Assembly: GCF_017814435.1 (NCBI RefSeq)
Contig: NZ_JAGJCB010000006.1
Span: 1-64,000, forward strand
Reading direction: 5' to 3'
Origin: Mariniflexile gromovii
GTDB taxonomy: Bacteria; Bacteroidota; Bacteroidia; Flavobacteriales; Flavobacteriaceae
Length of the DNA stretch: 64,000 nucleotides
Shown: positions 1 through 64,000 of the stretch, in pieces
Numbering within the stretch: position 1 is the first letter of the stretch
Layout: every line of letters starts with the position of its first letter
Made by a program: the position numbers and the translations under genes
The notes under the pieces: model-generated
Told to the model about the DNA's origin: nothing
The model's database searches: none
Seen by the model: the letters and a program-made list of their open reading frames with translations, nothing else

Positions 1-119
1 GAGTTCTTGATGAAAGGGAAGTAAAGTCTAAATCACATATTGAACATTAAAATTCAGAGCCTGTCTTAGTTCACTTTATTTCCTTTCTCTTTCTTAAATT
101 TATAAAAACAAATCTAAAG
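1..119. other. Left-edge non-coding stretch
   Basis: No open reading frame, RNA gene or clear hairpin is visible here. It is the AT-rich start of the spacer downstream of hisS. Confidence 0.4.
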
Positions 120-174
120 GAGCTTGTCGAAACCGATATTGATTATCGGTAAATTGAAATATTTCGACAAGCTC
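120..174. repeat. Nested inverted repeat downstream of hisS
   Basis: A 13-base arm (GAGCTTGTCGAAA, 120-132) is matched exactly by its reverse complement at 162-174. A second hairpin (CCGATA, 133-138, with TATCGG, 144-149) lies inside. The structure lies past the hisS stop and lacks a strong T-run, so it looks more like a dispersed intergenic palindrome than a classic terminator. From memory, similar GAGCTTGTCGAAA palindromes are common between flavobacterial genes; I could not count copies. Confidence 0.6.
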
Positions 175-213
175 AATATGACATAGAACCACACTTTTCA
201 GGCAGCTTTTTCT

Positions 214-1584
214 TTATTTCAAATGATTTACCAATTCAGAAAGTGATACTTTAAACTGCTCTCCCGAAACCATATTTTTTAAAGTATAGGTGTTTGAAGC
301 AACTTCCTCCTCGCCTACCAAAACCACAAACGGAATGTTACGTTTATTGGCATGATCCATTTGCTTTCGCATTTTAGCGGCATCGGGGTACAATTCAGTA
401 TGAATACCTGCCGAACGTAATTCTTTAATGGCTTTTAAACAATACAACGCTTCTCTATCTCCAAAATTAATAAATAAAACTTCTACGTTTTTAGTTACCG
501 TTTCTGGGAACAAACCTAATTCTTCCAACACCAAATAAATACGGTCCAAACCAAAACTGATGCCTACACCACTTGTGTCTGGTTTTCCAAAAATACTGGT
601 AAGGTCGTCATAGCGTCCGCCACCACCAATAGAACCCATTTGCACGGTTTTGGGTGCAGCAACTTCAAAAATAGCACCGGTGTAGTAGTTTAAGCCACGT
701 GCCAACGTAACATCTAATTGTAATGTAGCTGTTTTTAAACCTAACTCTGAAATGGCTTCATTTATAAAAGCCAATTCTTCAATACCTTTTGTACCTTCTG
801 CTGAAGAAGATAAAATGGTTTTTAAACTTTCAATTTGCGATTCAAACGAACCTGACAAGGTAAATAAGGGCTGTAATTTAGAAATCCCTTCTTCTGAAAT
901 CCCTTTGGAAAGCATTTCTTCTTTCACCTTCTCCTCACCTATTTTATCAAGCTTATCTAAAGCGACCGTAAAATCGATGAGTTTATCAGAAGCACCAATA
1001 ACTTCAGCAATACCCGAAAGTATTTTACGATTATTGATTTTAATGGTGACACCTTCCAATTTTAAAGTTGAAAAAACGGTGTCGTATAATTGAATAAATT
1101 CTACTTCTTGCCAAAGCGATTTACTACCAACCACATCGGCATCGCATTGGTAAAACTCTCTAAAACGCCCTTTTTGCGGTCTGTCGGCACGCCAAACAGG
1201 TTGAATTTGGTAACGCTTAAACGGAAATTCAATCTCGTTTTGGTGTTGTACTACGTAACGTGCGAAGGGTACGGTTAGGTCGTAGCGCAGGGCTTTTTCA
1301 GAGATATTTGAAGTTAACTTTAACGAGTCCCTATTTGCATAGGCTTGCTCGTCTACCTTTGCCAAATAATCCCCAGAATTCAAAATCTTAAAAATCAAAC
1401 GATCCCCTTCGTCACCATATTTTCCCATTAAGGTTTCAGAGTTTTCAAAACTTGGTGTTTCAATAGGTTGAAATCCGAACGTTTCAAAAGCACCACGAAT
1501 GGTATTAAAAATATAATGGCGTTTTGCTACTTGTTCAGGATTAAAATCTCGGGTTCCTTTTGGGATGCTTGGTTTTTGAGCCAT
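214..1584 (-). CDS. hisS: Histidyl-tRNA synthetase
   Basis: HisS charges tRNA-His with histidine in the cytoplasm. The 456-residue protein has the class II core: GTRDFNP near the N-terminus, motif 2 ([14 protein letters not shown], about residues 130-145), the histidine-binding loop (ARGLNYYTG, about 295-305), motif 3 (GISFGLDRI, about 345) and a C-terminal anticodon-binding domain. I chose the ATG at 1584, giving [10 protein letters not shown]; the frame is open to a TTG two codons earlier. Four 7-base tandem repeats begin 7 bases upstream of the ATG. It is a single conserved gene facing the left edge. Confidence 0.97.
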
Positions 1585-1590
1585 ATTCAA

Positions 1591-1620
1591 TTACGAATTA
1601 CGAATTACGAATTACGAATT
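1591..1620. repeat. Tandem 7-bp repeat (TTACGAA x4) upstream of hisS
   Basis: Four exact copies of TTACGAA (1591-1618) plus a partial fifth sit between the hisS start codon and the upstream gene. It would lie in the hisS leader or promoter, so copy-number change could affect expression. This looks like slippage-type duplication; no protein signal is present. Confidence 0.7.
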
Positions 1621-1691
1621 GGTTGTTACAACTAAACAATTCAACGTATAAACATTTAAACATTTTTTATTAGCTGCGAATTTACAAAAGA

Positions 1692-2162
1692 CTAATTGAT
1701 TAATTCATCAAAATACTTAAACAAATCGCCTTTGGTTATTACGGCACCCTGTTCAATCATTTTAAATTTATCTAGGTTTTTATCTTCGGTATAATCTTTA
1801 TCGGCTTGTAAAAACTCAACACGTTCATCCATTAAATTTTCACGTAACCAATTATAGCCTTCTTTGGTGGTAATATCTACCTCTTTATTTTTTACGTTTA
1901 CCACAATGGCTTTCATTTTTTTCTTTCCTAAGCGGAATAAATACATGTGTTGCGCCGAAAAATGTTCTAAATATTCTGCTTTGTTTAAAACGCCTTCCCA
2001 AATTAAATCGCTAAAAACATCCAACTCGGTTTCTGCCAATTCTGGTTTATTTACTTTTAAATTGGCCCATTCATCAGCTGTAATAGATTGGGTTGCCAAA
2101 AAATTTATAAACTCTTGGTGCAGTTCTTCAAATTGCTCTTTTGTAAGTCTTGAATATTTCAT
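1692..2162 (-). CDS. Conserved hypothetical protein, DUF6495-like
   Basis: A 156-residue acidic, soluble protein with no signal peptide or membrane segment. It starts MKYSRLTKEQFEELHQEF, which I recognise from memory as a small Bacteroidota-restricted family (DUF6495-like) of unknown function. The ATG at 2162 is preferred over an in-frame start seven codons earlier, because that extension (GRLRRN) is low-complexity and not family-like. It lies on the same strand as hisS, with about 100 bases including the tandem repeat between them. The product may be a small cytosolic regulator, but nothing in the sequence assigns a reaction. Confidence 0.7.
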   Translation of the reverse strand: MKYSRLTKEQFEELHQEFINFLATQSITADEWANLKVNKPELAETELDVFSDLIWEGVLNKAEYLEHFSAQHMYLFRLGKKKMKAIVVNVKNKEVDITTKEGYNWLRENLMDERVEFLQADKDYTEDKNLDKFKMIEQGAVITKGDLFKYFDELIN

Positions 2163-2220
2163 GTTTCTTCTTAATCTCCCCAAAAGTGAGGGTTTATTTA
2201 AATTAAATATCGTTCTTAAG

Positions 2221-2253
2221 AAACCTTAAAGGTTTTAAAAACCTGTGAGGTTT
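2221..2253. repeat. Paired short palindromes (AAACCT...AGGTTT)
   Basis: Two adjacent small hairpins share the arms AAACCT/AGGTTT: 2221-2233 and 2239-2253. They sit between the rplI terminator and the next gene. They look like a degenerate copy of a short intergenic palindrome; no function can be read from them. Confidence 0.45.
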
Positions 2254-2262
2254 AAAAAACAA

Positions 2263-2292
2263 CAAAAAAGCCCCAACTAGGTTGAGGCTTTT
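2263..2292 (-). terminator. Rho-independent terminator of the rpsF-rpsR-rplI operon
   Basis: On the minus strand a 10-bp stem (arms 2281-2290 and 2268-2277, one G-T wobble) with a 3-base loop is followed by a T-run. It begins about 20 bases after the rplI stop, as expected for the end of the ribosomal protein operon. Confidence 0.85.
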
Positions 2293-2310
2293 ATATAAAT
2301 CTATGTGAAA

Positions 2311-2760
2311 TTACTCAGCAGCTTGTGCGATAACTTCAAAATCTAAATCTACGGTTACAGCTCTGTGTAAACGTACTACAGCAGTATATTTGCCTGTACG
2401 TTTTACAGTGGTAACTGAAATGAATTTTTTATCGATAGATTGACCTTCTTTTTCTAAAGCAGCAGCAACATCAATGTTGTTTACAGAACCGAATAATTTA
2501 TCGCCTGTTCCAACTTTTGCTGGAATTTTAATTTCTAAAGCTTTGATAGCTTCAGCAATTACGTTAGCTTCATCAATTTCTTTCTTCTCTTTATAAGCAC
2601 GTTGCTTTAAGTTTTCTGCCAATACTTTTTTAGCAGAAGCCGTAGCCATAACAGCATGCCCTTGTGGGATTAAAAAATTTCTACCATAACCGTTCTTAAC
2701 TGTTACAACATCGTCTTTAAATCCTAAATTTTCAACGTCTTGTTTTAATATAAGTTCCAT
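2311..2760 (-). CDS. rplI: 50S ribosomal protein L9
   Basis: L9 is a two-domain protein of the large ribosomal subunit that binds 23S rRNA near the L1 stalk. The 149-residue product has the N-terminal L9 domain (MELILKQDVENLG, then the NGYGRNFLIPQGHA motif at about residues 23-36), a central lysine-rich helix and a C-terminal domain ending in hydrophobic strands. Length is normal for the family. It is the last gene of rpsF-rpsR-rplI, 13 bases after rpsR, and is followed by a strong terminator. Confidence 0.98.
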   Translation of the reverse strand: MELILKQDVENLGFKDDVVTVKNGYGRNFLIPQGHAVMATASAKKVLAENLKQRAYKEKKEIDEANVIAEAIKALEIKIPAKVGTGDKLFGSVNNIDVAAALEKEGQSIDKKFISVTTVKRTGKYTAVVRLHRAVTVDLDFEVIAQAAE

Positions 2761-2773
2761 TGTTATCGGTATT

Positions 2774-3070
2774 TTATTTTAATAAATCTGCTACATAAGG
2801 CATTAAAGCTAAATGACGTGCTCTTTTTACAGCAACAGCCACTTTTCTTTGATACTTTAATGAAGTTCCTGTTAAACGTCTTGGTAAAATTTTACCTTGT
2901 TCGTTTATAAACTTTAATAAGAAATCTGGATCTTTGTAATCAACATACTTGATTCCAGATTTTTGAAACATACAGTACTTTTTCTTCTTGTTTGTGTCAA
3001 TATTAAGAGGAGTTAAATATCTAATTTCTCCGTCTTTTTTTCCTTTAGATTGTTGTTCTATAGATGACAT
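2774..3070 (-). CDS. rpsR: 30S ribosomal protein S18
   Basis: S18 binds 16S rRNA and pairs with S6 in the small-subunit platform. The 98-residue protein has the family core: a cysteine-containing stretch near residues 32-36 (KKYCMF), [12 protein letters not shown], and the [13 protein letters not shown] signature (about residues 60-72). The N-terminal 25 residues are an acidic/polar extension often seen in Bacteroidota S18. It lies 2 bases after rpsF and 13 before rplI, so the three genes are co-transcribed. Confidence 0.98.
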
Positions 3071-3072
3071 AA

Positions 3073-3411
3073 TTAAGCTTTTTGTTTAAGTTTAACTCTT
3101 CTTCTCTCTGCCCATGAAATAGCGTGCTTGTCTAACGCTACTGTTAAATAACGCATAAAACGTTCGTCACGTCTAAACTCTACTTCTAAAGTGTTAATAA
3201 CGTCACCTGCAACAGTGTACTCGAATAAGTGATAAAAACCACTTTTTTTGTTTTGAATAGGGTAAGCTAATTTTTTAAGCCCCCAATCTTCTTTTGATAC
3301 CATCTTAGCGCCGTTAGAAACAAGAAAATCTTCGTATTTCTTTACTGTTTCCTTTATCTGGTCTTCAGATAAAACGGGATTTAAGATGAAAACAGTTTCA
3401 TAATGATTCAT
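3073..3411 (-). CDS. rpsF: 30S ribosomal protein S6
   Basis: S6 is the S18 partner on the small-subunit platform. The ATG at 3411 gives [18 protein letters not shown], the standard S6 N-terminus, in a 112-residue protein; an in-frame start 11 codons upstream would add a non-family tail that overlaps the promoter box. The central [19 protein letters not shown] segment and the [10 protein letters not shown] motif (about residues 80-90) are diagnostic. It is the first gene of the ribosomal operon and has a good TAnnTTTG promoter box 30 bases upstream. Confidence 0.97.
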
Positions 3412-3441
3412 AAAAATCGTGTTTATTGTTAAAAATGGGTG

Positions 3442-3473
3442 CAAAAATAGTTAATAAAAACATATTAAACAAC
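3442..3473 (-). promoter_or_regulatory. Bacteroidota-type promoter of rpsF operon
   Basis: On the minus strand a perfect TAnnTTTG box (CAAAAATA on the plus strand, 3442-3449) is preceded 20 bases upstream by GTTG (3470-3473), one mismatch from the TTTG -33 element. The spacing fits the Bacteroidota sigma-ABfr promoter. The start site would fall near 3437, giving a leader of about 25 bases. Confidence 0.6.
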
Positions 3474-3475
3474 TA

Positions 3476-3504
3476 TATTGATACTATATTTTACCCTATA
3501 TTTG
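3476..3504 (+). promoter_or_regulatory. Putative promoter of the LytTR regulator
   Basis: TATATTTG at 3497-3504 matches TAnnTTTG exactly; TATTG at 3476-3480 is a weak -33 match. It overlaps the -33 region of the divergent rpsF promoter. The predicted leader to the ATG at 3621 is about 110 bases. Confidence 0.4.
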
Positions 3505-3620
3505 CTTTTGGAAACAAATGTTAAAATTATGTTAATTTAAACTGTTTAACGATGTTTTTTGGTTTTTAGCCGAATTTTTTGTACTATTGTCGATATCTTA
3601 ACCGAAATAATATAAATGTT

Positions 3621-4316
3621 ATGACTTTAAACTGTGTAGTAGTAGACGATTCAGCAATACAGCGTCTCTCCATTGTTAAGTTAGTAGAGAATCACCCAGC
3701 TCTAAACTTAATAGCAGAGTACAGTAGTGCTTTAGAAACCAAAAATGGTTTAAACACACACCAAGTAGACTTAATCTTTTTAGACATTGAAATGCCAGTG
3801 CTAAACGGATTTGAACTTTTAGATGTTTTAAACAACAAACCTCAAATTATTTTTGTAACCGGTAAAACTGAATATGCTTTTAAAGCATTTAATTATGATG
3901 CTACCGATTATTTACACAAACCAATTACGAGAGAACGTTTTAATGTAGCCGTAGAGAAAGCTCTAGAGCAACACAAATTGACTCAAGATTTTAACGAAGA
4001 AGAAGGTGAACACATCTTTGTTAAAAGTAATTTGAAAAAACGTAAAGTTTACATCAAAGATATTAAGTGGATTGAAGCACTTGGTGATTATGTAAAACTT
4101 GTTACAGAAGAAAACAGCTTAGTAGTACTTTCTACTATGAAATCTTTTGAAAAAGAATTACCTGAGAATAAATTTTTAAGAATTCACAAATCCTACATTG
4201 TGAATTTAGATAAAATTGACAGGTTTAACAGTAAAAATGTTGAAGTTGGTGCTTACGAGATTCCTTTAAGTAGAAATAAGAAGACCCAATTGGTTGATGC
4301 TTTAAATAATATTTAG
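3621..4316 (+). CDS. LytTR-family response regulator
   Basis: A 231-residue two-domain transcription regulator. The N-terminal receiver domain has the acidic pair (VVVDDSA), the phospho-acceptor aspartate in LIFLDIEMP (about residue 57), a TGK stretch and a conserved lysine near residue 107. The C-terminal LytTR DNA-binding domain (about 130-231) has WIEALGDYVKL and FLRIHKSYIVNL. I chose the ATG at 3621 because the receiver starts directly after it. No histidine kinase is next to it, so its sensor is encoded elsewhere. It faces priA, with stops 16 bases apart. Confidence 0.92.
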   Translation: MTLNCVVVDDSAIQRLSIVKLVENHPALNLIAEYSSALETKNGLNTHQVDLIFLDIEMPVLNGFELLDVLNNKPQIIFVTGKTEYAFKAFNYDATDYLHKPITRERFNVAVEKALEQHKLTQDFNEEEGEHIFVKSNLKKRKVYIKDIKWIEALGDYVKLVTEENSLVVLSTMKSFEKELPENKFLRIHKSYIVNLDKIDRFNSKNVEVGAYEIPLSRNKKTQLVDALNNI

Positions 4317-4332
4317 TTTTAACCAGCTAAAT

Positions 4333-6783
4333 TTAAAAGTTATCGACATTTAAAATTACTTTAACCGACCGAAAATCTTTTACATTCAAGAAGCTATTAT
4401 TTATTTTAATGATAGCTTCTTTTGTTTTTGATAAAGATTGCTTTTTAGGAATTTTTACCAATATGTTTTTATAAAACTGATTTCTAATTCTAGCAATAGG
4501 TGGCGATTCTGGTCCTAAAACATTATCTCCAAACACATTACGAAGCGATTTGGCATACCAAACGGAAGCCGTATCTACCCTACTAAAATCTTTATGCTTT
4601 AAAGTTATTTTTATTTGCTTATAAACCGGGGGATATTTGTAATTATAACGATCATTCATTTGTTCGTTATACATATCTATATAATTATTGGTAGAAACTT
4701 GCTGTAATATATTATGGTGCGGATTATAGGTTTGAATTAATACTTTCCCGCGTTCTTCAGTACGTCCCGCCCTACCCGATACTTGCAACATGAGCTGAAA
4801 ACTACGTTCGTGCGCTCTAAAATCGGGGAAGTTCAGCATGTTATCAGCATTCATAATACCAACCAACTTTACATTTCTAAAATCCAAGCCTTTAGTTAAC
4901 ATTTGGGTTCCTACCAAAATATCAATTTCTTGTTGTTCTAATGCCGTAATAATTTTTTCGTAACCATATTTTCCGCGCGTGGTGTCTAAATCCATCCTTG
5001 CAACTTTGTAATCTGGAAATAACAATGTAACCTCGGCCTCTATTTGTTCGGTTCCAAAACCTTTATTATCCAATTCCGGACTTCCGCAAGCTTTACAGGT
5101 TTTCGGCATCACTTCAACAAACCCACAATAATGACAGCGTAATTGGTCGCGATATTGATGGTAAGTTAAACTCACATCGCAATTAGGGCACTGCGGTGAA
5201 TGCCCACAGGTATGACATTCTACAATGGGTGAAAACCCGCGTCGGTTTTGAAACAGTATAATTTGATGGCCGTCGCGCAAAGCCTCCGTCATTTCTTCAA
5301 TAAGTCGGTCGCTAAAATGCCCTTTCATCTGTTTCTTTTTTAGCTTATCTTTAATATCGACCAATTCAATATCGGGCATTAAAACATCATTAAAGCGCTT
5401 GGTTATTTCAACAAAGCCGTATTTATTCTGTTTCGCATTAAAAAAACTTTCCAAACTGGGGGTTGCCGAACCTAAAAGCGTTTTCGCTTCGTGTATATGT
5501 GCCAAAACAACAGCGGTATCGCGTGCATGGTAACGCGGTGCTGGGTCGAATTGTTTGAAAGACTGTTCGTGCTCTTCGTCTACAATAATCAATCCTAAAC
5601 TATGGAATGGCAAAAATATAGAAGAACGTGCGCCTAAAACTATTTGCGCTTTCGCGGAATTGTTTAACACATTATTCCAAACCTCAACACGTTCATGCGA
5701 CGAATATTTAGAATGGAACACTGCCACCTGTTCGCCAAAATAATTTTGTAAACGGGTAATTAGTTGTGCTGTTAATGCTATTTCTGGTAATAAATACAAC
5801 ACTTGTTGCCCTTTATTTAAAACGTCTTCAATAAGTTTTACATATACTTCGGTTTTACCAGAAGATGTTACACCATGAAGCAACACCACAGATTGTTCTT
5901 TAAACGATTCCTTAATTTCGGTTAATGCTATGTTTTGATATTCGTTTAAGTTTTTAGAATCTTCATTCTCATCACCCGAATACTGAACTCGATCGGTTTG
6001 AATAAAATATTCCTCAAGAATGCCTTTATCTATTAATGATTTTATAATGGCTGGGGAAGCATCGCTTTCCTTTGATAAATCGGCTACTTTTACAGGTTTT
6101 TTCGTTGTTGCCGAAATAGAAAATAAGGTTAAAATAACTTGATGCTGTTTGGGTGCCCGACTTAAATCTTCCAACAGTTTTTGAAGCGATGATTCCGATG
6201 TAAAGTTTGTGTGCAGCTTTACATATCTAACTAATTTTGGTTTGTATTTTTCATACACTTCTTCTTCTACTGAAATAGCTTCTTTTTCAATCAACCGTTT
6301 AATAACGGGAAGCACATTTTTTTTATCGAGAATATTGGAAATATCATGGATTTTCAAAGACGATTGATGTTGCAAGGCTTCATAAACCAAAAACTCATCA
6401 TCTTTCAATATAGATTCATCTATAATTTTACTGTGTTTGGTAATAACCGTTTCGCTCTCTAAAATAAATGCGTTTGGTAAGGCTGCTCGCATCACATCTC
6501 CTAAGGTACACATGTAATAATTCGCAATCCATTGCCATAATTGCAATTGCTTTTCGTTAACAATTGGACCCTCATCTAATATTTGATGAATTTCTTTAGC
6601 TTCATAGGTTGTTGGTGGACTATTATGAATTTTAGCCACAATACCCGTGTAAATTTTCGATTTTCCGAAAGGCACAGATACGCGCATACCCGGTTGTAAA
6701 AATTCAGATTCAGCTATTGTAATGCTATAAGTAAACAACTTTTGAAGTGGTACGGGTATAATGACGTCTATAAAATTTGGCAT
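4333..6783 (-). CDS. priA: Primosomal protein N' (replication restart helicase PriA)
   Basis: PriA recognises stalled or repaired forks and starts replisome reloading. The 816-residue protein has the N-terminal DNA-binding domain, Walker A (GVTSSGKTE, about residue 307), the DEEH box, helicase motifs including SATPSLES and QVSGRAGR, and a zinc-binding block of four cysteine pairs (CHTCGHSPQCPNC through CKACG, about 520-565). Length is normal. I chose the ATG at 6783 (MPNFIDVIIPVPL) over a TTG two codons upstream. A TAnnTTTG box lies only 3 bases upstream of this ATG, which suggests an almost leaderless message. Confidence 0.97.
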   Translation of the reverse strand: MPNFIDVIIPVPLQKLFTYSITIAESEFLQPGMRVSVPFGKSKIYTGIVAKIHNSPPTTYEAKEIHQILDEGPIVNEKQLQLWQWIANYYMCTLGDVMRAALPNAFILESETVITKHSKIIDESILKDDEFLVYEALQHQSSLKIHDISNILDKKNVLPVIKRLIEKEAISVEEEVYEKYKPKLVRYVKLHTNFTSESSLQKLLEDLSRAPKQHQVILTLFSISATTKKPVKVADLSKESDASPAIIKSLIDKGILEEYFIQTDRVQYSGDENEDSKNLNEYQNIALTEIKESFKEQSVVLLHGVTSSGKTEVYVKLIEDVLNKGQQVLYLLPEIALTAQLITRLQNYFGEQVAVFHSKYSSHERVEVWNNVLNNSAKAQIVLGARSSIFLPFHSLGLIIVDEEHEQSFKQFDPAPRYHARDTAVVLAHIHEAKTLLGSATPSLESFFNAKQNKYGFVEITKRFNDVLMPDIELVDIKDKLKKKQMKGHFSDRLIEEMTEALRDGHQIILFQNRRGFSPIVECHTCGHSPQCPNCDVSLTYHQYRDQLRCHYCGFVEVMPKTCKACGSPELDNKGFGTEQIEAEVTLLFPDYKVARMDLDTTRGKYGYEKIITALEQQEIDILVGTQMLTKGLDFRNVKLVGIMNADNMLNFPDFRAHERSFQLMLQVSGRAGRTEERGKVLIQTYNPHHNILQQVSTNNYIDMYNEQMNDRYNYKYPPVYKQIKITLKHKDFSRVDTASVWYAKSLRNVFGDNVLGPESPPIARIRNQFYKNILVKIPKKQSLSKTKEAIIKINNSFLNVKDFRSVKVILNVDNF

Positions 6784-6786
6784 AAC

Positions 6787-6794
6787 CAAAGATA
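6787..6794 (-). promoter_or_regulatory. TAnnTTTG box abutting the priA start
   Basis: CAAAGATA on the plus strand reads TATCTTTG on the minus strand, an exact -7 box. Its last base is 3 bases from the priA ATG, so transcription would begin at or within a few bases of the start codon. No good -33 TTTG is seen, so this is tentative. Confidence 0.35.
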
Positions 6795-6948
6795 ATAGGT
6801 TTCCTTTAAAAACTATCTTAGAAAATAAAATTCGGGATTAAAATTTTAAAGGAAACCTACTTCAATTTACATTAAGTACTAAGAATAAATGAGTTGGATT
6901 CACTTTGGATATATATCCCAAAGTGTATAAAATTAAAAAATATCAGTA

Positions 6949-7902
6949 TTAATTATTCTCTTTAGGATATTTTTTTAAAAATTGAATTGATGCATTTAAC
7001 TCATAACCCAACAATAAAATATTGGCATTAAGCCATAAATAAATCATGAGAATTAAAAGTGCTCCAATGGAGCCGTATAGCTTGTTATACTGACCAAAGT
7101 TTTCAATATAAATACCAAATAAATAAGACAATATTATAATAAGGGACGTTGTAAAACCAGCACCCACAGAAAAGAATTTAGAATATTTTCCTTCTTTAGT
7201 TCCAAAATAATACATGGTTGCCGTAGCTATATATACAATGAAAACGAAAAACACATATTTGGCCATATTAAACCAAAATACACTTTGCGCCTCAACATTG
7301 TACCCTTTGTTATGCAAAGTATCTAACACCCTTTGCACCACATAAATTTGAAAATAACCCAATACCGCGATGGTAAATATTAGCAAAAAAGCTAAAATTA
7401 AAGCCACTCCCAATGCATATAGATATTGCTTAAATACGTTTCTAGATAACTGCTCGTGGTAAGAGTTTTCAAAACCAGAAAACAAGGCATTCACGCCATT
7501 TGCCATAAGTGCTATAGATAATATAAATACGGATGATAACAAACCTCCTCGTTGTGAATTATCGATACCATCAAAAATGCTATCAAAGAAAAAATCGGAA
7601 GTATTTGGAGGTAAAAATGATTCTAAAAACCGAAGAAATTCAATTTTAAAATCATCTATAGGCACATAAGGGATAACAATTAGAATAAACAGTAAAAAAG
7701 GAAACAATGCCATAAAAAAACTAAAGGCAATGGCACTTGCCCTAGTGGTTAAAGCTCCTTTTACAATACCGGTAATATAGAGTTCCAATAAATCGTAGAA
7801 CGATAAACCTTCTAAACCTGGTAATTTGGCTCTTTTAAAAAAACGCACCAATACATTTAATACAGGAATTTTATCGAGTTTTTCGTCAAGGGGCTTTGTC
7901 AT
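6949..7902 (-). CDS. YihY/BrkB-family inner-membrane protein
   Basis: A 317-residue integral membrane protein of the YihY/virulence factor BrkB family (UPF0761), whose molecular role is not settled. It has about six hydrophobic segments after a cytosolic N-terminus of about 50 residues; the family region ALTTRASAIAFSFFMALFP (about 55-75) and GSIGALLILMIYLWLNA (near 280-295) are visible. It was once thought to be RNase BN, which is now discarded. It lies between priA and nadC on the same strand, each with its own likely promoter, so this is not clearly an operon. Confidence 0.9.
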   Translation of the reverse strand: MTKPLDEKLDKIPVLNVLVRFFKRAKLPGLEGLSFYDLLELYITGIVKGALTTRASAIAFSFFMALFPFLLFILIVIPYVPIDDFKIEFLRFLESFLPPNTSDFFFDSIFDGIDNSQRGGLLSSVFILSIALMANGVNALFSGFENSYHEQLSRNVFKQYLYALGVALILAFLLIFTIAVLGYFQIYVVQRVLDTLHNKGYNVEAQSVFWFNMAKYVFFVFIVYIATATMYYFGTKEGKYSKFFSVGAGFTTSLIIILSYLFGIYIENFGQYNKLYGSIGALLILMIYLWLNANILLLGYELNASIQFLKKYPKENN

Positions 7903-7927
7903 TAATGATGTACGTTAAAATTCACAA

Positions 7928-7935
7928 CAAAGTTA
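7928..7935 (-). promoter_or_regulatory. TAnnTTTG box for the YihY-family gene
   Basis: CAAAGTTA on the plus strand reads TAACTTTG on the minus strand, an exact -7 box about 25 bases upstream of the start codon. The -33 element would fall in the adjacent palindrome and is not obvious. Confidence 0.4.
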
Positions 7936-7946
7936 TTAAAATTAAA

Positions 7947-7982
7947 AATGTCAGTATAATAAAAGTAAATTATACTGACATT
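7947..7982 (-). terminator. Perfect 14-bp inverted repeat after nadC
   Basis: Arms 7947-7960 and 7969-7982 are exact reverse complements around an 8-base A-rich loop. On the minus strand it starts 19 bases after the nadC stop and is followed by a T-rich run, so it fits a terminator of nadC. The stem is AT-rich and symmetrical, so an operator role for the next gene cannot be excluded. Confidence 0.6.
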
Positions 7983-8001
7983 AAAAATATAGCAAGTAAA
8001 A

Positions 8002-8862
8002 CTACTTTATAGCTTTTAAGCTTAAATCCATATTATGAACGGAATGCGTTAATGCGCCCGATGAAATATAATTAACACCACACTCGGCATAATGCCTAAT
8101 GGTAGTTTCATTTATGTTACCAGAAGATTCCGTTAAACATCTATCCCCTATCATTTTTACCGCTTTTTTGGTATCTTCATAATCGAAATTATCGAGTAAA
8201 ATTCTATAAATACCATCGTTTTGCAAAATTTCTTCAACTTCAATTAAGTTTCTGGCTTCAACCATAATTTTTAAATCTTTTCCAGTGTCTTTTAAATACT
8301 GCTTGCTCATTTCTACAGCTTTAGTAATGCCTCCTGCAAAATCAATATGGTTATCTTTTAGCATGATCATATCGTATAAAGCAAACCTGTGGTTTTCACC
8401 ACCACCAATTTTCACAGCCCATTTTTCTAGTACACGAATACCTGGAGTGGTTTTTCTAGTATCTAAAATTTGGGTTTTGGTGCCTTCTAACAAATCTACA
8501 AACATGCGTGTTTTTGTTGCAATAGCACTCATGCGTTGCATAGCATTAAGCACAGTACGCTCCGCTTTTAATATAGATTGCGATGAACCTTCTACATACA
8601 TAACCACATCGCCATAAGTTACTTCTGTACCATCTTCAATAAGCACTTCTAGCTTCAAGTTTTTATCAACATACGCAAAAACCTTTTTAGCAAAGTTAAC
8701 ACCTCCAATAATACCTTTGTCTTTTACTAAAAGCTTCGCTTTTCCTCGGGCATTCTCAGGAATACATGCTAATGAACTATGATCGCCATCTCCAACATCT
8801 TCTCTAATGGCATTAGAAATTATAGATTTGACTTCTTGATCAAATTGCTCTTGTGTTATCAT
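8002..8862 (-). CDS. nadC: Nicotinate-nucleotide pyrophosphorylase (carboxylating), quinolinate phosphoribosyltransferase
   Basis: NadC joins quinolinate and PRPP to give nicotinate mononucleotide, with CO2 release, in de novo NAD synthesis. The 286-residue protein has the normal family length and motifs: EDVGDGDHSS near residue 20, LNAMQRMSAIAT (about 106-118), TRKTTPGIRVLEKWAVKIGGGENHR (split here as TRKTTPG and GGGENHR, about 136-158) and KDNHI. The downstream fold ends in the glycine-rich SGNINETTI and ISSGALTHS segments. nadA and nadB are not in the window. Confidence 0.97.
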   Translation of the reverse strand: MITQEQFDQEVKSIISNAIREDVGDGDHSSLACIPENARGKAKLLVKDKGIIGGVNFAKKVFAYVDKNLKLEVLIEDGTEVTYGDVVMYVEGSSQSILKAERTVLNAMQRMSAIATKTRMFVDLLEGTKTQILDTRKTTPGIRVLEKWAVKIGGGENHRFALYDMIMLKDNHIDFAGGITKAVEMSKQYLKDTGKDLKIMVEARNLIEVEEILQNDGIYRILLDNFDYEDTKKAVKMIGDRCLTESSGNINETTIRHYAECGVNYISSGALTHSVHNMDLSLKAIK

Positions 8863-8881
8863 ATTAAGGGTTGATTTGGCA

Positions 8882-8889
8882 CAAAAATA
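8882..8889 (-). promoter_or_regulatory. TAnnTTTG box for nadC
   Basis: CAAAAATA on the plus strand reads TATTTTTG on the minus strand, an exact -7 box, 19 bases upstream of the nadC ATG. No clear -33 element is found at the expected distance. Confidence 0.4.
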
Positions 8890-8976
8890 AGAAATAGATT
8901 TACTTTTTTAAATTTTACAATTATGAATTTTATAAAATTTTCATATTTAAATTCATTATTCATAAATAGTATGTAG

Positions 8977-8984
8977 TAATTTTG
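8977..8984 (+). promoter_or_regulatory. TAnnTTTG box abutting the rlmH start
   Basis: TAATTTTG is an exact -7 box whose last base is 5 bases before the rlmH ATG at 8990. If used, the message would be leaderless or nearly so. Confidence 0.4.
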
Positions 8985-8989
8985 CCATT

Positions 8990-9463
8990 ATGACCATCAA
9001 ATTAATTGCCATAGGAAAAACGGATAACAACCATTTACAATCGTTAATGGATGACTACACCAAGCGTTTAGGTTTTTATATTAAGTTTTCGATTGATATT
9101 ATTCCAGATATAAAAAAGGCCAAAAACCTAAGTGAAGAACAACAAAAACAAAAAGAAGGTGAACTTATTTTAAGTAAGTTAACGGCAACAGATGTCTTAA
9201 TTTTACTGGATGAAAACGGAAAACAACACGATTCGGTAGCATTTTCGGAGTATTTACAAAAACACATGAATTCTGGCATTAAACAATTAGTTTTTGTTAT
9301 TGGAGGCCCCTATGGGTTTGCACAGGATGTTTATAATAAAGCAAATGGGAAACTATCATTATCTAAAATGACATTTTCCCATCAAATGATTCGCTTATTT
9401 TTTATAGAACAACTATATAGAGGATTTACTATATTAAAAAATGAACCCTACCACCATAGATAA
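8990..9463 (+). CDS. rlmH: 23S rRNA (pseudouridine(1915)-N(3))-methyltransferase RlmH
   Basis: RlmH methylates pseudouridine 1915 of 23S rRNA on the assembled ribosome, using S-adenosylmethionine. The 157-residue protein is a small SPOUT-class enzyme of normal length. The knotted AdoMet site is visible as VFVIGGPYGF (about residues 101-111) and the C-terminal segment LSLSKMTFSHQMIRLFFIEQLYR ends in the YHH tail typical of the family. It converges with the hibernation factor gene, separated by a 32-base spacer made of a tandem duplication. Confidence 0.97.
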   Translation: MTIKLIAIGKTDNNHLQSLMDDYTKRLGFYIKFSIDIIPDIKKAKNLSEEQQKQKEGELILSKLTATDVLILLDENGKQHDSVAFSEYLQKHMNSGIKQLVFVIGGPYGFAQDVYNKANGKLSLSKMTFSHQMIRLFFIEQLYRGFTILKNEPYHHR

Positions 9464-9468
9464 TTCGC

Positions 9469-9495
9469 AATTGTTAATTGATAATTGTTAATTGA
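9469..9495. repeat. 14-bp tandem duplication between rlmH and the hibernation factor
   Basis: AATTGTTAATTGAT (9469-9482) is repeated at 9483-9495, minus its last base. It fills nearly all of the spacer between two convergent genes. The unit is partly self-complementary (AATT...AATT), so it can form weak hairpins and could serve as a bidirectional end signal. Confidence 0.65.
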
Positions 9496-9795
9496 CTAAT
9501 GTGTTTTAAAAACCTCTTTTCGTTTAGATAATTGGCGCTCTAAATCACTAATTGTCTCTCTTACAGCTACTTCAAAATTGCGTTCGGTAGAAGTAGCAAA
9601 AATTCTAGGACCTGGTAAACTTAGTTCTATATTACATATTTTACCTGTTTCATGCTTATTTTCATCTTGTTTAAAGTACACGGTAGCACTTATTAAAAAT
9701 TCATATTTATTGAATAATTTTTTTAATTTTTCTTCTGTGAAATTTGATAATGTGTCACTTACATCTACTCCTACGTATTGAAAATTTACTGTCAT
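9496..9795 (-). CDS. Ribosome hibernation promoting factor, short form (HPF/RaiA family)
   Basis: A 99-residue protein of the HPF/YfiA family that sits in the 30S decoding region and silences ribosomes in stationary phase. The single beta-alpha-beta-beta-beta-alpha domain is recognisable from NFQYVGVDVSDTL at the start, FEVAVRETISDLERQL at the end and the basic tail. It lacks the C-terminal dimerisation domain of long HPF, so it is the short type. The spacer to the divergent rdgB is about 160 bases. Confidence 0.88.
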   Translation of the reverse strand: MTVNFQYVGVDVSDTLSNFTEEKLKKLFNKYEFLISATVYFKQDENKHETGKICNIELSLPGPRIFATSTERNFEVAVRETISDLERQLSKRKEVFKTH

Positions 9796-9904
9796 AATAA
9801 TTACTTTTTATTAATTTAACGTCATGTAAATTACATTATTTTTAATAAAATCCTTCATACTTTAATCACAAAAAAAGTTAAAATATTTCCGTATATAGAT
9901 TCAT

Positions 9905-9931
9905 TTTGAAATTTTTATAATAGTATTTTTG
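9905..9931 (+). promoter_or_regulatory. Putative promoter of rdgB
   Basis: TTTG at 9905-9908 and an exact TAnnTTTG box, TATTTTTG (9924-9931), are separated by 15 bases, slightly short of the usual Bacteroidota spacing. The predicted leader to the ATG at 9955 is about 18 bases. Confidence 0.5.
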
Positions 9932-9954
9932 AAATCAATTTACATCAAATTTAT

Positions 9955-10533
9955 ATGCAACTCGTTTTCGCTACCAATAATTTAAATAAGCTTAAAGAAG
10001 TACAAGCTTTAATTCCTAATCATATCAAACTACTCAGTTTAAAAGATATTGAATGTTTTGAAGACATTCCTGAAACCCAAAACAGTATTGAAGGTAACGC
10101 TGTTCAAAAAGCGACTTATATTAAAGAAAAATACGGATACGATTGTTTTGCAGATGATACAGGTTTAGAAGTTGAGGCTTTAAATGGAGAACCTGGTGTT
10201 TTTTCCGCACGTTACGCAGGCGAACAACGCAATGATAATGATAATATGAACAAACTATTAGCGTCATTAAAAAGCAGTCCCAACAGAAACGCCCAATTTA
10301 AAACCGTAATTGCCTTACAACTTAACAACAAACAACACATCTTTACAGGTATTTGCAAAGGAGAAATTACAAAAACAAAACAAGGCGAACATGGTTTTGG
10401 ATACGACCCCATTTTTAAACCCCAAGGCCATGAGAAAACATTTGCCGAAATGGATTTAAGTTTAAAAAACAGCATTGGACACCGCGGAAAAGCCGTATCG
10501 CAACTCGTTGTTTTTTTAAATGCTCAAGCTTAA
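9955..10533 (+). CDS. rdgB: Non-canonical purine NTP pyrophosphatase (RdgB/HAM1 family)
   Basis: The enzyme hydrolyses dITP, ITP and XTP to monophosphates, keeping damaged purines out of DNA and RNA. The 192-residue protein shows the family motifs in order: FATNNLNKLKE (residues 4-14), the catalytic region FADDTGLEVEALNGEPG (about 64-80), SARYAG, GFGYDPIF (about 145-152) and the C-terminal SLKNSIGHRGKA. Length is normal. It is followed after 63 bases by the RelA/SpoT gene on the same strand, a plausible transcription unit. Confidence 0.96.
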   Translation: MQLVFATNNLNKLKEVQALIPNHIKLLSLKDIECFEDIPETQNSIEGNAVQKATYIKEKYGYDCFADDTGLEVEALNGEPGVFSARYAGEQRNDNDNMNKLLASLKSSPNRNAQFKTVIALQLNNKQHIFTGICKGEITKTKQGEHGFGYDPIFKPQGHEKTFAEMDLSLKNSIGHRGKAVSQLVVFLNAQA

Positions 10534-10596
10534 AAAATCATTATAAATTTTAACAATCCTATTGGTTGTTAATATTCTTTATGTTACTTTTAAATT

Positions 10597-12816
10597 ATGA
10601 CAGAGGAAGAAATTGAAAAAGAGAATGCAGCCATTACCAAAGCCTACAAAGAGTTATTAAAAGTTAGTTACACAACATTAACCGACGATGATAAAAAACT
10701 AATTCGTAAGGCTTTTGAGATTGCATTGGACGGACATAAAGATCAGCGTAGAAAATCGGGTGAAGCCTATATTTTCCACCCCATAGCTGTTGCCAAAATT
10801 GTAGCACAAGAAATTGGGCTTGACGCCACTTCCATTGCTGCGGCATTACTGCATGATGTGGTTGAAGATAGCCCTGATTATGAAATTGCAGATATTGAAA
10901 ACCTATTCGGAAAAACCGTTGCAACCATTGTAGATGGGCTTACCAAAATATCTTCATTAAGTAAAGAAAAAGACATGGATGTGTCTTTGCAAGCTGAAAA
11001 TTTCAGAAAAATGCTGCTTACACTTAATGATGATGTGCGTGTAATCATTATAAAAATAGCAGACCGTTTGCACAATATGCAGACCATGGATTCAATGCGC
11101 TCAGACAAACAAGAGAAAATAGCGTCTGAAACCTTATATATTTATGCACCCTTAGCGCATCGTATAGGACTATATAATATTAAAACCAAACTTGAAGATT
11201 TAGGATTAAAATATACCGACCCCGATGTTTATAATGATATTTTATTCAAAATAAAAGAAAGCAAGGAAGAACAAGACCTTTATATAGCGCAATTTAGTGA
11301 GGTTATAAAAAAATCATTAGATAAAGAAAATTTAGCCTACACTATTAAAGGACGTCCGAAATCTATTTTTTCCATCAGAAGAAAAATGCTTAAACAAGGG
11401 GTTTCCTTTGATGAAGTATATGATAAATTCGCCATTAGAATTATTTATGCAAGCGATCCTTCCACTGAAAAATTTCTCGCTTGGAAAATTTACTCTATAG
11501 TCACTGACCATTTTAGACCGAATCCCATTCGTTTGCGCGATTGGATTTCTTCTCCAAAATCAACAGGTTACGAAGCATTGCATATAACCGTAATGGGACC
11601 AAAAGGACGCTGGGTTGAAGTACAGATACGCAGCGAACGTATGAATGAAATTGCTGAAAAAGGATATGCTGCACATTATAAATATAAACAAGAAGGCGAA
11701 AAAGAAGATAGTTTAGAAGACTGGATAAACAAACTGCAAGAAGCATTGGAAAACCCAGAAACCAACGCCGTGGATTTTGTTGAACAATTCAAACTCAATT
11801 TATACTCCAAAGAAATTTTTGTTTTCACACCTGCCGGAGAACTAAAATCGCTTCCTAAAGGTGCAACCTCATTAGATTTTGCCTTTAATATACATACCGA
11901 AGTTGGTATGAAAACCCGAGGTGCTAAAGTAAATGGCAAGTTAGTACCCTTAAATCATGTTCTACAAAGTGGAGACCAGGTAGATATTTTAACTTCTGAA
12001 ACCGCAAAACCAAACCCTAACTGGTTAGACTACGCTACGACGGCCAGAGCCAGAAGTAAAATAAAATCGGCTTTACGTGAAGATAAAAAACGCATTGCCG
12101 AAGAAGGAAAAGAAATACTTCGCAGAAAATTAAAGCAGTTAAAAATAACTGTTAACGAGGCGTCTATTAACGAATTGGTAAGCTTTTTTAAACTAAAAAC
12201 CAGTCTAGATTTATTTTACAGAGTTGGTATTGGCACCATAGACAATAACATGCTTAAAGACTATGCCTCTTCTAGAAGCAATGCTTTAATGAGTTACATC
12301 AAAAGTAAAATCTCTAGAAAAACAACCATCAAGAAAGAAGATATTGAGAAAGATGAAATCACTACCAATTATGATTCTTTAGTTTTTGGAAAAGAAGAAG
12401 AAAAGTTAGATTATAAATTATCTAGTTGCTGTAATCCTATTCCTGGTGATGATGTTTTTGGCTTTTTAACGGTTTCCGAAGGTATTAAAGTCCATAAAAA
12501 AACTTGTCCAAACGCATTAAGTTTACAATCCAATTATGCATATAGAATTATGCAAGCAAAATGGATAGACTCGTTACAACAAGAGTTTTCAGCACAAATA
12601 CTAATTACGGGTATAGACCATATAGGCTTGGTAAACGATGTAACCAAAGTAATTTCCGAAAACATGCACGTCAATATGAAAAGTATCAGTTTTGAAAGTG
12701 ATGGTGGTTTATTTTCTGGAAAAATTAATGTGGTGGTAAAAAATAATACCCTTTTAAAAAAGCTGTTAGATAAACTTAAAAAAATTAATGGTATAGATAA
12801 GGTTACTAGACAGTAA
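10597..12816 (+). CDS. spoT: Bifunctional (p)ppGpp synthetase/hydrolase (RelA/SpoT homolog)
   Basis: The protein makes and degrades (p)ppGpp, the stringent-response signal. The 739 residues carry the full set of RSH domains in order: HD hydrolase (HPIAVAKIVAQE and the LLHDVVED metal site, about residues 55-95), synthetase domain (RPKSIFSI, FAIRIIY, STGYEALH, about 245-345), TGS (VFTPAGELKSLPKGAT, about 405-425), a zinc-finger-like CC segment (SSCCNPIPGDD, about 610) and a C-terminal ACT domain (GIDHIGLVNDVTKVIS). Both active sites look intact. It probably shares a promoter region with rdgB. Confidence 0.96.
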   Translation: MTEEEIEKENAAITKAYKELLKVSYTTLTDDDKKLIRKAFEIALDGHKDQRRKSGEAYIFHPIAVAKIVAQEIGLDATSIAAALLHDVVEDSPDYEIADIENLFGKTVATIVDGLTKISSLSKEKDMDVSLQAENFRKMLLTLNDDVRVIIIKIADRLHNMQTMDSMRSDKQEKIASETLYIYAPLAHRIGLYNIKTKLEDLGLKYTDPDVYNDILFKIKESKEEQDLYIAQFSEVIKKSLDKENLAYTIKGRPKSIFSIRRKMLKQGVSFDEVYDKFAIRIIYASDPSTEKFLAWKIYSIVTDHFRPNPIRLRDWISSPKSTGYEALHITVMGPKGRWVEVQIRSERMNEIAEKGYAAHYKYKQEGEKEDSLEDWINKLQEALENPETNAVDFVEQFKLNLYSKEIFVFTPAGELKSLPKGATSLDFAFNIHTEVGMKTRGAKVNGKLVPLNHVLQSGDQVDILTSETAKPNPNWLDYATTARARSKIKSALREDKKRIAEEGKEILRRKLKQLKITVNEASINELVSFFKLKTSLDLFYRVGIGTIDNNMLKDYASSRSNALMSYIKSKISRKTTIKKEDIEKDEITTNYDSLVFGKEEEKLDYKLSSCCNPIPGDDVFGFLTVSEGIKVHKKTCPNALSLQSNYAYRIMQAKWIDSLQQEFSAQILITGIDHIGLVNDVTKVISENMHVNMKSISFESDGGLFSGKINVVVKNNTLLKKLLDKLKKINGIDKVTRQ

Positions 12817-12824
12817 AAAAAGTG

Positions 12825-12832
12825 TAAATTTG
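12825..12832 (+). promoter_or_regulatory. TAnnTTTG box upstream of the Fur-family gene
   Basis: TAAATTTG is an exact -7 box that begins 9 bases after the end of the spoT gene and ends 10 bases before the ATG at 12843. Transcription from here would give a leader of only a few bases. Confidence 0.4.
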
Positions 12833-12842
12833 CCACGAAATT

Positions 12843-13295
12843 ATGGATGATAACGCAGAAACTAAAAATCAAGAGATAGTAAAAAACGTTTTTACTAACT
12901 TTTTAGAGAATAACGGACACCGCAAAACGCCCGAACGATACGCTATACTGCAAGAAATTTATAACAATAAAGAACATTTCGATATAGAATCTCTATATCT
13001 TAATATGAAAAATAAAAAGTATCGCGTTTCTCGTGCGACGCTTTACAATACCATAGAATTGCTTCTTGAATGTAAGTTGGTTAGAAAACACCAATTTGGG
13101 CAAAACCAAGCACATTACGAAAAATCATATTTCGATAGACAACACGATCATGTTATTTTAACTGATACTGGTGAAGTTATAGAGTTTTGTGATCCAAGAA
13201 TTCAATCCATCAAAAAAACCATCGAAGAAATTTTCGATATCGAAATTAATAATCATTCACTTTATTTCTACGGAAATAGAAAATCAACTAAATAA
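12843..13295 (+). CDS. Fur-family metal-responsive transcriptional repressor
   Basis: A 150-residue Fur-family regulator. The N-terminal winged helix (residues 10-88) contains [14 protein letters not shown] and the recognition helix [14 protein letters not shown]; the C-terminal half has the metal-site segment [19 protein letters not shown] (about 100-119). The C-terminal CxxC pair of structural zinc in many Fur proteins is absent. The sequence cannot separate Fur, PerR and Zur, so no symbol is given. It lies between spoT and purA on the same strand, 13 bases before the purA ATG, suggesting co-transcription with purA. Confidence 0.92.
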
Positions 13296-13308
13296 ATTTT
13301 TTTTTACA

Positions 13309-14586
13309 ATGGCAGTAGATTTACTACTAGGACTACAATGGGGAGACGAAGGCAAAGGGAAAATTGTTGACGTACTTACCTCTAACTACAATATTATTGC
13401 ACGTTTTCAAGGAGGTCCAAATGCAGGACACACACTTGTTTTTAACGGAAAAAAACATGTATTGCATACCATTCCCTCTGGAATTTTTCATGATGATACT
13501 ACCAATTTAGTTGGTAACGGCGTTGTAATAGACCCTGTAATTTTTAAAGGGGAATTAGACAAACTTGAAGCGCAGGATGTAGATTACAGAAAATCCTTGG
13601 TAATTTCTCGTAAAGCACACATCATTTTACCAACACATCGTTTATTAGATGCTGCTAGTGAAGCTTCAAAAGGAAAAGCTAAAATTGGCTCTACTCTAAA
13701 AGGCATTGGGCCCACTTACATGGATAAAACCGGTAGAAACGGACTTCGTGTGGGCGATTTGGAATTAAGCGATTGGAAAGAACGCTATAGAGCATTGGCT
13801 GATAAGCACGAAAGTATGATTGCTTTTTACAATGTAGATATTGAATACAACTTAGCTGAATTGGAAACCGAATTTTTTAAAGCTATTGAAGTTTTAAAAA
13901 CATTAAAATTCATTGATTCGGAAGAATTTATATACCAAGCACAAAAATCTGGACAAACCATTCTTGCTGAAGGTGCGCAAGGTTCATTGTTGGATATCGA
14001 TTTTGGAACCTATCCGTTTGTAACCTCAAGTAACACCACTGCTGCGGGTGCCTGTACTGGTTTAGGTGTGGCACCAAACCAAATAGGTGAAGTTTTTGGT
14101 ATTTTTAAAGCATACACAACCCGTGTGGGTTCAGGTCCCTTCCCTACCGAATTGTTTGATGAAGATGGTGCTACCATGAGTAGAGTAGGTCAAGAATTTG
14201 GTGCTACCACAGGCAGACCAAGGCGTTGCGGTTGGCTGGATTTAGTGGCACTGAAATACGCATGTCAAGTTAATGGCGTCACCCAATTAATGATGATGAA
14301 AGGCGATGTACTTTCAGGCTTTAAAACCCTAAAAGTATGTACCGCTTACAAATATAAAGGCGACATCATACACCATTTCCCATATAATATTGACCCAGAA
14401 AATGTAGAACCTATTTACACAGAGGTTGATGGTTGGAAAGAAGATTTAACACAAATGTCCGAAGGTTCTCAAATGCCTAAAGCATTAAACGAATACATAG
14501 AATTTTTAGAAAAAGAATTAGAAATCCCTATCACGATTGTTTCTGTGGGACCGGATAGAAAACAGACTATTTTTAGGAAAAAATAA
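13309..14586 (+). CDS. purA: Adenylosuccinate synthetase
   Basis: PurA joins IMP and aspartate with GTP to form adenylosuccinate, the first step to AMP. The ATG at 13309 gives a 425-residue protein starting MAVDLLLGLQWGDEGKGK; the GDEGKGK P-loop directly follows, so I reject the upstream in-frame start that overlaps the regulator gene. Other family motifs are QGGPNAGHT (about 34-42), KGIGPTY, EGAQGSLLDIDFGTYPFVTSS (split: EGAQG, YPFVTSS, about 222-242), TTGRPRRCGW and GPDRKQTI at the end. A strong terminator follows. Confidence 0.97.
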   Translation: MAVDLLLGLQWGDEGKGKIVDVLTSNYNIIARFQGGPNAGHTLVFNGKKHVLHTIPSGIFHDDTTNLVGNGVVIDPVIFKGELDKLEAQDVDYRKSLVISRKAHIILPTHRLLDAASEASKGKAKIGSTLKGIGPTYMDKTGRNGLRVGDLELSDWKERYRALADKHESMIAFYNVDIEYNLAELETEFFKAIEVLKTLKFIDSEEFIYQAQKSGQTILAEGAQGSLLDIDFGTYPFVTSSNTTAAGACTGLGVAPNQIGEVFGIFKAYTTRVGSGPFPTELFDEDGATMSRVGQEFGATTGRPRRCGWLDLVALKYACQVNGVTQLMMMKGDVLSGFKTLKVCTAYKYKGDIIHHFPYNIDPENVEPIYTEVDGWKEDLTQMSEGSQMPKALNEYIEFLEKELEIPITIVSVGPDRKQTIFRKK

Positions 14587-14611
14587 ACTTTAACCGTTTT
14601 TTAAATTAGAT

Positions 14612-14644
14612 AAAAGACTGCTTAAAAAAGCAGTCTTTTTTTTA
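14612..14644 (+). terminator. Rho-independent terminator of purA
   Basis: A perfect 11-bp stem (14612-14622 with 14629-14639), six-base loop and eight-base T-run lie 25 bases after the purA stop. Confidence 0.92.
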
Positions 14645-14650
14645 TATTTG
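14643..14650 (+). promoter_or_regulatory. TAnnTTTG box abutting the AraC-type gene
   Basis: TATATTTG is an exact -7 box overlapping the end of the purA terminator, 4 bases before the ATG at 14655. If real, the message would be leaderless. The upstream TTTG would fall inside the terminator stem and is missing, so confidence is low. Confidence 0.3.
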
Positions 14651-14654
14651 TTTT

Positions 14655-15758
14655 ATGGATGGTTTAAATTTTAATGTTTTTAATGTTTTAATTCTTGCAG
14701 GAATAATACATGGCTTGATTTTTAGCTTTATAATTTTTCTAAATAAAAATCTAAAATCTAGCACTAATTATCTTTTAGCATTTACTATTTTGTCTTTAGC
14801 GTTTAGTAATCTGCAATATTGGTTTATAGATACAGGCATTATACCAAGATATTTATATGACAAAAATCATTTATTATTCATTCCATTCGAATTTTTAATG
14901 CTTCCTTTCTTTTTTTTATTTGTTAAGAGTTATTTGAACAAAAAGATAGGTAAATATGAAAAAGTATATCTATTTATCCCTTTCACTTTAAGTATTTTAT
15001 ATTTATTTTTTAGAAGCTTTCTAAATATTGAATTGAAGATTGCTAAATTTTTCAATTTAATTATCGAATATATGTCGATGATTTTCTCAATTATTGTAAT
15101 TGTTTTGGTATTTAGGATGCTCATAGTTTATGAAAAAAATAATTCTAGCTATGTAGCATCGAGTGTAATTATAAAAACAAAATGGCTAAAAAGAATTCTA
15201 TACATAGGTTTACTTCTTTGTACATTATGGTTTGCATCATTAAATTTACTAGAAACCTTTTTTGACAAAGGCTACTATAAGTTTTACCCTCTTTGGATTG
15301 GAGTTGCAATTTTAATCTATTGGATAGGTTATTCTGCTATTCTACAAAAACAATTATTTAATGAAAGAAAAGAAATAAGAGATAAAAAACTAAAAACATT
15401 AAAAGATAATGAGATTTCATTTTCATACACTAAAATAGACTCATTGATAATTAATAATAAACTGCATTTAAATCCTAACTTATCTCTAAAAATCATATCT
15501 AGAGAGCTTAATTTAAGTGAGGGTTATATATCGCAACTTATAAACAAAAACTCTGGTTTAAATTTTAATGATTATATAAATTTACTCAGAGTTAATGATG
15601 CTAAAGATATGATTGTAAATGGCGAATATAATAGCTACACTATTTTAGCCATAGGTTTAGAAGCTGGTTTTAATTCTAAATCTAGTTTTTATACGGCATT
15701 TAAAAAATTTACAGAGAAAACCCCTGTTGAATACAAAAAAAGTGTCCGAAATCTTTAA
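14655..15758 (+). CDS. Membrane-anchored AraC-family transcriptional regulator
   Basis: A 367-residue protein with about seven hydrophobic membrane segments in the first 235 residues and a cytosolic AraC-type DNA-binding domain at the C-terminus (about 270-367). The second helix-turn-helix region is clear: ILAIGLEAGFNSKSSFYTAFKKFT, ending TPVEYKKS. This seven-transmembrane plus AraC layout is common in Bacteroidota and is thought to sense a membrane or extracellular signal. It opens a low-GC accessory block with two lipoproteins and an M23-like gene, which may be its targets. Confidence 0.85.
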   Translation: MDGLNFNVFNVLILAGIIHGLIFSFIIFLNKNLKSSTNYLLAFTILSLAFSNLQYWFIDTGIIPRYLYDKNHLLFIPFEFLMLPFFFLFVKSYLNKKIGKYEKVYLFIPFTLSILYLFFRSFLNIELKIAKFFNLIIEYMSMIFSIIVIVLVFRMLIVYEKNNSSYVASSVIIKTKWLKRILYIGLLLCTLWFASLNLLETFFDKGYYKFYPLWIGVAILIYWIGYSAILQKQLFNERKEIRDKKLKTLKDNEISFSYTKIDSLIINNKLHLNPNLSLKIISRELNLSEGYISQLINKNSGLNFNDYINLLRVNDAKDMIVNGEYNSYTILAIGLEAGFNSKSSFYTAFKKFTEKTPVEYKKSVRNL

Positions 15759-15833
15759 CTTTATATGAAATCAAGACTTCATACGACTATAACTAAACTA
15801 ATATTGTTTCATTAATCAATAAATCTTAAAAAC

Positions 15834-17201
15834 ATGAAACAAAAAATTTTAAAAAGGGCTCTACTATTATTCACTGTAATTTTATTTACTAATTGCAACA
15901 AAGAAGATGACAATCAAGTCTCATCTAATGATATAGAAGAGATTAAAAGTGAATTTACACTTAATAATTTCGACAATATTGCTGTTAAAAATAATTTAAG
16001 TGTAGATTGGAACAATTTTAATAAGGTTGAAGAACTTGAAAATAAATCTATTTCTTATGAATTTAATACCATTTTAAATAGCAACTCTTTTATTGAAAAT
16101 GCAAAACAAAAACTTTTTTTTAAATACAAATTGATTGTTACTAAAGATGGATCTGATAGGTGGAACTTACAACTTATTAAATTTCTAACAAGCGATGAAA
16201 ACAAGCTCCAAGACATATCTTATTTTTCTCCGTATAACTTTACAGGCACATTATCACATTACAACTTAAAAGGAGAGACCTTAAGTATAAAAGGTTTTGA
16301 AAATGGCTATTTAATTAGTGAATTTAATGACAAAAAAACAAAAAATGATAATATTTTTTCAAGGCAAGAAGACACAGAAATAGCATGCTCTCATTGTTAT
16401 GTTTTAGTGACCACAGAGCATTATACCGATTGGTACAAGTTAGGACCTGGTGGTATTTGGACATATACACATTCCAAATTAGACTATGTGTCGCATGATT
16501 ATGTATATGTAGGAGGTGAAAGCTCTGTAGCTCCTGAAGAAATTAAATTTCATGAACATACAAACCCTCAATACGGTGGTGGAAATAATCATGAAAACGA
16601 ATTAATATCAGAAGAGGATGAGGTGTACATAGATTTAACCAATACCTCAAAAATCGATCCAAATGAAGAATTAAAATGTTTTGATTTAACAAAAGACGCA
16701 AAACTTACCATTTACGTTCAACAACCAAGAGAAAACTCATCAGACATTATGGGACCAAATTCTGTTGGACATGCATTTATTGGTATTGAACAAAACGGAA
16801 TAGTTAGGAATTTGGGTTTTTATCCAATATCAAGTGCTAATAGTGCTCTGGTTGCTGTCGGTGCTGATTATAATTCAGAATTAAGAAGCAACAATGATTA
16901 TTTATATCATGTAAATATTTCAAAAAATATATCAAACTCCCAACTAACAACAATTACTAATTACATCAAAAATTTTCCCGACACTTACAATGTTAACAAC
17001 TATGCATGTGTTGATTTTGCAATAAATATAGGGAATCTAGGGGGAATGGGACTACCTTCTACAACAGTAAACAGCATAACATTTTCTGGAAGGAGTCCAG
17101 GTCAATTAGGACAAGAGATTAGGGCAATGAATTCTGATGGAGTTAAAACTATTTCAAAAACCAAAAAAAATTCACCACAAAGTCAAGGTACTTGTAATTA
17201 A
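15834..17201 (+). CDS. Lipoprotein with C-terminal permuted NlpC/P60-like (papain-fold) domain
   Basis: A 455-residue predicted lipoprotein: signal peptide and lipobox LFTNC (cysteine at about residue 21), then a polar region. The middle has an unusual CSHCYVLVTTEHY segment (about 183-195) rich in Cys, His and aromatic residues. The C-terminal 150 residues contain NSVGHAFIGIEQNG (about 305-318) and later NNYACVDFAINIGN (about 388-401). A His before a Cys in this arrangement resembles LRAT-like, permuted NlpC/P60 cysteine hydrolases. I infer a cell-surface hydrolase or effector; the substrate is unknown. It lies in the insertion between purA and the OstA-like gene. Confidence 0.55.
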   Translation: MKQKILKRALLLFTVILFTNCNKEDDNQVSSNDIEEIKSEFTLNNFDNIAVKNNLSVDWNNFNKVEELENKSISYEFNTILNSNSFIENAKQKLFFKYKLIVTKDGSDRWNLQLIKFLTSDENKLQDISYFSPYNFTGTLSHYNLKGETLSIKGFENGYLISEFNDKKTKNDNIFSRQEDTEIACSHCYVLVTTEHYTDWYKLGPGGIWTYTHSKLDYVSHDYVYVGGESSVAPEEIKFHEHTNPQYGGGNNHENELISEEDEVYIDLTNTSKIDPNEELKCFDLTKDAKLTIYVQQPRENSSDIMGPNSVGHAFIGIEQNGIVRNLGFYPISSANSALVAVGADYNSELRSNNDYLYHVNISKNISNSQLTTITNYIKNFPDTYNVNNYACVDFAINIGNLGGMGLPSTTVNSITFSGRSPGQLGQEIRAMNSDGVKTISKTKKNSPQSQGTCN

Positions 17202-17233
17202 AGTTTCAAAAAAAAAAATCTAATAAATGTAAT

Positions 17234-17734
17234 ATGAAAAAATCAATTTTAATAATTTTGTTTTTCGGAATTAATTTAGTTTCATGTCAAGAAATCAAAA
17301 AGGAAAATATGATAGAGCAATTCATTTCTGATTTATTTAACGAAAAAATTCCAGCAGAAAAAATAATAGATAAATATCTAGAAATAAAGTTTGATAGTAA
17401 AAATAAATTATCCCTTACTGAAAGAAAAAATACTGCAATTGGTATTATAGAAAAAACTAGAAATGGTGAAGGTAATAAAGGTACATGGCTAATACCAAAT
17501 AATGAAATAAGATATATTAAAAACCCAAGAATATATTCATATAATAAGTATAAGGATTTAAGTCAAATGGAAATTAGTGGAATAGAAACAATTAAAGAAA
17601 ACACATACATCTTACTGGATCCAAAAAAGGAAGAAATCTTGCAATATTTTCTTTTAAACGAAGACAATGACAAAATTATATCCTTTAGCTTATTTGTTAA
17701 GCCTGAAAATCAGGCATGGTTTTTTTCATATTAA
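17234..17734 (+). CDS. Small hypothetical lipoprotein
   Basis: A 166-residue protein with a lipoprotein signal peptide (INLVSC, cysteine near residue 18) and a charged, mostly helical then beta-rich body. I recognise no domain. It follows the previous lipoprotein by 32 bases on the same strand, so they are probably co-transcribed. The acidic C-terminus ends in aromatic residues (AWFFSY). It could be an immunity or partner protein for the upstream putative hydrolase, but only the gene order suggests this. Confidence 0.6.
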   Translation: MKKSILIILFFGINLVSCQEIKKENMIEQFISDLFNEKIPAEKIIDKYLEIKFDSKNKLSLTERKNTAIGIIEKTRNGEGNKGTWLIPNNEIRYIKNPRIYSYNKYKDLSQMEISGIETIKENTYILLDPKKEEILQYFLLNEDNDKIISFSLFVKPENQAWFFSY

Positions 17735-17822
17735 GAATAATCACTTAAAAAGTATACACGCTTAAGAATTGAGTCATTTTTATTTAAAAAAAAATACGAA
17801 CCTTCAAAATCAAAATACCCAA

Positions 17823-18761
17823 ATGAAAAAAACCTTATACTTAGTTATTTTTATCGCTTTAGGAGTTAATTATACACTTTTATCCCAAAACGAAAAAATC
17901 ACAATAAATTTTAAAAGAAACTCTGATAATAGTATTGATTTCTATTATGATAAAAAAATACCAGGTAGTTTTTATTTAAATTTAGAGTTTACAGGTTTAT
18001 CAAATGCGCACAGCAAAAACCATACTGCGATAATAAAAGATGCTTCTGGGAGTTTTTTCAATTTGAGGCCCATTAACAGTAAACAACCAATAAACTTTTC
18101 TTATAAATACTCTTATTTAAGAGGCATTCCTAATCCAAAAGTGGACAGTTTGTTTACATATACTCTACCATTAAAAAAAGGTAAAACCGTCACCATTATT
18201 GAAAGCACCAATTTAAGTGAAACCTATTTTGGAAGCGAAGCTCCTTCAAAATGGAAATCATATATCATTGACAGAACATCTTCTGATACAGTTTGCAATA
18301 TGAGAAAAGGCATTGTAGTTGAAATTGTTAATGAATTCACTCGAAATCCAGAAATAAACTTAAACTACACCAGTAAAATGAACAGAATTGTTGTAGAACA
18401 TGAAGATGGCACTTTTGCATCCTACTCAGGTTTAAAAAAAGATGCCATTTTTGTAAGTTTGGGGCAAACAATTTATCCCCAAACCCTTATAGGTACTTTA
18501 GAAGCAATTAATGATTATACCTACAGGTTATATTTTCATATTTACTATTTAATAGATGAAAGCTTAAAAAGCAAAGAATCTACAACGCATCAAAAAAGTC
18601 AAAATGAATTTTTAACCCCTTATTTTTTAACAAAAATTGGTTCAAAAAAACTCAATAACAAAACGAATTATATTGTCGAATTTAATGAATCAATTCTTTT
18701 TAAAGAATTATCAAAAAAAGAAAAAAAACAATATTTGAAAAACTCTGAAATGTTTAAATAA
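17823..18761 (+). CDS. Secreted protein with a degenerate M23 peptidase-like domain
   Basis: A 312-residue protein with a signal peptide (MKKTLYLVIFIALG, cleavage after LLSQ). I chose the ATG at 17823 because the signal peptide starts there. Residues about 170-250 follow the LytM/M23 pattern: KGIVVEIVNEF, NRIVVEHEDGTFASYSGL, VSLGQTIYPQTLIGTL. The second zinc-binding HxH of active M23 enzymes is not visible (RLYFHIYYL takes its place), so it is probably not a peptidase. It may bind peptidoglycan. It ends the accessory block and is followed by a terminator. Confidence 0.55.
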   Translation: MKKTLYLVIFIALGVNYTLLSQNEKITINFKRNSDNSIDFYYDKKIPGSFYLNLEFTGLSNAHSKNHTAIIKDASGSFFNLRPINSKQPINFSYKYSYLRGIPNPKVDSLFTYTLPLKKGKTVTIIESTNLSETYFGSEAPSKWKSYIIDRTSSDTVCNMRKGIVVEIVNEFTRNPEINLNYTSKMNRIVVEHEDGTFASYSGLKKDAIFVSLGQTIYPQTLIGTLEAINDYTYRLYFHIYYLIDESLKSKESTTHQKSQNEFLTPYFLTKIGSKKLNNKTNYIVEFNESILFKELSKKEKKQYLKNSEMFK

Positions 18762-18784
18762 TGTAATTAAGCTTTTTATTTTAT

Positions 18785-18816
18785 AACGCTCCAAAAATAT
18801 TTTCGGAGCGTTTTTT
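18785..18816 (+). terminator. Rho-independent terminator of the accessory block
   Basis: An 8-bp GC-containing stem (AACGCTCC at 18785-18792, GGAGCGTT at 18805-18812), loop of 12 and T-run lie just after the M23-like gene stop. Confidence 0.88.
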
Positions 18817-18848
18817 GTACCAAAACAATTAAACATCATTATAATCGT

Positions 18849-18856
18849 TATTTTTG
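18849..18856 (+). promoter_or_regulatory. TAnnTTTG box upstream of the OstA-like gene
   Basis: TATTTTTG is an exact -7 box, 17 bases before the TTG start codon at 18874. The upstream -33 element is not evident. Confidence 0.45.
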
Positions 18857-18873
18857 CGACAAACTTTTACAAT

Positions 18874-21030
18874 TTGAAAATACAATCTATATATATCATA
18901 CTGCTTTTAAGCTTCATTTCAATAACGTCTTTATTTGCCCAGGAAAAAAAGAAAATTGAAATTGTATATGCAGGTAGGCTAAATGTTGAAGAAGAACAAT
19001 ATCCAGGAGCAAGGGTTTTAACCCGTGATGAATCGCAACAAGTACATATTATGCAAGGCAGCATTAATATGTGGAGCGATAAAGCCATTTATTACAGCGG
19101 TGAAAATTTTATTGAAGCCTACGGAAACGTGAAATTGATTGAAGGAGACACCATCCACATGACCTCAAAATACATTGAATATAGTGGTATTACACAACTA
19201 GCCTTTGCTAGTGGCGGCGTAATTTTGAAAGATCCAAACTCCACAATTTCATCAGACACTTTGTATTATGATCGTGTAAAGCAACAAGCCTTTTATAAAA
19301 ATGGTGGCACCGTTGTAAAAGACACATCGGGCACCATTACCAGTAAAATAGGCAGGTATTACATGGAACAAAAAAAATATCAATTTGTTGACGATGTAGT
19401 TTTGGTTAATAAAGACGCGACTATTAACTCCAATTATTTCGATTTTTATTCCGATACGGGTTATGCATACCTTTATGGACCTTCAACCATAGTAACCACA
19501 GAAAGTAAAACATATACCGAAAAAGGGTTTTATGATACCAAAAACAGATCGGGATATACTGTAAAAAAATCTGAAATCCATTACAACAATCGTATTATAG
19601 AAGGCGATAGTATTTATTTTGATGACAACAAAAAATTTGCATCGGCAACCAATAATATTAAAGTAACCGATACCATTAACCATAGCATCGCAAAAGGGCA
19701 TTACGCTGAAGTTTTTAAAGCCCAAGACTCCTTATTCATCACAAAACGCGCCTTAATTGCAACCAAACAAGAAAACGATTCTATTTACATGCATGCCGAT
19801 AAAATAATGATGACAGGGAAACCTGAAAATCGTATTGTTAGGGCTTATTACAATGCTAAAATATTCAAATCGGATATAAGTGGTAAGGCAGATTCAATCC
19901 ATTCCAATCAAAAAACAGGACTCACACAATTAATTAATTTACAAAGATTTTCTTCAGTAGATAAGTTTTCAAAAAAACGAAGACCCATTCTTTGGAATGT
20001 AGAAAACCAAATGACTGGTGATTCAATTCATTTGATTTCGAATCCTAAAACCGAAAAATTAGATTCCCTCCTTGTGTTCAATAACGCCTTTGTTATCAGT
20101 AAAGACACCATTAGTAAAGATGGATATAACCAAATTTTCGGCATTCGATTAACAGGGTTGTTCAATGATGAAAATAAACTACGAAAAGTAAATATTGATA
20201 AAAATGCTGAATCTATTTTTTACGCAAGAAACGAAAATCAAGAACTTATAGGTATAGATAAAGCACGATCTGGAAGCATATCCATTCTTTTTGCTGATGG
20301 CGATATTGAAGAATACACCAGATTCAACCAAGTTGATGGTAATTTATACCCAGAATCTAAATATCCAAAAAACGAAAAGCTCTTAAAAGGTTTTGATTGG
20401 CGTGAAGATGAACGCCCACTTAGTGTTGAAGATTTATTTAAAGATGATGAACCATTGCAACTACCCATTATAAAAGGCTTAGAAGATTACATTCCACAAG
20501 ATGCTTTCTTTGATGAGGAATTGTTGGAACGCGTAAAATTGGCGGGACAAGGATATATTGTAAATAGAGCAGCACAAAACATACCCCAAGATGAGACTAC
20601 TATTTTTAATTTATTAAAATCTTCTAGTGACTTAAGTAATTCTGTATGGGAAAAAAATGATGTAAGGCTTAAAATAAATTCAGAAATATCTCCGAACGGA
20701 AAAAAGCTAGCTACAACAATAACTGGATTAGCTTCAACTAACAACAACGGCTCTGTTGTTCAAATAATAGAAAAAAAAGTTGGTAATTTTATCTTCTCAG
20801 TTTGGTTAAAAGGTACAGGCTCAAAAAAAATCATCTTTCAAGAGCAAGGTGGAGATTTTACAGTTTACAACTTTTCAAACATAAATTTAACTAATGAATG
20901 GAAAAAATACTCCTTAATTGCCGAGAAAGTAAATGATGGCGGTAATTTGAGATGTATAATTAATGAGATAAAAGAAAATGAAACCATTAGCGTTTGGAAT
21001 CCTATGGTATCCGAGCTAACAAAAAAATAA
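18874..21030 (+). CDS. OstA/LptA-like protein with extra C-terminal jelly-roll domain
   Basis: A 718-residue periplasmic protein with signal peptide (about 1-23, ending LFAQ). Most of the length (about 30-590) is a run of OstA/LptA beta-jellyroll repeats, with phrases such as MWSDKAIYYSG, GDTIHMTSKYIEYSG and TISSDTLYYD. This family builds or guides lipopolysaccharide across the periplasm in Bacteroidota. The last 125 residues (about 592-718) differ: FSVWLKGTGSK, NLTNEWKKYSL and ISVWNP look like a ligand-binding jelly roll seen in phage and secreted proteins. The start is TTG; no ATG lies in frame before the signal peptide. It precedes an aminotransferase by 3 bases. Confidence 0.82.
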   Translation: MKIQSIYIILLLSFISITSLFAQEKKKIEIVYAGRLNVEEEQYPGARVLTRDESQQVHIMQGSINMWSDKAIYYSGENFIEAYGNVKLIEGDTIHMTSKYIEYSGITQLAFASGGVILKDPNSTISSDTLYYDRVKQQAFYKNGGTVVKDTSGTITSKIGRYYMEQKKYQFVDDVVLVNKDATINSNYFDFYSDTGYAYLYGPSTIVTTESKTYTEKGFYDTKNRSGYTVKKSEIHYNNRIIEGDSIYFDDNKKFASATNNIKVTDTINHSIAKGHYAEVFKAQDSLFITKRALIATKQENDSIYMHADKIMMTGKPENRIVRAYYNAKIFKSDISGKADSIHSNQKTGLTQLINLQRFSSVDKFSKKRRPILWNVENQMTGDSIHLISNPKTEKLDSLLVFNNAFVISKDTISKDGYNQIFGIRLTGLFNDENKLRKVNIDKNAESIFYARNENQELIGIDKARSGSISILFADGDIEEYTRFNQVDGNLYPESKYPKNEKLLKGFDWREDERPLSVEDLFKDDEPLQLPIIKGLEDYIPQDAFFDEELLERVKLAGQGYIVNRAAQNIPQDETTIFNLLKSSSDLSNSVWEKNDVRLKINSEISPNGKKLATTITGLASTNNNGSVVQIIEKKVGNFIFSVWLKGTGSKKIIFQEQGGDFTVYNFSNINLTNEWKKYSLIAEKVNDGGNLRCIINEIKENETISVWNPMVSELTKK

Positions 21031-21033
21031 ATT

Positions 21034-22215
21034 TTGAAATCTGATTTCCTCAAATACCAAGCCCAAACAACCCCACACCCGTTAGCCATGGAAGTTTCAC
21101 ATGCCAACGGAAGTTATATTTACGACACCAATAACAAAGCCTATCTAGATTTCGTTGCTGGTGTTTCAGCTACGCCTTTAGGGCATAATCACCCAAAAGT
21201 CATAAATGCTATCAAACAACAATTAGATAAGTATTTACATGTGATGGTTTATGGAGAATACATCCAAAAACCCGCTGTAGAACTTGCTAAATTATTGGCA
21301 AAAAATCTGCCTTCCGCTTTAGAAAGCACCTATTTGGTTAATTCAGGAACTGAGGCTATTGAAGGGGCATTAAAATTAGCTAAACGTGCTACAGGCCGAA
21401 GTGAAATTATATCCGCCAATAATGCTTATCATGGCAACACCATGGGTTCTATGAGCGTTATGGGTTATGAAGAACGCAAACAGGCATTTAGACCATTATT
21501 ACCAGATGTTAGGTTTATTAATTTTAACAATGAAGACGATTTAGAACTTATCACCACAAAAACTGCTGGTGTTATTTTAGAAACCATACAAGGTGGCGCT
21601 GGTTTTATTGAACCCCAAAATGGTTATTTAGAAAAAGTTAGAAAACGTTGTGATGCCGTTGGCGCTCTTTTAATTTTAGATGAAATTCAACCAGGTGTTG
21701 GTAGAACCGGAAAACTTTTTGGTTTTGAAAACTACAACTGTATTCCAGACATTTTAGTTATGGGCAAGGGCTTAGGTGGCGGTATGCCCATTGGTGCTTT
21801 TACAGCGTCCAGTAAATTGATGAACTTACTGCAAGACAAACCAAAACTGGGACATATAACTACCTTTGGCGGGCACCCCGTAATAGCGGCCTCAGCACTT
21901 GCTACCTTAAAAGAAATAACCGAAAGTAATTTAATGGCACAAGCGTTAGAAAAAGAACAGTTATTCCGTAAACTTTTGGTGCATCCATTAATTGAAGATG
22001 TTCGTGGAAAAGGCCTCATGCTTGCTATTATTACGCCTTCTGCAGATATAACAAATTCGGTTATTTTGCAGTGCCAAGATAACGGTTTGATACTCTTTTG
22101 GTTACTTTTTGAACCTAAAGCGATACGAATTACCCCGCCTTTAACCATCTCAAACGACGAAATCATTAAAGGATGTACTATTATTATTGATATTTTAAAT
22201 AAAATTTACAAATAA
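21034..22215 (+). CDS. Class III PLP-dependent aminotransferase (acetylornithine/succinylornithine type)
   Basis: A 393-residue fold-type I aminotransferase of class III. It has the G-T-E-A-I-E-G-A-L-K-L substrate loop (about 106-116), ILDEIQPGVGRTGK with the PLP-contacting Asp (about 218-231) and the PLP lysine in LVMGKGLGGGMP (about 244-255). The exact amino donor cannot be assigned from sequence; acetylornithine or another omega-amino acid is plausible. The start codon is TTG, only 3 bases after the OstA-like gene, so the two are translationally linked. This OstA plus aminotransferase pairing is usual in flavobacteria as far as I recall. Confidence 0.86.
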   Translation: MKSDFLKYQAQTTPHPLAMEVSHANGSYIYDTNNKAYLDFVAGVSATPLGHNHPKVINAIKQQLDKYLHVMVYGEYIQKPAVELAKLLAKNLPSALESTYLVNSGTEAIEGALKLAKRATGRSEIISANNAYHGNTMGSMSVMGYEERKQAFRPLLPDVRFINFNNEDDLELITTKTAGVILETIQGGAGFIEPQNGYLEKVRKRCDAVGALLILDEIQPGVGRTGKLFGFENYNCIPDILVMGKGLGGGMPIGAFTASSKLMNLLQDKPKLGHITTFGGHPVIAASALATLKEITESNLMAQALEKEQLFRKLLVHPLIEDVRGKGLMLAIITPSADITNSVILQCQDNGLILFWLLFEPKAIRITPPLTISNDEIIKGCTIIIDILNKIYK

Positions 22216-22242
22216 CATTTACAACATAACTTTTTGAAAACC

Positions 22243-22266
22243 AATAAATAAGACTGATTTATTTTT
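22243..22266 (+). terminator. Weak terminator after the aminotransferase
   Basis: A 7-bp AT stem (22243-22249 with 22257-22263) followed by a short T-run. Low stability makes this tentative. Confidence 0.4.
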
Positions 22267-22374
22267 ACAAAAAACAAAAGTGTTCATTACTTTGTTAAAA
22301 ACATTTGAGTTTTACGACTAATAAAAAGGAATAGAAGCTTAAATTTATTCAAGTAGAACTTTACAAATGTGCTT

Positions 22375-23763
22375 ATGGAGTTTAGTCATGATGACAATAA
22401 CGATTTACCATTAACCAAGTTTGAATCGATGCTAAAAACAAATCATGTTTTGTTCTTCGATTCCGAAGAATTTGAAAACATCATTCACCACTATCTTAAT
22501 CAAGGTAAAATAGCTTTAGCTAAAAAGGCCATAAAATTGGGCTTAGATCAGCATCCTACATCTATCAATTTAAGGCTTTTCAAAGTTGAAATTTATGTCT
22601 TTGAAGATAAACTTATTCAAGCGGATACCTTGTTGAACGAGCTCTACAATTTAGACCCAATGAATGAAGAAATTTTCATTCAAAAGGCTAATATTTTCTC
22701 TAAAAAAGATGACCACGAGCAAGCCATTCAAGTATTGAAAAAAGCTTTGGAATTAACTGATGATGTGGTAGATCTGTATTCCCTTATAGGAATGGAGTAC
22801 TTATTCTTAGACCAATTTGAAGAAGCCAAAGAATTCTTTATGAAATGTTTAGAAGAAGACATTGAGGATTATTCGGCACTTTACAACATTATCTATTGTT
22901 TTGAATTTTTAAATCAAACCGAAGAAGCCATCGAATATTTGAATGTCTTCTTGGATAAAAATCCATACTGCGAAGTCGCATGGCACCAATTAGGAAAACA
23001 GTATTACACGCTTAAAAATTACAAAAAAGCATTAGCTGCCTTTGATTTTGCCATCATTTCAGACGATACTTTTGTGGGCGCCTATATTGAACGTGGTAAA
23101 GTACTGGAAAAACTAAAACGTTTTGAAGAAGCTATTGAAAATTACACCATTACCCTTCAGTTAGATGAACCAACATCATTCGCACTTTTACGCATTGGTT
23201 TTTGCTATGAAAAATTGAGAAATGATGATTTAGCGGTTCAATATTACTATAAAACAGTGCATGAAGACCCATTATTGGATAAAGGTTGGATTGCTATTAC
23301 AAGATATTATAACCGAAAACGTAACTACCAAAAAGCACTATATTACATTAACAAAGCCATCAATATTGATTCTGAAAATGTAACCTATTGGAAATTATAT
23401 TCTCAAATAAACCATCGTTTAAACCATTTTGAAGAAGCCGAACGCGGATTTAAAAAAACATTAGAGCTAGGTAATTACGAATTAAGCACTTGGTTGTCCC
23501 GTGGCGATTTATTAATTAAATTGGGAGAACCCGAAGCAGCTATTTTAAATTTTGAACAAGCTGTGGAATTTTATCCAGAAAACGCCGAATTGGAATACCG
23601 ATTGGCCGGTTGTTATTTTTCTTTAAATGAAAATGAAAAAGGTTTATTCCACTTAAAAAATGGCTTACGCTATAATGAGGACTACACTTTTATAATCGAT
23701 GAACTTTTCCCGGAAGTTGCCAATAAAATGCTTGTTAAAAATTTCCTAAAAGAAAATCAATAG
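22375..23763 (+). CDS. Tetratricopeptide repeat protein
   Basis: A 462-residue protein made of about ten TPR helix pairs (from about residue 30), seen as recurring patterns such as AIQVLKKALELTDD, EEAIENYTITLQLDEP and EEAERGFKKTLELGN. No signal peptide or membrane segment, so it is a cytosolic scaffold. The N-terminus is acidic (MEFSHDDNNDLPL). I chose the ATG at 22375 over a GTG two codons upstream. TPR proteins bind partner peptides; the partner here is unknown. The DUF368 genes begin 50 bases downstream on the same strand. Confidence 0.88.
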   Translation: MEFSHDDNNDLPLTKFESMLKTNHVLFFDSEEFENIIHHYLNQGKIALAKKAIKLGLDQHPTSINLRLFKVEIYVFEDKLIQADTLLNELYNLDPMNEEIFIQKANIFSKKDDHEQAIQVLKKALELTDDVVDLYSLIGMEYLFLDQFEEAKEFFMKCLEEDIEDYSALYNIIYCFEFLNQTEEAIEYLNVFLDKNPYCEVAWHQLGKQYYTLKNYKKALAAFDFAIISDDTFVGAYIERGKVLEKLKRFEEAIENYTITLQLDEPTSFALLRIGFCYEKLRNDDLAVQYYYKTVHEDPLLDKGWIAITRYYNRKRNYQKALYYINKAINIDSENVTYWKLYSQINHRLNHFEEAERGFKKTLELGNYELSTWLSRGDLLIKLGEPEAAILNFEQAVEFYPENAELEYRLAGCYFSLNENEKGLFHLKNGLRYNEDYTFIIDELFPEVANKMLVKNFLKENQ

Positions 23764-23813
23764 CCAAACGTCAAGCTAAAATCCATACCTTTGGTTCGCT
23801 TAAAAATCAACCT

Positions 23814-24734
23814 ATGCAACGACGTTTTAAAGACTATTTAACTATTTCACTTAAAGGATTGGCCATGGGTGCTGCCGATGCAGTTCCTGGAGTTTCTGGC
23901 GGTACCATTGCTTTTATTTCTGGTATTTACGAAGAATTGGTTTCAACCATCAGCAACATTAACGCTTCTCTTTTTAAAACTTTATTTAACAAAGGCATCA
24001 AACCGTTTTGGGAACAGGCCAATGCCAACTTTGTATTGGCACTTTTAAGCGGCATCATTATTAGCTATGTTTCCTTTATGAAACTTGCAAAATTCCTTTT
24101 AGAAAACCACCCCGTTTTAATTTGGTCGTTCTTTTTTGGATTGATTATAGCCAGTATTTATTTTGTTGGCAAGCAAATAACAAAATGGAATCTACCAGTA
24201 ATCATTGCGTTTCTAATAGGTACAGGTATAGCATTTTATATTACCATGCTTCCTGCTCAAGCAAATAATGACAGTAATTCATTTTTGTTCATTGCTGGTG
24301 CCATTGCTATTTGTGCTATGATTTTACCTGGTATTTCAGGTTCTTTCATTTTAATAATTCTTGGGGCATACAAAACACTAAGCGATGCCATTCATGATGT
24401 TGATATAAAAAAAATAATCATATTCATTGCCGGAGCTGTTATTGGTTTGCTCAGTTTTAGCCATGTTTTAAAATGGCTTTTTAAAAACTATCACAATATA
24501 ACTTTGGCATTACTTACAGGATTTATTTTAGGGTCCCTAAACAAAGTGTGGCCTTGGAAAGAAACATTAACATGGCACACAGATTCTAAAGGAATAAAAA
24601 GTCCGTTGTTACAAGAAAGCGTGTCCCCTTTTTCGTTTCAAGGCGATAATCAATTAGTATTTGCAATTATTTTAGTGGTTCTTGGATTTTTGACTATTTT
24701 TATTCTAGAAAAAGTAGGTTCAAAAAAACAATAA
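23814..24734 (+). CDS. DUF368 (PopT-type) undecaprenyl-phosphate translocase, copy 1
   Basis: A 306-residue polytopic membrane protein of the DUF368 family. Family members (PopT) were shown in other bacteria to recycle undecaprenyl phosphate across the cytoplasmic membrane. Both inverted-repeat halves are visible: GAADAVPGVSGGTIAF at the start (about 19-34) and MILPGISGSFILIILGAY (about 170-187), separated by hydrophobic helices. The canonical Asp (GAAD) and Thr (GGT) are kept. It overlaps the next gene by 1 base (TAATG), giving coupled translation with a paralog. Confidence 0.9.
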   Translation: MQRRFKDYLTISLKGLAMGAADAVPGVSGGTIAFISGIYEELVSTISNINASLFKTLFNKGIKPFWEQANANFVLALLSGIIISYVSFMKLAKFLLENHPVLIWSFFFGLIIASIYFVGKQITKWNLPVIIAFLIGTGIAFYITMLPAQANNDSNSFLFIAGAIAICAMILPGISGSFILIILGAYKTLSDAIHDVDIKKIIIFIAGAVIGLLSFSHVLKWLFKNYHNITLALLTGFILGSLNKVWPWKETLTWHTDSKGIKSPLLQESVSPFSFQGDNQLVFAIILVVLGFLTIFILEKVGSKKQ

Positions 24735-25753
24735 TGGAAAGCACCCGATCACTAAAAGATAAACTATTTCTAATTCTGAAAGGATTGGGTATGGGTGCTG
24801 CCAATAAAGTACCTGGTGTTTCTGGAGGTGTTGTTGCATTTGTTGCTGGTTTTTACGAAGAGTTTATATATTCCTTAAAAAAAGTAAACCGAAAAGCCTT
24901 TTTATTACTCATAAACGGACGCTTCAAAAGTTTTTACAATTACATAAACGGCCGTTTTTTATTCTTGCTTTTCTTCGGAATGGTGGTAAGCTATTTTAGC
25001 ATTTCCAAAGTATTGGATTACTTTATTAAGCACTACGAATTGTATATTTGGAGTGTTTTCTTCGGAATGATTATAGGCTCCATTTATTATATCAACAAAG
25101 ATTTTAAAGATTGGAATTACAAAACCTACACATCTTTAGCTTTAGGCATTTTAGTAGGTTTAAGTATTAGTTTTTTAAATCCTGCCAAGGAAAACGACAA
25201 TCTGTGGTTCGTGTTTTTTTGTGGTATTATAAGTGTTTCAGGTATGACGCTTCCGGGATTTTCAGGCTCTTTTATACTTATTCTTTTAGGAAATTATGTA
25301 TTACTTTTAGTAGATTCAGTTAATGCATTATTCGATACGTTTTATGAGGTTTTCGGAGGTGATTTCAGTTTTATAAATAGTTCTGAACGTATTAGAATGT
25401 TAAAAGTACTAGCTGTTTTTACACTAGGTTCTGTAACTGGGTTGGTTACCTTTTCACATATGTTAAGCTACATTTTAAAACATTATAAAAGTATTACACT
25501 TTCGGCTATCATAGGTTTTATAGTAGGTTCTTTGGGAGTTGTATGGCCTTGGAAAAATACTATTTACAAATTAGACCTAGATGGTTCCAATATATTAGAT
25601 TCTACAGGAACAAAAGTGGTATTAAACTACGAGCGTTACATTCCTAAACTTAATACCGACACTTATTACGCTATCGCTTTTATTTTCCTTGGAATTACCA
25701 TAGTTTTGGCACTTGAATATTACGGACAAAAAACCAAGAAAATTAATGAATAG
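24734..25753 (+). CDS. DUF368 (PopT-type) translocase, copy 2
   Basis: A 339-residue paralog of the preceding gene, same layout and membrane segments. The first repeat reads GAANKVPGVSGGVVAF: the Asp of copy 1 is Asn and the Thr is Val. The second repeat (MTLPGFSGSFILILLGNY) is well kept. The differences suggest altered substrate, heterodimer formation or loss of function. It overlaps copy 1 by one base and aroE by 8 bases, so the three genes form one tight unit. Confidence 0.9.
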   Translation: MESTRSLKDKLFLILKGLGMGAANKVPGVSGGVVAFVAGFYEEFIYSLKKVNRKAFLLLINGRFKSFYNYINGRFLFLLFFGMVVSYFSISKVLDYFIKHYELYIWSVFFGMIIGSIYYINKDFKDWNYKTYTSLALGILVGLSISFLNPAKENDNLWFVFFCGIISVSGMTLPGFSGSFILILLGNYVLLLVDSVNALFDTFYEVFGGDFSFINSSERIRMLKVLAVFTLGSVTGLVTFSHMLSYILKHYKSITLSAIIGFIVGSLGVVWPWKNTIYKLDLDGSNILDSTGTKVVLNYERYIPKLNTDTYYAIAFIFLGITIVLALEYYGQKTKKINE

Positions 25754-26486
25754 ATTAGGGCTTTTAGGCAAAAATATATCTTACTCTTTTTCTAGAGCAT
25801 ATTTTAAAGAAAAGTTTGAAAATGAGCAAATTAGCGATACTACTTATGAAAATTTTGATATTGAAAGTATTGATTTATTTCCTTCAATAATAAAAAACAC
25901 CAAAAACTTAAAAGGTTTAAATGTTACCATTCCTTATAAAGAAGTGGTTATCCCATTTCTAGATAAAGTAAACAAAAAAGCCAAAGCCATTGGAGCCGTA
26001 AACACCATAAAAATTACAAAAAAAGGCAAATTAGTTGGCTATAATACAGATTGTTACGGGTTTAAAAAAACACTAAAACCTTTTTTAAAACCACATCACA
26101 CAAGTGCATTGATCTTAGGTACGGGTGGTGCCAGTAAAGCTATTGCATATACTTTTAAAGAGTTAGGCATCCCATACCATTATGTTTCTAGAAAACGATC
26201 AGAAACCGTTAGTTTTACTTATGATTCACTTACGGAAGCCGATATTAAAAACCATCAAATCATTATAAATAGTACGCCGTTAGGTACTTTTCCTAATGTG
26301 GAAGAATACCCAAACATTCCTTACAAGGGCATTACAGCTAATCATATTTTATTCGACTTGATTTACAATCCAGAAGAAACCAAATTTTTAAGATTGGGCA
26401 AAGAGCGACAAGCTACTACCATAAACGGTCTAAATATGCTAAAATTACAGGCAGAAAAAGCTTGGTCTATCTGGAAATTATATTAA
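25746..26486 (+). CDS. aroE: Shikimate dehydrogenase
   Basis: AroE reduces 3-dehydroshikimate to shikimate with NADPH in the aromatic amino acid pathway. The ATG at 25746 gives 246 residues starting MNRLGLLGKNISYSFS, the standard shikimate-binding SxS region; starts earlier in frame lie inside the previous gene. Other motifs: LKGLNVTIPYKEV (about 58-70) with the catalytic lysine, GAVNTI and NTDCYGF (about 88-106), the nucleotide-binding LGTGGASKA (about 119-127) and TTINGLNMLKLQAEKAW. The protein is slightly short but complete. The start overlaps the DUF368 gene. Confidence 0.95.
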   Translation: MNRLGLLGKNISYSFSRAYFKEKFENEQISDTTYENFDIESIDLFPSIIKNTKNLKGLNVTIPYKEVVIPFLDKVNKKAKAIGAVNTIKITKKGKLVGYNTDCYGFKKTLKPFLKPHHTSALILGTGGASKAIAYTFKELGIPYHYVSRKRSETVSFTYDSLTEADIKNHQIIINSTPLGTFPNVEEYPNIPYKGITANHILFDLIYNPEETKFLRLGKERQATTINGLNMLKLQAEKAWSIWKLY

Positions 26487-26591
26487 AAACAACCACCAAA
26501 CCATTAAAACCACATATAGTACTTTGTAAATAATAGACTTGTTAGTATCTTTAAACTCAAAACGAACTTAAAGAACCCTAACATTTTTAAA

Positions 26592-28592
26592 ATGTCTGAT
26601 ATAAATAACCTGCCAAACGCAGAAGGAGAAGAAGAAGTTAACAAGAATGTGAGCCATTCAGATAACGTCTCTGAAGAAAACAAATCGGTAGAAACCAATA
26701 ATACTGAAGTAGAAGATACAACGCCTATTTCAGAAGAAAAATCTATTGACTCTGAAGAAAAGAATAACGAAGCCAGTAAAAATTCAGACGACCAAAACGA
26801 CGAAGTCTTAAATGAAATTGAAGATTCTAACGCTGAAGATGCAGAAGATGAAGGTAATAAAGACAGGCATACTATTGAAGTAAAAGCATACGACACCATG
26901 TCGTTAGAAGCTCTTGCCATAGAACTGGAAAGACTGGTAAAAAATGAAAAAGTTCAGGCCATCAAATCACATATCGATAGCATCAATAGTGAGTTTAAAG
27001 ACAAATTTCAAGCATTATTAGACGATAAAAAAGAAGAATTTTTAAATGATGGTGGTAATGAAATAGACTTTTATTACGTATCCCCAATTCAAAAACGATA
27101 CAAAGAAGCTTACAACGAATATAGAAGAAAGCTAAACGAACACTACCAAAATTTAGAAAAGAACTTAAAACAAAATTTAGCTGATAAACTTGAAATTATT
27201 GAAGAGTTAAAAGGCTTAATTAATGTTGAAGAAAACATAAATACCACCTACAAACACTTTAAAGAATTACAGGAACGTTGGAGAACAACTGGCCCAATTC
27301 CAAGAGATAAATACAACAACGCTTGGAATAGTTACCACCACCATGTAGAAATATTTTACGACTTTTTACATTTAAACCGAGATCTACGCGATCTAGATTT
27401 CAAGCACAATTTAGAGCGTAAGTTATTGATAATTGAACGCGCCGAAGAATTAGCTGAAGATGATAACGTGATGCGTGCATTTAGAGAATTGCAAGAGCTT
27501 CATAAAATGTGGAAAGAGGAACTTGGACCCGTTGACAAAGAATATAGAGAGGTTATTTGGGAAAAATTTAAAGCCGCTACAAAAAAAATAAACGATAAAC
27601 GTCAAGCTTACTATCAAGATATAGATAAAATTTACGAAAAAAACCTTGAGAAGAAACTTGAAGTTATTGAAAACATTGAAGCTATAAACGCTCAAAACAC
27701 CAATTCGCATAACGCTTGGCAAAAGAAAATTAAAGAGATTGAAGATTTAAGGGAGCAATTTTTTAGTATTGGAAAAGTTCCTAGAGAAGTAAACGAAAGC
27801 ACATGGGCAAAGTTTAAAGAGTCTGTAAGAACATTTAACAGACAAAAAAATGCTTTTTACAAAGACCTTAAAAAAGACCAATACACAAATCTTCAAAAGA
27901 AATTAGAATTAATTAAAATTGCTGAAGATAACAAAGACAGTGATGACTTTGAGGTAACCACTCCTTTGATGAAAAAAATTCAAAGCGATTGGAAAAAAAT
28001 TGGACATGTACCCCGTAAAGACAGCGATAAAATTTGGAAACGTTTTAAAGCTGCTTGTAACGCTTATTTTGATAAACTACACGCTACGCGAAATGCTGTA
28101 AATAAAGAAAGTCTTGATGCTTTTAACAATAAAGTAACGCTTTTAGAAACCCTAAAAAATTTAAAACCAGTTGGTGATAAAGAAAAAGATATTGAAAGCG
28201 TAAAAGAGTTTATAAACAAATGGAAAGATTTAGGAAGGGTTCCAAACGATAAACGCTATATAGAAGACAAGTTCAACAAAGCTATTGAAGACTTCCTTAC
28301 TAACCTTAAAATGGATAAAAACGAAGTGGAGATGATTAAGTTTGAAAACAAACTTGATGCCATTAGTGATTCAGATAATTCTAAAGATTTAGACAACGAA
28401 CGTCACTTCATTAGAAAAAAGATTGACGAAGTTAGAAGTCAAATCAATCAATTGGAAAATAACCTTCAATTTTTCACGAATGTTGAAGATGATAACCCAG
28501 TTGTGAAAGAAGTTCATAAAAATATTAAAGCCCACAAAGACGCTTTAAAATTATGGAAAGAAAAACTTAGTAAAATCAAAGAACTTTATTAG
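26592..28592 (+). CDS. DUF349 repeat protein
   Basis: A 666-residue, highly charged, soluble helical protein. The first 100 residues are strongly acidic and likely disordered; the rest is a run of about six DUF349 repeats marked by W-(K/R)-x-(I/T)-G-x-(I/V)-P-R/K (for example RWRTTGPIPRDKY, DWKKIGHVPRKDSD, KWKDLGRVPNDKR) and repeated coiled-coil helices. DUF349 proteins are widespread in Bacteroidota and of unknown function. It follows aroE by 105 bases on the same strand. No signal peptide; probably a cytosolic scaffold or nucleic-acid-binding protein. Confidence 0.88.
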   Translation: MSDINNLPNAEGEEEVNKNVSHSDNVSEENKSVETNNTEVEDTTPISEEKSIDSEEKNNEASKNSDDQNDEVLNEIEDSNAEDAEDEGNKDRHTIEVKAYDTMSLEALAIELERLVKNEKVQAIKSHIDSINSEFKDKFQALLDDKKEEFLNDGGNEIDFYYVSPIQKRYKEAYNEYRRKLNEHYQNLEKNLKQNLADKLEIIEELKGLINVEENINTTYKHFKELQERWRTTGPIPRDKYNNAWNSYHHHVEIFYDFLHLNRDLRDLDFKHNLERKLLIIERAEELAEDDNVMRAFRELQELHKMWKEELGPVDKEYREVIWEKFKAATKKINDKRQAYYQDIDKIYEKNLEKKLEVIENIEAINAQNTNSHNAWQKKIKEIEDLREQFFSIGKVPREVNESTWAKFKESVRTFNRQKNAFYKDLKKDQYTNLQKKLELIKIAEDNKDSDDFEVTTPLMKKIQSDWKKIGHVPRKDSDKIWKRFKAACNAYFDKLHATRNAVNKESLDAFNNKVTLLETLKNLKPVGDKEKDIESVKEFINKWKDLGRVPNDKRYIEDKFNKAIEDFLTNLKMDKNEVEMIKFENKLDAISDSDNSKDLDNERHFIRKKIDEVRSQINQLENNLQFFTNVEDDNPVVKEVHKNIKAHKDALKLWKEKLSKIKELY

Positions 28593-28955
28593 GTATTAAA
28601 ATACATCCAAAATAAAAACCTTACTAATTTAGATATTAGCATGTTTTTTTGTTTTAAGGAATTATTTAATACCCCCTGTTTAAAAATCCCTGTGTCGATT
28701 ACTTAAGGTTTCTTAATAAGAATTTAAAATTGGATAAAAACCATAAACCACTGATAATAAATCTAAACGTCCATATTGTGCCCATAGATCCCCATTAGCG
28801 TCATTTATGAAGCATTTGGCGTTCCATATCCTAAATATCAATGAAATCCATCATTTTTATGGTAAAATTCATTCTAAAGTCTTAAAATAAATAAAATTGG
28901 TAAAGCATAAAATTCCAGTCGAAATACTGAAATCATATGCTTTGGTTAATTGGTC
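28593..28955. other. Gene-free stretch between the DUF349 gene and the rhamnose operon
   Basis: About 360 bases between two convergent genes with no convincing ORF, RNA gene or terminator. I see nothing in it beyond AT-rich spacer. Confidence 0.5.
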
Positions 28956-30368
28956 CTATTTTACTTTTTGATTTCTTTTGCTTAAAACCAAAAAAAGCAA
29001 ACCACATAATAACCATGCAGGTAAGGTTACAAAAGACAAAAACACATCAAATTGTACCGATATAAAATAGAACAAGCCGAAACTAATGGCCCATGCAAAT
29101 AACACCGATTTATTGAATTTAATGTTAGCATATTCAGCATAATTTTTAATGATGCCATATTTTTTATGGAAGAAATGCTCAAACACAATAACAGCACCAA
29201 ATGGCGCCAATATAAATCCGTAAAGCGCAACAAAACCTAAAAGTTTCATTGCAAAAGCTGGAAACAAACCTGCTATTGTTGCCACTGTACCTGCTAAAAT
29301 AGTCACTTTTGCAGTGGATAGTTTAGGTAAAACCGCCTGAAAGGCTAGACCTGCTCTGTAAATAGTTGGGTTAGCAGTTGTCCAACCTGCCAATACCACA
29401 GCAATAATGCCTAAAACACCAATAGCGTTATAAGCTAAAGGTCCTGGAGCTACCGGAGGTGCTTCTCCATTGGATAAAAAGGCTTGTGCTTCGGGAGAAT
29501 TTAAATATACCGCATATAATAAACAGGCAGCAATCCACGCCATATAATGCCCTAAATACATGCCCGCAGCGGTAGTCCACCCTGAACTTGCCTTTTTAGC
29601 AAAACGGAATACCGATAAATCGGACATACCAATATGCATGGCAGCATTAGCAAACCACGACCATATAACTACATGCCAAAACGTATATTTTATTTGTCCG
29701 GGAAAAGGATCTCTACCCTCTCCCCAAATATCCCAAAATTGAGAAAAACTAGACACGCCTAGTTGTTTTAAGGCCACAATACCACATGCAACAAAAGCCA
29801 AAACAATAATAGGAGACATCCAGTTGGCTGCTTTAGAAACCGTATCGTAACCACGTGCTGCAATTATGGAAATTACCGCTCCAATAGCTATTACAATAAT
29901 GACCCAAGTAGCGCCATTTGGAAGTGTATCTTCTAGTTTAGGCATGGGCATATCAAACGGAATACCTACAGCAGTTGCAGAAACCGTTATCATGGAGCCC
30001 GCTAAAAAGCAGAATAGCACACCATTAGCCAAGTTATAACCCGTTACCAAGTTTTTACCACATATTTTTTCTAATTGAAAATAGAGTGTTAATCTGTTCT
30101 TAACAGCAATTTCAGCTGTTAAAAAACGCCAAGACAAAACAGCCAATAAATTTCCTAATAATAAACCAACAATCAAATCAAAGGCACTTACACCCGCTGT
30201 TAAAAATAAGGGACCAATCATAAATTCGGTTCCAGCAGCATGTTCACCTGCATACATCCCTAAAAAACTTTTCCAGCTTTTTAATTTTGACTGAGGAACA
30301 GGGGTTCTTTCAAATTCGCCGCCAGCAATTTGTTCAATTGCATCTTCTTCTTGGTGGTATTGTGTCAT
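28956..30368 (-). CDS. NCS1-family permease, candidate L-rhamnose transporter
   Basis: A 470-residue membrane protein with about twelve hydrophobic segments, resembling cytosine/purine permeases of the NCS1 family. The N-terminal loop MYAGEHAAGTEFMIGPL (about 38-54) is the family-like transport region. NCS1 members normally carry nucleobases, but this gene is last in a rhamnose operon, 30 bases after the kinase gene, with no other transporter. I infer sugar uptake, most likely L-rhamnose. A nucleobase transporter placed here by chance is the alternative. Confidence 0.7.
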   Translation of the reverse strand: MTQYHQEEDAIEQIAGGEFERTPVPQSKLKSWKSFLGMYAGEHAAGTEFMIGPLFLTAGVSAFDLIVGLLLGNLLAVLSWRFLTAEIAVKNRLTLYFQLEKICGKNLVTGYNLANGVLFCFLAGSMITVSATAVGIPFDMPMPKLEDTLPNGATWVIIVIAIGAVISIIAARGYDTVSKAANWMSPIIVLAFVACGIVALKQLGVSSFSQFWDIWGEGRDPFPGQIKYTFWHVVIWSWFANAAMHIGMSDLSVFRFAKKASSGWTTAAGMYLGHYMAWIAACLLYAVYLNSPEAQAFLSNGEAPPVAPGPLAYNAIGVLGIIAVVLAGWTTANPTIYRAGLAFQAVLPKLSTAKVTILAGTVATIAGLFPAFAMKLLGFVALYGFILAPFGAVIVFEHFFHKKYGIIKNYAEYANIKFNKSVLFAWAISFGLFYFISVQFDVFLSFVTLPAWLLCGLLFLVLSKRNQKVK

Positions 30369-30398
30369 TGGTAATTAGTTTAGTTGGTTAATACTGTA

Positions 30399-31769
30399 TT
30401 ATTTAATTATAAAAGGCACATGTTTTTTTAATGAATAATTCTTTTTTAGGAATTTAGAATTCAACTCGGTATCTGAAATTGCAATGGCTGCTCCTAATGC
30501 AGACCCCAACGACGAATCGGTTGTTCTTAATTTCATGTTTCTAAAATGGTGCGATAGTAATTTTACAAAAAGATCGTTATCACTAAATCCTCCGTCTATA
30601 TATAATCTTTTTATAGAATCGCTACCAATAACTTCTTTGATGCTTTTTATTTGAAGCAAAACCAATTCCGTCATTAATTGATGGTAGGCATCTTCAAATT
30701 TGGTATAAGGTATTTCAATTTCAGAAGGCATGTTGCTATCTGTTAAACTTTCCCATTTAAACATATGTTTGAAATTCTTATTAATTTCAACATAGGTGTC
30801 ATAATCAAATTTTACATGGCGATGGTAATCTTCAGAAACTCCAAAATGTTTATCTAATTTTTTAACCTGAATTTTATATTCATTCCCTAAAAACAAACGG
30901 GTTGCTTTTACAGGTTTTCCATTGATTCGCATGTAATTTATAGAATCCTTATCATGCGTATCTTCAATAATAGGATGGTCTGTAAAAGGGTTTAAAGTGA
31001 TACTCCAAGTACCCGTAGAAACCAACACAAACTTTTTCTTTACGCTTCTAACATAAGGCAATAATGCCGATGAACTATCGTGAATGCCCACACCTATTTT
31101 AATGCGTTTCCCATTATAGTTCATGTTGATACTCGTTTCGGTTGAAACAATTTTGGGTAGAATTTTATTCAATTCTTCTTTATAAACCCACTCGTGGTAA
31201 TCTTTTATTGTATAATCCCAAAGCGCGGTATGGCAGCCAATACTGGTGTATTCACTCAACGGAATGCCCGTAAAAACATAACTAAGGTATTGAGGTAGGT
31301 GTAACGAATATTTGATTTTTTTAAAAACCTCTGGCTTGCTGTATTTTAACCAATAGAGTTGCAAACCTGAGTTTAGCAAACTCAAATCGAAACACCCCGT
31401 TGTTTTAAGGAACTCCTCTTTTGGTCCATATTTTTGTAAAAACGAATCTACAATGCTTTTGTCAATAGGTTTTGTGTAGTTGTAAAGAGGCGTAAGTACA
31501 TCGCCATTTTCATCTAAATGCACAAAACTAGCGCCATAGGTTGAAAAATTAATGGCTTTTACATTAAACTCTGAAGCTTTAAGAATGTTTTCGAATACAT
31601 TTTTTAACCATGTTTGAAGCGCTTCTAGGTTTTCGGTAGGAAAACCATCTTCATCTTCAATCTCATCAAAGTGTATGTATTCTTTATAAACTTCCTTATA
31701 GTTTTTATCAAAAAGAAAGAATTTTTTATTGGTTTTCCCAATATCAAAAACAGCTGTTACGTCTATCAT
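30399..31769 (-). CDS. rhaB: FGGY-family kinase, probable L-rhamnulokinase
   Basis: A 456-residue FGGY carbohydrate kinase. The first ATP-binding motif is AVFDIGKTNKKFFLFD (about residues 6-22), a middle block around STYGASFVH, and the second phosphate loop VSTGTWS (about 230-236), followed by YIDGGFSDN and GSALGAAIA (about 389-425). In this operon it most likely phosphorylates rhamnulose to rhamnulose-1-phosphate. The isomerase upstream ends 9 bases before it. The substrate is inferred from neighbours; other FGGY sugar specificities look alike. Confidence 0.83.
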   Translation of the reverse strand: MIDVTAVFDIGKTNKKFFLFDKNYKEVYKEYIHFDEIEDEDGFPTENLEALQTWLKNVFENILKASEFNVKAINFSTYGASFVHLDENGDVLTPLYNYTKPIDKSIVDSFLQKYGPKEEFLKTTGCFDLSLLNSGLQLYWLKYSKPEVFKKIKYSLHLPQYLSYVFTGIPLSEYTSIGCHTALWDYTIKDYHEWVYKEELNKILPKIVSTETSINMNYNGKRIKIGVGIHDSSSALLPYVRSVKKKFVLVSTGTWSITLNPFTDHPIIEDTHDKDSINYMRINGKPVKATRLFLGNEYKIQVKKLDKHFGVSEDYHRHVKFDYDTYVEINKNFKHMFKWESLTDSNMPSEIEIPYTKFEDAYHQLMTELVLLQIKSIKEVIGSDSIKRLYIDGGFSDNDLFVKLLSHHFRNMKLRTTDSSLGSALGAAIAISDTELNSKFLKKNYSLKKHVPFIIK

Positions 31770-31778
31770 GCCAAACTA

Positions 31779-33059
31779 TTATAAACCTGTTGCTACGGTA
31801 TTCTTGCCTCTTTCTTGAATTAATGAGTTTCTAACATCCAACGAGCGATATGCTTGAATTGGGCTTAACGCACCACCTTTTTCCAATCGTGCTTTTGCCA
31901 ATAACGGACGCACATCGGTCCTGTAGGCGTCTTGCAAAATTTCTTGACATTTAACCACATCATTATCCAATTGTGCTGCTTTTAATAAAGCTTGATCTAC
32001 TAAAAGTGCTTTGGCGTAAGCTTCTTGAATGGCTTCTAAGGATTGTATTAAATCTTCTAACGGATCTTTTACATTGTGACTTGCATCAATCATCCACGCT
32101 AAATCTGGATTTTGAGGATTGTTTTCCATGCCATAAACCAATTCATTGAAAATTAAGAATAAGGCATAGGGCTTGATGCTTCCAACGGTTAAATCGTCGT
32201 CACCATATTTACTATCGTTAAAGTGGAAACCACCTAGTTTTCCTTTTAATTGTAAAATTGAAACAATCTGTTCGATGTTTGAATTTGGAAGGTGATGACC
32301 TAAATCTACCAAAGTATATGCTTTATTACCACATTCGTTAGCAAGCATTAATGAAGCGCCCCAATCTTGAATAACCGTACTATAAAAGTTTGGTTCGTAA
32401 GGTTTGTATTCTATTAATAATTTCCAATCGTCCGGTATACTTTTATAGATGGCTTTTAAACTATCTTGTGTGTTTTGAAAAGCAGTTTGAAAGTTATTCT
32501 GACCAGGAAAACAAGACCCATCGGCCAACCAAACGGTTAAAGCTTTGGAACCTAATTTGTTTCCAATATTGATTACATCTATGTTATGCTGAATGGCCTG
32601 TTGCCTTACTGCTTCGCTTGTATTGCTTAAAGAACCGTACTTATAGCTTTCTTTTGCGTTTTTTTGATCTTGAAAGGTGTTTGAATTTACCGCATCAAAC
32701 TTAATATCCAAACTACTTGCTAATTCTTTAATGGCATTATAATCTTGAGGAATATCCCAAGGAATGTGAAGTGATACAGCCCCAGCCGTTTGTGTTAAAG
32801 CGTGTAAAACACCTACGTCTTCAATTTTTTGTTCTAAACTTGAAGGCTCTCCAAAAAACGAAAAGCGTCCAAAGCGTGTTCCGCCAGCACCTAATGCCCA
32901 ACTTGGTATAGCTACTTGAAAGTCTTGTAGTTTTTTAATAATAGTAGCAACATCTACTCCTTTTTTTGATAAGCTGTTACCTAAAAAATCAAAATGTTCT
33001 TGATGTATTTTTAAATCTTTACTATTAGTATCTTGTATGTGGTTTTGTCCTATTTTCAT
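31779..33059 (-). CDS. rhaI: L-rhamnose isomerase (RhaI type)
   Basis: A 426-residue TIM-barrel metal-dependent sugar isomerase, close in layout to the RhaI group of Pseudomonas-type rhamnose isomerases rather than the E. coli RhaA. Metal-site residues are spread across WLADGSCFPGQ, LLIEYKPYEP (about 208-217), LVDLGHHLPN, GGFHFNDSKYGDDD (about 275-288) and AWMIDASHNVKDP. It interconverts L-rhamnose and L-rhamnulose. The gene is second of the operon, 147 bases after rhaEW, with a hairpin in the gap, and 9 bases before the kinase gene. Confidence 0.88.
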   Translation of the reverse strand: MKIGQNHIQDTNSKDLKIHQEHFDFLGNSLSKKGVDVATIIKKLQDFQVAIPSWALGAGGTRFGRFSFFGEPSSLEQKIEDVGVLHALTQTAGAVSLHIPWDIPQDYNAIKELASSLDIKFDAVNSNTFQDQKNAKESYKYGSLSNTSEAVRQQAIQHNIDVINIGNKLGSKALTVWLADGSCFPGQNNFQTAFQNTQDSLKAIYKSIPDDWKLLIEYKPYEPNFYSTVIQDWGASLMLANECGNKAYTLVDLGHHLPNSNIEQIVSILQLKGKLGGFHFNDSKYGDDDLTVGSIKPYALFLIFNELVYGMENNPQNPDLAWMIDASHNVKDPLEDLIQSLEAIQEAYAKALLVDQALLKAAQLDNDVVKCQEILQDAYRTDVRPLLAKARLEKGGALSPIQAYRSLDVRNSLIQERGKNTVATGL

Positions 33060-33127
33060 GAGTTGGTAATTTTATTCTTTAATGTGGGATAGCTTTAGAG
33101 TTGAAGCACGAAACATAACAACTGATT

Positions 33128-33178
33128 AAAAAAAAACTCCCATATATATTTATTTTAATATGCTATGGAAGTTTTTTT
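33128..33178 (-). terminator. Hairpin with T-runs between rhaEW and rhaI
   Basis: A 10-bp stem (33135-33144 with 33164-33173, one wobble pair) has a long AT loop and T-runs on both strands (33128-33136 as T on minus). It lies in the only sizable gap of the operon. It may be a partial terminator, lowering downstream expression, or an RNA processing and stability element. Confidence 0.5.
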
Positions 33179-33206
33179 AAACAAACTAAAACTAACTCAA
33201 AATTTC

Positions 33207-35312
33207 TTATCTAACAAATGCGTTAGCCATTCCACCATCAACATTAATGATGTTTCCTGTAGATTTATCTAGAACTCCTACAAAAGCAAAAACGCCATTA
33301 GCAATATCAGCAGGTGTTATAATTTCGTTCAATAAATTTCTTTTTGCGTAAAAAGCAGGTAGTTCTTCAACAGTAATACCATTTGCTTTGGCTCTTCCTT
33401 CAGCCCACGCACCTTCCCAAATTTTGCTACCTACTATAACGCCATCTGGATTAACGGTGTTTACACGAACTTTATCTTTAGCCAATTCAGCAGCCAATAA
33501 TCGAACCATATGTTGTTGTGCTGCTTTTGCAGTTCCATACGCTACGTTGTTAGGACCAGCTACTAATCCGTTCTTACTGGCGATGGAAATAAAATCGCCC
33601 CCTAAATTTTGCTTGCGTGTAATGGCAGAGAATTGTTTTGCCAAATCAAACTGACCTTTTACTAAAATGTTTTGTAAAATATTCCAATCTTTATCGGTGG
33701 TATCTTCTAAAGCTTTAGATATGGCTAAACCAGCACTGTGAACCACAATGTCTACACCTCCAAATTCCAAACATGCTTTTTTGTAAGCAGAAGCAATAGA
33801 TTCTGTATCTGTTACATCGCAAATGGCGTATGTAGACACGTCTCTTTTATAAGTGGCATTTGCTTCAATTAAACTTTGCTCGTTAATATCGGTTAAAACA
33901 ACAACGGCACCTTCAGCAGCTAATTTATCGGCAATTGCTTTTCCAATACCACCATCAGCACCAGTAACCAAGGCTACTTTACGAGATAATGGTTTTTCTT
34001 TTGGCATACGTTGCAATTTTGCTTCTTCCAATAACCAGTATTCAATATCAAAAGCTTCCTGTCTTGGTAATGACGTGTAAGATGTTATAGCTTCTGCCCC
34101 ACGCATTACGTTGATGGCGTTGATATAAAACTCACTTGCTACACGTGTTGTTTGTTTATCTTTTGAGAAACTGAACATACCAACACCTGGGTAAATAATA
34201 ATTACCGGGTTTGGATCGCGCATGGCTGGACTATTGGACTTTTTACAAGTATTATAATAGTCAGCATACTCTTTTCTATATTGTTCAAACGCTGGTTCTA
34301 ATTTTGCTAAAACAGCTTCAGAATCGGATAGATCCTCATTAGCATCTAAAGTTAAAACCAGTGGCTGGATTTTTGTTCTTAAGAAATGGTCTGGACAAGA
34401 AGTTCCCATAGGAGCTAAACGTTCTAAATCATTACTATTGATAAATTCCAATACCACATCGCTATCAGAAAAATGCCCTATCATTTGGTTTTCAGAAGAA
34501 CATAACCCTCTTAATAGTGGCATTAATTGTGCTGCCTTTTCTGTACGCGCTTCTTTCGCTAAGCTCTGTACTTTTTGTCCGTCAAAAACAGAACCTTTTT
34601 CTTTTATTTTGTTTTCAATATACTCAGAAGCCATTTCAATAACTTCTAAACTATTCATATAACATTCGTAAGAGGTATCGCCCCAAGTGAACAATCCGTG
34701 GCTACCTAAAACAATACCTCTAATACCAGGGTTATCGTTTAAACACTTCTCTAATTGAAGCCCTAAATCGAAACCAGGACGTTGCCAAGGCACCCAACCC
34801 ATAGAATCTCCCCAAATTTCCTTGGTTACTTTTTCGCTATCTTTTGCAGCCGCTACCGCTATTAAAGCATCTGGATGCAAGTGATCGATATGTGCAAAAG
34901 GCAATAAACCGTGAAGTGGCGTATCAATAGAAGGTGCTTTACTATCTAAATCATAAATACAGTGATTGAAAAGACCAACCATGCGGTCTTCATCTTCCAA
35001 ACCTCCATAAACATTTTTTAAATCGCGCAATCTATTGGTGTATAAACCGGCAATTCCAGAACGAGTTAAAGTACCAATATCGCCACCAGAACCTTTTACC
35101 CACATCACCTCAACTTCAGCATTCGTTAAAGGGTCTTTTTCAATGGTTTTACAACTTGTGTTTCCACCTCCGTAATTAGTAATTCTTAAATCGGCTCCTA
35201 AGATGTTTGATCGGTATAAGAACAAAGCTACTTGGTCATCGCCTAAACTTTCTGCCTTTTCATTATCCCAAAGATAATCTACGTATTTAAATTTTTTTGC
35301 AAGTGTATTCAT
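33207..35312 (-). CDS. rhaEW: Bifunctional L-rhamnulose-1-phosphate aldolase/L-lactaldehyde dehydrogenase
   Basis: A 701-residue fusion. The N-terminal class II aldolase (about 1-430) splits rhamnulose-1-phosphate into DHAP and L-lactaldehyde; the zinc-site His pair (PFAHIDHLHPDAL, about 131-143) and GLFTWGD are visible. The C-terminal short-chain dehydrogenase (about 440-701) oxidises lactaldehyde: NAD loop VTGADGGIGKAIA (about 448-460), catalytic YGTAKAA (about 602-608) and INVDGG near the end. This fusion, named RhaEW in published rhamnose regulon work, is specific to rhamnose pathways. It is the first gene of the operon, divergent from the regulator. Confidence 0.92.
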   Translation of the reverse strand: MNTLAKKFKYVDYLWDNEKAESLGDDQVALFLYRSNILGADLRITNYGGGNTSCKTIEKDPLTNAEVEVMWVKGSGGDIGTLTRSGIAGLYTNRLRDLKNVYGGLEDEDRMVGLFNHCIYDLDSKAPSIDTPLHGLLPFAHIDHLHPDALIAVAAAKDSEKVTKEIWGDSMGWVPWQRPGFDLGLQLEKCLNDNPGIRGIVLGSHGLFTWGDTSYECYMNSLEVIEMASEYIENKIKEKGSVFDGQKVQSLAKEARTEKAAQLMPLLRGLCSSENQMIGHFSDSDVVLEFINSNDLERLAPMGTSCPDHFLRTKIQPLVLTLDANEDLSDSEAVLAKLEPAFEQYRKEYADYYNTCKKSNSPAMRDPNPVIIIYPGVGMFSFSKDKQTTRVASEFYINAINVMRGAEAITSYTSLPRQEAFDIEYWLLEEAKLQRMPKEKPLSRKVALVTGADGGIGKAIADKLAAEGAVVVLTDINEQSLIEANATYKRDVSTYAICDVTDTESIASAYKKACLEFGGVDIVVHSAGLAISKALEDTTDKDWNILQNILVKGQFDLAKQFSAITRKQNLGGDFISIASKNGLVAGPNNVAYGTAKAAQQHMVRLLAAELAKDKVRVNTVNPDGVIVGSKIWEGAWAEGRAKANGITVEELPAFYAKRNLLNEIITPADIANGVFAFVGVLDKSTGNIINVDGGMANAFVR

Positions 35313-35369
35313 TAGAAATATTATAGTATTACAAAGCGAAAATAATTTATCATTAGCATGTTTCTATCC

Positions 35370-35381
35370 TGTACTGTACTG
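35370..35381. promoter_or_regulatory. Candidate operator (TGTAC-T-GTACTG) in the rhaEW-regulator spacer
   Basis: TGTACTGTACTG contains two GTAC cores one base apart, 57 bases upstream of rhaEW. The divergent regulator has the same domain plan as Bacillus AraR (GntR head, LacI-type ligand domain), whose operator has TGTAC/GTACA half-sites, so this is a reasonable binding site. An unrelated perfect palindrome AACAATTGTT (35422-35431) lies nearby and is an alternative. No clear promoter box was found. Confidence 0.35.
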
Positions 35382-35548
35382 TTTTAATAAAAAAACCACT
35401 ATTTTAAATACATTATTATGGAACAATTGTTTTTATTAAATATCAGAAGTCTTTTTTTTTAATGCTTTTCTTTCATGTATATTTAAGCTCATTTTAAATT
35501 GACTTTAAAAAACACAACCTCCTTAATTACTAAATTAAATTTAAGATA

Positions 35549-36592
35549 ATGAAAACTTCATTCATTACCATTGATGAGAACTCTAGAATTCCTAAATACC
35601 AACAAATTGTAGATTCCATTATTAATAATATTTCAACGGAACATTTAAAAATAGACCAAAAGATCCCTTCAATAAATATGTTAAGCGAAGAATTTTACTT
35701 ATCGAGGGACACGGTTGAAAAGGCCTATAATATTTTAAAAGAAAGGAACATTATTTCTTCCGTTAGGGGAAAAGGCTACTATATAGCGCGCACCAAGTTA
35801 ATTTCGAAAATAAATATTCTCTTTTTTATTAATAAGCTCAGTTCTTATAAAATGAAAACCTACAATCATTTTATTAATGCCATTGGGCCCAATACAACTA
35901 CAGACTTGCATATTTACCATTGCGATGAATCGTTATTCTTGAATTTATTGGATAAACATAAGGCTGCTTACGATTATTATATAATCATGCCCCATTTTAA
36001 AACAGACGATTTAAAACATGTTAGTTTTACCGAAAACGTTAAAAAGGCCATTAAAAAAATACCCAATGAAAAGCTTGTAATTTTAGACAACATGAGTCCG
36101 GAGCTAACTGGTGATATTATTGGAATTTATCAAGATTTTGAAAACGATATTTATTCTGCCCTAAAAAAGGGGTTGCCCAAAATCAAGAAATACAACAAGC
36201 TGGTTTTGGTATATCCGGAAAAAACAGTGTATCCATACCCCAGACGAATTTTACATGGCTTTAGAAAATTTTGTGTTGAAAACACTCTTGATTTTGAAAT
36301 ACTTGATAATGTTTATGATGATATCATCCTTAAAAATGGCGATTTATTCATTACTATTGAAGAATCGGATTTGGTTAATTTGGTAAAACAGATTAGAGAA
36401 GACGAATTTGTTTTAGGAAAAGATATTGGCGTTATCTCTTATAACGATACCGCACTAAAAGAATTATTGGGTATCACCGTAATATCAACGGATTTTAAAA
36501 TAATGGCCGAAAAAGCCGCTTACATGATTTTAAACAAAGAAAAAGGAAACTTTAAAGTACCCTTTCATTTTATTGATAGAGAATCGTTGTAA
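35549..36592 (+). CDS. AraR-like transcriptional regulator (GntR head, LacI-type sugar-binding domain)
   Basis: A 347-residue regulator with a GntR winged helix at the N-terminus (residues 10-80: IPKYQQIVDSIINNI, IPSINMLSEEFYLSRDTVEKAY, GKGYYI) and a periplasmic-binding-protein-like domain (about 85-347) of the LacI/GalR kind, ending GVISYNDTALKELLG. It is divergent from rhaEW, with 236 bases between, so it most likely represses the operon and releases it on binding rhamnose or an intermediate. The ligand is an inference from position. Confidence 0.86.
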   Translation: MKTSFITIDENSRIPKYQQIVDSIINNISTEHLKIDQKIPSINMLSEEFYLSRDTVEKAYNILKERNIISSVRGKGYYIARTKLISKINILFFINKLSSYKMKTYNHFINAIGPNTTTDLHIYHCDESLFLNLLDKHKAAYDYYIIMPHFKTDDLKHVSFTENVKKAIKKIPNEKLVILDNMSPELTGDIIGIYQDFENDIYSALKKGLPKIKKYNKLVLVYPEKTVYPYPRRILHGFRKFCVENTLDFEILDNVYDDIILKNGDLFITIEESDLVNLVKQIREDEFVLGKDIGVISYNDTALKELLGITVISTDFKIMAEKAAYMILNKEKGNFKVPFHFIDRESL

Positions 36593-37006
36593 TACGGAAC
36601 AAAGAAGCTCTATGGGAACATTTGATAATCATATGTGAATTTCCTTGAAGTTTTGTTTCAGTAACCCCAAAAAGAAAGTTAGAATTCCCATCAAACGGTT
36701 GGGAATAAAAAATTGTAGATTTAATAATATTCTATACCATAATTGCGAATTCATTTTCTAATTCTAGAATAATTCCTTGTACATAATGTGCGTGTTACAC
36801 AACCCACCAAAAAAAATAAAAAGCCCAATATTAATAACTAAATTCTTATTTTTAGCAATGTAAGGCAAAATACAATATCAAGAGAAACTATTCAACAATT
36901 TTCAGTTAAGTGTCCGAGTCCCAGAACACAAGTGCTACTGGAGTTATTACTTTTACTCGGACACAAAATTTAAGACAGTTTGCTATAAAACAAATATCTT
37001 AGAAAC
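36593..37006. other. Spacer between the regulator and the IS remnant
   Basis: About 410 bases with no ORF that I trust. It holds a small hairpin (ATTCCCA at 36684-36690 with TGGGAAT at 36700-36706) that is not followed by T-rich sequence, and a 10-bp inverted repeat described separately. Confidence 0.5.
36910..36964. repeat. 10-bp inverted repeat GTGTCCGAGT
   Basis: GTGTCCGAGT (36910-36919) is matched exactly by ACTCGGACAC at 36955-36964, with a 35-base spacer. It is close to the left end of the decayed IS3 element and could be an end fragment, a relic of another element, or a stand-alone hairpin. I found no matching copy at the right end. Confidence 0.45.
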
Positions 37007-38077
37007 ATGAAAAACGATATTACAGTCCAGAGCTAAAAGAATAAGCTGTTCGATCGAGTTACCAGGGAGAGAACATAAATGAATTAGTAGAGAAACTAGG
37101 CATAGAGGTACAAAGGGATTTGCAAATGGCTCAGAGCGGGCAAATCACCTACCAATGCTAAGGCAGAAAAGTCAATAGTCTATGACACCTTAGAAGTTCA
37201 AAGGCTACGTAAAGCCCTTTAGTAAAAGAACTTGGGCTGAAAATATTAAAAAAGGCCGTGCACATCTTCTCCATGAGCGATGGGTATTGAAAATCAGCTT
37301 AAGCTAAATCTATGGGTTTATAGCCAGCTATGAACATTTATATCCCATCGAGAAGACGTGCAGGGTTTTAAAGTAAGCAGGAGCAATTTTTACAGGTGGT
37401 GCACAGCAGGTTCATCCAAACGAACACTGGACATAGATTGTTTGCAGATTAGGTTAAAAAGGAATTTGATTTAAGCAAGCAGCGTTATGGATCTACTAGA
37501 ATAGCAGAACAGTTAAAACGCAAAGGTTACCTTATTTCCAGGCGTAGGGCGGCTAAAATTATGAGAAAGAACAATTGGTTTAGTAAACATAAAAGGAAAT
37601 TTAAGGCAACCAGAAATTCCAATCACAGCTATCCTGTCTGTAGACACTTATTAAACAGAACTTTAACCCCGTATATTAATTAAAACTTGGGGAAGCCACA
37701 TCACTTATATTATATCCAAACCAAACTATCGTACGTGCATGGAAAATGGCCATAAGTAAGCGTAAGGCAAACATGGATTTAACTTTTCATTCATATAAAG
37801 GCATACAATATGCCTCAAAAACATTTAGAGCAATTATTTAATTCAATACTCTGGTTACGCAATCGACGATCAGAAGAACTAATTGTTGGGATTACGCCGT
37901 AGCTGAATCTTTCTTTAAAACTTTAAAAGTAGAACTTATTTACGGGCATGATTTTAAAACTATAAATCAAGCTAAAACTTGCATCTTTGAATACATTGAG
38001 ATATGGTACAATAGAAAACGATTACACTCTTCCCTCAGCACAAAACTCCCTATGAAGTGGAACAAGAATTTTATTAA
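37007..38077 (+). pseudogene. Decayed IS3-family transposase (orfA-orfB remnant)
   Basis: Reading the three plus frames gives broken pieces of both IS3 ORFs. The orfA part starts at 37007 (MKNDITVQS, then stop). The orfB part includes the HTH_21-like KQRYGSTRIAEQLKRKGY, a degraded DDE core (HSYKG where HSD is usual), and NCWDYAVAESFFKTLK at about 37881-37930, ending TPYEVEQEFY. Many stops and frameshifts, and the loss of one catalytic Asp, mean it is not active. No intact terminal repeats could be fixed; a possible right end lies near 38106-38133. It separates the rhamnose regulator from the degradation locus. Confidence 0.88.
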
Positions 38078-38214
38078 TTTAAAAATGAGGCATAGGGCTT
38101 AAAAAAATTGTTCAACTTTTGGTTGCAAGTTCAATTTGTTACTGTAAACTTTTACGTTTTTTTCTATTAATACTCATCTTTTTCTATGCTTCATCAAAAG
38201 AAAACGGAATAATC

Positions 38215-38248
38215 CTAAAAAAGGTAGTGATTTAAAACCACTACCTTT
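38215..38248 (-). terminator. Rho-independent terminator of the degradation locus
   Basis: A 10-bp stem (38220-38229 with 38239-38248) followed on the minus strand by a T-run lies about 60 bases past the stop of the alginate-lyase-fold gene, the last gene of the locus. Confidence 0.85.
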
Positions 38249-38309
38249 AAATTATTAATTATAAATCTATATTTTAGGACGTTACATAAATATTATAAAA
38301 ATATAAAAA

Positions 38310-40874
38310 TCATCTCTTTATTATTTTTTTTACAAACGATGTTCCCTTTGTCGATTTTACTTTTACAAAATAAACGCCTTTCTTAAAATTATTTATATTA
38401 ATTGATTGATTATTACTTTCTATACTATATTTTACACTTAATTTACCAAGCATGTCGTATATTTCTATTTTTGATCCCTTGCTGTTGGAAATTATAAAAT
38501 TATCATCTACAGGGTTTGGAAATATCCTGACATTGTTAGCTTTTATTTCTAAGGTAGATAATAGTTCTTCTTTAGCATACACTTCCACCTCTGCTAAAGA
38601 TAAAAAACCTGATCCATTTAGTTGAATTTTTACAACTTGCCCAACTTTATTTCCAGTATTTAAAGATATTGATGGGTTGGGGTACGAATCTATTATTTTA
38701 GAATATGTTATATTGCCTTGCGAATCTATAATATAAACTGTAAAATTTTTCAATCTATCGGAACAACAATCTGTTCTATTAAATATACTAATTTCTGATA
38801 TTGTTTTATCCTTACCTAAATCAACTTGCCACCATGCGTTTAAATCATTATTGGTATGTGTCACAGATTCTGTCAAGCTATGATCTCCATCTCTATTACC
38901 ATCAATAGCATTACGAGCATGCCCGCGGTCTCTATACGAAGATTGAGTAGCTACACCGTCTACAGCAACATTTGTAGGTTCTGGATCTGCTTCCACTAGG
39001 CTTAAAACAATATTATTAAGATCAAAAGAATTATCTTCACCACTAAATATAATTTTCATAGGGTAAACCCCTTTTGATAATCTTACACTATTTGCCACTT
39101 TTAAATCTTTCCAATCTGTTAATCCTGTGGAATTACTACCACCAAACGGTACTGAAACTTCTGAAGTTAAATCATCACCCGAAACATTAATTCTTATTTT
39201 GCCATTGGCGTTCACTGAAGCGTACCGAATGCTTATGTCATAAAGCCCCCCTGTAGAAACATTCAAAGTATAGATGAGCCACTCCCCGTTTTGAATATTT
39301 GTTACAGCATACCCACCTTCGGAACACGTTTTGATATCAACATCTTCGTCAGACCTATATTCACCTATAACATTAGAACTACTGAGATCATTGTATGTTT
39401 TTCCTTGACCATTTGTTGTAAAATAATCAAAATTCTCTGCCTCAATGATATTTGAAGTGTCGTGTATTTTAAATACAGGCAAGCCATTGGAATCAAATCC
39501 ACTTATAGGATCACCAGGACTAACTCTTCTAAATTTTAATCCCCCATAACCTGGGTGGTCTGAAGGATCAGACCCGTTTTCAACTCCAATTCCCTGTTCT
39601 AACAATGCAAAACCTCGCTCTAACCATTTGGTCTTAGAGGTTTCAACATTCATTCTATTTTTATAATGCGCTAAACTTATTTCATATACAGGAGCTAAAT
39701 TTTTACCTCCTCTAGATAAACGAGTTAAATCACTACCAGTCCAAGGATTAATCTTTAGAGAATGCCAACGCCCTGAACGGTCACGTCTTTGAATAAATTC
39801 TCCATTTTCAGCTGTTGGTTCCCAAGGTGTGGTCTGATCAGGAAAAGAATGGTTTAAACTTAAATTATAACGAAAGTAATGTTCATAACCTAAAAGCAAG
39901 CGATTATCTAAATGACTATAGATATCATCACCTTGATTCCATGCCATTTCGCATATGGTATTAATAATTGAAGGACCTAACAAAGCATGTGATTGATCTC
40001 TGGAACTTTCTTGATTTTGTCCATTCTCCCATATATTATTAGCAATTACTTCATTATAGCCATAATCTTGAATTGTATTTTGATGCCCATTTCTTGAATA
40101 TTCAAGATAATACTCATTAGACGTAGCATTAGGCCCTGAATTTATTGGTGGTCCAGGATGGTAAGGCAAATCTTCAGACAAATGAGGTAATCCTTGTAGA
40201 TAGCGCAATGCTCTTTGGTACATTAATTCATTATCCATAAATATTCCCATGGCCATAACTCCTCTAAATGCAAACAAACCTTGATTACCATGTCTTGCGG
40301 AATCACCGTTATACATGGACCAATAAAAAGTTACATCATTGGATGCTATCGCTGATGTTGGTTCTGTTGTAGAAGAATATCCTGGGTATACTAACATATC
40401 CTCTAATTTTTGGATATCAGAATTAGCCCATCCAGAATAAGTATGTTTTATAATTTCCGCACCCTCTAAAAATTTCCAAATCACTCTACCACTTTCTAGA
40501 GGAAGGGTAGAACCGACCCTTTTTAAATTAACCCATGCATTAAAGATTTCCACACACTTTTCGGCATGTCTTACATCCTCGGTAATATACCACATTAACG
40601 CATTATGATAGGCAGCATAGCCATCATTCCTGAAAAGCGCAAAATTAGATAACTCTGTCATACTTGTGTTACCCTGAACCACATAGTTATAACTTGAAAA
40701 AGCATCTGCTTGTAACAAAGCAAAGGAAGACCCCCATGGTTCCATACCGGTTTTAGCCATATGTTTCATCCTTTCCAAATCTGACTTTTTATGGGACAGA
40801 CCAGGATGCACAAAATTTTGAGCACTCATAGATATTCCTACAAATACCATTAAAAAGAATAATTTTTTTTTCAT
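38310..40874 (-). CDS. Secreted alginate-lyase-fold enzyme with CBM6, F5/8-type C and T9SS domains
   Basis: An 854-residue exported enzyme. Domains in order: signal peptide (ends about MSAQ), an alpha/alpha-toroid alginate_lyase (PF05426-type) domain (about 20-430) with HPGLSHKKSDLERMK, NDVTFYWSMYNGDSARHGNQG and QSHALLGP; a CBM6-like module from IIEAENFDYF (about 465-600); a discoidin/F5-8C module from TNVAVDGVATQSS (about 615-765); and a T9SS sorting domain ending FVKKIIKR. This fold is found in PL5- and PL38-type lyases that cut uronate chains, so beta-elimination at a uronic acid is likely, not necessarily on alginate. It is the last gene before the terminator. Confidence 0.8.
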   Translation of the reverse strand: MKKKLFFLMVFVGISMSAQNFVHPGLSHKKSDLERMKHMAKTGMEPWGSSFALLQADAFSSYNYVVQGNTSMTELSNFALFRNDGYAAYHNALMWYITEDVRHAEKCVEIFNAWVNLKRVGSTLPLESGRVIWKFLEGAEIIKHTYSGWANSDIQKLEDMLVYPGYSSTTEPTSAIASNDVTFYWSMYNGDSARHGNQGLFAFRGVMAMGIFMDNELMYQRALRYLQGLPHLSEDLPYHPGPPINSGPNATSNEYYLEYSRNGHQNTIQDYGYNEVIANNIWENGQNQESSRDQSHALLGPSIINTICEMAWNQGDDIYSHLDNRLLLGYEHYFRYNLSLNHSFPDQTTPWEPTAENGEFIQRRDRSGRWHSLKINPWTGSDLTRLSRGGKNLAPVYEISLAHYKNRMNVETSKTKWLERGFALLEQGIGVENGSDPSDHPGYGGLKFRRVSPGDPISGFDSNGLPVFKIHDTSNIIEAENFDYFTTNGQGKTYNDLSSSNVIGEYRSDEDVDIKTCSEGGYAVTNIQNGEWLIYTLNVSTGGLYDISIRYASVNANGKIRINVSGDDLTSEVSVPFGGSNSTGLTDWKDLKVANSVRLSKGVYPMKIIFSGEDNSFDLNNIVLSLVEADPEPTNVAVDGVATQSSYRDRGHARNAIDGNRDGDHSLTESVTHTNNDLNAWWQVDLGKDKTISEISIFNRTDCCSDRLKNFTVYIIDSQGNITYSKIIDSYPNPSISLNTGNKVGQVVKIQLNGSGFLSLAEVEVYAKEELLSTLEIKANNVRIFPNPVDDNFIISNSKGSKIEIYDMLGKLSVKYSIESNNQSININNFKKGVYFVKVKSTKGTSFVKKIIKR

Positions 40875-41332
40875 TTTTTTAATTTAGATTAGTTACTTAT
40901 TAATTTTAGCTAACGTATTAAATAAACATGTTATAAATTATAAACTATTGCCCAAAAACTATAACTTATGATGTAATAAAAGTTATTTAAATCATTTCTA
41001 TTTACAAAAACAAGTATTGAGTTGCATATTGAAATCTAAGGCCAACTTTCTATTTAAAAACGATATGACAAGAATTGAAATATTCTATATTTCACAACAC
41101 ATAAAAATGTCATGAAATACGAACTATATGCCGTTCACTGCGATTGAATTCATAGTCAATAGATATTCACTTTGCTATTGTTTTTGTATTTTGAAGGATA
41201 TCCAAAATAGCAGCTAAAAAAAGTGCCCTTAATTGGTTAATAAAAGACACTTTTAATGTAAAACAAACTTGTATTAAGTTTTTATAGCTCCTTACTTGTT
41301 ATCAATTTTATATTTTAATCGAAGAATAAATC
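40875..41332. other. Intergenic spacer between two T9SS-secreted enzyme genes
   Basis: About 460 bases, AT-rich. The only structure I see is the hairpin at 41212-41254, described separately. No ORF or decayed paralog piece is recognisable. Confidence 0.5.
41212..41254 (-). terminator. Putative terminator after the SASA-type esterase gene
   Basis: Arms AAAAGTG (41218-41224) and CACTTTT (41248-41254) pair, and on the minus strand the stem is followed by a T-run. It is about 80 bases after the stop of the esterase gene. The stem is short, so this is moderate evidence. Confidence 0.5.
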
Positions 41333-43624
41333 TTATTTCTTTATTACTCTTTTTACTGAGGATCCATTTGCTGTTTTAACTTTCATAAAATACATACCCG
41401 AAGCCAAACTAGACAAATCTATTTGAGTAGTAAATTTGCTATTTAATAAAACACTTCCTGTAATATTAAATACTGTAATATCAATAATATCTTCTAAACC
41501 ACTAAAAGAAACTAAACCACTTGTTGGGTTAGGATAAATACTAAAACCTAATTTTTTTTCTAAACTATTGGTGCTTAATGTTGCACGATCTAAAATTGTC
41601 ATATCACTCCAAATTGGTGCTGCCTTGTAAGCAGGTATATTAGCAACATCTGTATATACTGTCATATTTGATGCAGTTCCGGCCCACCCTGAATTAATAA
41701 CTGGAGGCACAGCCCCGTCCATAATAAGGGTTCTTACACTAGATGTAAGCCATGAATTTGCTAAAAAATCTGTAAGGGATGCTGGAACTGTTAATGTTGT
41801 CATAGCAGGACAATTTGTAAAGATACGATCAGGAATTTGAAGAAGATTCTGTGAAAGCGTAACAGATTGTAATGTTGAACAACCATTGAAGACACTACCA
41901 CCCAATGTTGTTACTGTATTAGGAATAACTATAGAGGTTAAAGACTTATTATCGTAAAATGCTTGACCTCCTATTGTTACTAAACCATCTGAAAGCGTAT
42001 AACTTTCAACTTTCTCAGCGGCACGAAAGGTACGAAATCCAATGTCAGTTACAGAAGCAGGAATACTGATACTAGTTACATCATTTTTCATCTCAGGAAG
42101 ATAAATTCCATTAAAAGAACTTTCACCTGTACCTACTACCGTGAATTGTGTAGAAAAGCCATTTGCTGTACCAGGAAGCACCAAATCTCCAGAAACTGCT
42201 AAACTTCCTGCTTTGTTTCTTGCTGCAATCATAACTGTTTTTGTTACTGGGTCAATTATTTGAAATGTATAAAGGCCATCATCAAATTGGTCTCCTGCAA
42301 AATAACCAACTCCTTCTCTCAGCTTATAATAAAACATATTAGACCAATTTTGCAGACCATAGGGTTGACCATATATACTCCCTCCATCTTGTAATGTTGG
42401 AGTATATGATTCTTGTAATGAGTCTGCTGTATCATCAAAATAAGTATACATAGACATGGTGGCATCACTATCTCTTAAATTTCCACTCCCATTAACCGTA
42501 CTGCCTGAGTATACAATTTCAACTTTATCTGTTAAATCTGTATTACATGTTATTTGCACCTGATTACCACCTATAATTTCAACCGAATTAATAGTAACTA
42601 TTGAATTATTGTTATAGACTACAAATCCATAATTAGTTTGCATAGGCGTAGTCCATGTATCTAAAACCAAAGGAGGAACTGGTACATCATAATCTATGGT
42701 AATCTTATTTCCACTAATATCAAAATTTATTGGTTTTAATGTTTTCGCAGGGCTATCGTTTACCAATTCTGATATTAATGATTTTGACATTAATTCACCA
42801 AACCACCTATATCCGTTTGTTGACAAATGTCCATAACCATAGTCGGACATAGCGTAATGTGGATTTAGAAGTACAACATCACTATTCTCTTCTGCAAATT
42901 CAATTTGAGCCATAACAATGGGGAGTTCCTTAATTCTAACGTAACTTCCACTTGTTTGATAAATGAAGAATAATGGTTTCTCTGTCTGTCCATATTTCGA
43001 CATAATATCAGCCTGCATATTGTTTTTAAGTTTTAATAATAACTCTTTATATACCCCTTTATCTTGAGTTCCATTTGTACCAGGAGTTAATCCTTGACCA
43101 TAAGCAGCACTTGGCACAGCGTTATACTCTCCTTGCATATATATAATTGCTGGACAAGAGACTGTTTGACCATTTATTGCTGCTAACGTATTATCTAATG
43201 ATTCAATAAAAGTTGAGTCATAATAACCATCATTCGTACATTCTTTAGAAAGTCTTTCAATAGTTCTACCTCCTTCACCTGCTGATACTGCTATGAATTT
43301 CTGATTTGCATTAATCTTATCTCTATAGGCTTCAGAATAAGCATTTAAACAACTAACAATAGGCTGCTCCCCACCTTTTGACCACTTTTTAGCAACTAAT
43401 GGATTTAAAGTAGTATTTTCAGTACTATACAATGTATTTACGTTGGTGCCCATCATATAATTATTATCCAAAGCAATATCTGTAATCGCTCGAGGTGCTT
43501 GCCATCCTAAGCCCAAAGATTGTCCGTACAATACTACTTGAATATAATCAGTACTCTGTGCAAATAAACTGGTAAATTGATAGCTTAGTAAATAAAATGC
43601 TATTAATAAATAAATTTTTCTCAT
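41333..43624 (-). CDS. Secreted SASA/SGNH-type esterase with BspA leucine-rich repeats and T9SS domain
   Basis: A 763-residue exported protein. After the signal peptide (ends LFAQ), a sialate O-acetylesterase-like SGNH domain (about 25-280) has LYGQSLGLGW (nucleophile Ser), YMQGEYNA (the QGE block) and GHLSTNGYRW (His block). A beta-rich linker is followed by BspA-type leucine-rich repeats (about 505-650: TSISIPASVTDIGFRTF, LVTIGGQAFYDNKSL) and a T9SS sorting domain (FSIYPNPTSG ... SSVKRVIKK). It probably removes acetyl or similar esters from a polysaccharide at the cell surface. The repeats may bind glycan or cell wall. Confidence 0.82.
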   Translation of the reverse strand: MRKIYLLIAFYLLSYQFTSLFAQSTDYIQVVLYGQSLGLGWQAPRAITDIALDNNYMMGTNVNTLYSTENTTLNPLVAKKWSKGGEQPIVSCLNAYSEAYRDKINANQKFIAVSAGEGGRTIERLSKECTNDGYYDSTFIESLDNTLAAINGQTVSCPAIIYMQGEYNAVPSAAYGQGLTPGTNGTQDKGVYKELLLKLKNNMQADIMSKYGQTEKPLFFIYQTSGSYVRIKELPIVMAQIEFAEENSDVVLLNPHYAMSDYGYGHLSTNGYRWFGELMSKSLISELVNDSPAKTLKPINFDISGNKITIDYDVPVPPLVLDTWTTPMQTNYGFVVYNNNSIVTINSVEIIGGNQVQITCNTDLTDKVEIVYSGSTVNGSGNLRDSDATMSMYTYFDDTADSLQESYTPTLQDGGSIYGQPYGLQNWSNMFYYKLREGVGYFAGDQFDDGLYTFQIIDPVTKTVMIAARNKAGSLAVSGDLVLPGTANGFSTQFTVVGTGESSFNGIYLPEMKNDVTSISIPASVTDIGFRTFRAAEKVESYTLSDGLVTIGGQAFYDNKSLTSIVIPNTVTTLGGSVFNGCSTLQSVTLSQNLLQIPDRIFTNCPAMTTLTVPASLTDFLANSWLTSSVRTLIMDGAVPPVINSGWAGTASNMTVYTDVANIPAYKAAPIWSDMTILDRATLSTNSLEKKLGFSIYPNPTSGLVSFSGLEDIIDITVFNITGSVLLNSKFTTQIDLSSLASGMYFMKVKTANGSSVKRVIKK

Positions 43625-43805
43625 AAGTTGGTTTTAAGTGTTAGTTTTATTAATCTTATTTTTTTTTGATTAAATGATTTACATTATATTATTTAGCTAA
43701 AGCGTTTGTAATTGCTTTTCTTTCTGGTTGAAAACATATAAATCAATTACTTTTTATGACCTTGATGCTACCTTTAAATAGAAAACCAAAATACAGATAT
43801 GAAAA
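43625..43805. other. Spacer after a decayed paralog
   Basis: AT-rich sequence between the esterase start and the beta-helix/SGNH scar. No ORF or motif is convincing. Confidence 0.35.
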
Positions 43806-44153
43806 TGTTAATACCTCGCTTTAACCTAACATCTACATTATTATCATCTAGATATGACATTAATTCTTTCATAGAATTCACTACGTTTTGTTTCTTTTCC
43901 TACTCCGTGGGTGATAGAATCTTCAAAACAAATATTTTTTTGATTTAGTTTTAAAAGTTGATGTTCTTTTAAAAACAAAACACATATTGGCTATAAAACG
44001 ATATCCTAAAGCCGTTGGATGCAAACCATCTTTCTTTCCAATATTATCTCCTTTCCTAAAAAAGATATCTTGATTGTGCAGCGATAAGTTTAATACTTTT
44101 AATACGTTATATAAATCGTAAAAATGTACTTTGTTTTCAGAAATTAAAACCAT
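43806..44153 (-). pseudogene. Decayed copy of a beta-helix/SGNH gene pair (SGNH C-part followed by beta-helix N-part)
   Basis: On the minus strand the first 230 bases encode VHFYDLYNVLKVLNLSLHNQD and DGLHPTALGYRFIA, matching the SGNH domain of the 46673-48679 gene; in a shifted frame the text continues FLKEHQLLKLNQK, CFEDSITHGVG (GDS became EDS). The last 80 bases encode NSMKELMSYLDDNNVDVRLK, matching the N-terminus of the beta-helix paralog at 58627-59579. Frameshifts and joined ends show a deletion scar of a tandem array. It keeps the permuted order DxxHP then GDS-like, so that order predates the duplication. Confidence 0.82.
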
Positions 44154-44304
44154 TGCAATTTTATGAAGGTCTTCTTTTTTTGTTTATTATCTCTCTAAAT
44201 AAACTTTTATTAAACCGTGAAAATAAAAACACACTATCTTTAGTAATGATTAGAGCAATCAACAAACATAACATGTTAATGATTATATATTTCATCATTT
44301 AACA

Positions 44305-46086
44305 TCAAAATTTCTTAATTATTACCACCCAATCTTCTAATTGCTCAGAAGGAGGGTCCCCGACAATCAATTTACCAGTTCCTTCTAACTTAATTAAAGA
44401 GCCATTTTGTAATTTCCCTGCTGTTCTAGGATTAAACCACTTTACTTCTAAAGATATTTTATTTGAACCAACATCAAGGTAAGTGCTACCTCCATTCTCC
44501 AAATATATAACATATGCGTCCCCTGGATTTGCTAAACACAAACCGTGAGATACTAAGTTGTTGGCTGATTCCATTTCCCAAAAAGGCACGTAATCCTCAA
44601 AAAAGCGAATAGCGTTGCCTGCTTCTCTCCATGCTTGTTCATATTTCCGAAAATTATTAACAGTGAAACCTTCTCGTCCAAAATAATATTCAACCCCCCA
44701 GCCACCTGCCATTAAGGTGCCCCAAAGAACTTTTTTACGGTATTCGGTCATCCTTTCTTCATTTGGATCGATACCAGTTGCTGCTCCACCTTGTTCATCA
44801 TTAGAGACCAACCACGGATGCTTAGATTTTTTTGATTTATCTATCCATTCTTTTACCTGCTTGTTTATATTATCAAGCGTATCACTTGTTTGGAGTGTGG
44901 CTGCATGAAAAGTTTTATGTCCTAATAGTGGCTGATATAAGTTTTGTGTTTTTGGCGGATAAGTATGAACACCAATTGGATGGTTATAGCAATCGAGTTT
45001 ACTTATATAATCAGCCCAGGACTTAATTTGTTTAGTGCTTGGATCTTTTCCTCCTTGAAAATCCAATCCACGATTAATTTCTTCTCCCATATTCCAAGTA
45101 AGGGCATTATGATGACCAAAGCGAGCAATCATCTCCCTGAAATAAATCCTCGTTTCAAGTCCCAAATTACCACTATTCATTATCATATCAATCTCTTCTT
45201 CATGAAAAAACAGATGTAAATGAATTCCAAGTTTAGTCATATGAGAAAATAGAATCTCCCATTGCTCTAATTTACTTACATCATAATGTAAATAATCGGT
45301 GGGATTGATCCATGGCCAAACCATTTTATCATCCCCTCCGGTCCAAAGCAAAAAATACTGTGTATTACATCCTTGATCAGCAAGGTAATTCATTAGACCT
45401 ATAATACTTTTTCCTTTGTTTCCATTCCATATTGGATCACCCTTTTTCCAGTCTTTTTCATGTTCAAGGTAAGTATGTTTGGCATTTGGCGTGTTGTCAA
45501 AATCAGCTATACTTAATAAATTTTCTGGATCCCCAGGTCCGGCTTTTATAAATCTACTGCCATTATCAAATAAGGGATATCGCTCTCCTTTATATTGAAG
45601 AATTCCTTTTCCTCTAAAGTCCCGTCCTAATTTATCGGTATTTTCTACATTAAAACTTCCATTAAATATTTCAATAGGATGAGTTGGATTATTTGAAGCT
45701 GCAACATTTTTACCAGAATAGAATTTTCCAGAGTAGCTCCAATTACCAATTTCATTTGGAGTAAAATGAATTTTCCATATATTGCCACTAGTTGCACCTG
45801 TATTTGCAGCATCTCCATCGGCTGCGAAATACCCTGATACAGTATAGCTTTTTTGACCGTTGGTAAAGATAACATCCAATCTACAATCTGTATATGGATT
45901 AATTTTTCCTGTTTCACTGTATGAATTTTGTGAAGTATAGTTTACTGTTATTTTATGCCATAATTTAAGTTCACCGCTAACATTTGCAGCAAAGCTACTA
46001 TTGACCAACCAGCTTAACATGGCTGTTAAGATTAATTTTGTTTTCAACACTTTCCTATAATTAAGGTTCATCATTTTCTTTTTCAA
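44305..46086 (-). CDS. Secreted glycoside hydrolase with DUF5060-type N-terminal domain
   Basis: A 593-residue exported protein: signal peptide (about 1-33), a DUF5060-type beta-sandwich (about 35-135: ELKLWHKITVNYTS, FTPNEIGNWSYSGKFY), a TIM-barrel region (about 160-480) with IKAGPGDPENLL, LLWTGGDDKMVWPW and the likely catalytic NMGEEINRG (about 340), and a C-terminal beta-sandwich ending WVVIIKKF. DUF5060 proteins fall in several poorly studied hydrolase groups, so the glycosidic bond is not assignable. It lies between the scar of a beta-helix/SGNH pair and the intact one, on the same strand as the whole locus. Confidence 0.72.
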   Translation of the reverse strand: MKKKMMNLNYRKVLKTKLILTAMLSWLVNSSFAANVSGELKLWHKITVNYTSQNSYSETGKINPYTDCRLDVIFTNGQKSYTVSGYFAADGDAANTGATSGNIWKIHFTPNEIGNWSYSGKFYSGKNVAASNNPTHPIEIFNGSFNVENTDKLGRDFRGKGILQYKGERYPLFDNGSRFIKAGPGDPENLLSIADFDNTPNAKHTYLEHEKDWKKGDPIWNGNKGKSIIGLMNYLADQGCNTQYFLLWTGGDDKMVWPWINPTDYLHYDVSKLEQWEILFSHMTKLGIHLHLFFHEEEIDMIMNSGNLGLETRIYFREMIARFGHHNALTWNMGEEINRGLDFQGGKDPSTKQIKSWADYISKLDCYNHPIGVHTYPPKTQNLYQPLLGHKTFHAATLQTSDTLDNINKQVKEWIDKSKKSKHPWLVSNDEQGGAATGIDPNEERMTEYRKKVLWGTLMAGGWGVEYYFGREGFTVNNFRKYEQAWREAGNAIRFFEDYVPFWEMESANNLVSHGLCLANPGDAYVIYLENGGSTYLDVGSNKISLEVKWFNPRTAGKLQNGSLIKLEGTGKLIVGDPPSEQLEDWVVIIKKF

Positions 46087-46672
46087 AATTTACTTAGATT
46101 CAGTCTCAATTTCATTAATATTTGGGTTTCAGACATAAAAATGTTAACATGGCTAATATTTGATATTGCTTTATTGGCTTGAAGTTTTATTTTATTATTC
46201 AATTTTTAAGTTTTACTGTTTTGAAGTCCCCACATCCAAGCGTTATTTACAATTATATTAACAATTGATAAATCTTTGATAACTTGAAAGTACCACCTCT
46301 AGATATTAATTTCTCTTTTAAATTTCAATACAAACAATTTTATAGCAATTCTAGTAGAAATCATATAAATCATAATTCATTTTATATAAATTATAATCCA
46401 TTATTAATTAATAGTCCAATCAATTAATATATTTATAAAAACATTAACAGACTTGCCAGGTGGTATTGGATAAAAATTGTAAAATTATTTTTTCATGTGG
46501 CAAGATTATAGGATTTTAAAATAGTACGTTACAATATCAGTGGTCGCTAATATCACATTCTCAACATTTTTATTTTATTAGAATGTCTGTTTTTTTTTCA
46601 TTTCACGACGTCTAGCTATATACACAACATACCGTGTTTTCTAAGGTCTTAATATCACACACTTAATACTGT
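46087..46672. other. Gene-free spacer upstream of the DUF5060 hydrolase
   Basis: About 585 bases, AT-rich, no ORF and no recognisable paralog fragment. A weak 7-bp inverted pair (CTTGCCA at 46452-46458 with TGGCAAG at 46498-46504) is the only structure seen. It may hold the promoter of the downstream hydrolase. Confidence 0.45.
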
Positions 46673-48679
46673 CTATATGATAATTAACTCATCCAAATAT
46701 GTTGGGTAATTTGCTCCTTCTCCACCACCTCGGGTAATAGAATCTCCAAAACAAATAATTTTTTGATTGGGCTTTAATAGTTGATGAGCTTTTAAAAAGT
46801 AATGTACATTTTGGGCAATAAACCTATATCCTAGCGCTGTTGGATGCACACCATCTTTCTTGCCACTATTCTTTTCATTCCTAATAAGCATATCCTGATT
46901 GTGTAAAGGCAAGTTTAGTGCTTTAAATTCTGCATTCAAATCGTAAAAATGTACGTTGTTTTCAGCCGCTAAGGTTTTAACAATTTTACCAACGGCATCT
47001 ATTTTTTTATTTGGTGTTTCTGAAAACAAGTTTTTATCATGTCTTGCAAACAAGTAGGCACTATCAGCAGGAATGGGACTCATTAAAACCAACTCGCTAC
47101 CATTGGCTTTAATTTTTTTAATTAAGGTTTCTAAATTGGAAGTATAAGTTTTATAATCAATCATTTTATTGGAATTCAACATATCGTTGGTACCCACCAT
47201 CATGATGACTAAATCTGGTTTCTTTGCTATAACATCTTTATCAACTCGTTTCAGCAAATCGTTGGTGGAATTCCCTCCAACACCTGCATTTATAACTTTC
47301 TTATCTTCCTTCTTATTAGTAACTGTACAATTCACAGTCAAATCGTTTAACCTAACAGGCATTCCTGTATAGTTAAAAAGCTGAATATTTTTAGCCCCAG
47401 CATAAGTACCACTAGGTTTATCTGGATTTCTATAGCGATGTACATCATCCCAAAACGATTCCCCAAACACTATGGGAGATTCTACACTACGTTTCTTGTT
47501 TTGATAATTACGAATGGTAATGTGATGCCCCGAACCATTAATTTCTGCTAAGCGTGATACTTCGTACTCGCTAACGGTATCCACCAATTCTAAATCGATT
47601 TTACAGTTTTTCACATTATTTACAACAAATGTTATTAATGGTCCATATAAAGCATCGCCTTTAGAATTCTCAATAACTCCATCTGTCCCTATGGAATACC
47701 CTTTTTCCTGACACCCTATTGCTGTAGACCCAACAATTTTAGTTGGAGGTAAATTGGCACTTAAATCGAAACCGGAGCGCATATTTTTTACCGTACAATT
47801 AATAACGGTTACACCTTGTGTTCGTCTACCGTTCAAACCACCTGACGGATAGGTTCTAATACCATCTTCAGACAATGATTTAATTTCATTGGGTAGAATT
47901 TTCCCCGGAGGGTAATCACTTTTAAAACCTACACTAAATGCTGGTCCGGATGTTTCCGCTAACATCTCGTTAGTAGCTTTCATTTTTCCTTCTACATAAC
48001 AATCTTTCAACAAAGTATTTACTGCGCCTTGCATAAAAATTCCATGTCCAAATGCATGACTTACCACTTTGCACCCTAATAATTTTGTGTTGGTTCCTTC
48101 CACCAACAAAACGGAATGCTTTTGAGTTTTCACCAAGGCATTTCCTCCTTTTCCCAATAAATGCCCATAACCATAAGGATAAGAACCATGTACAAACAAA
48201 TCGGCATTCTTAATGGTGTTATCATCGCCCATAACGCGCAACATTTGTACGCGGTTGGCGGGTACATGATTTCCAAGGTCTTTTCCTTTTAAACCTTCAA
48301 TGTAATTGCCATTACCACTTACCAAAAATTCGCTAAACTCACTTTTCGGATAGTTATTATGCAAGGCGCCATCAATATTTAAAGTCACTCCTGTTAAAAA
48401 ATATTGACTGTTATTTCCTAAAAAATGAATGAGAGACCCAATGCTAAAATCGCCTTTCTTCTCATTATTTTCACCATATTTAAAAACACTTAATTTGCCT
48501 ATTTTAATGGAATTAATATTGTATTCACCTGGTTTCATTTTAACCAACACATTACTCTTTTTGGCGTATTCAGCTAATTTTTCGACAGAATTTATAAAAA
48601 TAGTATCACGAGAATTTTCTTTAGCGTGTACTAAAAATACAGCCATCATTAAACATATTAGACTAATAGTTTTTTTCAT
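46673..48679 (-). CDS. Right-handed beta-helix protein fused to a circularly permuted SGNH esterase
   Basis: A 668-residue exported protein (signal peptide, residues 1-19). Residues about 25-455 are a parallel beta-helix with the paralog-family signature: MKPGEYNI, GSYPYGYGHLLGKG, QKHSVLLV, FGHGIFMQ, YVEGKMKATNEML, AETSGPAF and SEDGIRTY. Residues about 461-668 are an SGNH hydrolase in unusual order: block II-like NAGVGGNST, block III GTND (about 496), block V DGVHP (Asp609, His612), and only then block I FGDSITRG (Ser647). All parts of a 200-residue SGNH unit are present. I infer a bifunctional polysaccharide-active enzyme and esterase. Confidence 0.85.
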   Translation of the reverse strand: MKKTISLICLMMAVFLVHAKENSRDTIFINSVEKLAEYAKKSNVLVKMKPGEYNINSIKIGKLSVFKYGENNEKKGDFSIGSLIHFLGNNSQYFLTGVTLNIDGALHNNYPKSEFSEFLVSGNGNYIEGLKGKDLGNHVPANRVQMLRVMGDDNTIKNADLFVHGSYPYGYGHLLGKGGNALVKTQKHSVLLVEGTNTKLLGCKVVSHAFGHGIFMQGAVNTLLKDCYVEGKMKATNEMLAETSGPAFSVGFKSDYPPGKILPNEIKSLSEDGIRTYPSGGLNGRRTQGVTVINCTVKNMRSGFDLSANLPPTKIVGSTAIGCQEKGYSIGTDGVIENSKGDALYGPLITFVVNNVKNCKIDLELVDTVSEYEVSRLAEINGSGHHITIRNYQNKKRSVESPIVFGESFWDDVHRYRNPDKPSGTYAGAKNIQLFNYTGMPVRLNDLTVNCTVTNKKEDKKVINAGVGGNSTNDLLKRVDKDVIAKKPDLVIMMVGTNDMLNSNKMIDYKTYTSNLETLIKKIKANGSELVLMSPIPADSAYLFARHDKNLFSETPNKKIDAVGKIVKTLAAENNVHFYDLNAEFKALNLPLHNQDMLIRNEKNSGKKDGVHPTALGYRFIAQNVHYFLKAHQLLKPNQKIICFGDSITRGGGEGANYPTYLDELIII

Positions 48680-48717
48680 TTTTTAAAACTTTTTTTTAAA
48701 TATTCGTTTTCTGGGTT

Positions 48718-51207
48718 TTAATGAAAAGCAGCTAAATCAAAAACATAGTCTTCCCCTGCTTTTACCATCACCTTCTTTTTTAAATCTCCGTATCTTAATA
48801 TGAGTGTTTGATCTTTTAATGATTTCAAACCGACTTTAACAAGTTTGGTGTCTTTCCAATCTATATCAACAGTTATATTACCTCTTGCTTTTAAACCTTT
48901 TATAGACCCGGTAGACCAAGCGTTTGGAAGCGCAGGTAAAACATGAATAGTTCCGGTATGACTTTGAAGCAACATTTCTGCTACCCCTGCCGTATAACCA
49001 AAATTTCCATCAATTTGAAACGGTGGATGCGCATCTAACAAATTAGCATACAAACCGCCATGTTTATCATTTTCATCAACAAACGAAAAAAGGTTATTTA
49101 TAATTTTATACGCATGATTCCCATCGTGCATTCGTGCCCAAAAATTAATTTTCCAGCCCATACTCCAACCTGTTGCGTGGTCTCCTCGTAATTCCAATGT
49201 CTTTTTTACAGCTTTGAACAAATCAGGTGTTTTATCTTCTGAAATTTGATTACTCGGATGAAAACCATACAAATGAGATAAATGCCTGTGATGCACATCA
49301 GGTTCTTTAAAATCATATTGCCATTCTTGCAATTGTCCTTTTGAACCGATTTTATATGGTAGAAGTTCAGATACCATAGCTTCTAGTTTATTTCTAAAAT
49401 CGTGATCTATTCCTAATACTTTTGATGCATTAATGACACTTTCAAAATTTTCTCTAACAATAGCCATGTCCATAGTACCTCCTGCACTTACATATGCCGT
49501 TTCATCATCTTTAAAATAAAACATATTTTCTGGCGATGTACCTACTGGAGTTACCCAATAACCCTCCTCATTTTTAACCAACCAACTAGAAAAAAATTGA
49601 GCCGCTCCTTTAAGCAAAGGATAAGCTTCTTCTTTTAAAAATGTTATATCTTCTGTAAACTGATAATGCTCCCATAAATGATTCGTTAACCAACCTGCAC
49701 CCATAGGCCAATAAGAGTACATAACTGCATTATCAGCGGGATAAGTTGGCCTCCAAATATCGGTGTTATGATGTGCCACCCATCCCGGGTTTCCATACAT
49801 ATTTTGGGCAGTTTCCTTTCCTGTAATAGCCAATTCTTTTACCAACCTAAAAAATGGTTCGTGACATTCTGGTAAATTGGTAACCTCTGCTGGCCAGTAA
49901 TTCATTTGAGCATTAATGTTCATGGTGTAAGCCGAGTTCCATGATGGAATTACTTTATCGTTCCATATCCCTTGTAAATTTAAAGGTTGACCTCCTTTTC
50001 TGGAACCCGAAATCATCAAATATCTACCGTATTGAAACAATAAGGTGTTTAAGCCTATATCGGGTTTAGTAGCATAATTTCTAAGGCGTTCATCGGTAAA
50101 AAGGTCTTTTATCCTATTTCCTTGTGCTGTTTCTAATGTCAATTGAACACGATTAAAAAGCGACTCGTAATCTTTTTGATGCGCTGTTTTTATTTCTTTA
50201 AAATTTTTATTGTTAATTTTTGAAAGTATTGTCTTATTGATAATAGAAGGGTCTTTTCCTTCCTTACTGGGGCTTTTATCAAAACCATTAAAACTAGTGG
50301 CCATTGATAACAGCATCACAACTTCGTTAGCATTTGAAATAGAAACGCCATTTTTAGTTTCTTTTAGTTGGCCACCATCATTTCTTATTTCTAATCTGGC
50401 TTCAAAAAACATACCTTTTCCATCAACCTCATCTCCATAAAGTACTTGTTTAGCAAAAGGTTTGCGGGTGCCATCTTTGGCATAAAGCTCCGGATACTTA
50501 TATTGATCGCCATTGGATTCAATATTTTCAAGCGTTCTTCTTACTACAAAACCTGGTGCCTGACCTTTTAAGACTAAAGTATTTCCCTCTAAGAATGTTT
50601 CTATAGGATGGGGCGATTGAAAAAAAGCACGAAATGACAATTCACCTATTTTATCTGCTGAAATTTTTAAAGCTATAACATCATCTGGATAGCTAGCTAA
50701 AACGTCTCGCTTATAGTTCACATTTTTTGAACGATAACTTACTGTTGAAATGGATTTTTGAATATCTAAACACCGTTGAAAATTGGTAACTGAATCTCCT
50801 TGAAATTCCAAAAACAAATCTCCAAAAGGCTGAAAACTTTGATGCAATCTACCCAACCAGTTTTTCGCCATAATATCTTGGGCTTCAGCATATTTTTCCT
50901 CATTAATAAGTCCAGTGACTTTATTATAAGTTGGTTGAATATTTGTGCCCTTATAGGTTGAAGTTGGTTCTCCGGAATACAACGTGTTTTCATTTAACTG
51001 AATATGTTCGTTAAGCGGATTACCATAAATCATTGCTCCCAACCTGCCATTTCCAATAGGCAGAGCTTCTGTCCAAGCCTTAGCTGGTTCATCATATATC
51101 AAAACTAAATCACTGGACAGTAAATTTTCTTCTACTTTATTGGATTTACAACTTATAAAAGAAGCAACAATACTTATTGATAAAAGACCTCTTAAAAATA
51201 GTCTCAT
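48718..51207 (-). CDS. GH95-family glycoside hydrolase (alpha-L-fucosidase/galactosidase-like), lipoprotein
   Basis: An 829-residue lipoprotein (FISCKSN lipobox). The GH95 layout is complete: N-terminal domain (WTEALPIGNGRLGAMIYG, about 42-59), the alpha/alpha barrel with LNLQGIWNDKVIPSWNSAY, NINAQMNYWPAEVTN, the proposed acid Glu in GTSPENMF, and the catalytic Asp in QIDGNFGYTAGVAEML near residue 750. Family members release terminal alpha-L-fucose or alpha-L-galactose. It starts one base before the stop codon region of the next GH95-like gene upstream, so the two are translated together. The role is probably outer-membrane or periplasmic debranching. Confidence 0.9.
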   Translation of the reverse strand: MRLFLRGLLSISIVASFISCKSNKVEENLLSSDLVLIYDEPAKAWTEALPIGNGRLGAMIYGNPLNEHIQLNENTLYSGEPTSTYKGTNIQPTYNKVTGLINEEKYAEAQDIMAKNWLGRLHQSFQPFGDLFLEFQGDSVTNFQRCLDIQKSISTVSYRSKNVNYKRDVLASYPDDVIALKISADKIGELSFRAFFQSPHPIETFLEGNTLVLKGQAPGFVVRRTLENIESNGDQYKYPELYAKDGTRKPFAKQVLYGDEVDGKGMFFEARLEIRNDGGQLKETKNGVSISNANEVVMLLSMATSFNGFDKSPSKEGKDPSIINKTILSKINNKNFKEIKTAHQKDYESLFNRVQLTLETAQGNRIKDLFTDERLRNYATKPDIGLNTLLFQYGRYLMISGSRKGGQPLNLQGIWNDKVIPSWNSAYTMNINAQMNYWPAEVTNLPECHEPFFRLVKELAITGKETAQNMYGNPGWVAHHNTDIWRPTYPADNAVMYSYWPMGAGWLTNHLWEHYQFTEDITFLKEEAYPLLKGAAQFFSSWLVKNEEGYWVTPVGTSPENMFYFKDDETAYVSAGGTMDMAIVRENFESVINASKVLGIDHDFRNKLEAMVSELLPYKIGSKGQLQEWQYDFKEPDVHHRHLSHLYGFHPSNQISEDKTPDLFKAVKKTLELRGDHATGWSMGWKINFWARMHDGNHAYKIINNLFSFVDENDKHGGLYANLLDAHPPFQIDGNFGYTAGVAEMLLQSHTGTIHVLPALPNAWSTGSIKGLKARGNITVDIDWKDTKLVKVGLKSLKDQTLILRYGDLKKKVMVKAGEDYVFDLAAFH

Positions 51208-53502
51208 TTATTTACTTTTTTCATATTCAAGAATTGGATCTTCTAAAAGCGGCTTGCGCTCTGCTCCTTTTTTCACTCCAAAATAATTTTTATCATTATC
51301 CGGATGACTTATCAGGTTTAAAGTTGGTGTATCAACATAATCATCAGACGCCAAAATTATTTTTTCACCCTTTTTCAAATCGATAGTAAATTCACCATCC
51401 GCTATTTTTGTAATCTTTAATTTTCGGCCTTTGCTTACTTGCTTTACTTGGCTCCAACCGGGAACTTTTATAGTACATGGTTGACCTGCCTGACTTTCAA
51501 TAGCTACCCAATCTACCTTTTTATCTTTTAAAGATGCACTTACTAAAAAGCCACCTTGAGCAAGCAAATCTGCAAACGAAGCATTTTCCCAATGAGCAGG
51601 AATCGCTGGGAATATTCTAATCTTATCTCCCCAACTTTGTAAATTGTATTCCATTATAGCTGCTGCTGCACTTAAAGGTGTTTCAATTACGGGGTTATTC
51701 CCTTCCATATAAAACGTATTGGTAAGAAAATGAGCTCTACCAATATTCCCATCTAAAAAATCCTGCATAACGGCCACGGCTTCATTTCCCATGCCTAATG
51801 CGGCATAAAGCGAGGAAGCTCCTGTAAACGAATATCCAGCTAAGGCATTTCCGTTTTCAATATTATGCCAGTGTAATACAGATTTAACCACCAAATCTCT
51901 ATCCTTAGGAGCATTGGGATCGAGTTGAAACAAGGGATACAAAGCTAAAAGATGCGAATAATGACGGTGCGATATATCTACAGACTGATCGCTACCTATC
52001 ATCAACCCATTCTCATCAACCGGATAGGGTATTAAATCTGCCAACACCTGTTTCCAATGTTTCACTTTATCCTGATTCTGATTGGCTTTTTCATTGGTAT
52101 CAATTAATTCTGTTAGCAACCAACGGTAAATAGCTAAGTTATAATTTGTATTTTTAAAGGCTTTAAAACCCATGTATTCTGGCGATCCCATGGGGGTAAG
52201 CTCTAATACACCAGCTGCATTGCGCTCTAGTTTGGTTTCATAAACTTTGGCTATTCGCATTGCTTTAGGCGCCCATTTTTCTAAAATAGATATTTCATCA
52301 CCTTGATAATTAAAATACAACCAATAATTATGAAGTGCCCAAGCATAGTCGCCCAAACTTTTTCCTGTTTTACTGGTCATAATCCATTCAAAATAGTCGT
52401 CTATTAATTGAATATAATTGATGGCAATATCTTGGTGATTGCTGGTATTAAAGGGCCAATACGTTAATTGTACATTCAAGTTCCACCACAAGCCTGGCCA
52501 ACCTGTATTTTTAAAGAAAGGTCCCATTAAATCTAAAGCTGGGCCATCTGCACGAGAGCAAGCCGCCATTTTATATAGCTGAATCCAATAAAATGATTCC
52601 ATTCGAGTATCGGGAATATTCAAAAATGACTTTTGAAAATAGGTATGCCACCAAACTCTATGATTCTTTTCCAACTGATTTACACCTAAACCTTTTGCTT
52701 CTCTAACATCTTTTAAAGCAACTGTAGCCGACACATTTGAAGCTGGTATTTCATTAGCGGTAGCTATGTACAAGGTGCTTTTTTTACCATTTTCAGATTT
52801 CACATCAGCCCAAGCCGTAGCATAATCTCCTCCTGCCTCTAGTTTTTGTACACATACAACGGCATCACCATTTTTACTAATTTCTGGCTCATAAGGATTG
52901 AATTTATACTCATCTTTATATTGTTCATATTTTGTATATGCTCTTGGGCTGGATGCTTTTCCTGGCATCCATTTCCATGTAAATGGGACATATTCACCAT
53001 CTTTTTTCTCGGTAGAAGTCGCTTCTATCACTTGTACCATTTTATCATAAGGAGTAAAAGCCCTAAAGGTAATTTCTCCCAAATCTGTAATAATAGTTCC
53101 TCTAATTTCGGCATTATACAAATCTTGACGAATATTTGCCGATTGTATTTTACCAGCTGGATGGAGTGTCATTTTTCCAATATCTAAACGAGAAAAATCC
53201 ATTAAATTAGTCCCTTTCACACCCATGGATGTTTTTTTATTAGGAGCTTGTCTGTGATCGGTTACATCTTGACGCCCCACATGAAAATTAAATCTATTTT
53301 CATCCATTTTAGCGTAAAGCATCATCCCTAACTGACCATTACCTACAAAAGCACCTTCTGCCCATTGTAATGGAATTTCCTCCCAAACTAAATCGTGTTG
53401 CGCCATAAAATCTGGCCAAACTATATCTGACTTTGCTTGACACCATGTTGGTAAACACGAAAACAATATTATAATTATAAATATTTTTTTTATATAATAC
53501 AT
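51208..53502 (-). CDS. Diverged GH95-superfamily hydrolase
   Basis: A 764-residue exported protein (signal peptide ends CQA). It shares the GH95 plan with its neighbour: LQWAEGAFVGNGQLGMMLY (about 44-62), NLNVQLTYWPFNTSN (about 345-360) and a likely acid region MGSPEYMGF (about 460). The catalytic-Asp motif of GH95 (DGNFG) is replaced by EGNNPVIETPLSAAAA (about 640), so chemistry or substrate has probably changed. It may act on another deoxy-sugar; a role in rhamnose release is possible but unproved. Confidence 0.78.
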   Translation of the reverse strand: MYYIKKIFIIIILFSCLPTWCQAKSDIVWPDFMAQHDLVWEEIPLQWAEGAFVGNGQLGMMLYAKMDENRFNFHVGRQDVTDHRQAPNKKTSMGVKGTNLMDFSRLDIGKMTLHPAGKIQSANIRQDLYNAEIRGTIITDLGEITFRAFTPYDKMVQVIEATSTEKKDGEYVPFTWKWMPGKASSPRAYTKYEQYKDEYKFNPYEPEISKNGDAVVCVQKLEAGGDYATAWADVKSENGKKSTLYIATANEIPASNVSATVALKDVREAKGLGVNQLEKNHRVWWHTYFQKSFLNIPDTRMESFYWIQLYKMAACSRADGPALDLMGPFFKNTGWPGLWWNLNVQLTYWPFNTSNHQDIAINYIQLIDDYFEWIMTSKTGKSLGDYAWALHNYWLYFNYQGDEISILEKWAPKAMRIAKVYETKLERNAAGVLELTPMGSPEYMGFKAFKNTNYNLAIYRWLLTELIDTNEKANQNQDKVKHWKQVLADLIPYPVDENGLMIGSDQSVDISHRHYSHLLALYPLFQLDPNAPKDRDLVVKSVLHWHNIENGNALAGYSFTGASSLYAALGMGNEAVAVMQDFLDGNIGRAHFLTNTFYMEGNNPVIETPLSAAAAIMEYNLQSWGDKIRIFPAIPAHWENASFADLLAQGGFLVSASLKDKKVDWVAIESQAGQPCTIKVPGWSQVKQVSKGRKLKITKIADGEFTIDLKKGEKIILASDDYVDTPTLNLISHPDNDKNYFGVKKGAERKPLLEDPILEYEKSK

Positions 53503-53603
53503 TGTAATAAAATTTAGTAGTTTATTGATTTATTTTCTAAAAACAAAACGATTAATTTTTATTAAGATCCTATTTGTTGTTTGCGATGTTAGCATATTTA
53601 TTA

Positions 53604-55589
53604 TTATTTTGGTGTAAGTATCATCACAAAGCCATTGTTTGATTTAAGTGTAACCTCATAAATTGACTGATTATCAACTTCCAATTCATCTATACGCACT
53701 TGTGTACGTGTCTTAATTTCAGGGTCATCAGTATAAATCTTTAGATTGTATTTTTTATCGGCATCAAGAAAGAAAAAATCGAGAGGTAACAATCTATGTT
53801 TCTCTCCATTAATTCCTCCTACAAACCAATTTTCATCTTTTTTACGAGCAAGCACAGCAATTTCACCTATATCAGCCTTTAAAACTTTTGTTTCATCCCA
53901 TGTTGTGGGTACTGCATCAAAAAACTCTAATTCTGGCTCATTACCAATGGTTTTAGTATCTCCCCAGAGTCCATCATCTTTTACTGGAGCAGATGGTACT
54001 CTATCATACCAGTATAAAAACTGAAGCGGACTAAACAAACAGACTGTCTTAGCCATTTGTGAGGCATGAGACCCCATTTTTTTCACTCTTGAATTATAGT
54101 AGCATACCGTATTATCACCAGCTCCCGCTAGCATACGTGTAAACAGAGTTGTAAGCGTTTGTTGATTGGTTGTAGAATGCTCGTCCCCCATAATACCTTC
54201 TTGTGTAAGCAAATTAGGGTATGTACGTGAAAATCCTGTAGGTCTATAATGATCGTGAACGTCTACAACCATTTGGTACTTAGCACATTTTTCAATAGTT
54301 TCATGAAGCCATGCTGTAGCATCTTGTGTCCCTATTCTAACAAATCCAAATTTAATTCCTGAAACGCCCCACTTTTTAAAAAGAGGTAACAACTCATCTA
54401 ATTGTTTTTCCAAGGCACGACGATTTACATATAACATCACCTTAATCCCTTTTTCTTTAGCATACTTACAAACAGTTTCTAAATCAAATGGCCCTTTAGA
54501 ACGCTTAGGATCTAAAGTAATGGTAGTAGCATCGGAACTATTTTTCATTTCATCTCCATACCATCCAGCATCAAAATGAACATACTGCATGTTATGACTA
54601 GCCAAAAAATCAATGGTAGCCATAGCTCCTTGTGTTGTTAATGTTGTTTCTCTTATAGCTTTTCCCGGTGTAATCCAAGATTGGTCTTCTATTTTACTTG
54701 GAGGATTTAGATTTGATATTAGATAATTATTTTCTAATAGAACCCCTTCGTTTTCTGCCACCATCACAACTCTCCAAGGAGATTGAAATGGTAATTTCAT
54801 TTCCACTTTACTTTTATCAGAAAGCTTCCCTACTATATTTCCTTTTATAATATCCTGACTTATGTTCTCCAACCTAGCTTCCAATTTAGATTGAATACTA
54901 AATTTTAGTTCAGGATTTTGTTCAAAACTCATTCTCGAATAATCAACCAAACGTGCTTCTGCTAAAGCGACCTTATATGCTCCGCAATCTACCAGTAGTG
55001 GTCGTTCACAGCCAGGTTTCAATTCACTCATTGGTGTTTTAGTATAAATACTTTTTGAAGTTGTTACACCAGGTTTGCGCTCAGGAGTAGCCCACACACT
55101 ATAATCATCCTGAAAATTATATGTAACTACTTCGTCTTCTATTTGTAGTGTTTCCAAACCACTTTGCTTTGGAACTTCATAAGAAAAAACAACCCCTTCG
55201 TTATAAGCGCGACAGATTAGATTGAGTTTTGCTGTGGAACTTTCTAAATAAACTTTTACTTCATTATAGTTATCAGGAATTATACTACGTTCTCCCAAAT
55301 GTGTTTTCCATTGGTTTTCAACTGATGACTCTTCAACTTTAGCAATTGAAAAAGGATTCGAAAAATCAATATCTTTTGACTGGAGAACAACCACTGAAGG
55401 TAAAATTACCTGTTTATCCAAATATTGTACAGAATACGTAATTTGCCCCTTATCCGTTTCTTTAGATTGAGGAAAAACAGTTAATATATTTTCTCCATTA
55501 GGCGATTTTATAATAATCTCCTTTTGATTTTTACAAGATAAAATCAAAAATAAAACTACTAACAGATAATAATGTCTTTTAAGCATCAT
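53604..55589 (-). CDS. GH97-family glycoside hydrolase, lipoprotein
   Basis: A 661-residue lipoprotein (LILSCKN). GH97 enzymes remove terminal alpha-glucose or alpha-galactose and are a Bacteroidota hallmark. An N-terminal beta-sandwich precedes the barrel with YVHFDAGWYGDEM (about 325-337), GVSGIKFGFV (about 400-409), VDVHDHYRPTGF and TQEGIMGDE (about 445-462), and a C-terminal beta domain. As I recall, retaining members carry an Asp nucleophile in GIKxDF; this sequence has Gly there (KFGF), which would fit the inverting, SusB-like type. Confidence 0.86.
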   Translation of the reverse strand: MMLKRHYYLLVVLFLILSCKNQKEIIIKSPNGENILTVFPQSKETDKGQITYSVQYLDKQVILPSVVVLQSKDIDFSNPFSIAKVEESSVENQWKTHLGERSIIPDNYNEVKVYLESSTAKLNLICRAYNEGVVFSYEVPKQSGLETLQIEDEVVTYNFQDDYSVWATPERKPGVTTSKSIYTKTPMSELKPGCERPLLVDCGAYKVALAEARLVDYSRMSFEQNPELKFSIQSKLEARLENISQDIIKGNIVGKLSDKSKVEMKLPFQSPWRVVMVAENEGVLLENNYLISNLNPPSKIEDQSWITPGKAIRETTLTTQGAMATIDFLASHNMQYVHFDAGWYGDEMKNSSDATTITLDPKRSKGPFDLETVCKYAKEKGIKVMLYVNRRALEKQLDELLPLFKKWGVSGIKFGFVRIGTQDATAWLHETIEKCAKYQMVVDVHDHYRPTGFSRTYPNLLTQEGIMGDEHSTTNQQTLTTLFTRMLAGAGDNTVCYYNSRVKKMGSHASQMAKTVCLFSPLQFLYWYDRVPSAPVKDDGLWGDTKTIGNEPELEFFDAVPTTWDETKVLKADIGEIAVLARKKDENWFVGGINGEKHRLLPLDFFFLDADKKYNLKIYTDDPEIKTRTQVRIDELEVDNQSIYEVTLKSNNGFVMILTPK

Positions 55590-55656
55590 ATTTACTTTTT
55601 TAATTCATTGTTAATTTGATAATACAAGAAAAAATAATTTTACGACAATTACCTTT

Positions 55657-57042
55657 TTACTCTCCTAAATAAGCACCGTTATCCAATAATTCTTTTTTTA
55701 ATTTGGTGTATTCCAAATTATTGGGCACTACATTTTCAACAGCAGACAATCCTGCTAGCGTACCTGCTCCTTGACCAATGGCCATGGCAATAGGCGTTAC
55801 CCTTAACCCTGCACTGGCATAATGATCTGCACCAATAGCGCGACCCGAAAGTATCAAGTTCTCCACCTCGTTAACCAAAAGAGAATCGGTAGGGATGTAG
55901 TAAGCGCCATCGTCTTTTAAGTGTACCGTATCTGTTGTACCTCCATCTGGCGAATGGATGTCCAACGGATAACCGCCAACAGCAATCGGGTTTTTAAATC
56001 GTACTTCATTTACTAAATCTTCAGAAGTTAACACATATTTGGCGTGTGGATGACGCGACTCGCGAACACCAATATGCGGTGCTGTACTTACAAAAGTGGC
56101 ATTTTCAAAACCTGGTGCATATTTTCTAAGGAAATTGAAAATTTCAACACATTGTCTGCGTCCCATGGTTTCGGCCTTACTTAAATCGAATGGGTTCATG
56201 GGGTTGAAACCAAGTACACGTGAAGTATTGAAAATAAATTCCCCTTCGGTATTGGTTTCAAAAAACAACACGTTATCTCTAGGTACCGTTACTTCACCTT
56301 TGGCTTTAGCTTCGTTCCATAAATCGTAAAAGCCCCAAGTTGAAATACGCTTGGTTTTTTTCAAAATTTCAGCTTTGTCTGCAGATCTTTCTTCGGCATC
56401 AAACTGATCCCAGTTGTTAATCATGTATTCGCGAAGTTTATCCGTATTCACATTACCCACTTTAATATTCGTAGTCATGGGTTGCGATTTGTTATCTTCA
56501 GGACGCCCTTCGGTAAAAGGCACACCCGATAGTTTTACTATTTCGCTATCGCCACTGGCATCAACAAACACTTTTGCTGGAATTTCTTGAATGCCTCCGC
56601 GGTTATGAATGAACACCGACTTGATTTTATTGTCTTCTTTCGAAATATCAATCAATCGGGTATGGTATAAAATTTCGGCACCCGCTTCAAAAACCATATC
56701 TTCCAACACGACTTTAAGCATTTCAGCATCAAACGGCGTTACCGTTGAACAATAACCCGTTCCATCTAAAATATGTCCTGGGCTTGCGCCTCTTTCAACC
56801 AATCTGTTTACCATTTCATTTGGTGTACCAAAAACCAATTGTTTACCCGCCTTATTATGAAAGGTCATCATAGGACCTACACCCATAGCTGTAAGTGTTC
56901 CTCCTAAGAATCCAAATTGTTCAATTAGTAATGTTTTTGCCCCTGTTTTTGCTGCTGCAATGGCTGCATGACTACCAGAGACTCCTCCTCCTACAACTAT
57001 GACATCGTATCCTTCTATTAATGTTGTTTTAAATGTTTTCAT
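55657..57042 (-). CDS. FAD-dependent oxidoreductase (FAD_oxidored family), cytosolic
   Basis: A 461-residue protein without signal peptide. The dinucleotide fold is at the start: DVIVVGGGVSGSHAAIAAA (about 13-32) and TLLIEQFGFLGGTLT; a second conserved segment is FVDASGDSEIVKLSG (about 163-177), and the C-terminal ILSGRAIGADHYASAGLRV and AIGQGAGTLAGLSA complete the FAD site. PULs often encode this family next to sugar transporters; the substrate is unknown. It ends 23 bases before the SSS symporter gene stop region, and both are sandwiched between secreted enzymes. Confidence 0.82.
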   Translation of the reverse strand: MKTFKTTLIEGYDVIVVGGGVSGSHAAIAAAKTGAKTLLIEQFGFLGGTLTAMGVGPMMTFHNKAGKQLVFGTPNEMVNRLVERGASPGHILDGTGYCSTVTPFDAEMLKVVLEDMVFEAGAEILYHTRLIDISKEDNKIKSVFIHNRGGIQEIPAKVFVDASGDSEIVKLSGVPFTEGRPEDNKSQPMTTNIKVGNVNTDKLREYMINNWDQFDAEERSADKAEILKKTKRISTWGFYDLWNEAKAKGEVTVPRDNVLFFETNTEGEFIFNTSRVLGFNPMNPFDLSKAETMGRRQCVEIFNFLRKYAPGFENATFVSTAPHIGVRESRHPHAKYVLTSEDLVNEVRFKNPIAVGGYPLDIHSPDGGTTDTVHLKDDGAYYIPTDSLLVNEVENLILSGRAIGADHYASAGLRVTPIAMAIGQGAGTLAGLSAVENVVPNNLEYTKLKKELLDNGAYLGE

Positions 57043-57065
57043 TTATCTTTTTTCAATTTCTATTT

Positions 57066-58616
57066 TTAAACTACTGATACTTTTTTATTATTTAATTTTG
57101 AATGCATTAATGCTACTATTATTACTACTAAAGCCCCAACTGGGAACCACCAAAAGAAACTGATGCCATCATAATGCATCCATGCAATAACTAAAATAGC
57201 TATAAATGCCCCCATTAGTATACCTATAAACTCCCCTTTTCGCATCAATGCTAAAAATGCAATTCCTATTAAAACGCCGTAGGCATAACCAGGAACCTTG
57301 AAGCCTAAAGCCAATAAGCCACCATCTTGGAAAAAGCTAAATCCGTATGCCAATAAAGCCAAAACTACACCCCAAACTACGATGGCTATTTTTGATATGG
57401 TGACCACTTTGCTTTCATCCATTGTTTTAAGTTTGGGTACGATTAATGTACCAACCCCCATAACACTTGTTTGTGACAGCGCCGTTAATGCAGAGTCTAA
57501 TGTTGAAATCCCCGCTGCAAACATTGCGGCTATAATTAAACCGGAAACGCCGTCTGGTAATTCGTTTACCACATAATAAGGAAAAATTCTATCAGGCTCG
57601 GAAGCAATGGAACCACTTATTAAATCTGATAACGGATTGATATCATAATATGCTACCAAACCAATGCCTACAAAAGCCATAATCCAAGTAGTGGCAACAC
57701 CAACCACCGAAAAAGCGACTGCTTTACGTGCCTCTTTTAAATTTTTACAACATAAGGCTCGTTGTGTTACCACTTGATCTACAGCATTAGAGCCAAATTC
57801 GAAAAATGTACAACCCAAAATACCTACCCATAAGGTGTAGGTTTTATGAGGATCTAAAGACAAATCGAACAGCACCAATTTTGCTTTTTTATCGGCTATG
57901 GCCATCATTTCACCAAAGCCACCTGGAACATCGCCAATGGCATAAAACAATGCAAAAAAAGCACCTGCAATAAAAATTATAAACTGGATAGCATCCGTCC
58001 AAACCACCGTAGTAATACCGCCTATATACGACCAAACAATAGCGAACAACGCAATAATACCAATACACACTACGGTACTTTGCCCCGTAATAACACTAAG
58101 CACTAAAGCAGTACCCAATAAGCGGACACCTTGGCTCATGGTGGCACCAATCATAAAAAAAGTGCGGGATAGTTGGCTGGCTTTTATGCCTAATCTATTT
58201 TGAATAAAATCGTATGGACTAAAAACACCTTCTTCATAATACTCTTTCAACAAAACGTAAACGAACAACACATTACCCAATGCAAAACCAAGAGTCATTT
58301 GCAAATAGGTCAAATTCCCATCCATAGAAAAAACAAAAGCCGGTACTGCTATAAACGTAGCAACACTGGTTTTAGTAGCTATTAAGGATAACGAAACCGC
58401 CCACCAAGGCAAATTGTTTCCGCCTTTAAAAAAGGCATCCAAGCCTTTGTCTTTGTTTTTTACCAATTCCCCGATTACTGTGGTGCCTAGTAAAAAAACA
58501 ATAAGGATGATCCAATTTACAGTTGAAAAATGACTGGATGCTATTTCGTTTGATTGTTGTGCGAACATTGCTAAGCCACAAAATAAGGCTATCATTACCA
58601 TGAAAAATTTCTTCAT
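57066..58616 (-). CDS. SSS-family sodium:solute symporter
   Basis: A 516-residue membrane protein with about thirteen hydrophobic segments and sodium/solute symporter motifs: NNLPWWAVSLSLIATKTSV (about 77-95) and ALTALSQTSVMG (about 375). It likely imports a monosaccharide or oligosaccharide product of the locus with sodium. The ATG at 58616 gives MKKFFMVMIALFCGLAMFAQ, a clear cleavable signal peptide before the first transport helix, which is unusual for this family. The gene start lies 11 bases past the tail of a decayed beta-helix gene. Confidence 0.88.
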   Translation of the reverse strand: MKKFFMVMIALFCGLAMFAQQSNEIASSHFSTVNWIILIVFLLGTTVIGELVKNKDKGLDAFFKGGNNLPWWAVSLSLIATKTSVATFIAVPAFVFSMDGNLTYLQMTLGFALGNVLFVYVLLKEYYEEGVFSPYDFIQNRLGIKASQLSRTFFMIGATMSQGVRLLGTALVLSVITGQSTVVCIGIIALFAIVWSYIGGITTVVWTDAIQFIIFIAGAFFALFYAIGDVPGGFGEMMAIADKKAKLVLFDLSLDPHKTYTLWVGILGCTFFEFGSNAVDQVVTQRALCCKNLKEARKAVAFSVVGVATTWIMAFVGIGLVAYYDINPLSDLISGSIASEPDRIFPYYVVNELPDGVSGLIIAAMFAAGISTLDSALTALSQTSVMGVGTLIVPKLKTMDESKVVTISKIAIVVWGVVLALLAYGFSFFQDGGLLALGFKVPGYAYGVLIGIAFLALMRKGEFIGILMGAFIAILVIAWMHYDGISFFWWFPVGALVVIIVALMHSKLNNKKVSVV

Positions 58617-58626
58617 TCCTGTGTTT

Positions 58627-59579
58627 TTATTTTTTTTCAAATACATTGTTTTTACCTAAATCTTGAGATAATTCTCCGTTAGAAACCACTATGTTATTTT
58701 CTGATAGTTCCTTAAAAACTATAGGCATACCTGTTAGGTTATGCCTTCTTCACCTAAACACATCATATAGCCTTTAGGCAATTTGTAACCGAACACTGTA
58801 TTGAAATCTACCTTATCAGCATCAGATCCTGTTCCTTTTTCGGTCCACATATCATCTGTGGAACGCATAACACCTTCAATGTAGCATCCTTCTATAATTG
58901 GCCAATCGGCTGCCTGCATAAACAAGGCATGACCATATGAACGATGAATAATGGTATCATTTTTAGCGTGATTTTTATAACCTCTTACCAAAAACGAGGA
59001 ATGTTTTCTGTGGTTAATGACACTCTTTCCTCCTTTTCCGAAAGCTTCTCCATAACCATAAGGATAAGAACCTCTGGTTGTGATATGAAAGCCTTCAATT
59101 CTGTTCTCTGAACCATCCATAACAATATTGGTAGCACGCCTTGTTGGCGCATCGTGAACGGAACCATCATCAACAATGGTCAGGTTTTTTAATACATTCT
59201 TGTTGCCTGTTATTTGTATCTCGTACAGTTCGGTGTTTTTACTTGTGAAAGCACTTAGCACTTCCGTTTTAACGTTGATGGTTACACCTGAAAAATCATA
59301 AACACTGTTTTTTCCTGAAAAAAGGAAAAGTACGTTCGCATGGTTTTTAACTACCGTAGCACTTGAAAAATCGCCATTATGGATATCTTTAGCGGTAATG
59401 GTGTAAGTGCCTGGTTTTAATTTAACTTCTACGTTATTATCATCTAGATACGGCATTAATTCAGTTAGAGAACTTACTGTGATTTGCGCTTGGGTTTTTA
59501 AACCAAGCAAAGCTAGTAACCCTATCAAAAGAAAACGGTTTTGAAGCTTAGAAAAGCATGTGTTTTGAATATGCAACAT
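58627..59579 (-). pseudogene. Right-handed beta-helix paralog with internal deletion and premature stop
   Basis: An ORF of 281 residues with signal peptide (ends TQA) and the family signature (GSYPYGYGEAFGKG, RKHSSFLV, YGHALFMQ, YIEGVMRSTDDM, GEEGI) stops abruptly at GIT. In another frame the sequence directly continues as NLTGMPIVFKELS ... NVFEKK and a stop at 58627-58629. NxTGMP is the C-terminal motif of the intact paralogs, so roughly 150 codons were deleted and the frame was broken. A shortened, still-folded product cannot be fully excluded. Confidence 0.8.
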
Positions 59580-59700
59580 TAATTTATTCAGTTAGTAATT
59601 TAATAAAGTTTTAGAAACCTAAAATTACTTTTCTTAAAGAGCATTTCATATAAACTATGATGCAAGTACTATAACTTTAAATTCAAGTTGTAGGAATGCC

Positions 59701-59743
59701 GTAAAAAAATAAGTCTTGGAGGTGATTATCTCCAAGACTTATT
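59701..59743 (-). terminator. Rho-independent terminator after the GH39 gene
   Basis: A perfect 14-bp stem (59708-59721 with 59730-59743), 8-base loop and T-run on the minus strand, just past the GH39 stop. Genes downstream therefore need their own promoter or read-through. Confidence 0.92.
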
Positions 59744-59767
59744 AAAAATTCAATAAGACAAACTTGC

Positions 59768-61402
59768 TTAATTTATTTGTTCTATAAGGACTAAACTCCA
59801 AGGACTCATGTCACGATTGATGGTGAATTTACCATCTTCTCCAACCGTGATTATTTCTGTTTTTAAGTTTTCGGCGTAGTCTTTCATTATTTTAATTTGC
59901 TCACGTGTTGGCGGTTCTGGTTTACCCATTTTTTCCCAATAATTGTAAATATTACCGTGATCTTTATCTAATGTTTCTAATTTAAATTGCGTCCCAGGCT
60001 TTAAATTAGTAAGCTCCATTTTTAGCTGACGAGGCTTACCGTTTTCGTACTTATCTATCTTTTTTATACTAGATGGCACAGCATTGTAATGGTCTTCAGG
60101 ATAGTTATACGCCAAAGCCACTACTTTGCCGTTGCCCGATTTTCGGCTTACAAACAAGTAATCGTTTTTAAACAATTTTTCATCACCCAACTGATGTAAC
60201 ATGCGGTAGGCATGGTAAGATGGCTTCACCAATCCTTGATAGTTTATCATTCCAAAACCACCATGAAAGATGCTTTCTCCACCTCCTTTTTCTTCAAAAA
60301 TATCAGTAAAGGTCCAAAACGCCAACGAGTTTGCTAGCCCAATACAGTCTAAATTTACTTTGGTTATATAAGCAGCTGGTGGTAAAAAATCGTGCATGGC
60401 ATCGCGACTGTTAGGACTCGTGTTCCATTCGGTTAAATGAATTTCGGCATTTGGATAAGCACTGTTTTTAATCACTTTGTTTAACCATTCCATATCATCT
60501 TTTGTAGAATTTACGTAGCGTGAAAAGTCTTTTCCTTTTCCCGTAGTAGGATTGAAAGGATAATCGGTTGGATACGGATGCGTCGATACAAAATCTACCG
60601 GCAATTTCTCTTTTTCACAGTATTTTAAAAAGTCTACTATCCAAGAACCTTTCCATTGCAAATCGTTGATATTATCAGCTGTAAATGTGATTAAATCGCC
60701 ACTTCGACTTTCAACTTCACCATCATAACGTCCATCGGCCACAAAATTACTACTAGAAGGCCCGCCAACTTTTAAACGCTTATCGACAGAACGAACCGCC
60801 AACACCGATTGCTTGTACAATTCGAAATATTGTGATTTGGTGCCATCAAAAAATCCATAATGTAAATTGGGTTCGTTCCAGACTTCAAAATACCATGTAA
60901 GTACCTCATCAATTCCGTAACGATCTACGCAATGTTGTGTAAAGGCTTTTACCATATTGTGCCACTCACCGTATTTAGATTCATCGGGCGTAATATTGGC
61001 TTTCCACCAAAATTGTGTTTTGCTATTTTCAGCCGCCAAAGGTGTTGGAAAAAATGCCAATTCTACGAATGGACGTACATTTAAATCGAGCATTCTGTCG
61101 AACAAATCATCAATGTATTGCCAATTGTAGGTGTACTTGCCATCCTTTTCAAATACAGGAAACATATCATCGTGAAAAATTCCGTGGAATCGCACAAATT
61201 CAAACCCACAGTTTTCTTGAACTTTTTCCAGTTGTTCTAACCAACCCGCTCGCAACCCTTCATTGGCGCGACCAGCTCCGACACTTTTACTCCAAAAATG
61301 CTCGAATTTTTCGCCTTTTTCTTTTGAATTTACTGAGACGCTTTGTGCCACCCCAATTTTAACTTGTGCTAACAATAGTGCTAGTAATAATACCTTTTTC
61401 AT
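59768..61402 (-). CDS. GH39-family glycoside hydrolase
   Basis: A 544-residue exported protein (signal peptide ends GVAQ). The GH39 TIM barrel (about 20-420) has FVRFHGIFHDDM (about 68-79), the acid/base Glu in WNEPNLHYGF (about 177-186) and the nucleophile Glu in IHLTEWNTSP (about 285). A C-terminal beta domain follows. GH39 enzymes include beta-xylosidases and alpha-iduronidases, and members in ulvan-type loci act on side chains, so a xylosyl or uronosyl link is the best guess. The ATG at 61402 begins the signal peptide; an in-frame upstream start would extend it. Confidence 0.87.
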   Translation of the reverse strand: MKKVLLLALLLAQVKIGVAQSVSVNSKEKGEKFEHFWSKSVGAGRANEGLRAGWLEQLEKVQENCGFEFVRFHGIFHDDMFPVFEKDGKYTYNWQYIDDLFDRMLDLNVRPFVELAFFPTPLAAENSKTQFWWKANITPDESKYGEWHNMVKAFTQHCVDRYGIDEVLTWYFEVWNEPNLHYGFFDGTKSQYFELYKQSVLAVRSVDKRLKVGGPSSSNFVADGRYDGEVESRSGDLITFTADNINDLQWKGSWIVDFLKYCEKEKLPVDFVSTHPYPTDYPFNPTTGKGKDFSRYVNSTKDDMEWLNKVIKNSAYPNAEIHLTEWNTSPNSRDAMHDFLPPAAYITKVNLDCIGLANSLAFWTFTDIFEEKGGGESIFHGGFGMINYQGLVKPSYHAYRMLHQLGDEKLFKNDYLFVSRKSGNGKVVALAYNYPEDHYNAVPSSIKKIDKYENGKPRQLKMELTNLKPGTQFKLETLDKDHGNIYNYWEKMGKPEPPTREQIKIMKDYAENLKTEIITVGEDGKFTINRDMSPWSLVLIEQIN

Positions 61403-61537
61403 GTGTTTATATTTATTTTTTTTCAATGGTCACATTTATCATCCATAACCTCATCGTTCTTAGGTATTATTTTTTTACATTGGATGTTTAAACATATTAT
61501 ATAATTTTTAATGGTTGTTCAACTTTCTAGCTGATTA

Positions 61538-62890
61538 TTATTTTTCTATTATATGGTTGTTTTCACCCTTATTTTCTTTAATACTTCCTTTGGTTTCTAT
61601 AGTACAATTTTTTGCCATTGCCCCAATGGACATAGGCATTCCTGTTTCATTCTTTAAATGAAGACCAATCACCTCTGCATCACTATACGGAGACATCGAC
61701 TCTCCATGCATCGGTGGTGTATAGCCCACTAAAATAGGGAGTTCTTGTTTTCTCTTTTTCCCATCAGCGGATTTAAGCACTACTTTATTATTTTCACCAA
61801 AAACCGTCATTAAAGCATGTACCATTCGATCGGATTCTGAAGAATCAACCATTAATTCTACATCTACATTACTACCTTCCACAAACAATAGGGGTCCGTA
61901 ATTAGCATCTCCTTTGCAATTAATAAGCTTGGTGTTATCTCCAATCCAATATCCACGTTCTGTTCCAATAGTTGTGCAATTTTCTACATGTGCACTGTTA
62001 AAACGAAGCTCAAATCCGCCACGAGTGTTTTTGGCAGTACAATTTTTAAAGGTGATGTTTTCACTTTTTCCATAGGTTCTAAATCCATCTTCACAAAGTG
62101 ATTTCATATAACCAGGTGTTACCACATATTCACCTTCACGATTTTGAGTCCATGTTTTGAAATTTACATCGAACGCTGGACCCGATGTTTCCGCCAGAAT
62201 CTCATCGGTTGAACGCACCTCCCCTTCAGCATAACAATCTTCAAAATATACATTCTTAGGATGTTGTTGAATGAAGAAGCAGTGCCCAAAAGAACGGTTA
62301 TAAATTTTACATCCATAGAGTTTGGTATTATTTCCCGTAACTAAAAGGCCACTATGCTTTTGGTGTTTTATGGTCGTTTCTGCTTGTTTGCCTTTACCAA
62401 ATAAATCGCCGTACCCATACGGATAAGATCCTGCTACATGCAAAGTGATGTCTCTAAGAATATTTGATTCGCCTGCCACTTGAAGTACGGTACCTCCAGG
62501 AGAGGTTCCTTGTCCAACACATCTAATGGTAAGTCCGAGAAAGGAATTATTAGATCCGGTTATTAAAAATTCGTCCGAATGAATAGGCGGTTTTAATGAG
62601 TTTCTAATCTCTGTTTCCAATTCTATTTCAACTCCTTTTAGATTAAAAGTATTATTGCTACCGCTAAACGTGATGTATTGATATTCCTTGTTAGTTCTAC
62701 GAGCTTTAATAATATCCAGAGTTAAATAATCTGTTAATTTATAGACACCAGGTTTCATGGTAATGGTGTTACCACTTTCCGTAGCGTATTTTGCTAGCGC
62801 CTGTAAAGAGTTGATTTTTATGTCTTTGGCATTTATGATTTGACTAACTAAGAATACACCAAATAAAAATAGACTAGATTTTATCGTCAT
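61538..62890 (-). CDS. Right-handed beta-helix protein, intact paralog
   Basis: A 450-residue exported protein (signal peptide about 1-20, ends NAKD). The family signature is complete: MKPGVYKL, GSYPYGYGDLFGKG (about 155-168), QKHSGLLV, FGHCFFIQ, YAEGEVRSTDEIL, AETSGPAF (about 235) and CEDGFRTYGKS, followed by NETGMP near the C-terminus. It has no SGNH or T9SS domain. I infer a glycoside hydrolase or lyase acting on the locus substrate, on the groove-like face where the conserved acidic and basic residues would cluster, but no known catalytic motif is recognisable. It is the best reference copy of the family in this window. Confidence 0.82.
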   Translation of the reverse strand: MTIKSSLFLFGVFLVSQIINAKDIKINSLQALAKYATESGNTITMKPGVYKLTDYLTLDIIKARRTNKEYQYITFSGSNNTFNLKGVEIELETEIRNSLKPPIHSDEFLITGSNNSFLGLTIRCVGQGTSPGGTVLQVAGESNILRDITLHVAGSYPYGYGDLFGKGKQAETTIKHQKHSGLLVTGNNTKLYGCKIYNRSFGHCFFIQQHPKNVYFEDCYAEGEVRSTDEILAETSGPAFDVNFKTWTQNREGEYVVTPGYMKSLCEDGFRTYGKSENITFKNCTAKNTRGGFELRFNSAHVENCTTIGTERGYWIGDNTKLINCKGDANYGPLLFVEGSNVDVELMVDSSESDRMVHALMTVFGENNKVVLKSADGKKRKQELPILVGYTPPMHGESMSPYSDAEVIGLHLKNETGMPMSIGAMAKNCTIETKGSIKENKGENNHIIEK

Positions 62891-62912
62891 GACTTTTACT
62901 TATCGTATTTTA

Positions 62913-64000
62913 TTATCGTTTGGTTCTGTTACCTTCATTTACCAAATTTTCTGAATTGGTAGCTTCACGTACGTTTCCAACACTCTTTACTTTTAAATTT
63001 TCTGTACCTTTAAACGTGATGACTTCTGCCGAGGTTTGATTATCCAATGTAATATCCGTAGCATGCATTTTCGCTTTTTCATTAAAATTGCCATAGCCTT
63101 CCCATACCGACAACTTAATCGCCATAGTATCTGGAATGTATTCTGAATTATCGGTTTTAATAACTACTGTATGCCCCGTTCCGTTTATTTTCGCTAACAA
63201 ATTATTAGCCATTCCATTTCTACTATCTAGAATGGTCATTTCAACTTTAGCATTTTTAGCATTAGTATAAGGAATACAAAACGCCTCGCCATATTTAGCA
63301 TCGGCACTACAATTAATAATAACATCTTCATTTCCTACATTGTATCCTGTTGTTACGCAATCGCGCACTACACAATCAATGATTTTATCCCCTGAAGTGC
63401 TTAACCCTGTACAAATCCCTCTGCGCATTTGTGTAACCGTACATGCTTTAACGGTGGTGTTTAGGGTTTTATGTCCATTATAATCTGGGTACATACGTAT
63501 GCCGTCTTCACTAAGCGAAATGATTTCTCCCGGTAAAATTTTGCCATCTTCGGCCACTATGGTGCCTTCTATATAATTGCCCTTTCCGGCATAAAATTTC
63601 TTATCGAACCCATACCCTGAAGTTTCTGCAAGCATAGCGTCGGTAGTACGAAGCAGTCCATCAACCTGACAGTTTTCAATCAACGTGTTTTCTGAGCCTT
63701 GTAAAAAGATGGCGTGCCCCATAGCCCGCATATGGACTTTACAACCAAGTAATTTCACGTTTTTTGCTGGATATCCTATACGAATGCCATTCATCTTACG
63801 GACATCGTTACCACCAAGTCCGTATAAATACCCATAACCCCAAGGACTTGAACCTGTTGTTCGCACCTCAACATCCTTTAAAGTCACATTCTCTCCAACA
63901 AGATTGAAAATTTTGTTTTTGCTTTGTCTACCTGGGGTATCGCCATAAGTCTCAATATATAAACCTTCTAAAGTGACGTTTTTTCCAGATATTTCGATGG
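62913..64000 (-). CDS. Right-handed beta-helix protein, incomplete at the window edge
   Basis: The reading frame is open to the end of the window, so the N-terminus lies beyond base 64000; 362 codons are visible. Upstream of an internal GTG the text continues IEISGKNVTLEGLYIETYGDT with no start, so the apparent internal start is not real. Signature: GSSPWGYGYLYGLGG, MGHAIFLQG, VDGLLRTTDAML, AETSGYGF and SEDGIRMY. The KHS triplet of the paralogs reads NGI here, and NxTGMP is replaced by NQTSAEV, so this is the most diverged member. Confidence 0.8.
   Translation of the reverse strand, partial: IEISGKNVTLEGLYIETYGDTPGRQSKNKIFNLVGENVTLKDVEVRTTGSSPWGYGYLYGLGGNDVRKMNGIRIGYPAKNVKLLGCKVHMRAMGHAIFLQGSENTLIENCQVDGLLRTTDAMLAETSGYGFDKKFYAGKGNYIEGTIVAEDGKILPGEIISLSEDGIRMYPDYNGHKTLNTTVKACTVTQMRRGICTGLSTSGDKIIDCVVRDCVTTGYNVGNEDVIINCSADAKYGEAFCIPYTNAKNAKVEMTILDSRNGMANNLLAKINGTGHTVVIKTDNSEYIPDTMAIKLSVWEGYGNFNEKAKMHATDITLDNQTSAEVITFKGTENLKVKSVGNVREATNSENLVNEGNRTKR

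Follow-up and report, generated by a model that had tools for sequence, protein, structure and literature searches.

The window analysed here is a stretch of 64,000 nucleotides of Mariniflexile gromovii DNA (Flavobacteriaceae; contig NZ_JAGJCB010000006.1, positions 1 to 64,000). An open reading frame at 46673-48679 on its reverse strand encodes a protein of 668 amino acids in which an FdlA-like beta-helix precedes a circularly permuted SGNH domain, and the same layout recurs in loci L040-L047. The right-handed beta-helix domain, a relative of the fucoidan lyase FdlA by phmmer comparison with 7xzf_A, spans residues 25-455 (47315-48607, reverse strand). The SGNH domain takes up residues 460-668 (46676-47302, reverse strand), as delimited by Pfam, the block positions, a structural model and searches with a de-permuted sequence. 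In the Pfam scan of the whole protein, a beta-helix was matched at residues 185-332 and Lipase_GDSL_2 at residues 459-619, the latter over profile positions 32-177 of 178. The fusion to a beta-helix had been proposed in an earlier, sequence-only reading of the window and is borne out by this SGNH match and by an FdlA match at residues 25-475.

SGNH hydrolases are a well-studied enzyme fold. The block residues of the superfamily (GDS, G, GxND and DxxH, providing Ser, Gly, Asn and His with Asp) are all present in the C-terminal domain, arranged in the order G, N, D-H, S instead of the usual S, G, N, D-H. Block II, NAGVGGN with Gly466 and Gly469, leads the permuted order from residue 464 (47270-47290); it is followed by block III, GTND with Asn498, from residue 496 (47183-47194), and by block V, DGVHP with Asp609 and His612, from residue 609 (46841-46855), all three being placed on the reverse strand by sequence and alignment. 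A new linker at residues 632-640 (46760-46786, reverse strand), recognized from the secondary structure of the model, bridges the former C-terminal helix and the former strand 1. Block I, FGDSITRG with the putative nucleophile Ser647, closes the permuted order at 46727-46750 on the same strand, as located by sequence, alignment and model strand 190-194. The GDSIT motif begins at residue 645 and occurs only once in the 668-aa protein, with Ser647 standing 21 residues from the C-terminus. Because the Lipase_GDSL_2 match starts at profile position 32, the first block is absent from the front of the domain. Ordinary SGNH proteins have the chain order S-G-N-H; with its G-N-H-S order the domain was filed as a permuted relative rather than an ordinary member. 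Both the block order and the C-terminal position of GDS had been given exactly in the sequence-only reading, all blocks being located in the 668-aa frame. An assembly or reading-frame artefact was ruled out by the identical layout in other genomes.

Moving the tail to the front of the domain extended the Lipase_GDSL_2 match to profile positions 1-177 of 178 at 101.9 bits, as against positions 33-177 at 90.3 bits for the domain in its native order. The solved structure 7ddy was matched over chain positions 25-216 at 68.6 bits by the rearranged query, which was one residue shorter, versus positions 61-216 at 61.8 bits by the native one. When a profile of the permuted family was compared with PDB chains, tail-only matches fell on N-termini (4rw0 at 3-19, 4tx1 at 11-51), and no best stretch spanned core and tail together among the 50 distinct sequences listed. 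AlphaFold2 prediction of the permuted domain from a 46-row alignment with no templates gave a mean pLDDT of 94.8 and a pTM of 0.91. The predicted model has the alpha/beta/alpha SGNH fold with five strands (11-15, 39-43, 78-82, 126-128 and 190-194) and helices between them. Strand 190-194, which runs into the GDS block, is taken to lie in the sheet of the model because DSSP calls strands by bonding to their neighbours, and with this strand in the sheet the cut would therefore separate helix 1 from strand 2 of the usual fold. Structure prediction had been named beforehand as a check, a GDS block unable to reach DGVHP counting against the permutation; the model points the other way.

Foldseek searches with the domain model returned GDSL-type esterases, thioesterases and similar proteins, or designed scaffolds also matching by sequence, among the 50 matches listed of 1788. 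The TM scores of these 50 matches, 0.40-0.62 by query length, are modest as expected, because a sequential aligner cannot place the rotated piece. Among the matches listed by sequence and by Foldseek, the nearest solved relatives of the core are esterase-type: 7ddy (AlAXEase), 1yzf, 3p94 and Axe2 (3w7v). The full-length model of the 668-aa protein, built from nine rows, was poor (pLDDT 51.8, pTM 0.36) and is uninformative on the domain arrangement. Circular permutation, the central claim of the sequence-only reading, is upheld by the de-permuted match, the conserved order in relatives and the fold of the model, and the domain as modelled is a true SGNH hydrolase, circularly permuted and able to fold.

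The block order of homologs, likewise suggested as a check, was compared in genome contigs, which were scanned with two peptide patterns built around KPDLVIMM and GTNDMLN. The scan returned 48 loci, 45 of them with full-span matches that were all permuted and three with partial, weak matches in normal order; as the scan was keyed on two core peptides, 45 of 48 is not an unbiased share. GDS follows DGxH and GTND precedes it in all 45 full-span loci. The letters GNS also occur before GTND in five standalone proteins, where on inspection they are part of block II. Residues G466, G469, N498, D609, H612, G645, D646 and S647 are invariant in all 46 aligned rows. Standalone proteins of 214-280 aa account for 37 of the 45 loci and beta-helix fusions of 658-674 aa for eight. 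The eight fused proteins (L040-L047), which come from named genomes, are 77-86% identical to the window protein. Orthologues in two genomes of the window's genus have the same layout (86 and 83% identity), and one same-genus genome also carries a standalone permuted protein of 249 aa, 57% identical, whose start was judged by eye to be lipoprotein-like. Locus L128 (4007-5500, reverse strand) encodes a 497-aa protein with a diverged core (121 bits), in which an N-terminal permuted SGNH domain is followed by other sequence and a T9SS sorting domain; as the domain is N-terminal here, the GDS block marks where the domain itself stops rather than where a gene was truncated.

HMM classification of the ORFs in the retrieved loci, with a tail threshold of 3 bits and some genes counted twice, covered 134 ORFs, of which 66 were permuted, 49 normal and 19 without a tail call and hence in neither order. 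Core scores were at least 121 bits in the permuted ORFs and at most 81 bits in the others. Block I flanked the core on both sides in none of the 134 (19 undecided). All three parts of the nine fused genes are under constraint: their median pairwise dN/dS was 0.064 for the helix, 0.085 for the core and 0.143 for the GDS tail, from 36, 29 and 24 usable pairs of 36, respectively, and with dS near saturation (means 1.4-1.7); the tail value, the highest of the three parts, is based on few codons (27). Genomes were sampled evenly for the surveys and few candidates were scored in each, for which reason the counts are lower bounds. A full-span permuted match was present in at least 4 of the 395 genomes surveyed in the window's phylum, counting the window's own (E <= 1e-15), and in at least 1 of 295 genomes of its class, namely its own (E <= 1e-25); the family survey of 397 genomes gave at least 13 full-junction places, spread over 12 of them. 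Plasmids gave no tblastn match at 1e-15.

The permuted domain is also found in a second phylum. Two MAGs, L083 (Kiritimatiellota) and L084 (Victivallis), were among the first set of loci, and the Victivallis genome has three full-span permuted matches. By a hand count of matches from profile positions <=10 to >=218 with E <= 1e-22, a full-span permuted match is present in at least 38 of the 387 genomes drawn from the Victivallis phylum, the two seed genomes included. The permuted family looks commoner there, because only 4 of the 395 genomes surveyed in the window's phylum were full-span. Some of the Victivallis-phylum matches lie inside open frames of 800-1800 codons. The second-phylum set comprised 32 loci and 31 ORFs above the core threshold (L158 was dropped), two of which are the L083 and L084 genes again. 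Block I stands solely after the core in 30 of these 31 ORFs, the remaining one being ended by a stop. None of the 31 has block I on both sides, many of the long ORFs running past the locus ends. As far as the retrieved stretches reach, tandem normal-order pairs mimicking a permuted match in the long proteins are ruled out, as block I precedes the core in 0 of 31. In a Pfam scan of ten proteins, CBM_4_9 and DUF6259 were among the partners of the permuted domain. In L162, L163, L164, L167, L173, L176, L178, L181 and L182 the permuted SGNH domain stands at the N-terminus of an open frame of roughly 800-1200 codons; the partners include DUF6259 in L162, L167, L173 and L178, the four that were scanned, and CBM_4_9 as well in one. 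In another second-phylum gene (L180, 1501-2166, reverse strand), block I reads GNSIT for GDSIT and the Ser is retained.

The neighbours of the fused gene in the window encode GH95, GH97, an FAD oxidoreductase, a sodium:solute symporter, a DUF5060 protein, an alginate-lyase-like protein with CBM6 and further FdlA-like beta-helices. Clusters of neighbouring genes around the 45 loci were named after the Pfam match of a single representative; among the commonest are FAD oxidoreductase (23 loci), sulfatase (14), GH95 (7), SASA esterase (7) and GH88 (5). The representatives of two clusters of 10 loci had no Pfam match, and two clusters of 9 loci are presumably SusC-like and SusD-like. Judged by gene content, the permuted-gene loci look like polysaccharide-degrading clusters. 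Two further reverse-strand genes of the window were observed. The one at 58734-59579 encodes 281 aa that match only residues 24-274 of the query helix (33%) and have no Pfam match; it is a truncated or decayed lyase beside longer ones. The one at 41333-43624 combines an acetylesterase-like N-terminus, with a GQS motif identified by reading, with a BspA-type LRR and a T9SS tail found by Pfam.

In the proposed mechanism, Ser647 would be activated by His612 and Asp609, and the glycines of block II together with Asn498 would help build the oxyanion hole. The SGNH domain would strip O-acetyl or similar acyl groups from a uronic-acid-containing polysaccharide of the fucan type, and the beta-helix would cleave the same chain by beta-elimination. 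Unmasking and cleavage would then be performed by a single enzyme with cooperating domains, putatively exported to judge by signal peptides assessed by eye. Sequence comparison and gene context suggest that the permuted domain is most likely an O-acetylesterase acting on the polysaccharide cut by the lyase domain, with the acyl group and the polysaccharide both putative. It is rather unlikely that the domain, with its fold intact, is no esterase and instead binds acyl groups or works as an acetyltransferase like the permuted AlgX and PatB1. The permuted SGNH-like proteins AlgJ, AlgX, PatB1 and WssI are indeed O-acetyltransferases in the available text of the published descriptions (PMC9487903, PMC10302187). 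However, the block III Asn and DxxH are kept in the window domain, as opposed to Tyr and DxH in AlgX and AlgJ, the loci with their sulfatase, GH95 and GH88 genes look degradative, and the nearest solved relatives are of the esterase type.

For the permutation itself, a single event long ago is proposed, with the founder of the family giving rise to standalone proteins and to modules of larger ones. The cut would lie between the first helix and the second strand, making the chain begin at strand 2 and continue through blocks II, III and V; a short linker from the old C-terminal helix would then lead to strand 1, the GDS nucleophile and helix 1 at the chain end. In a quick core-only tree of 108 rows, long normal-order branches fell among the permuted rows, which formed no single clade; when the 52 permuted rows were constrained to one group, the likelihood exceeded that of the free search by 61 units (p-AU 0.956). 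In another tree, of 90 rows, the second-phylum rows lie mostly together, and the outgroup does not lie on one side because two rows of normal order, on a branch of 2.77, are placed among the permuted ones. A single origin of the permutation is preferred, not proven. Neither the tail and core scores nor the trees, given the short tail and the long branches, single out a particular normal-order family as the parent.

A chimera that took its core from one SGNH gene and block I from another, rather than one rotated gene, is improbable. The best non-permuted matches of the tail (up to 37 bits), in a group that we take to be TesA-like, mostly belong to proteins with cores below the core threshold, and the best normal-order cores (81 bits) are found in a different group. 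The tail match is nevertheless weak at telling parents apart, because the tail spans only some 35 residues and block I is highly conserved throughout. Tandem duplication followed by loss of the outer ends, the route put forward in the sequence-only reading, finds no support, as no intermediate was present among the 134 and 31 ORFs classified. A normal-order SGNH gene just upstream would have spoken against the permutation; in none of the 45 loci does a second SGNH gene adjoin the permuted gene (genes of at least 200 aa). Another diverged SGNH-like ORF lies elsewhere in the retrieved stretch in nine of the 45, two in normal order and seven undecided.

A decayed, frameshifted partial copy of the permuted domain with unchanged block order is located at 43887-44238 on the reverse strand of the window (blastn 3e-56) and is identical to the domain in 261 of 356 aligned DNA columns (73%). 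It had earlier been placed at 43806-44153; its existence and its permuted order hold, and its extent has been revised to the somewhat longer interval. The permutation was rightly judged older than this local duplication, and by far, because it is common to standalone and differently fused proteins in two phyla. It is scarcely credible that the fused gene is a truncated tandem pair, with a first SGNH domain lacking its front, a second reduced to its front, and a decaying, inactive product of accidental order, for although this copy lies 2.4 kb away and the gene stops 19 codons past GDSIT, the layout is common to 45 of 48 loci with invariant block positions and low dN/dS, standalone and N-terminal versions exist, a monomer fold is predicted with high confidence, and no ORF has block I on both sides. 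As a general account, a truncated tandem gene is ruled out by the conserved standalone and N-terminal members.

Residues 25-475 match FdlA chain 18-454 (7xzf_A) with a phmmer E of 1.6e-67. According to the available text of its description, FdlA performs beta-elimination on fucoidan with carboxylated sugars, and its activity was nearly abolished by mutation of D137, K141, H176, F179, E236, R240 or Y242 (PMC9410043). Six of these seven positions, hand-mapped on the phmmer alignment, are identical in the window protein (K177, H212, F215, E271, R275 and Y277); D137 is not kept, H173 being found instead. His173 and five of the six kept positions are invariant in the nine fused proteins, and F215 varies. 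In the 90-row tree the fused rows form one clade (100/97) nested in standalone Bacteroidota rows. On the sequence evidence, the permutation did not arise in the beta-helix fusion, which is later. A fused gene of Arcticibacter (Sphingobacteriaceae; L041, 4651-6627, forward strand) is 82% identical to the window protein over the full length; its presence among Flavobacteriaceae genes suggests transfer between families.

A beta-helix gene (at least 200 aa, E <= 1e-10, within the retrieved stretch) occurs near the standalone permuted gene in just two of the 37 standalone loci, L065 and L060, and in both it is adjacent. In Algibacter miyuki (L065, 4427-6648, forward strand), a 488-aa beta-helix gene, 54% identical to the window helix, ends at about 5893 and the standalone permuted gene starts at 5893, the gene order being that of the fusion; the group to which this locus belongs branches close to the fused clade, though it is weakly supported there (83/71). 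The helix gene of L060 lies downstream of the standalone permuted gene (31%). Such adjacent pairs make the merging of neighbouring genes a plausible path to fusion, and in the window clade a single fusion would have attached the permuted module to an FdlA-like beta-helix lyase whose gene was probably a neighbour. A permuted SGNH hydrolase with one old permutation, one later lyase fusion and a proposed deacetylase-lyase action is very probably the best explanation of the locus. Somewhat less firmly, we favour the full scenario in which one ancient rotation between blocks I and II led to a large, undescribed branch of active SGNH esterases in Bacteroidota and, more commonly, in the Victivallis phylum, a single later fusion giving rise to a deacetylase-lyase.

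Circular permutation is known in SGNH-like O-acetyltransferases, namely AlgX, AlgJ, WssI and PatB1 (DHHW), and the published permuted proteins have the order H-S-G-N, H-S-G-Y or H-S-G-D in the available text of the sources (PMC9487903, PMC4148444, PMC10302187). A further source mentions the permutation of AlgX, AlgJ and PatB1, the order not being given in its available text (PMC5697884). The window domain resembles these four proteins in its SGNH-like fold, rotated blocks, predicted Ser-His-Asp triad and presumed carbohydrate acyl chemistry. In contrast, they are cut before block V, whereas the window domain is cut between blocks I and II (G-N-H-S); their motifs are DxH or DHHW with a changed block I, and most lack the Asn of block III, whereas the window domain has GDSI, GTND and DGVH. 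They are also biosynthetic transferases, unlike the window family with its degradative-looking loci. Membership of the AlgX / DHHW family is ruled out by the G-N-H-S order and the DGVH and GTND motifs. The acetylxylan esterases AlAXEase (7ddy) and Axe2 (3w7v), the acylhydrolase 1yzf and Lipase_GDSL_2 are similar to the core by sequence and Foldseek matches; in the solved esterases the match to the core starts 38-61 residues into the chain, with room for block I ahead, and there is no fused lyase. FdlA of Flavobacterium sp. SA-0082 (7xzf) has a homologous beta-helix, and the available text of its description makes no mention of an SGNH domain (PMC9410043).

SGNH proteins with the G-N-H-S order were not found in the literature searched, in which few subscription papers were within reach. 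Block I is easily overlooked in such proteins, because Pfam sees GDSL lipases with a missing front. The permuted family looks like a real branch, hitherto undescribed, of a well-known group of enzymes. The permuted members found in publications are acetyltransferases with a single type of cut, and here a second cut point is combined with canonical hydrolase motifs. This second cut point is conserved across dozens of genomes and is a natural experiment on the separability of chain order and catalysis. The fusion in turn proposes a single enzyme that would both deacetylate and cut brown-algal polysaccharide.
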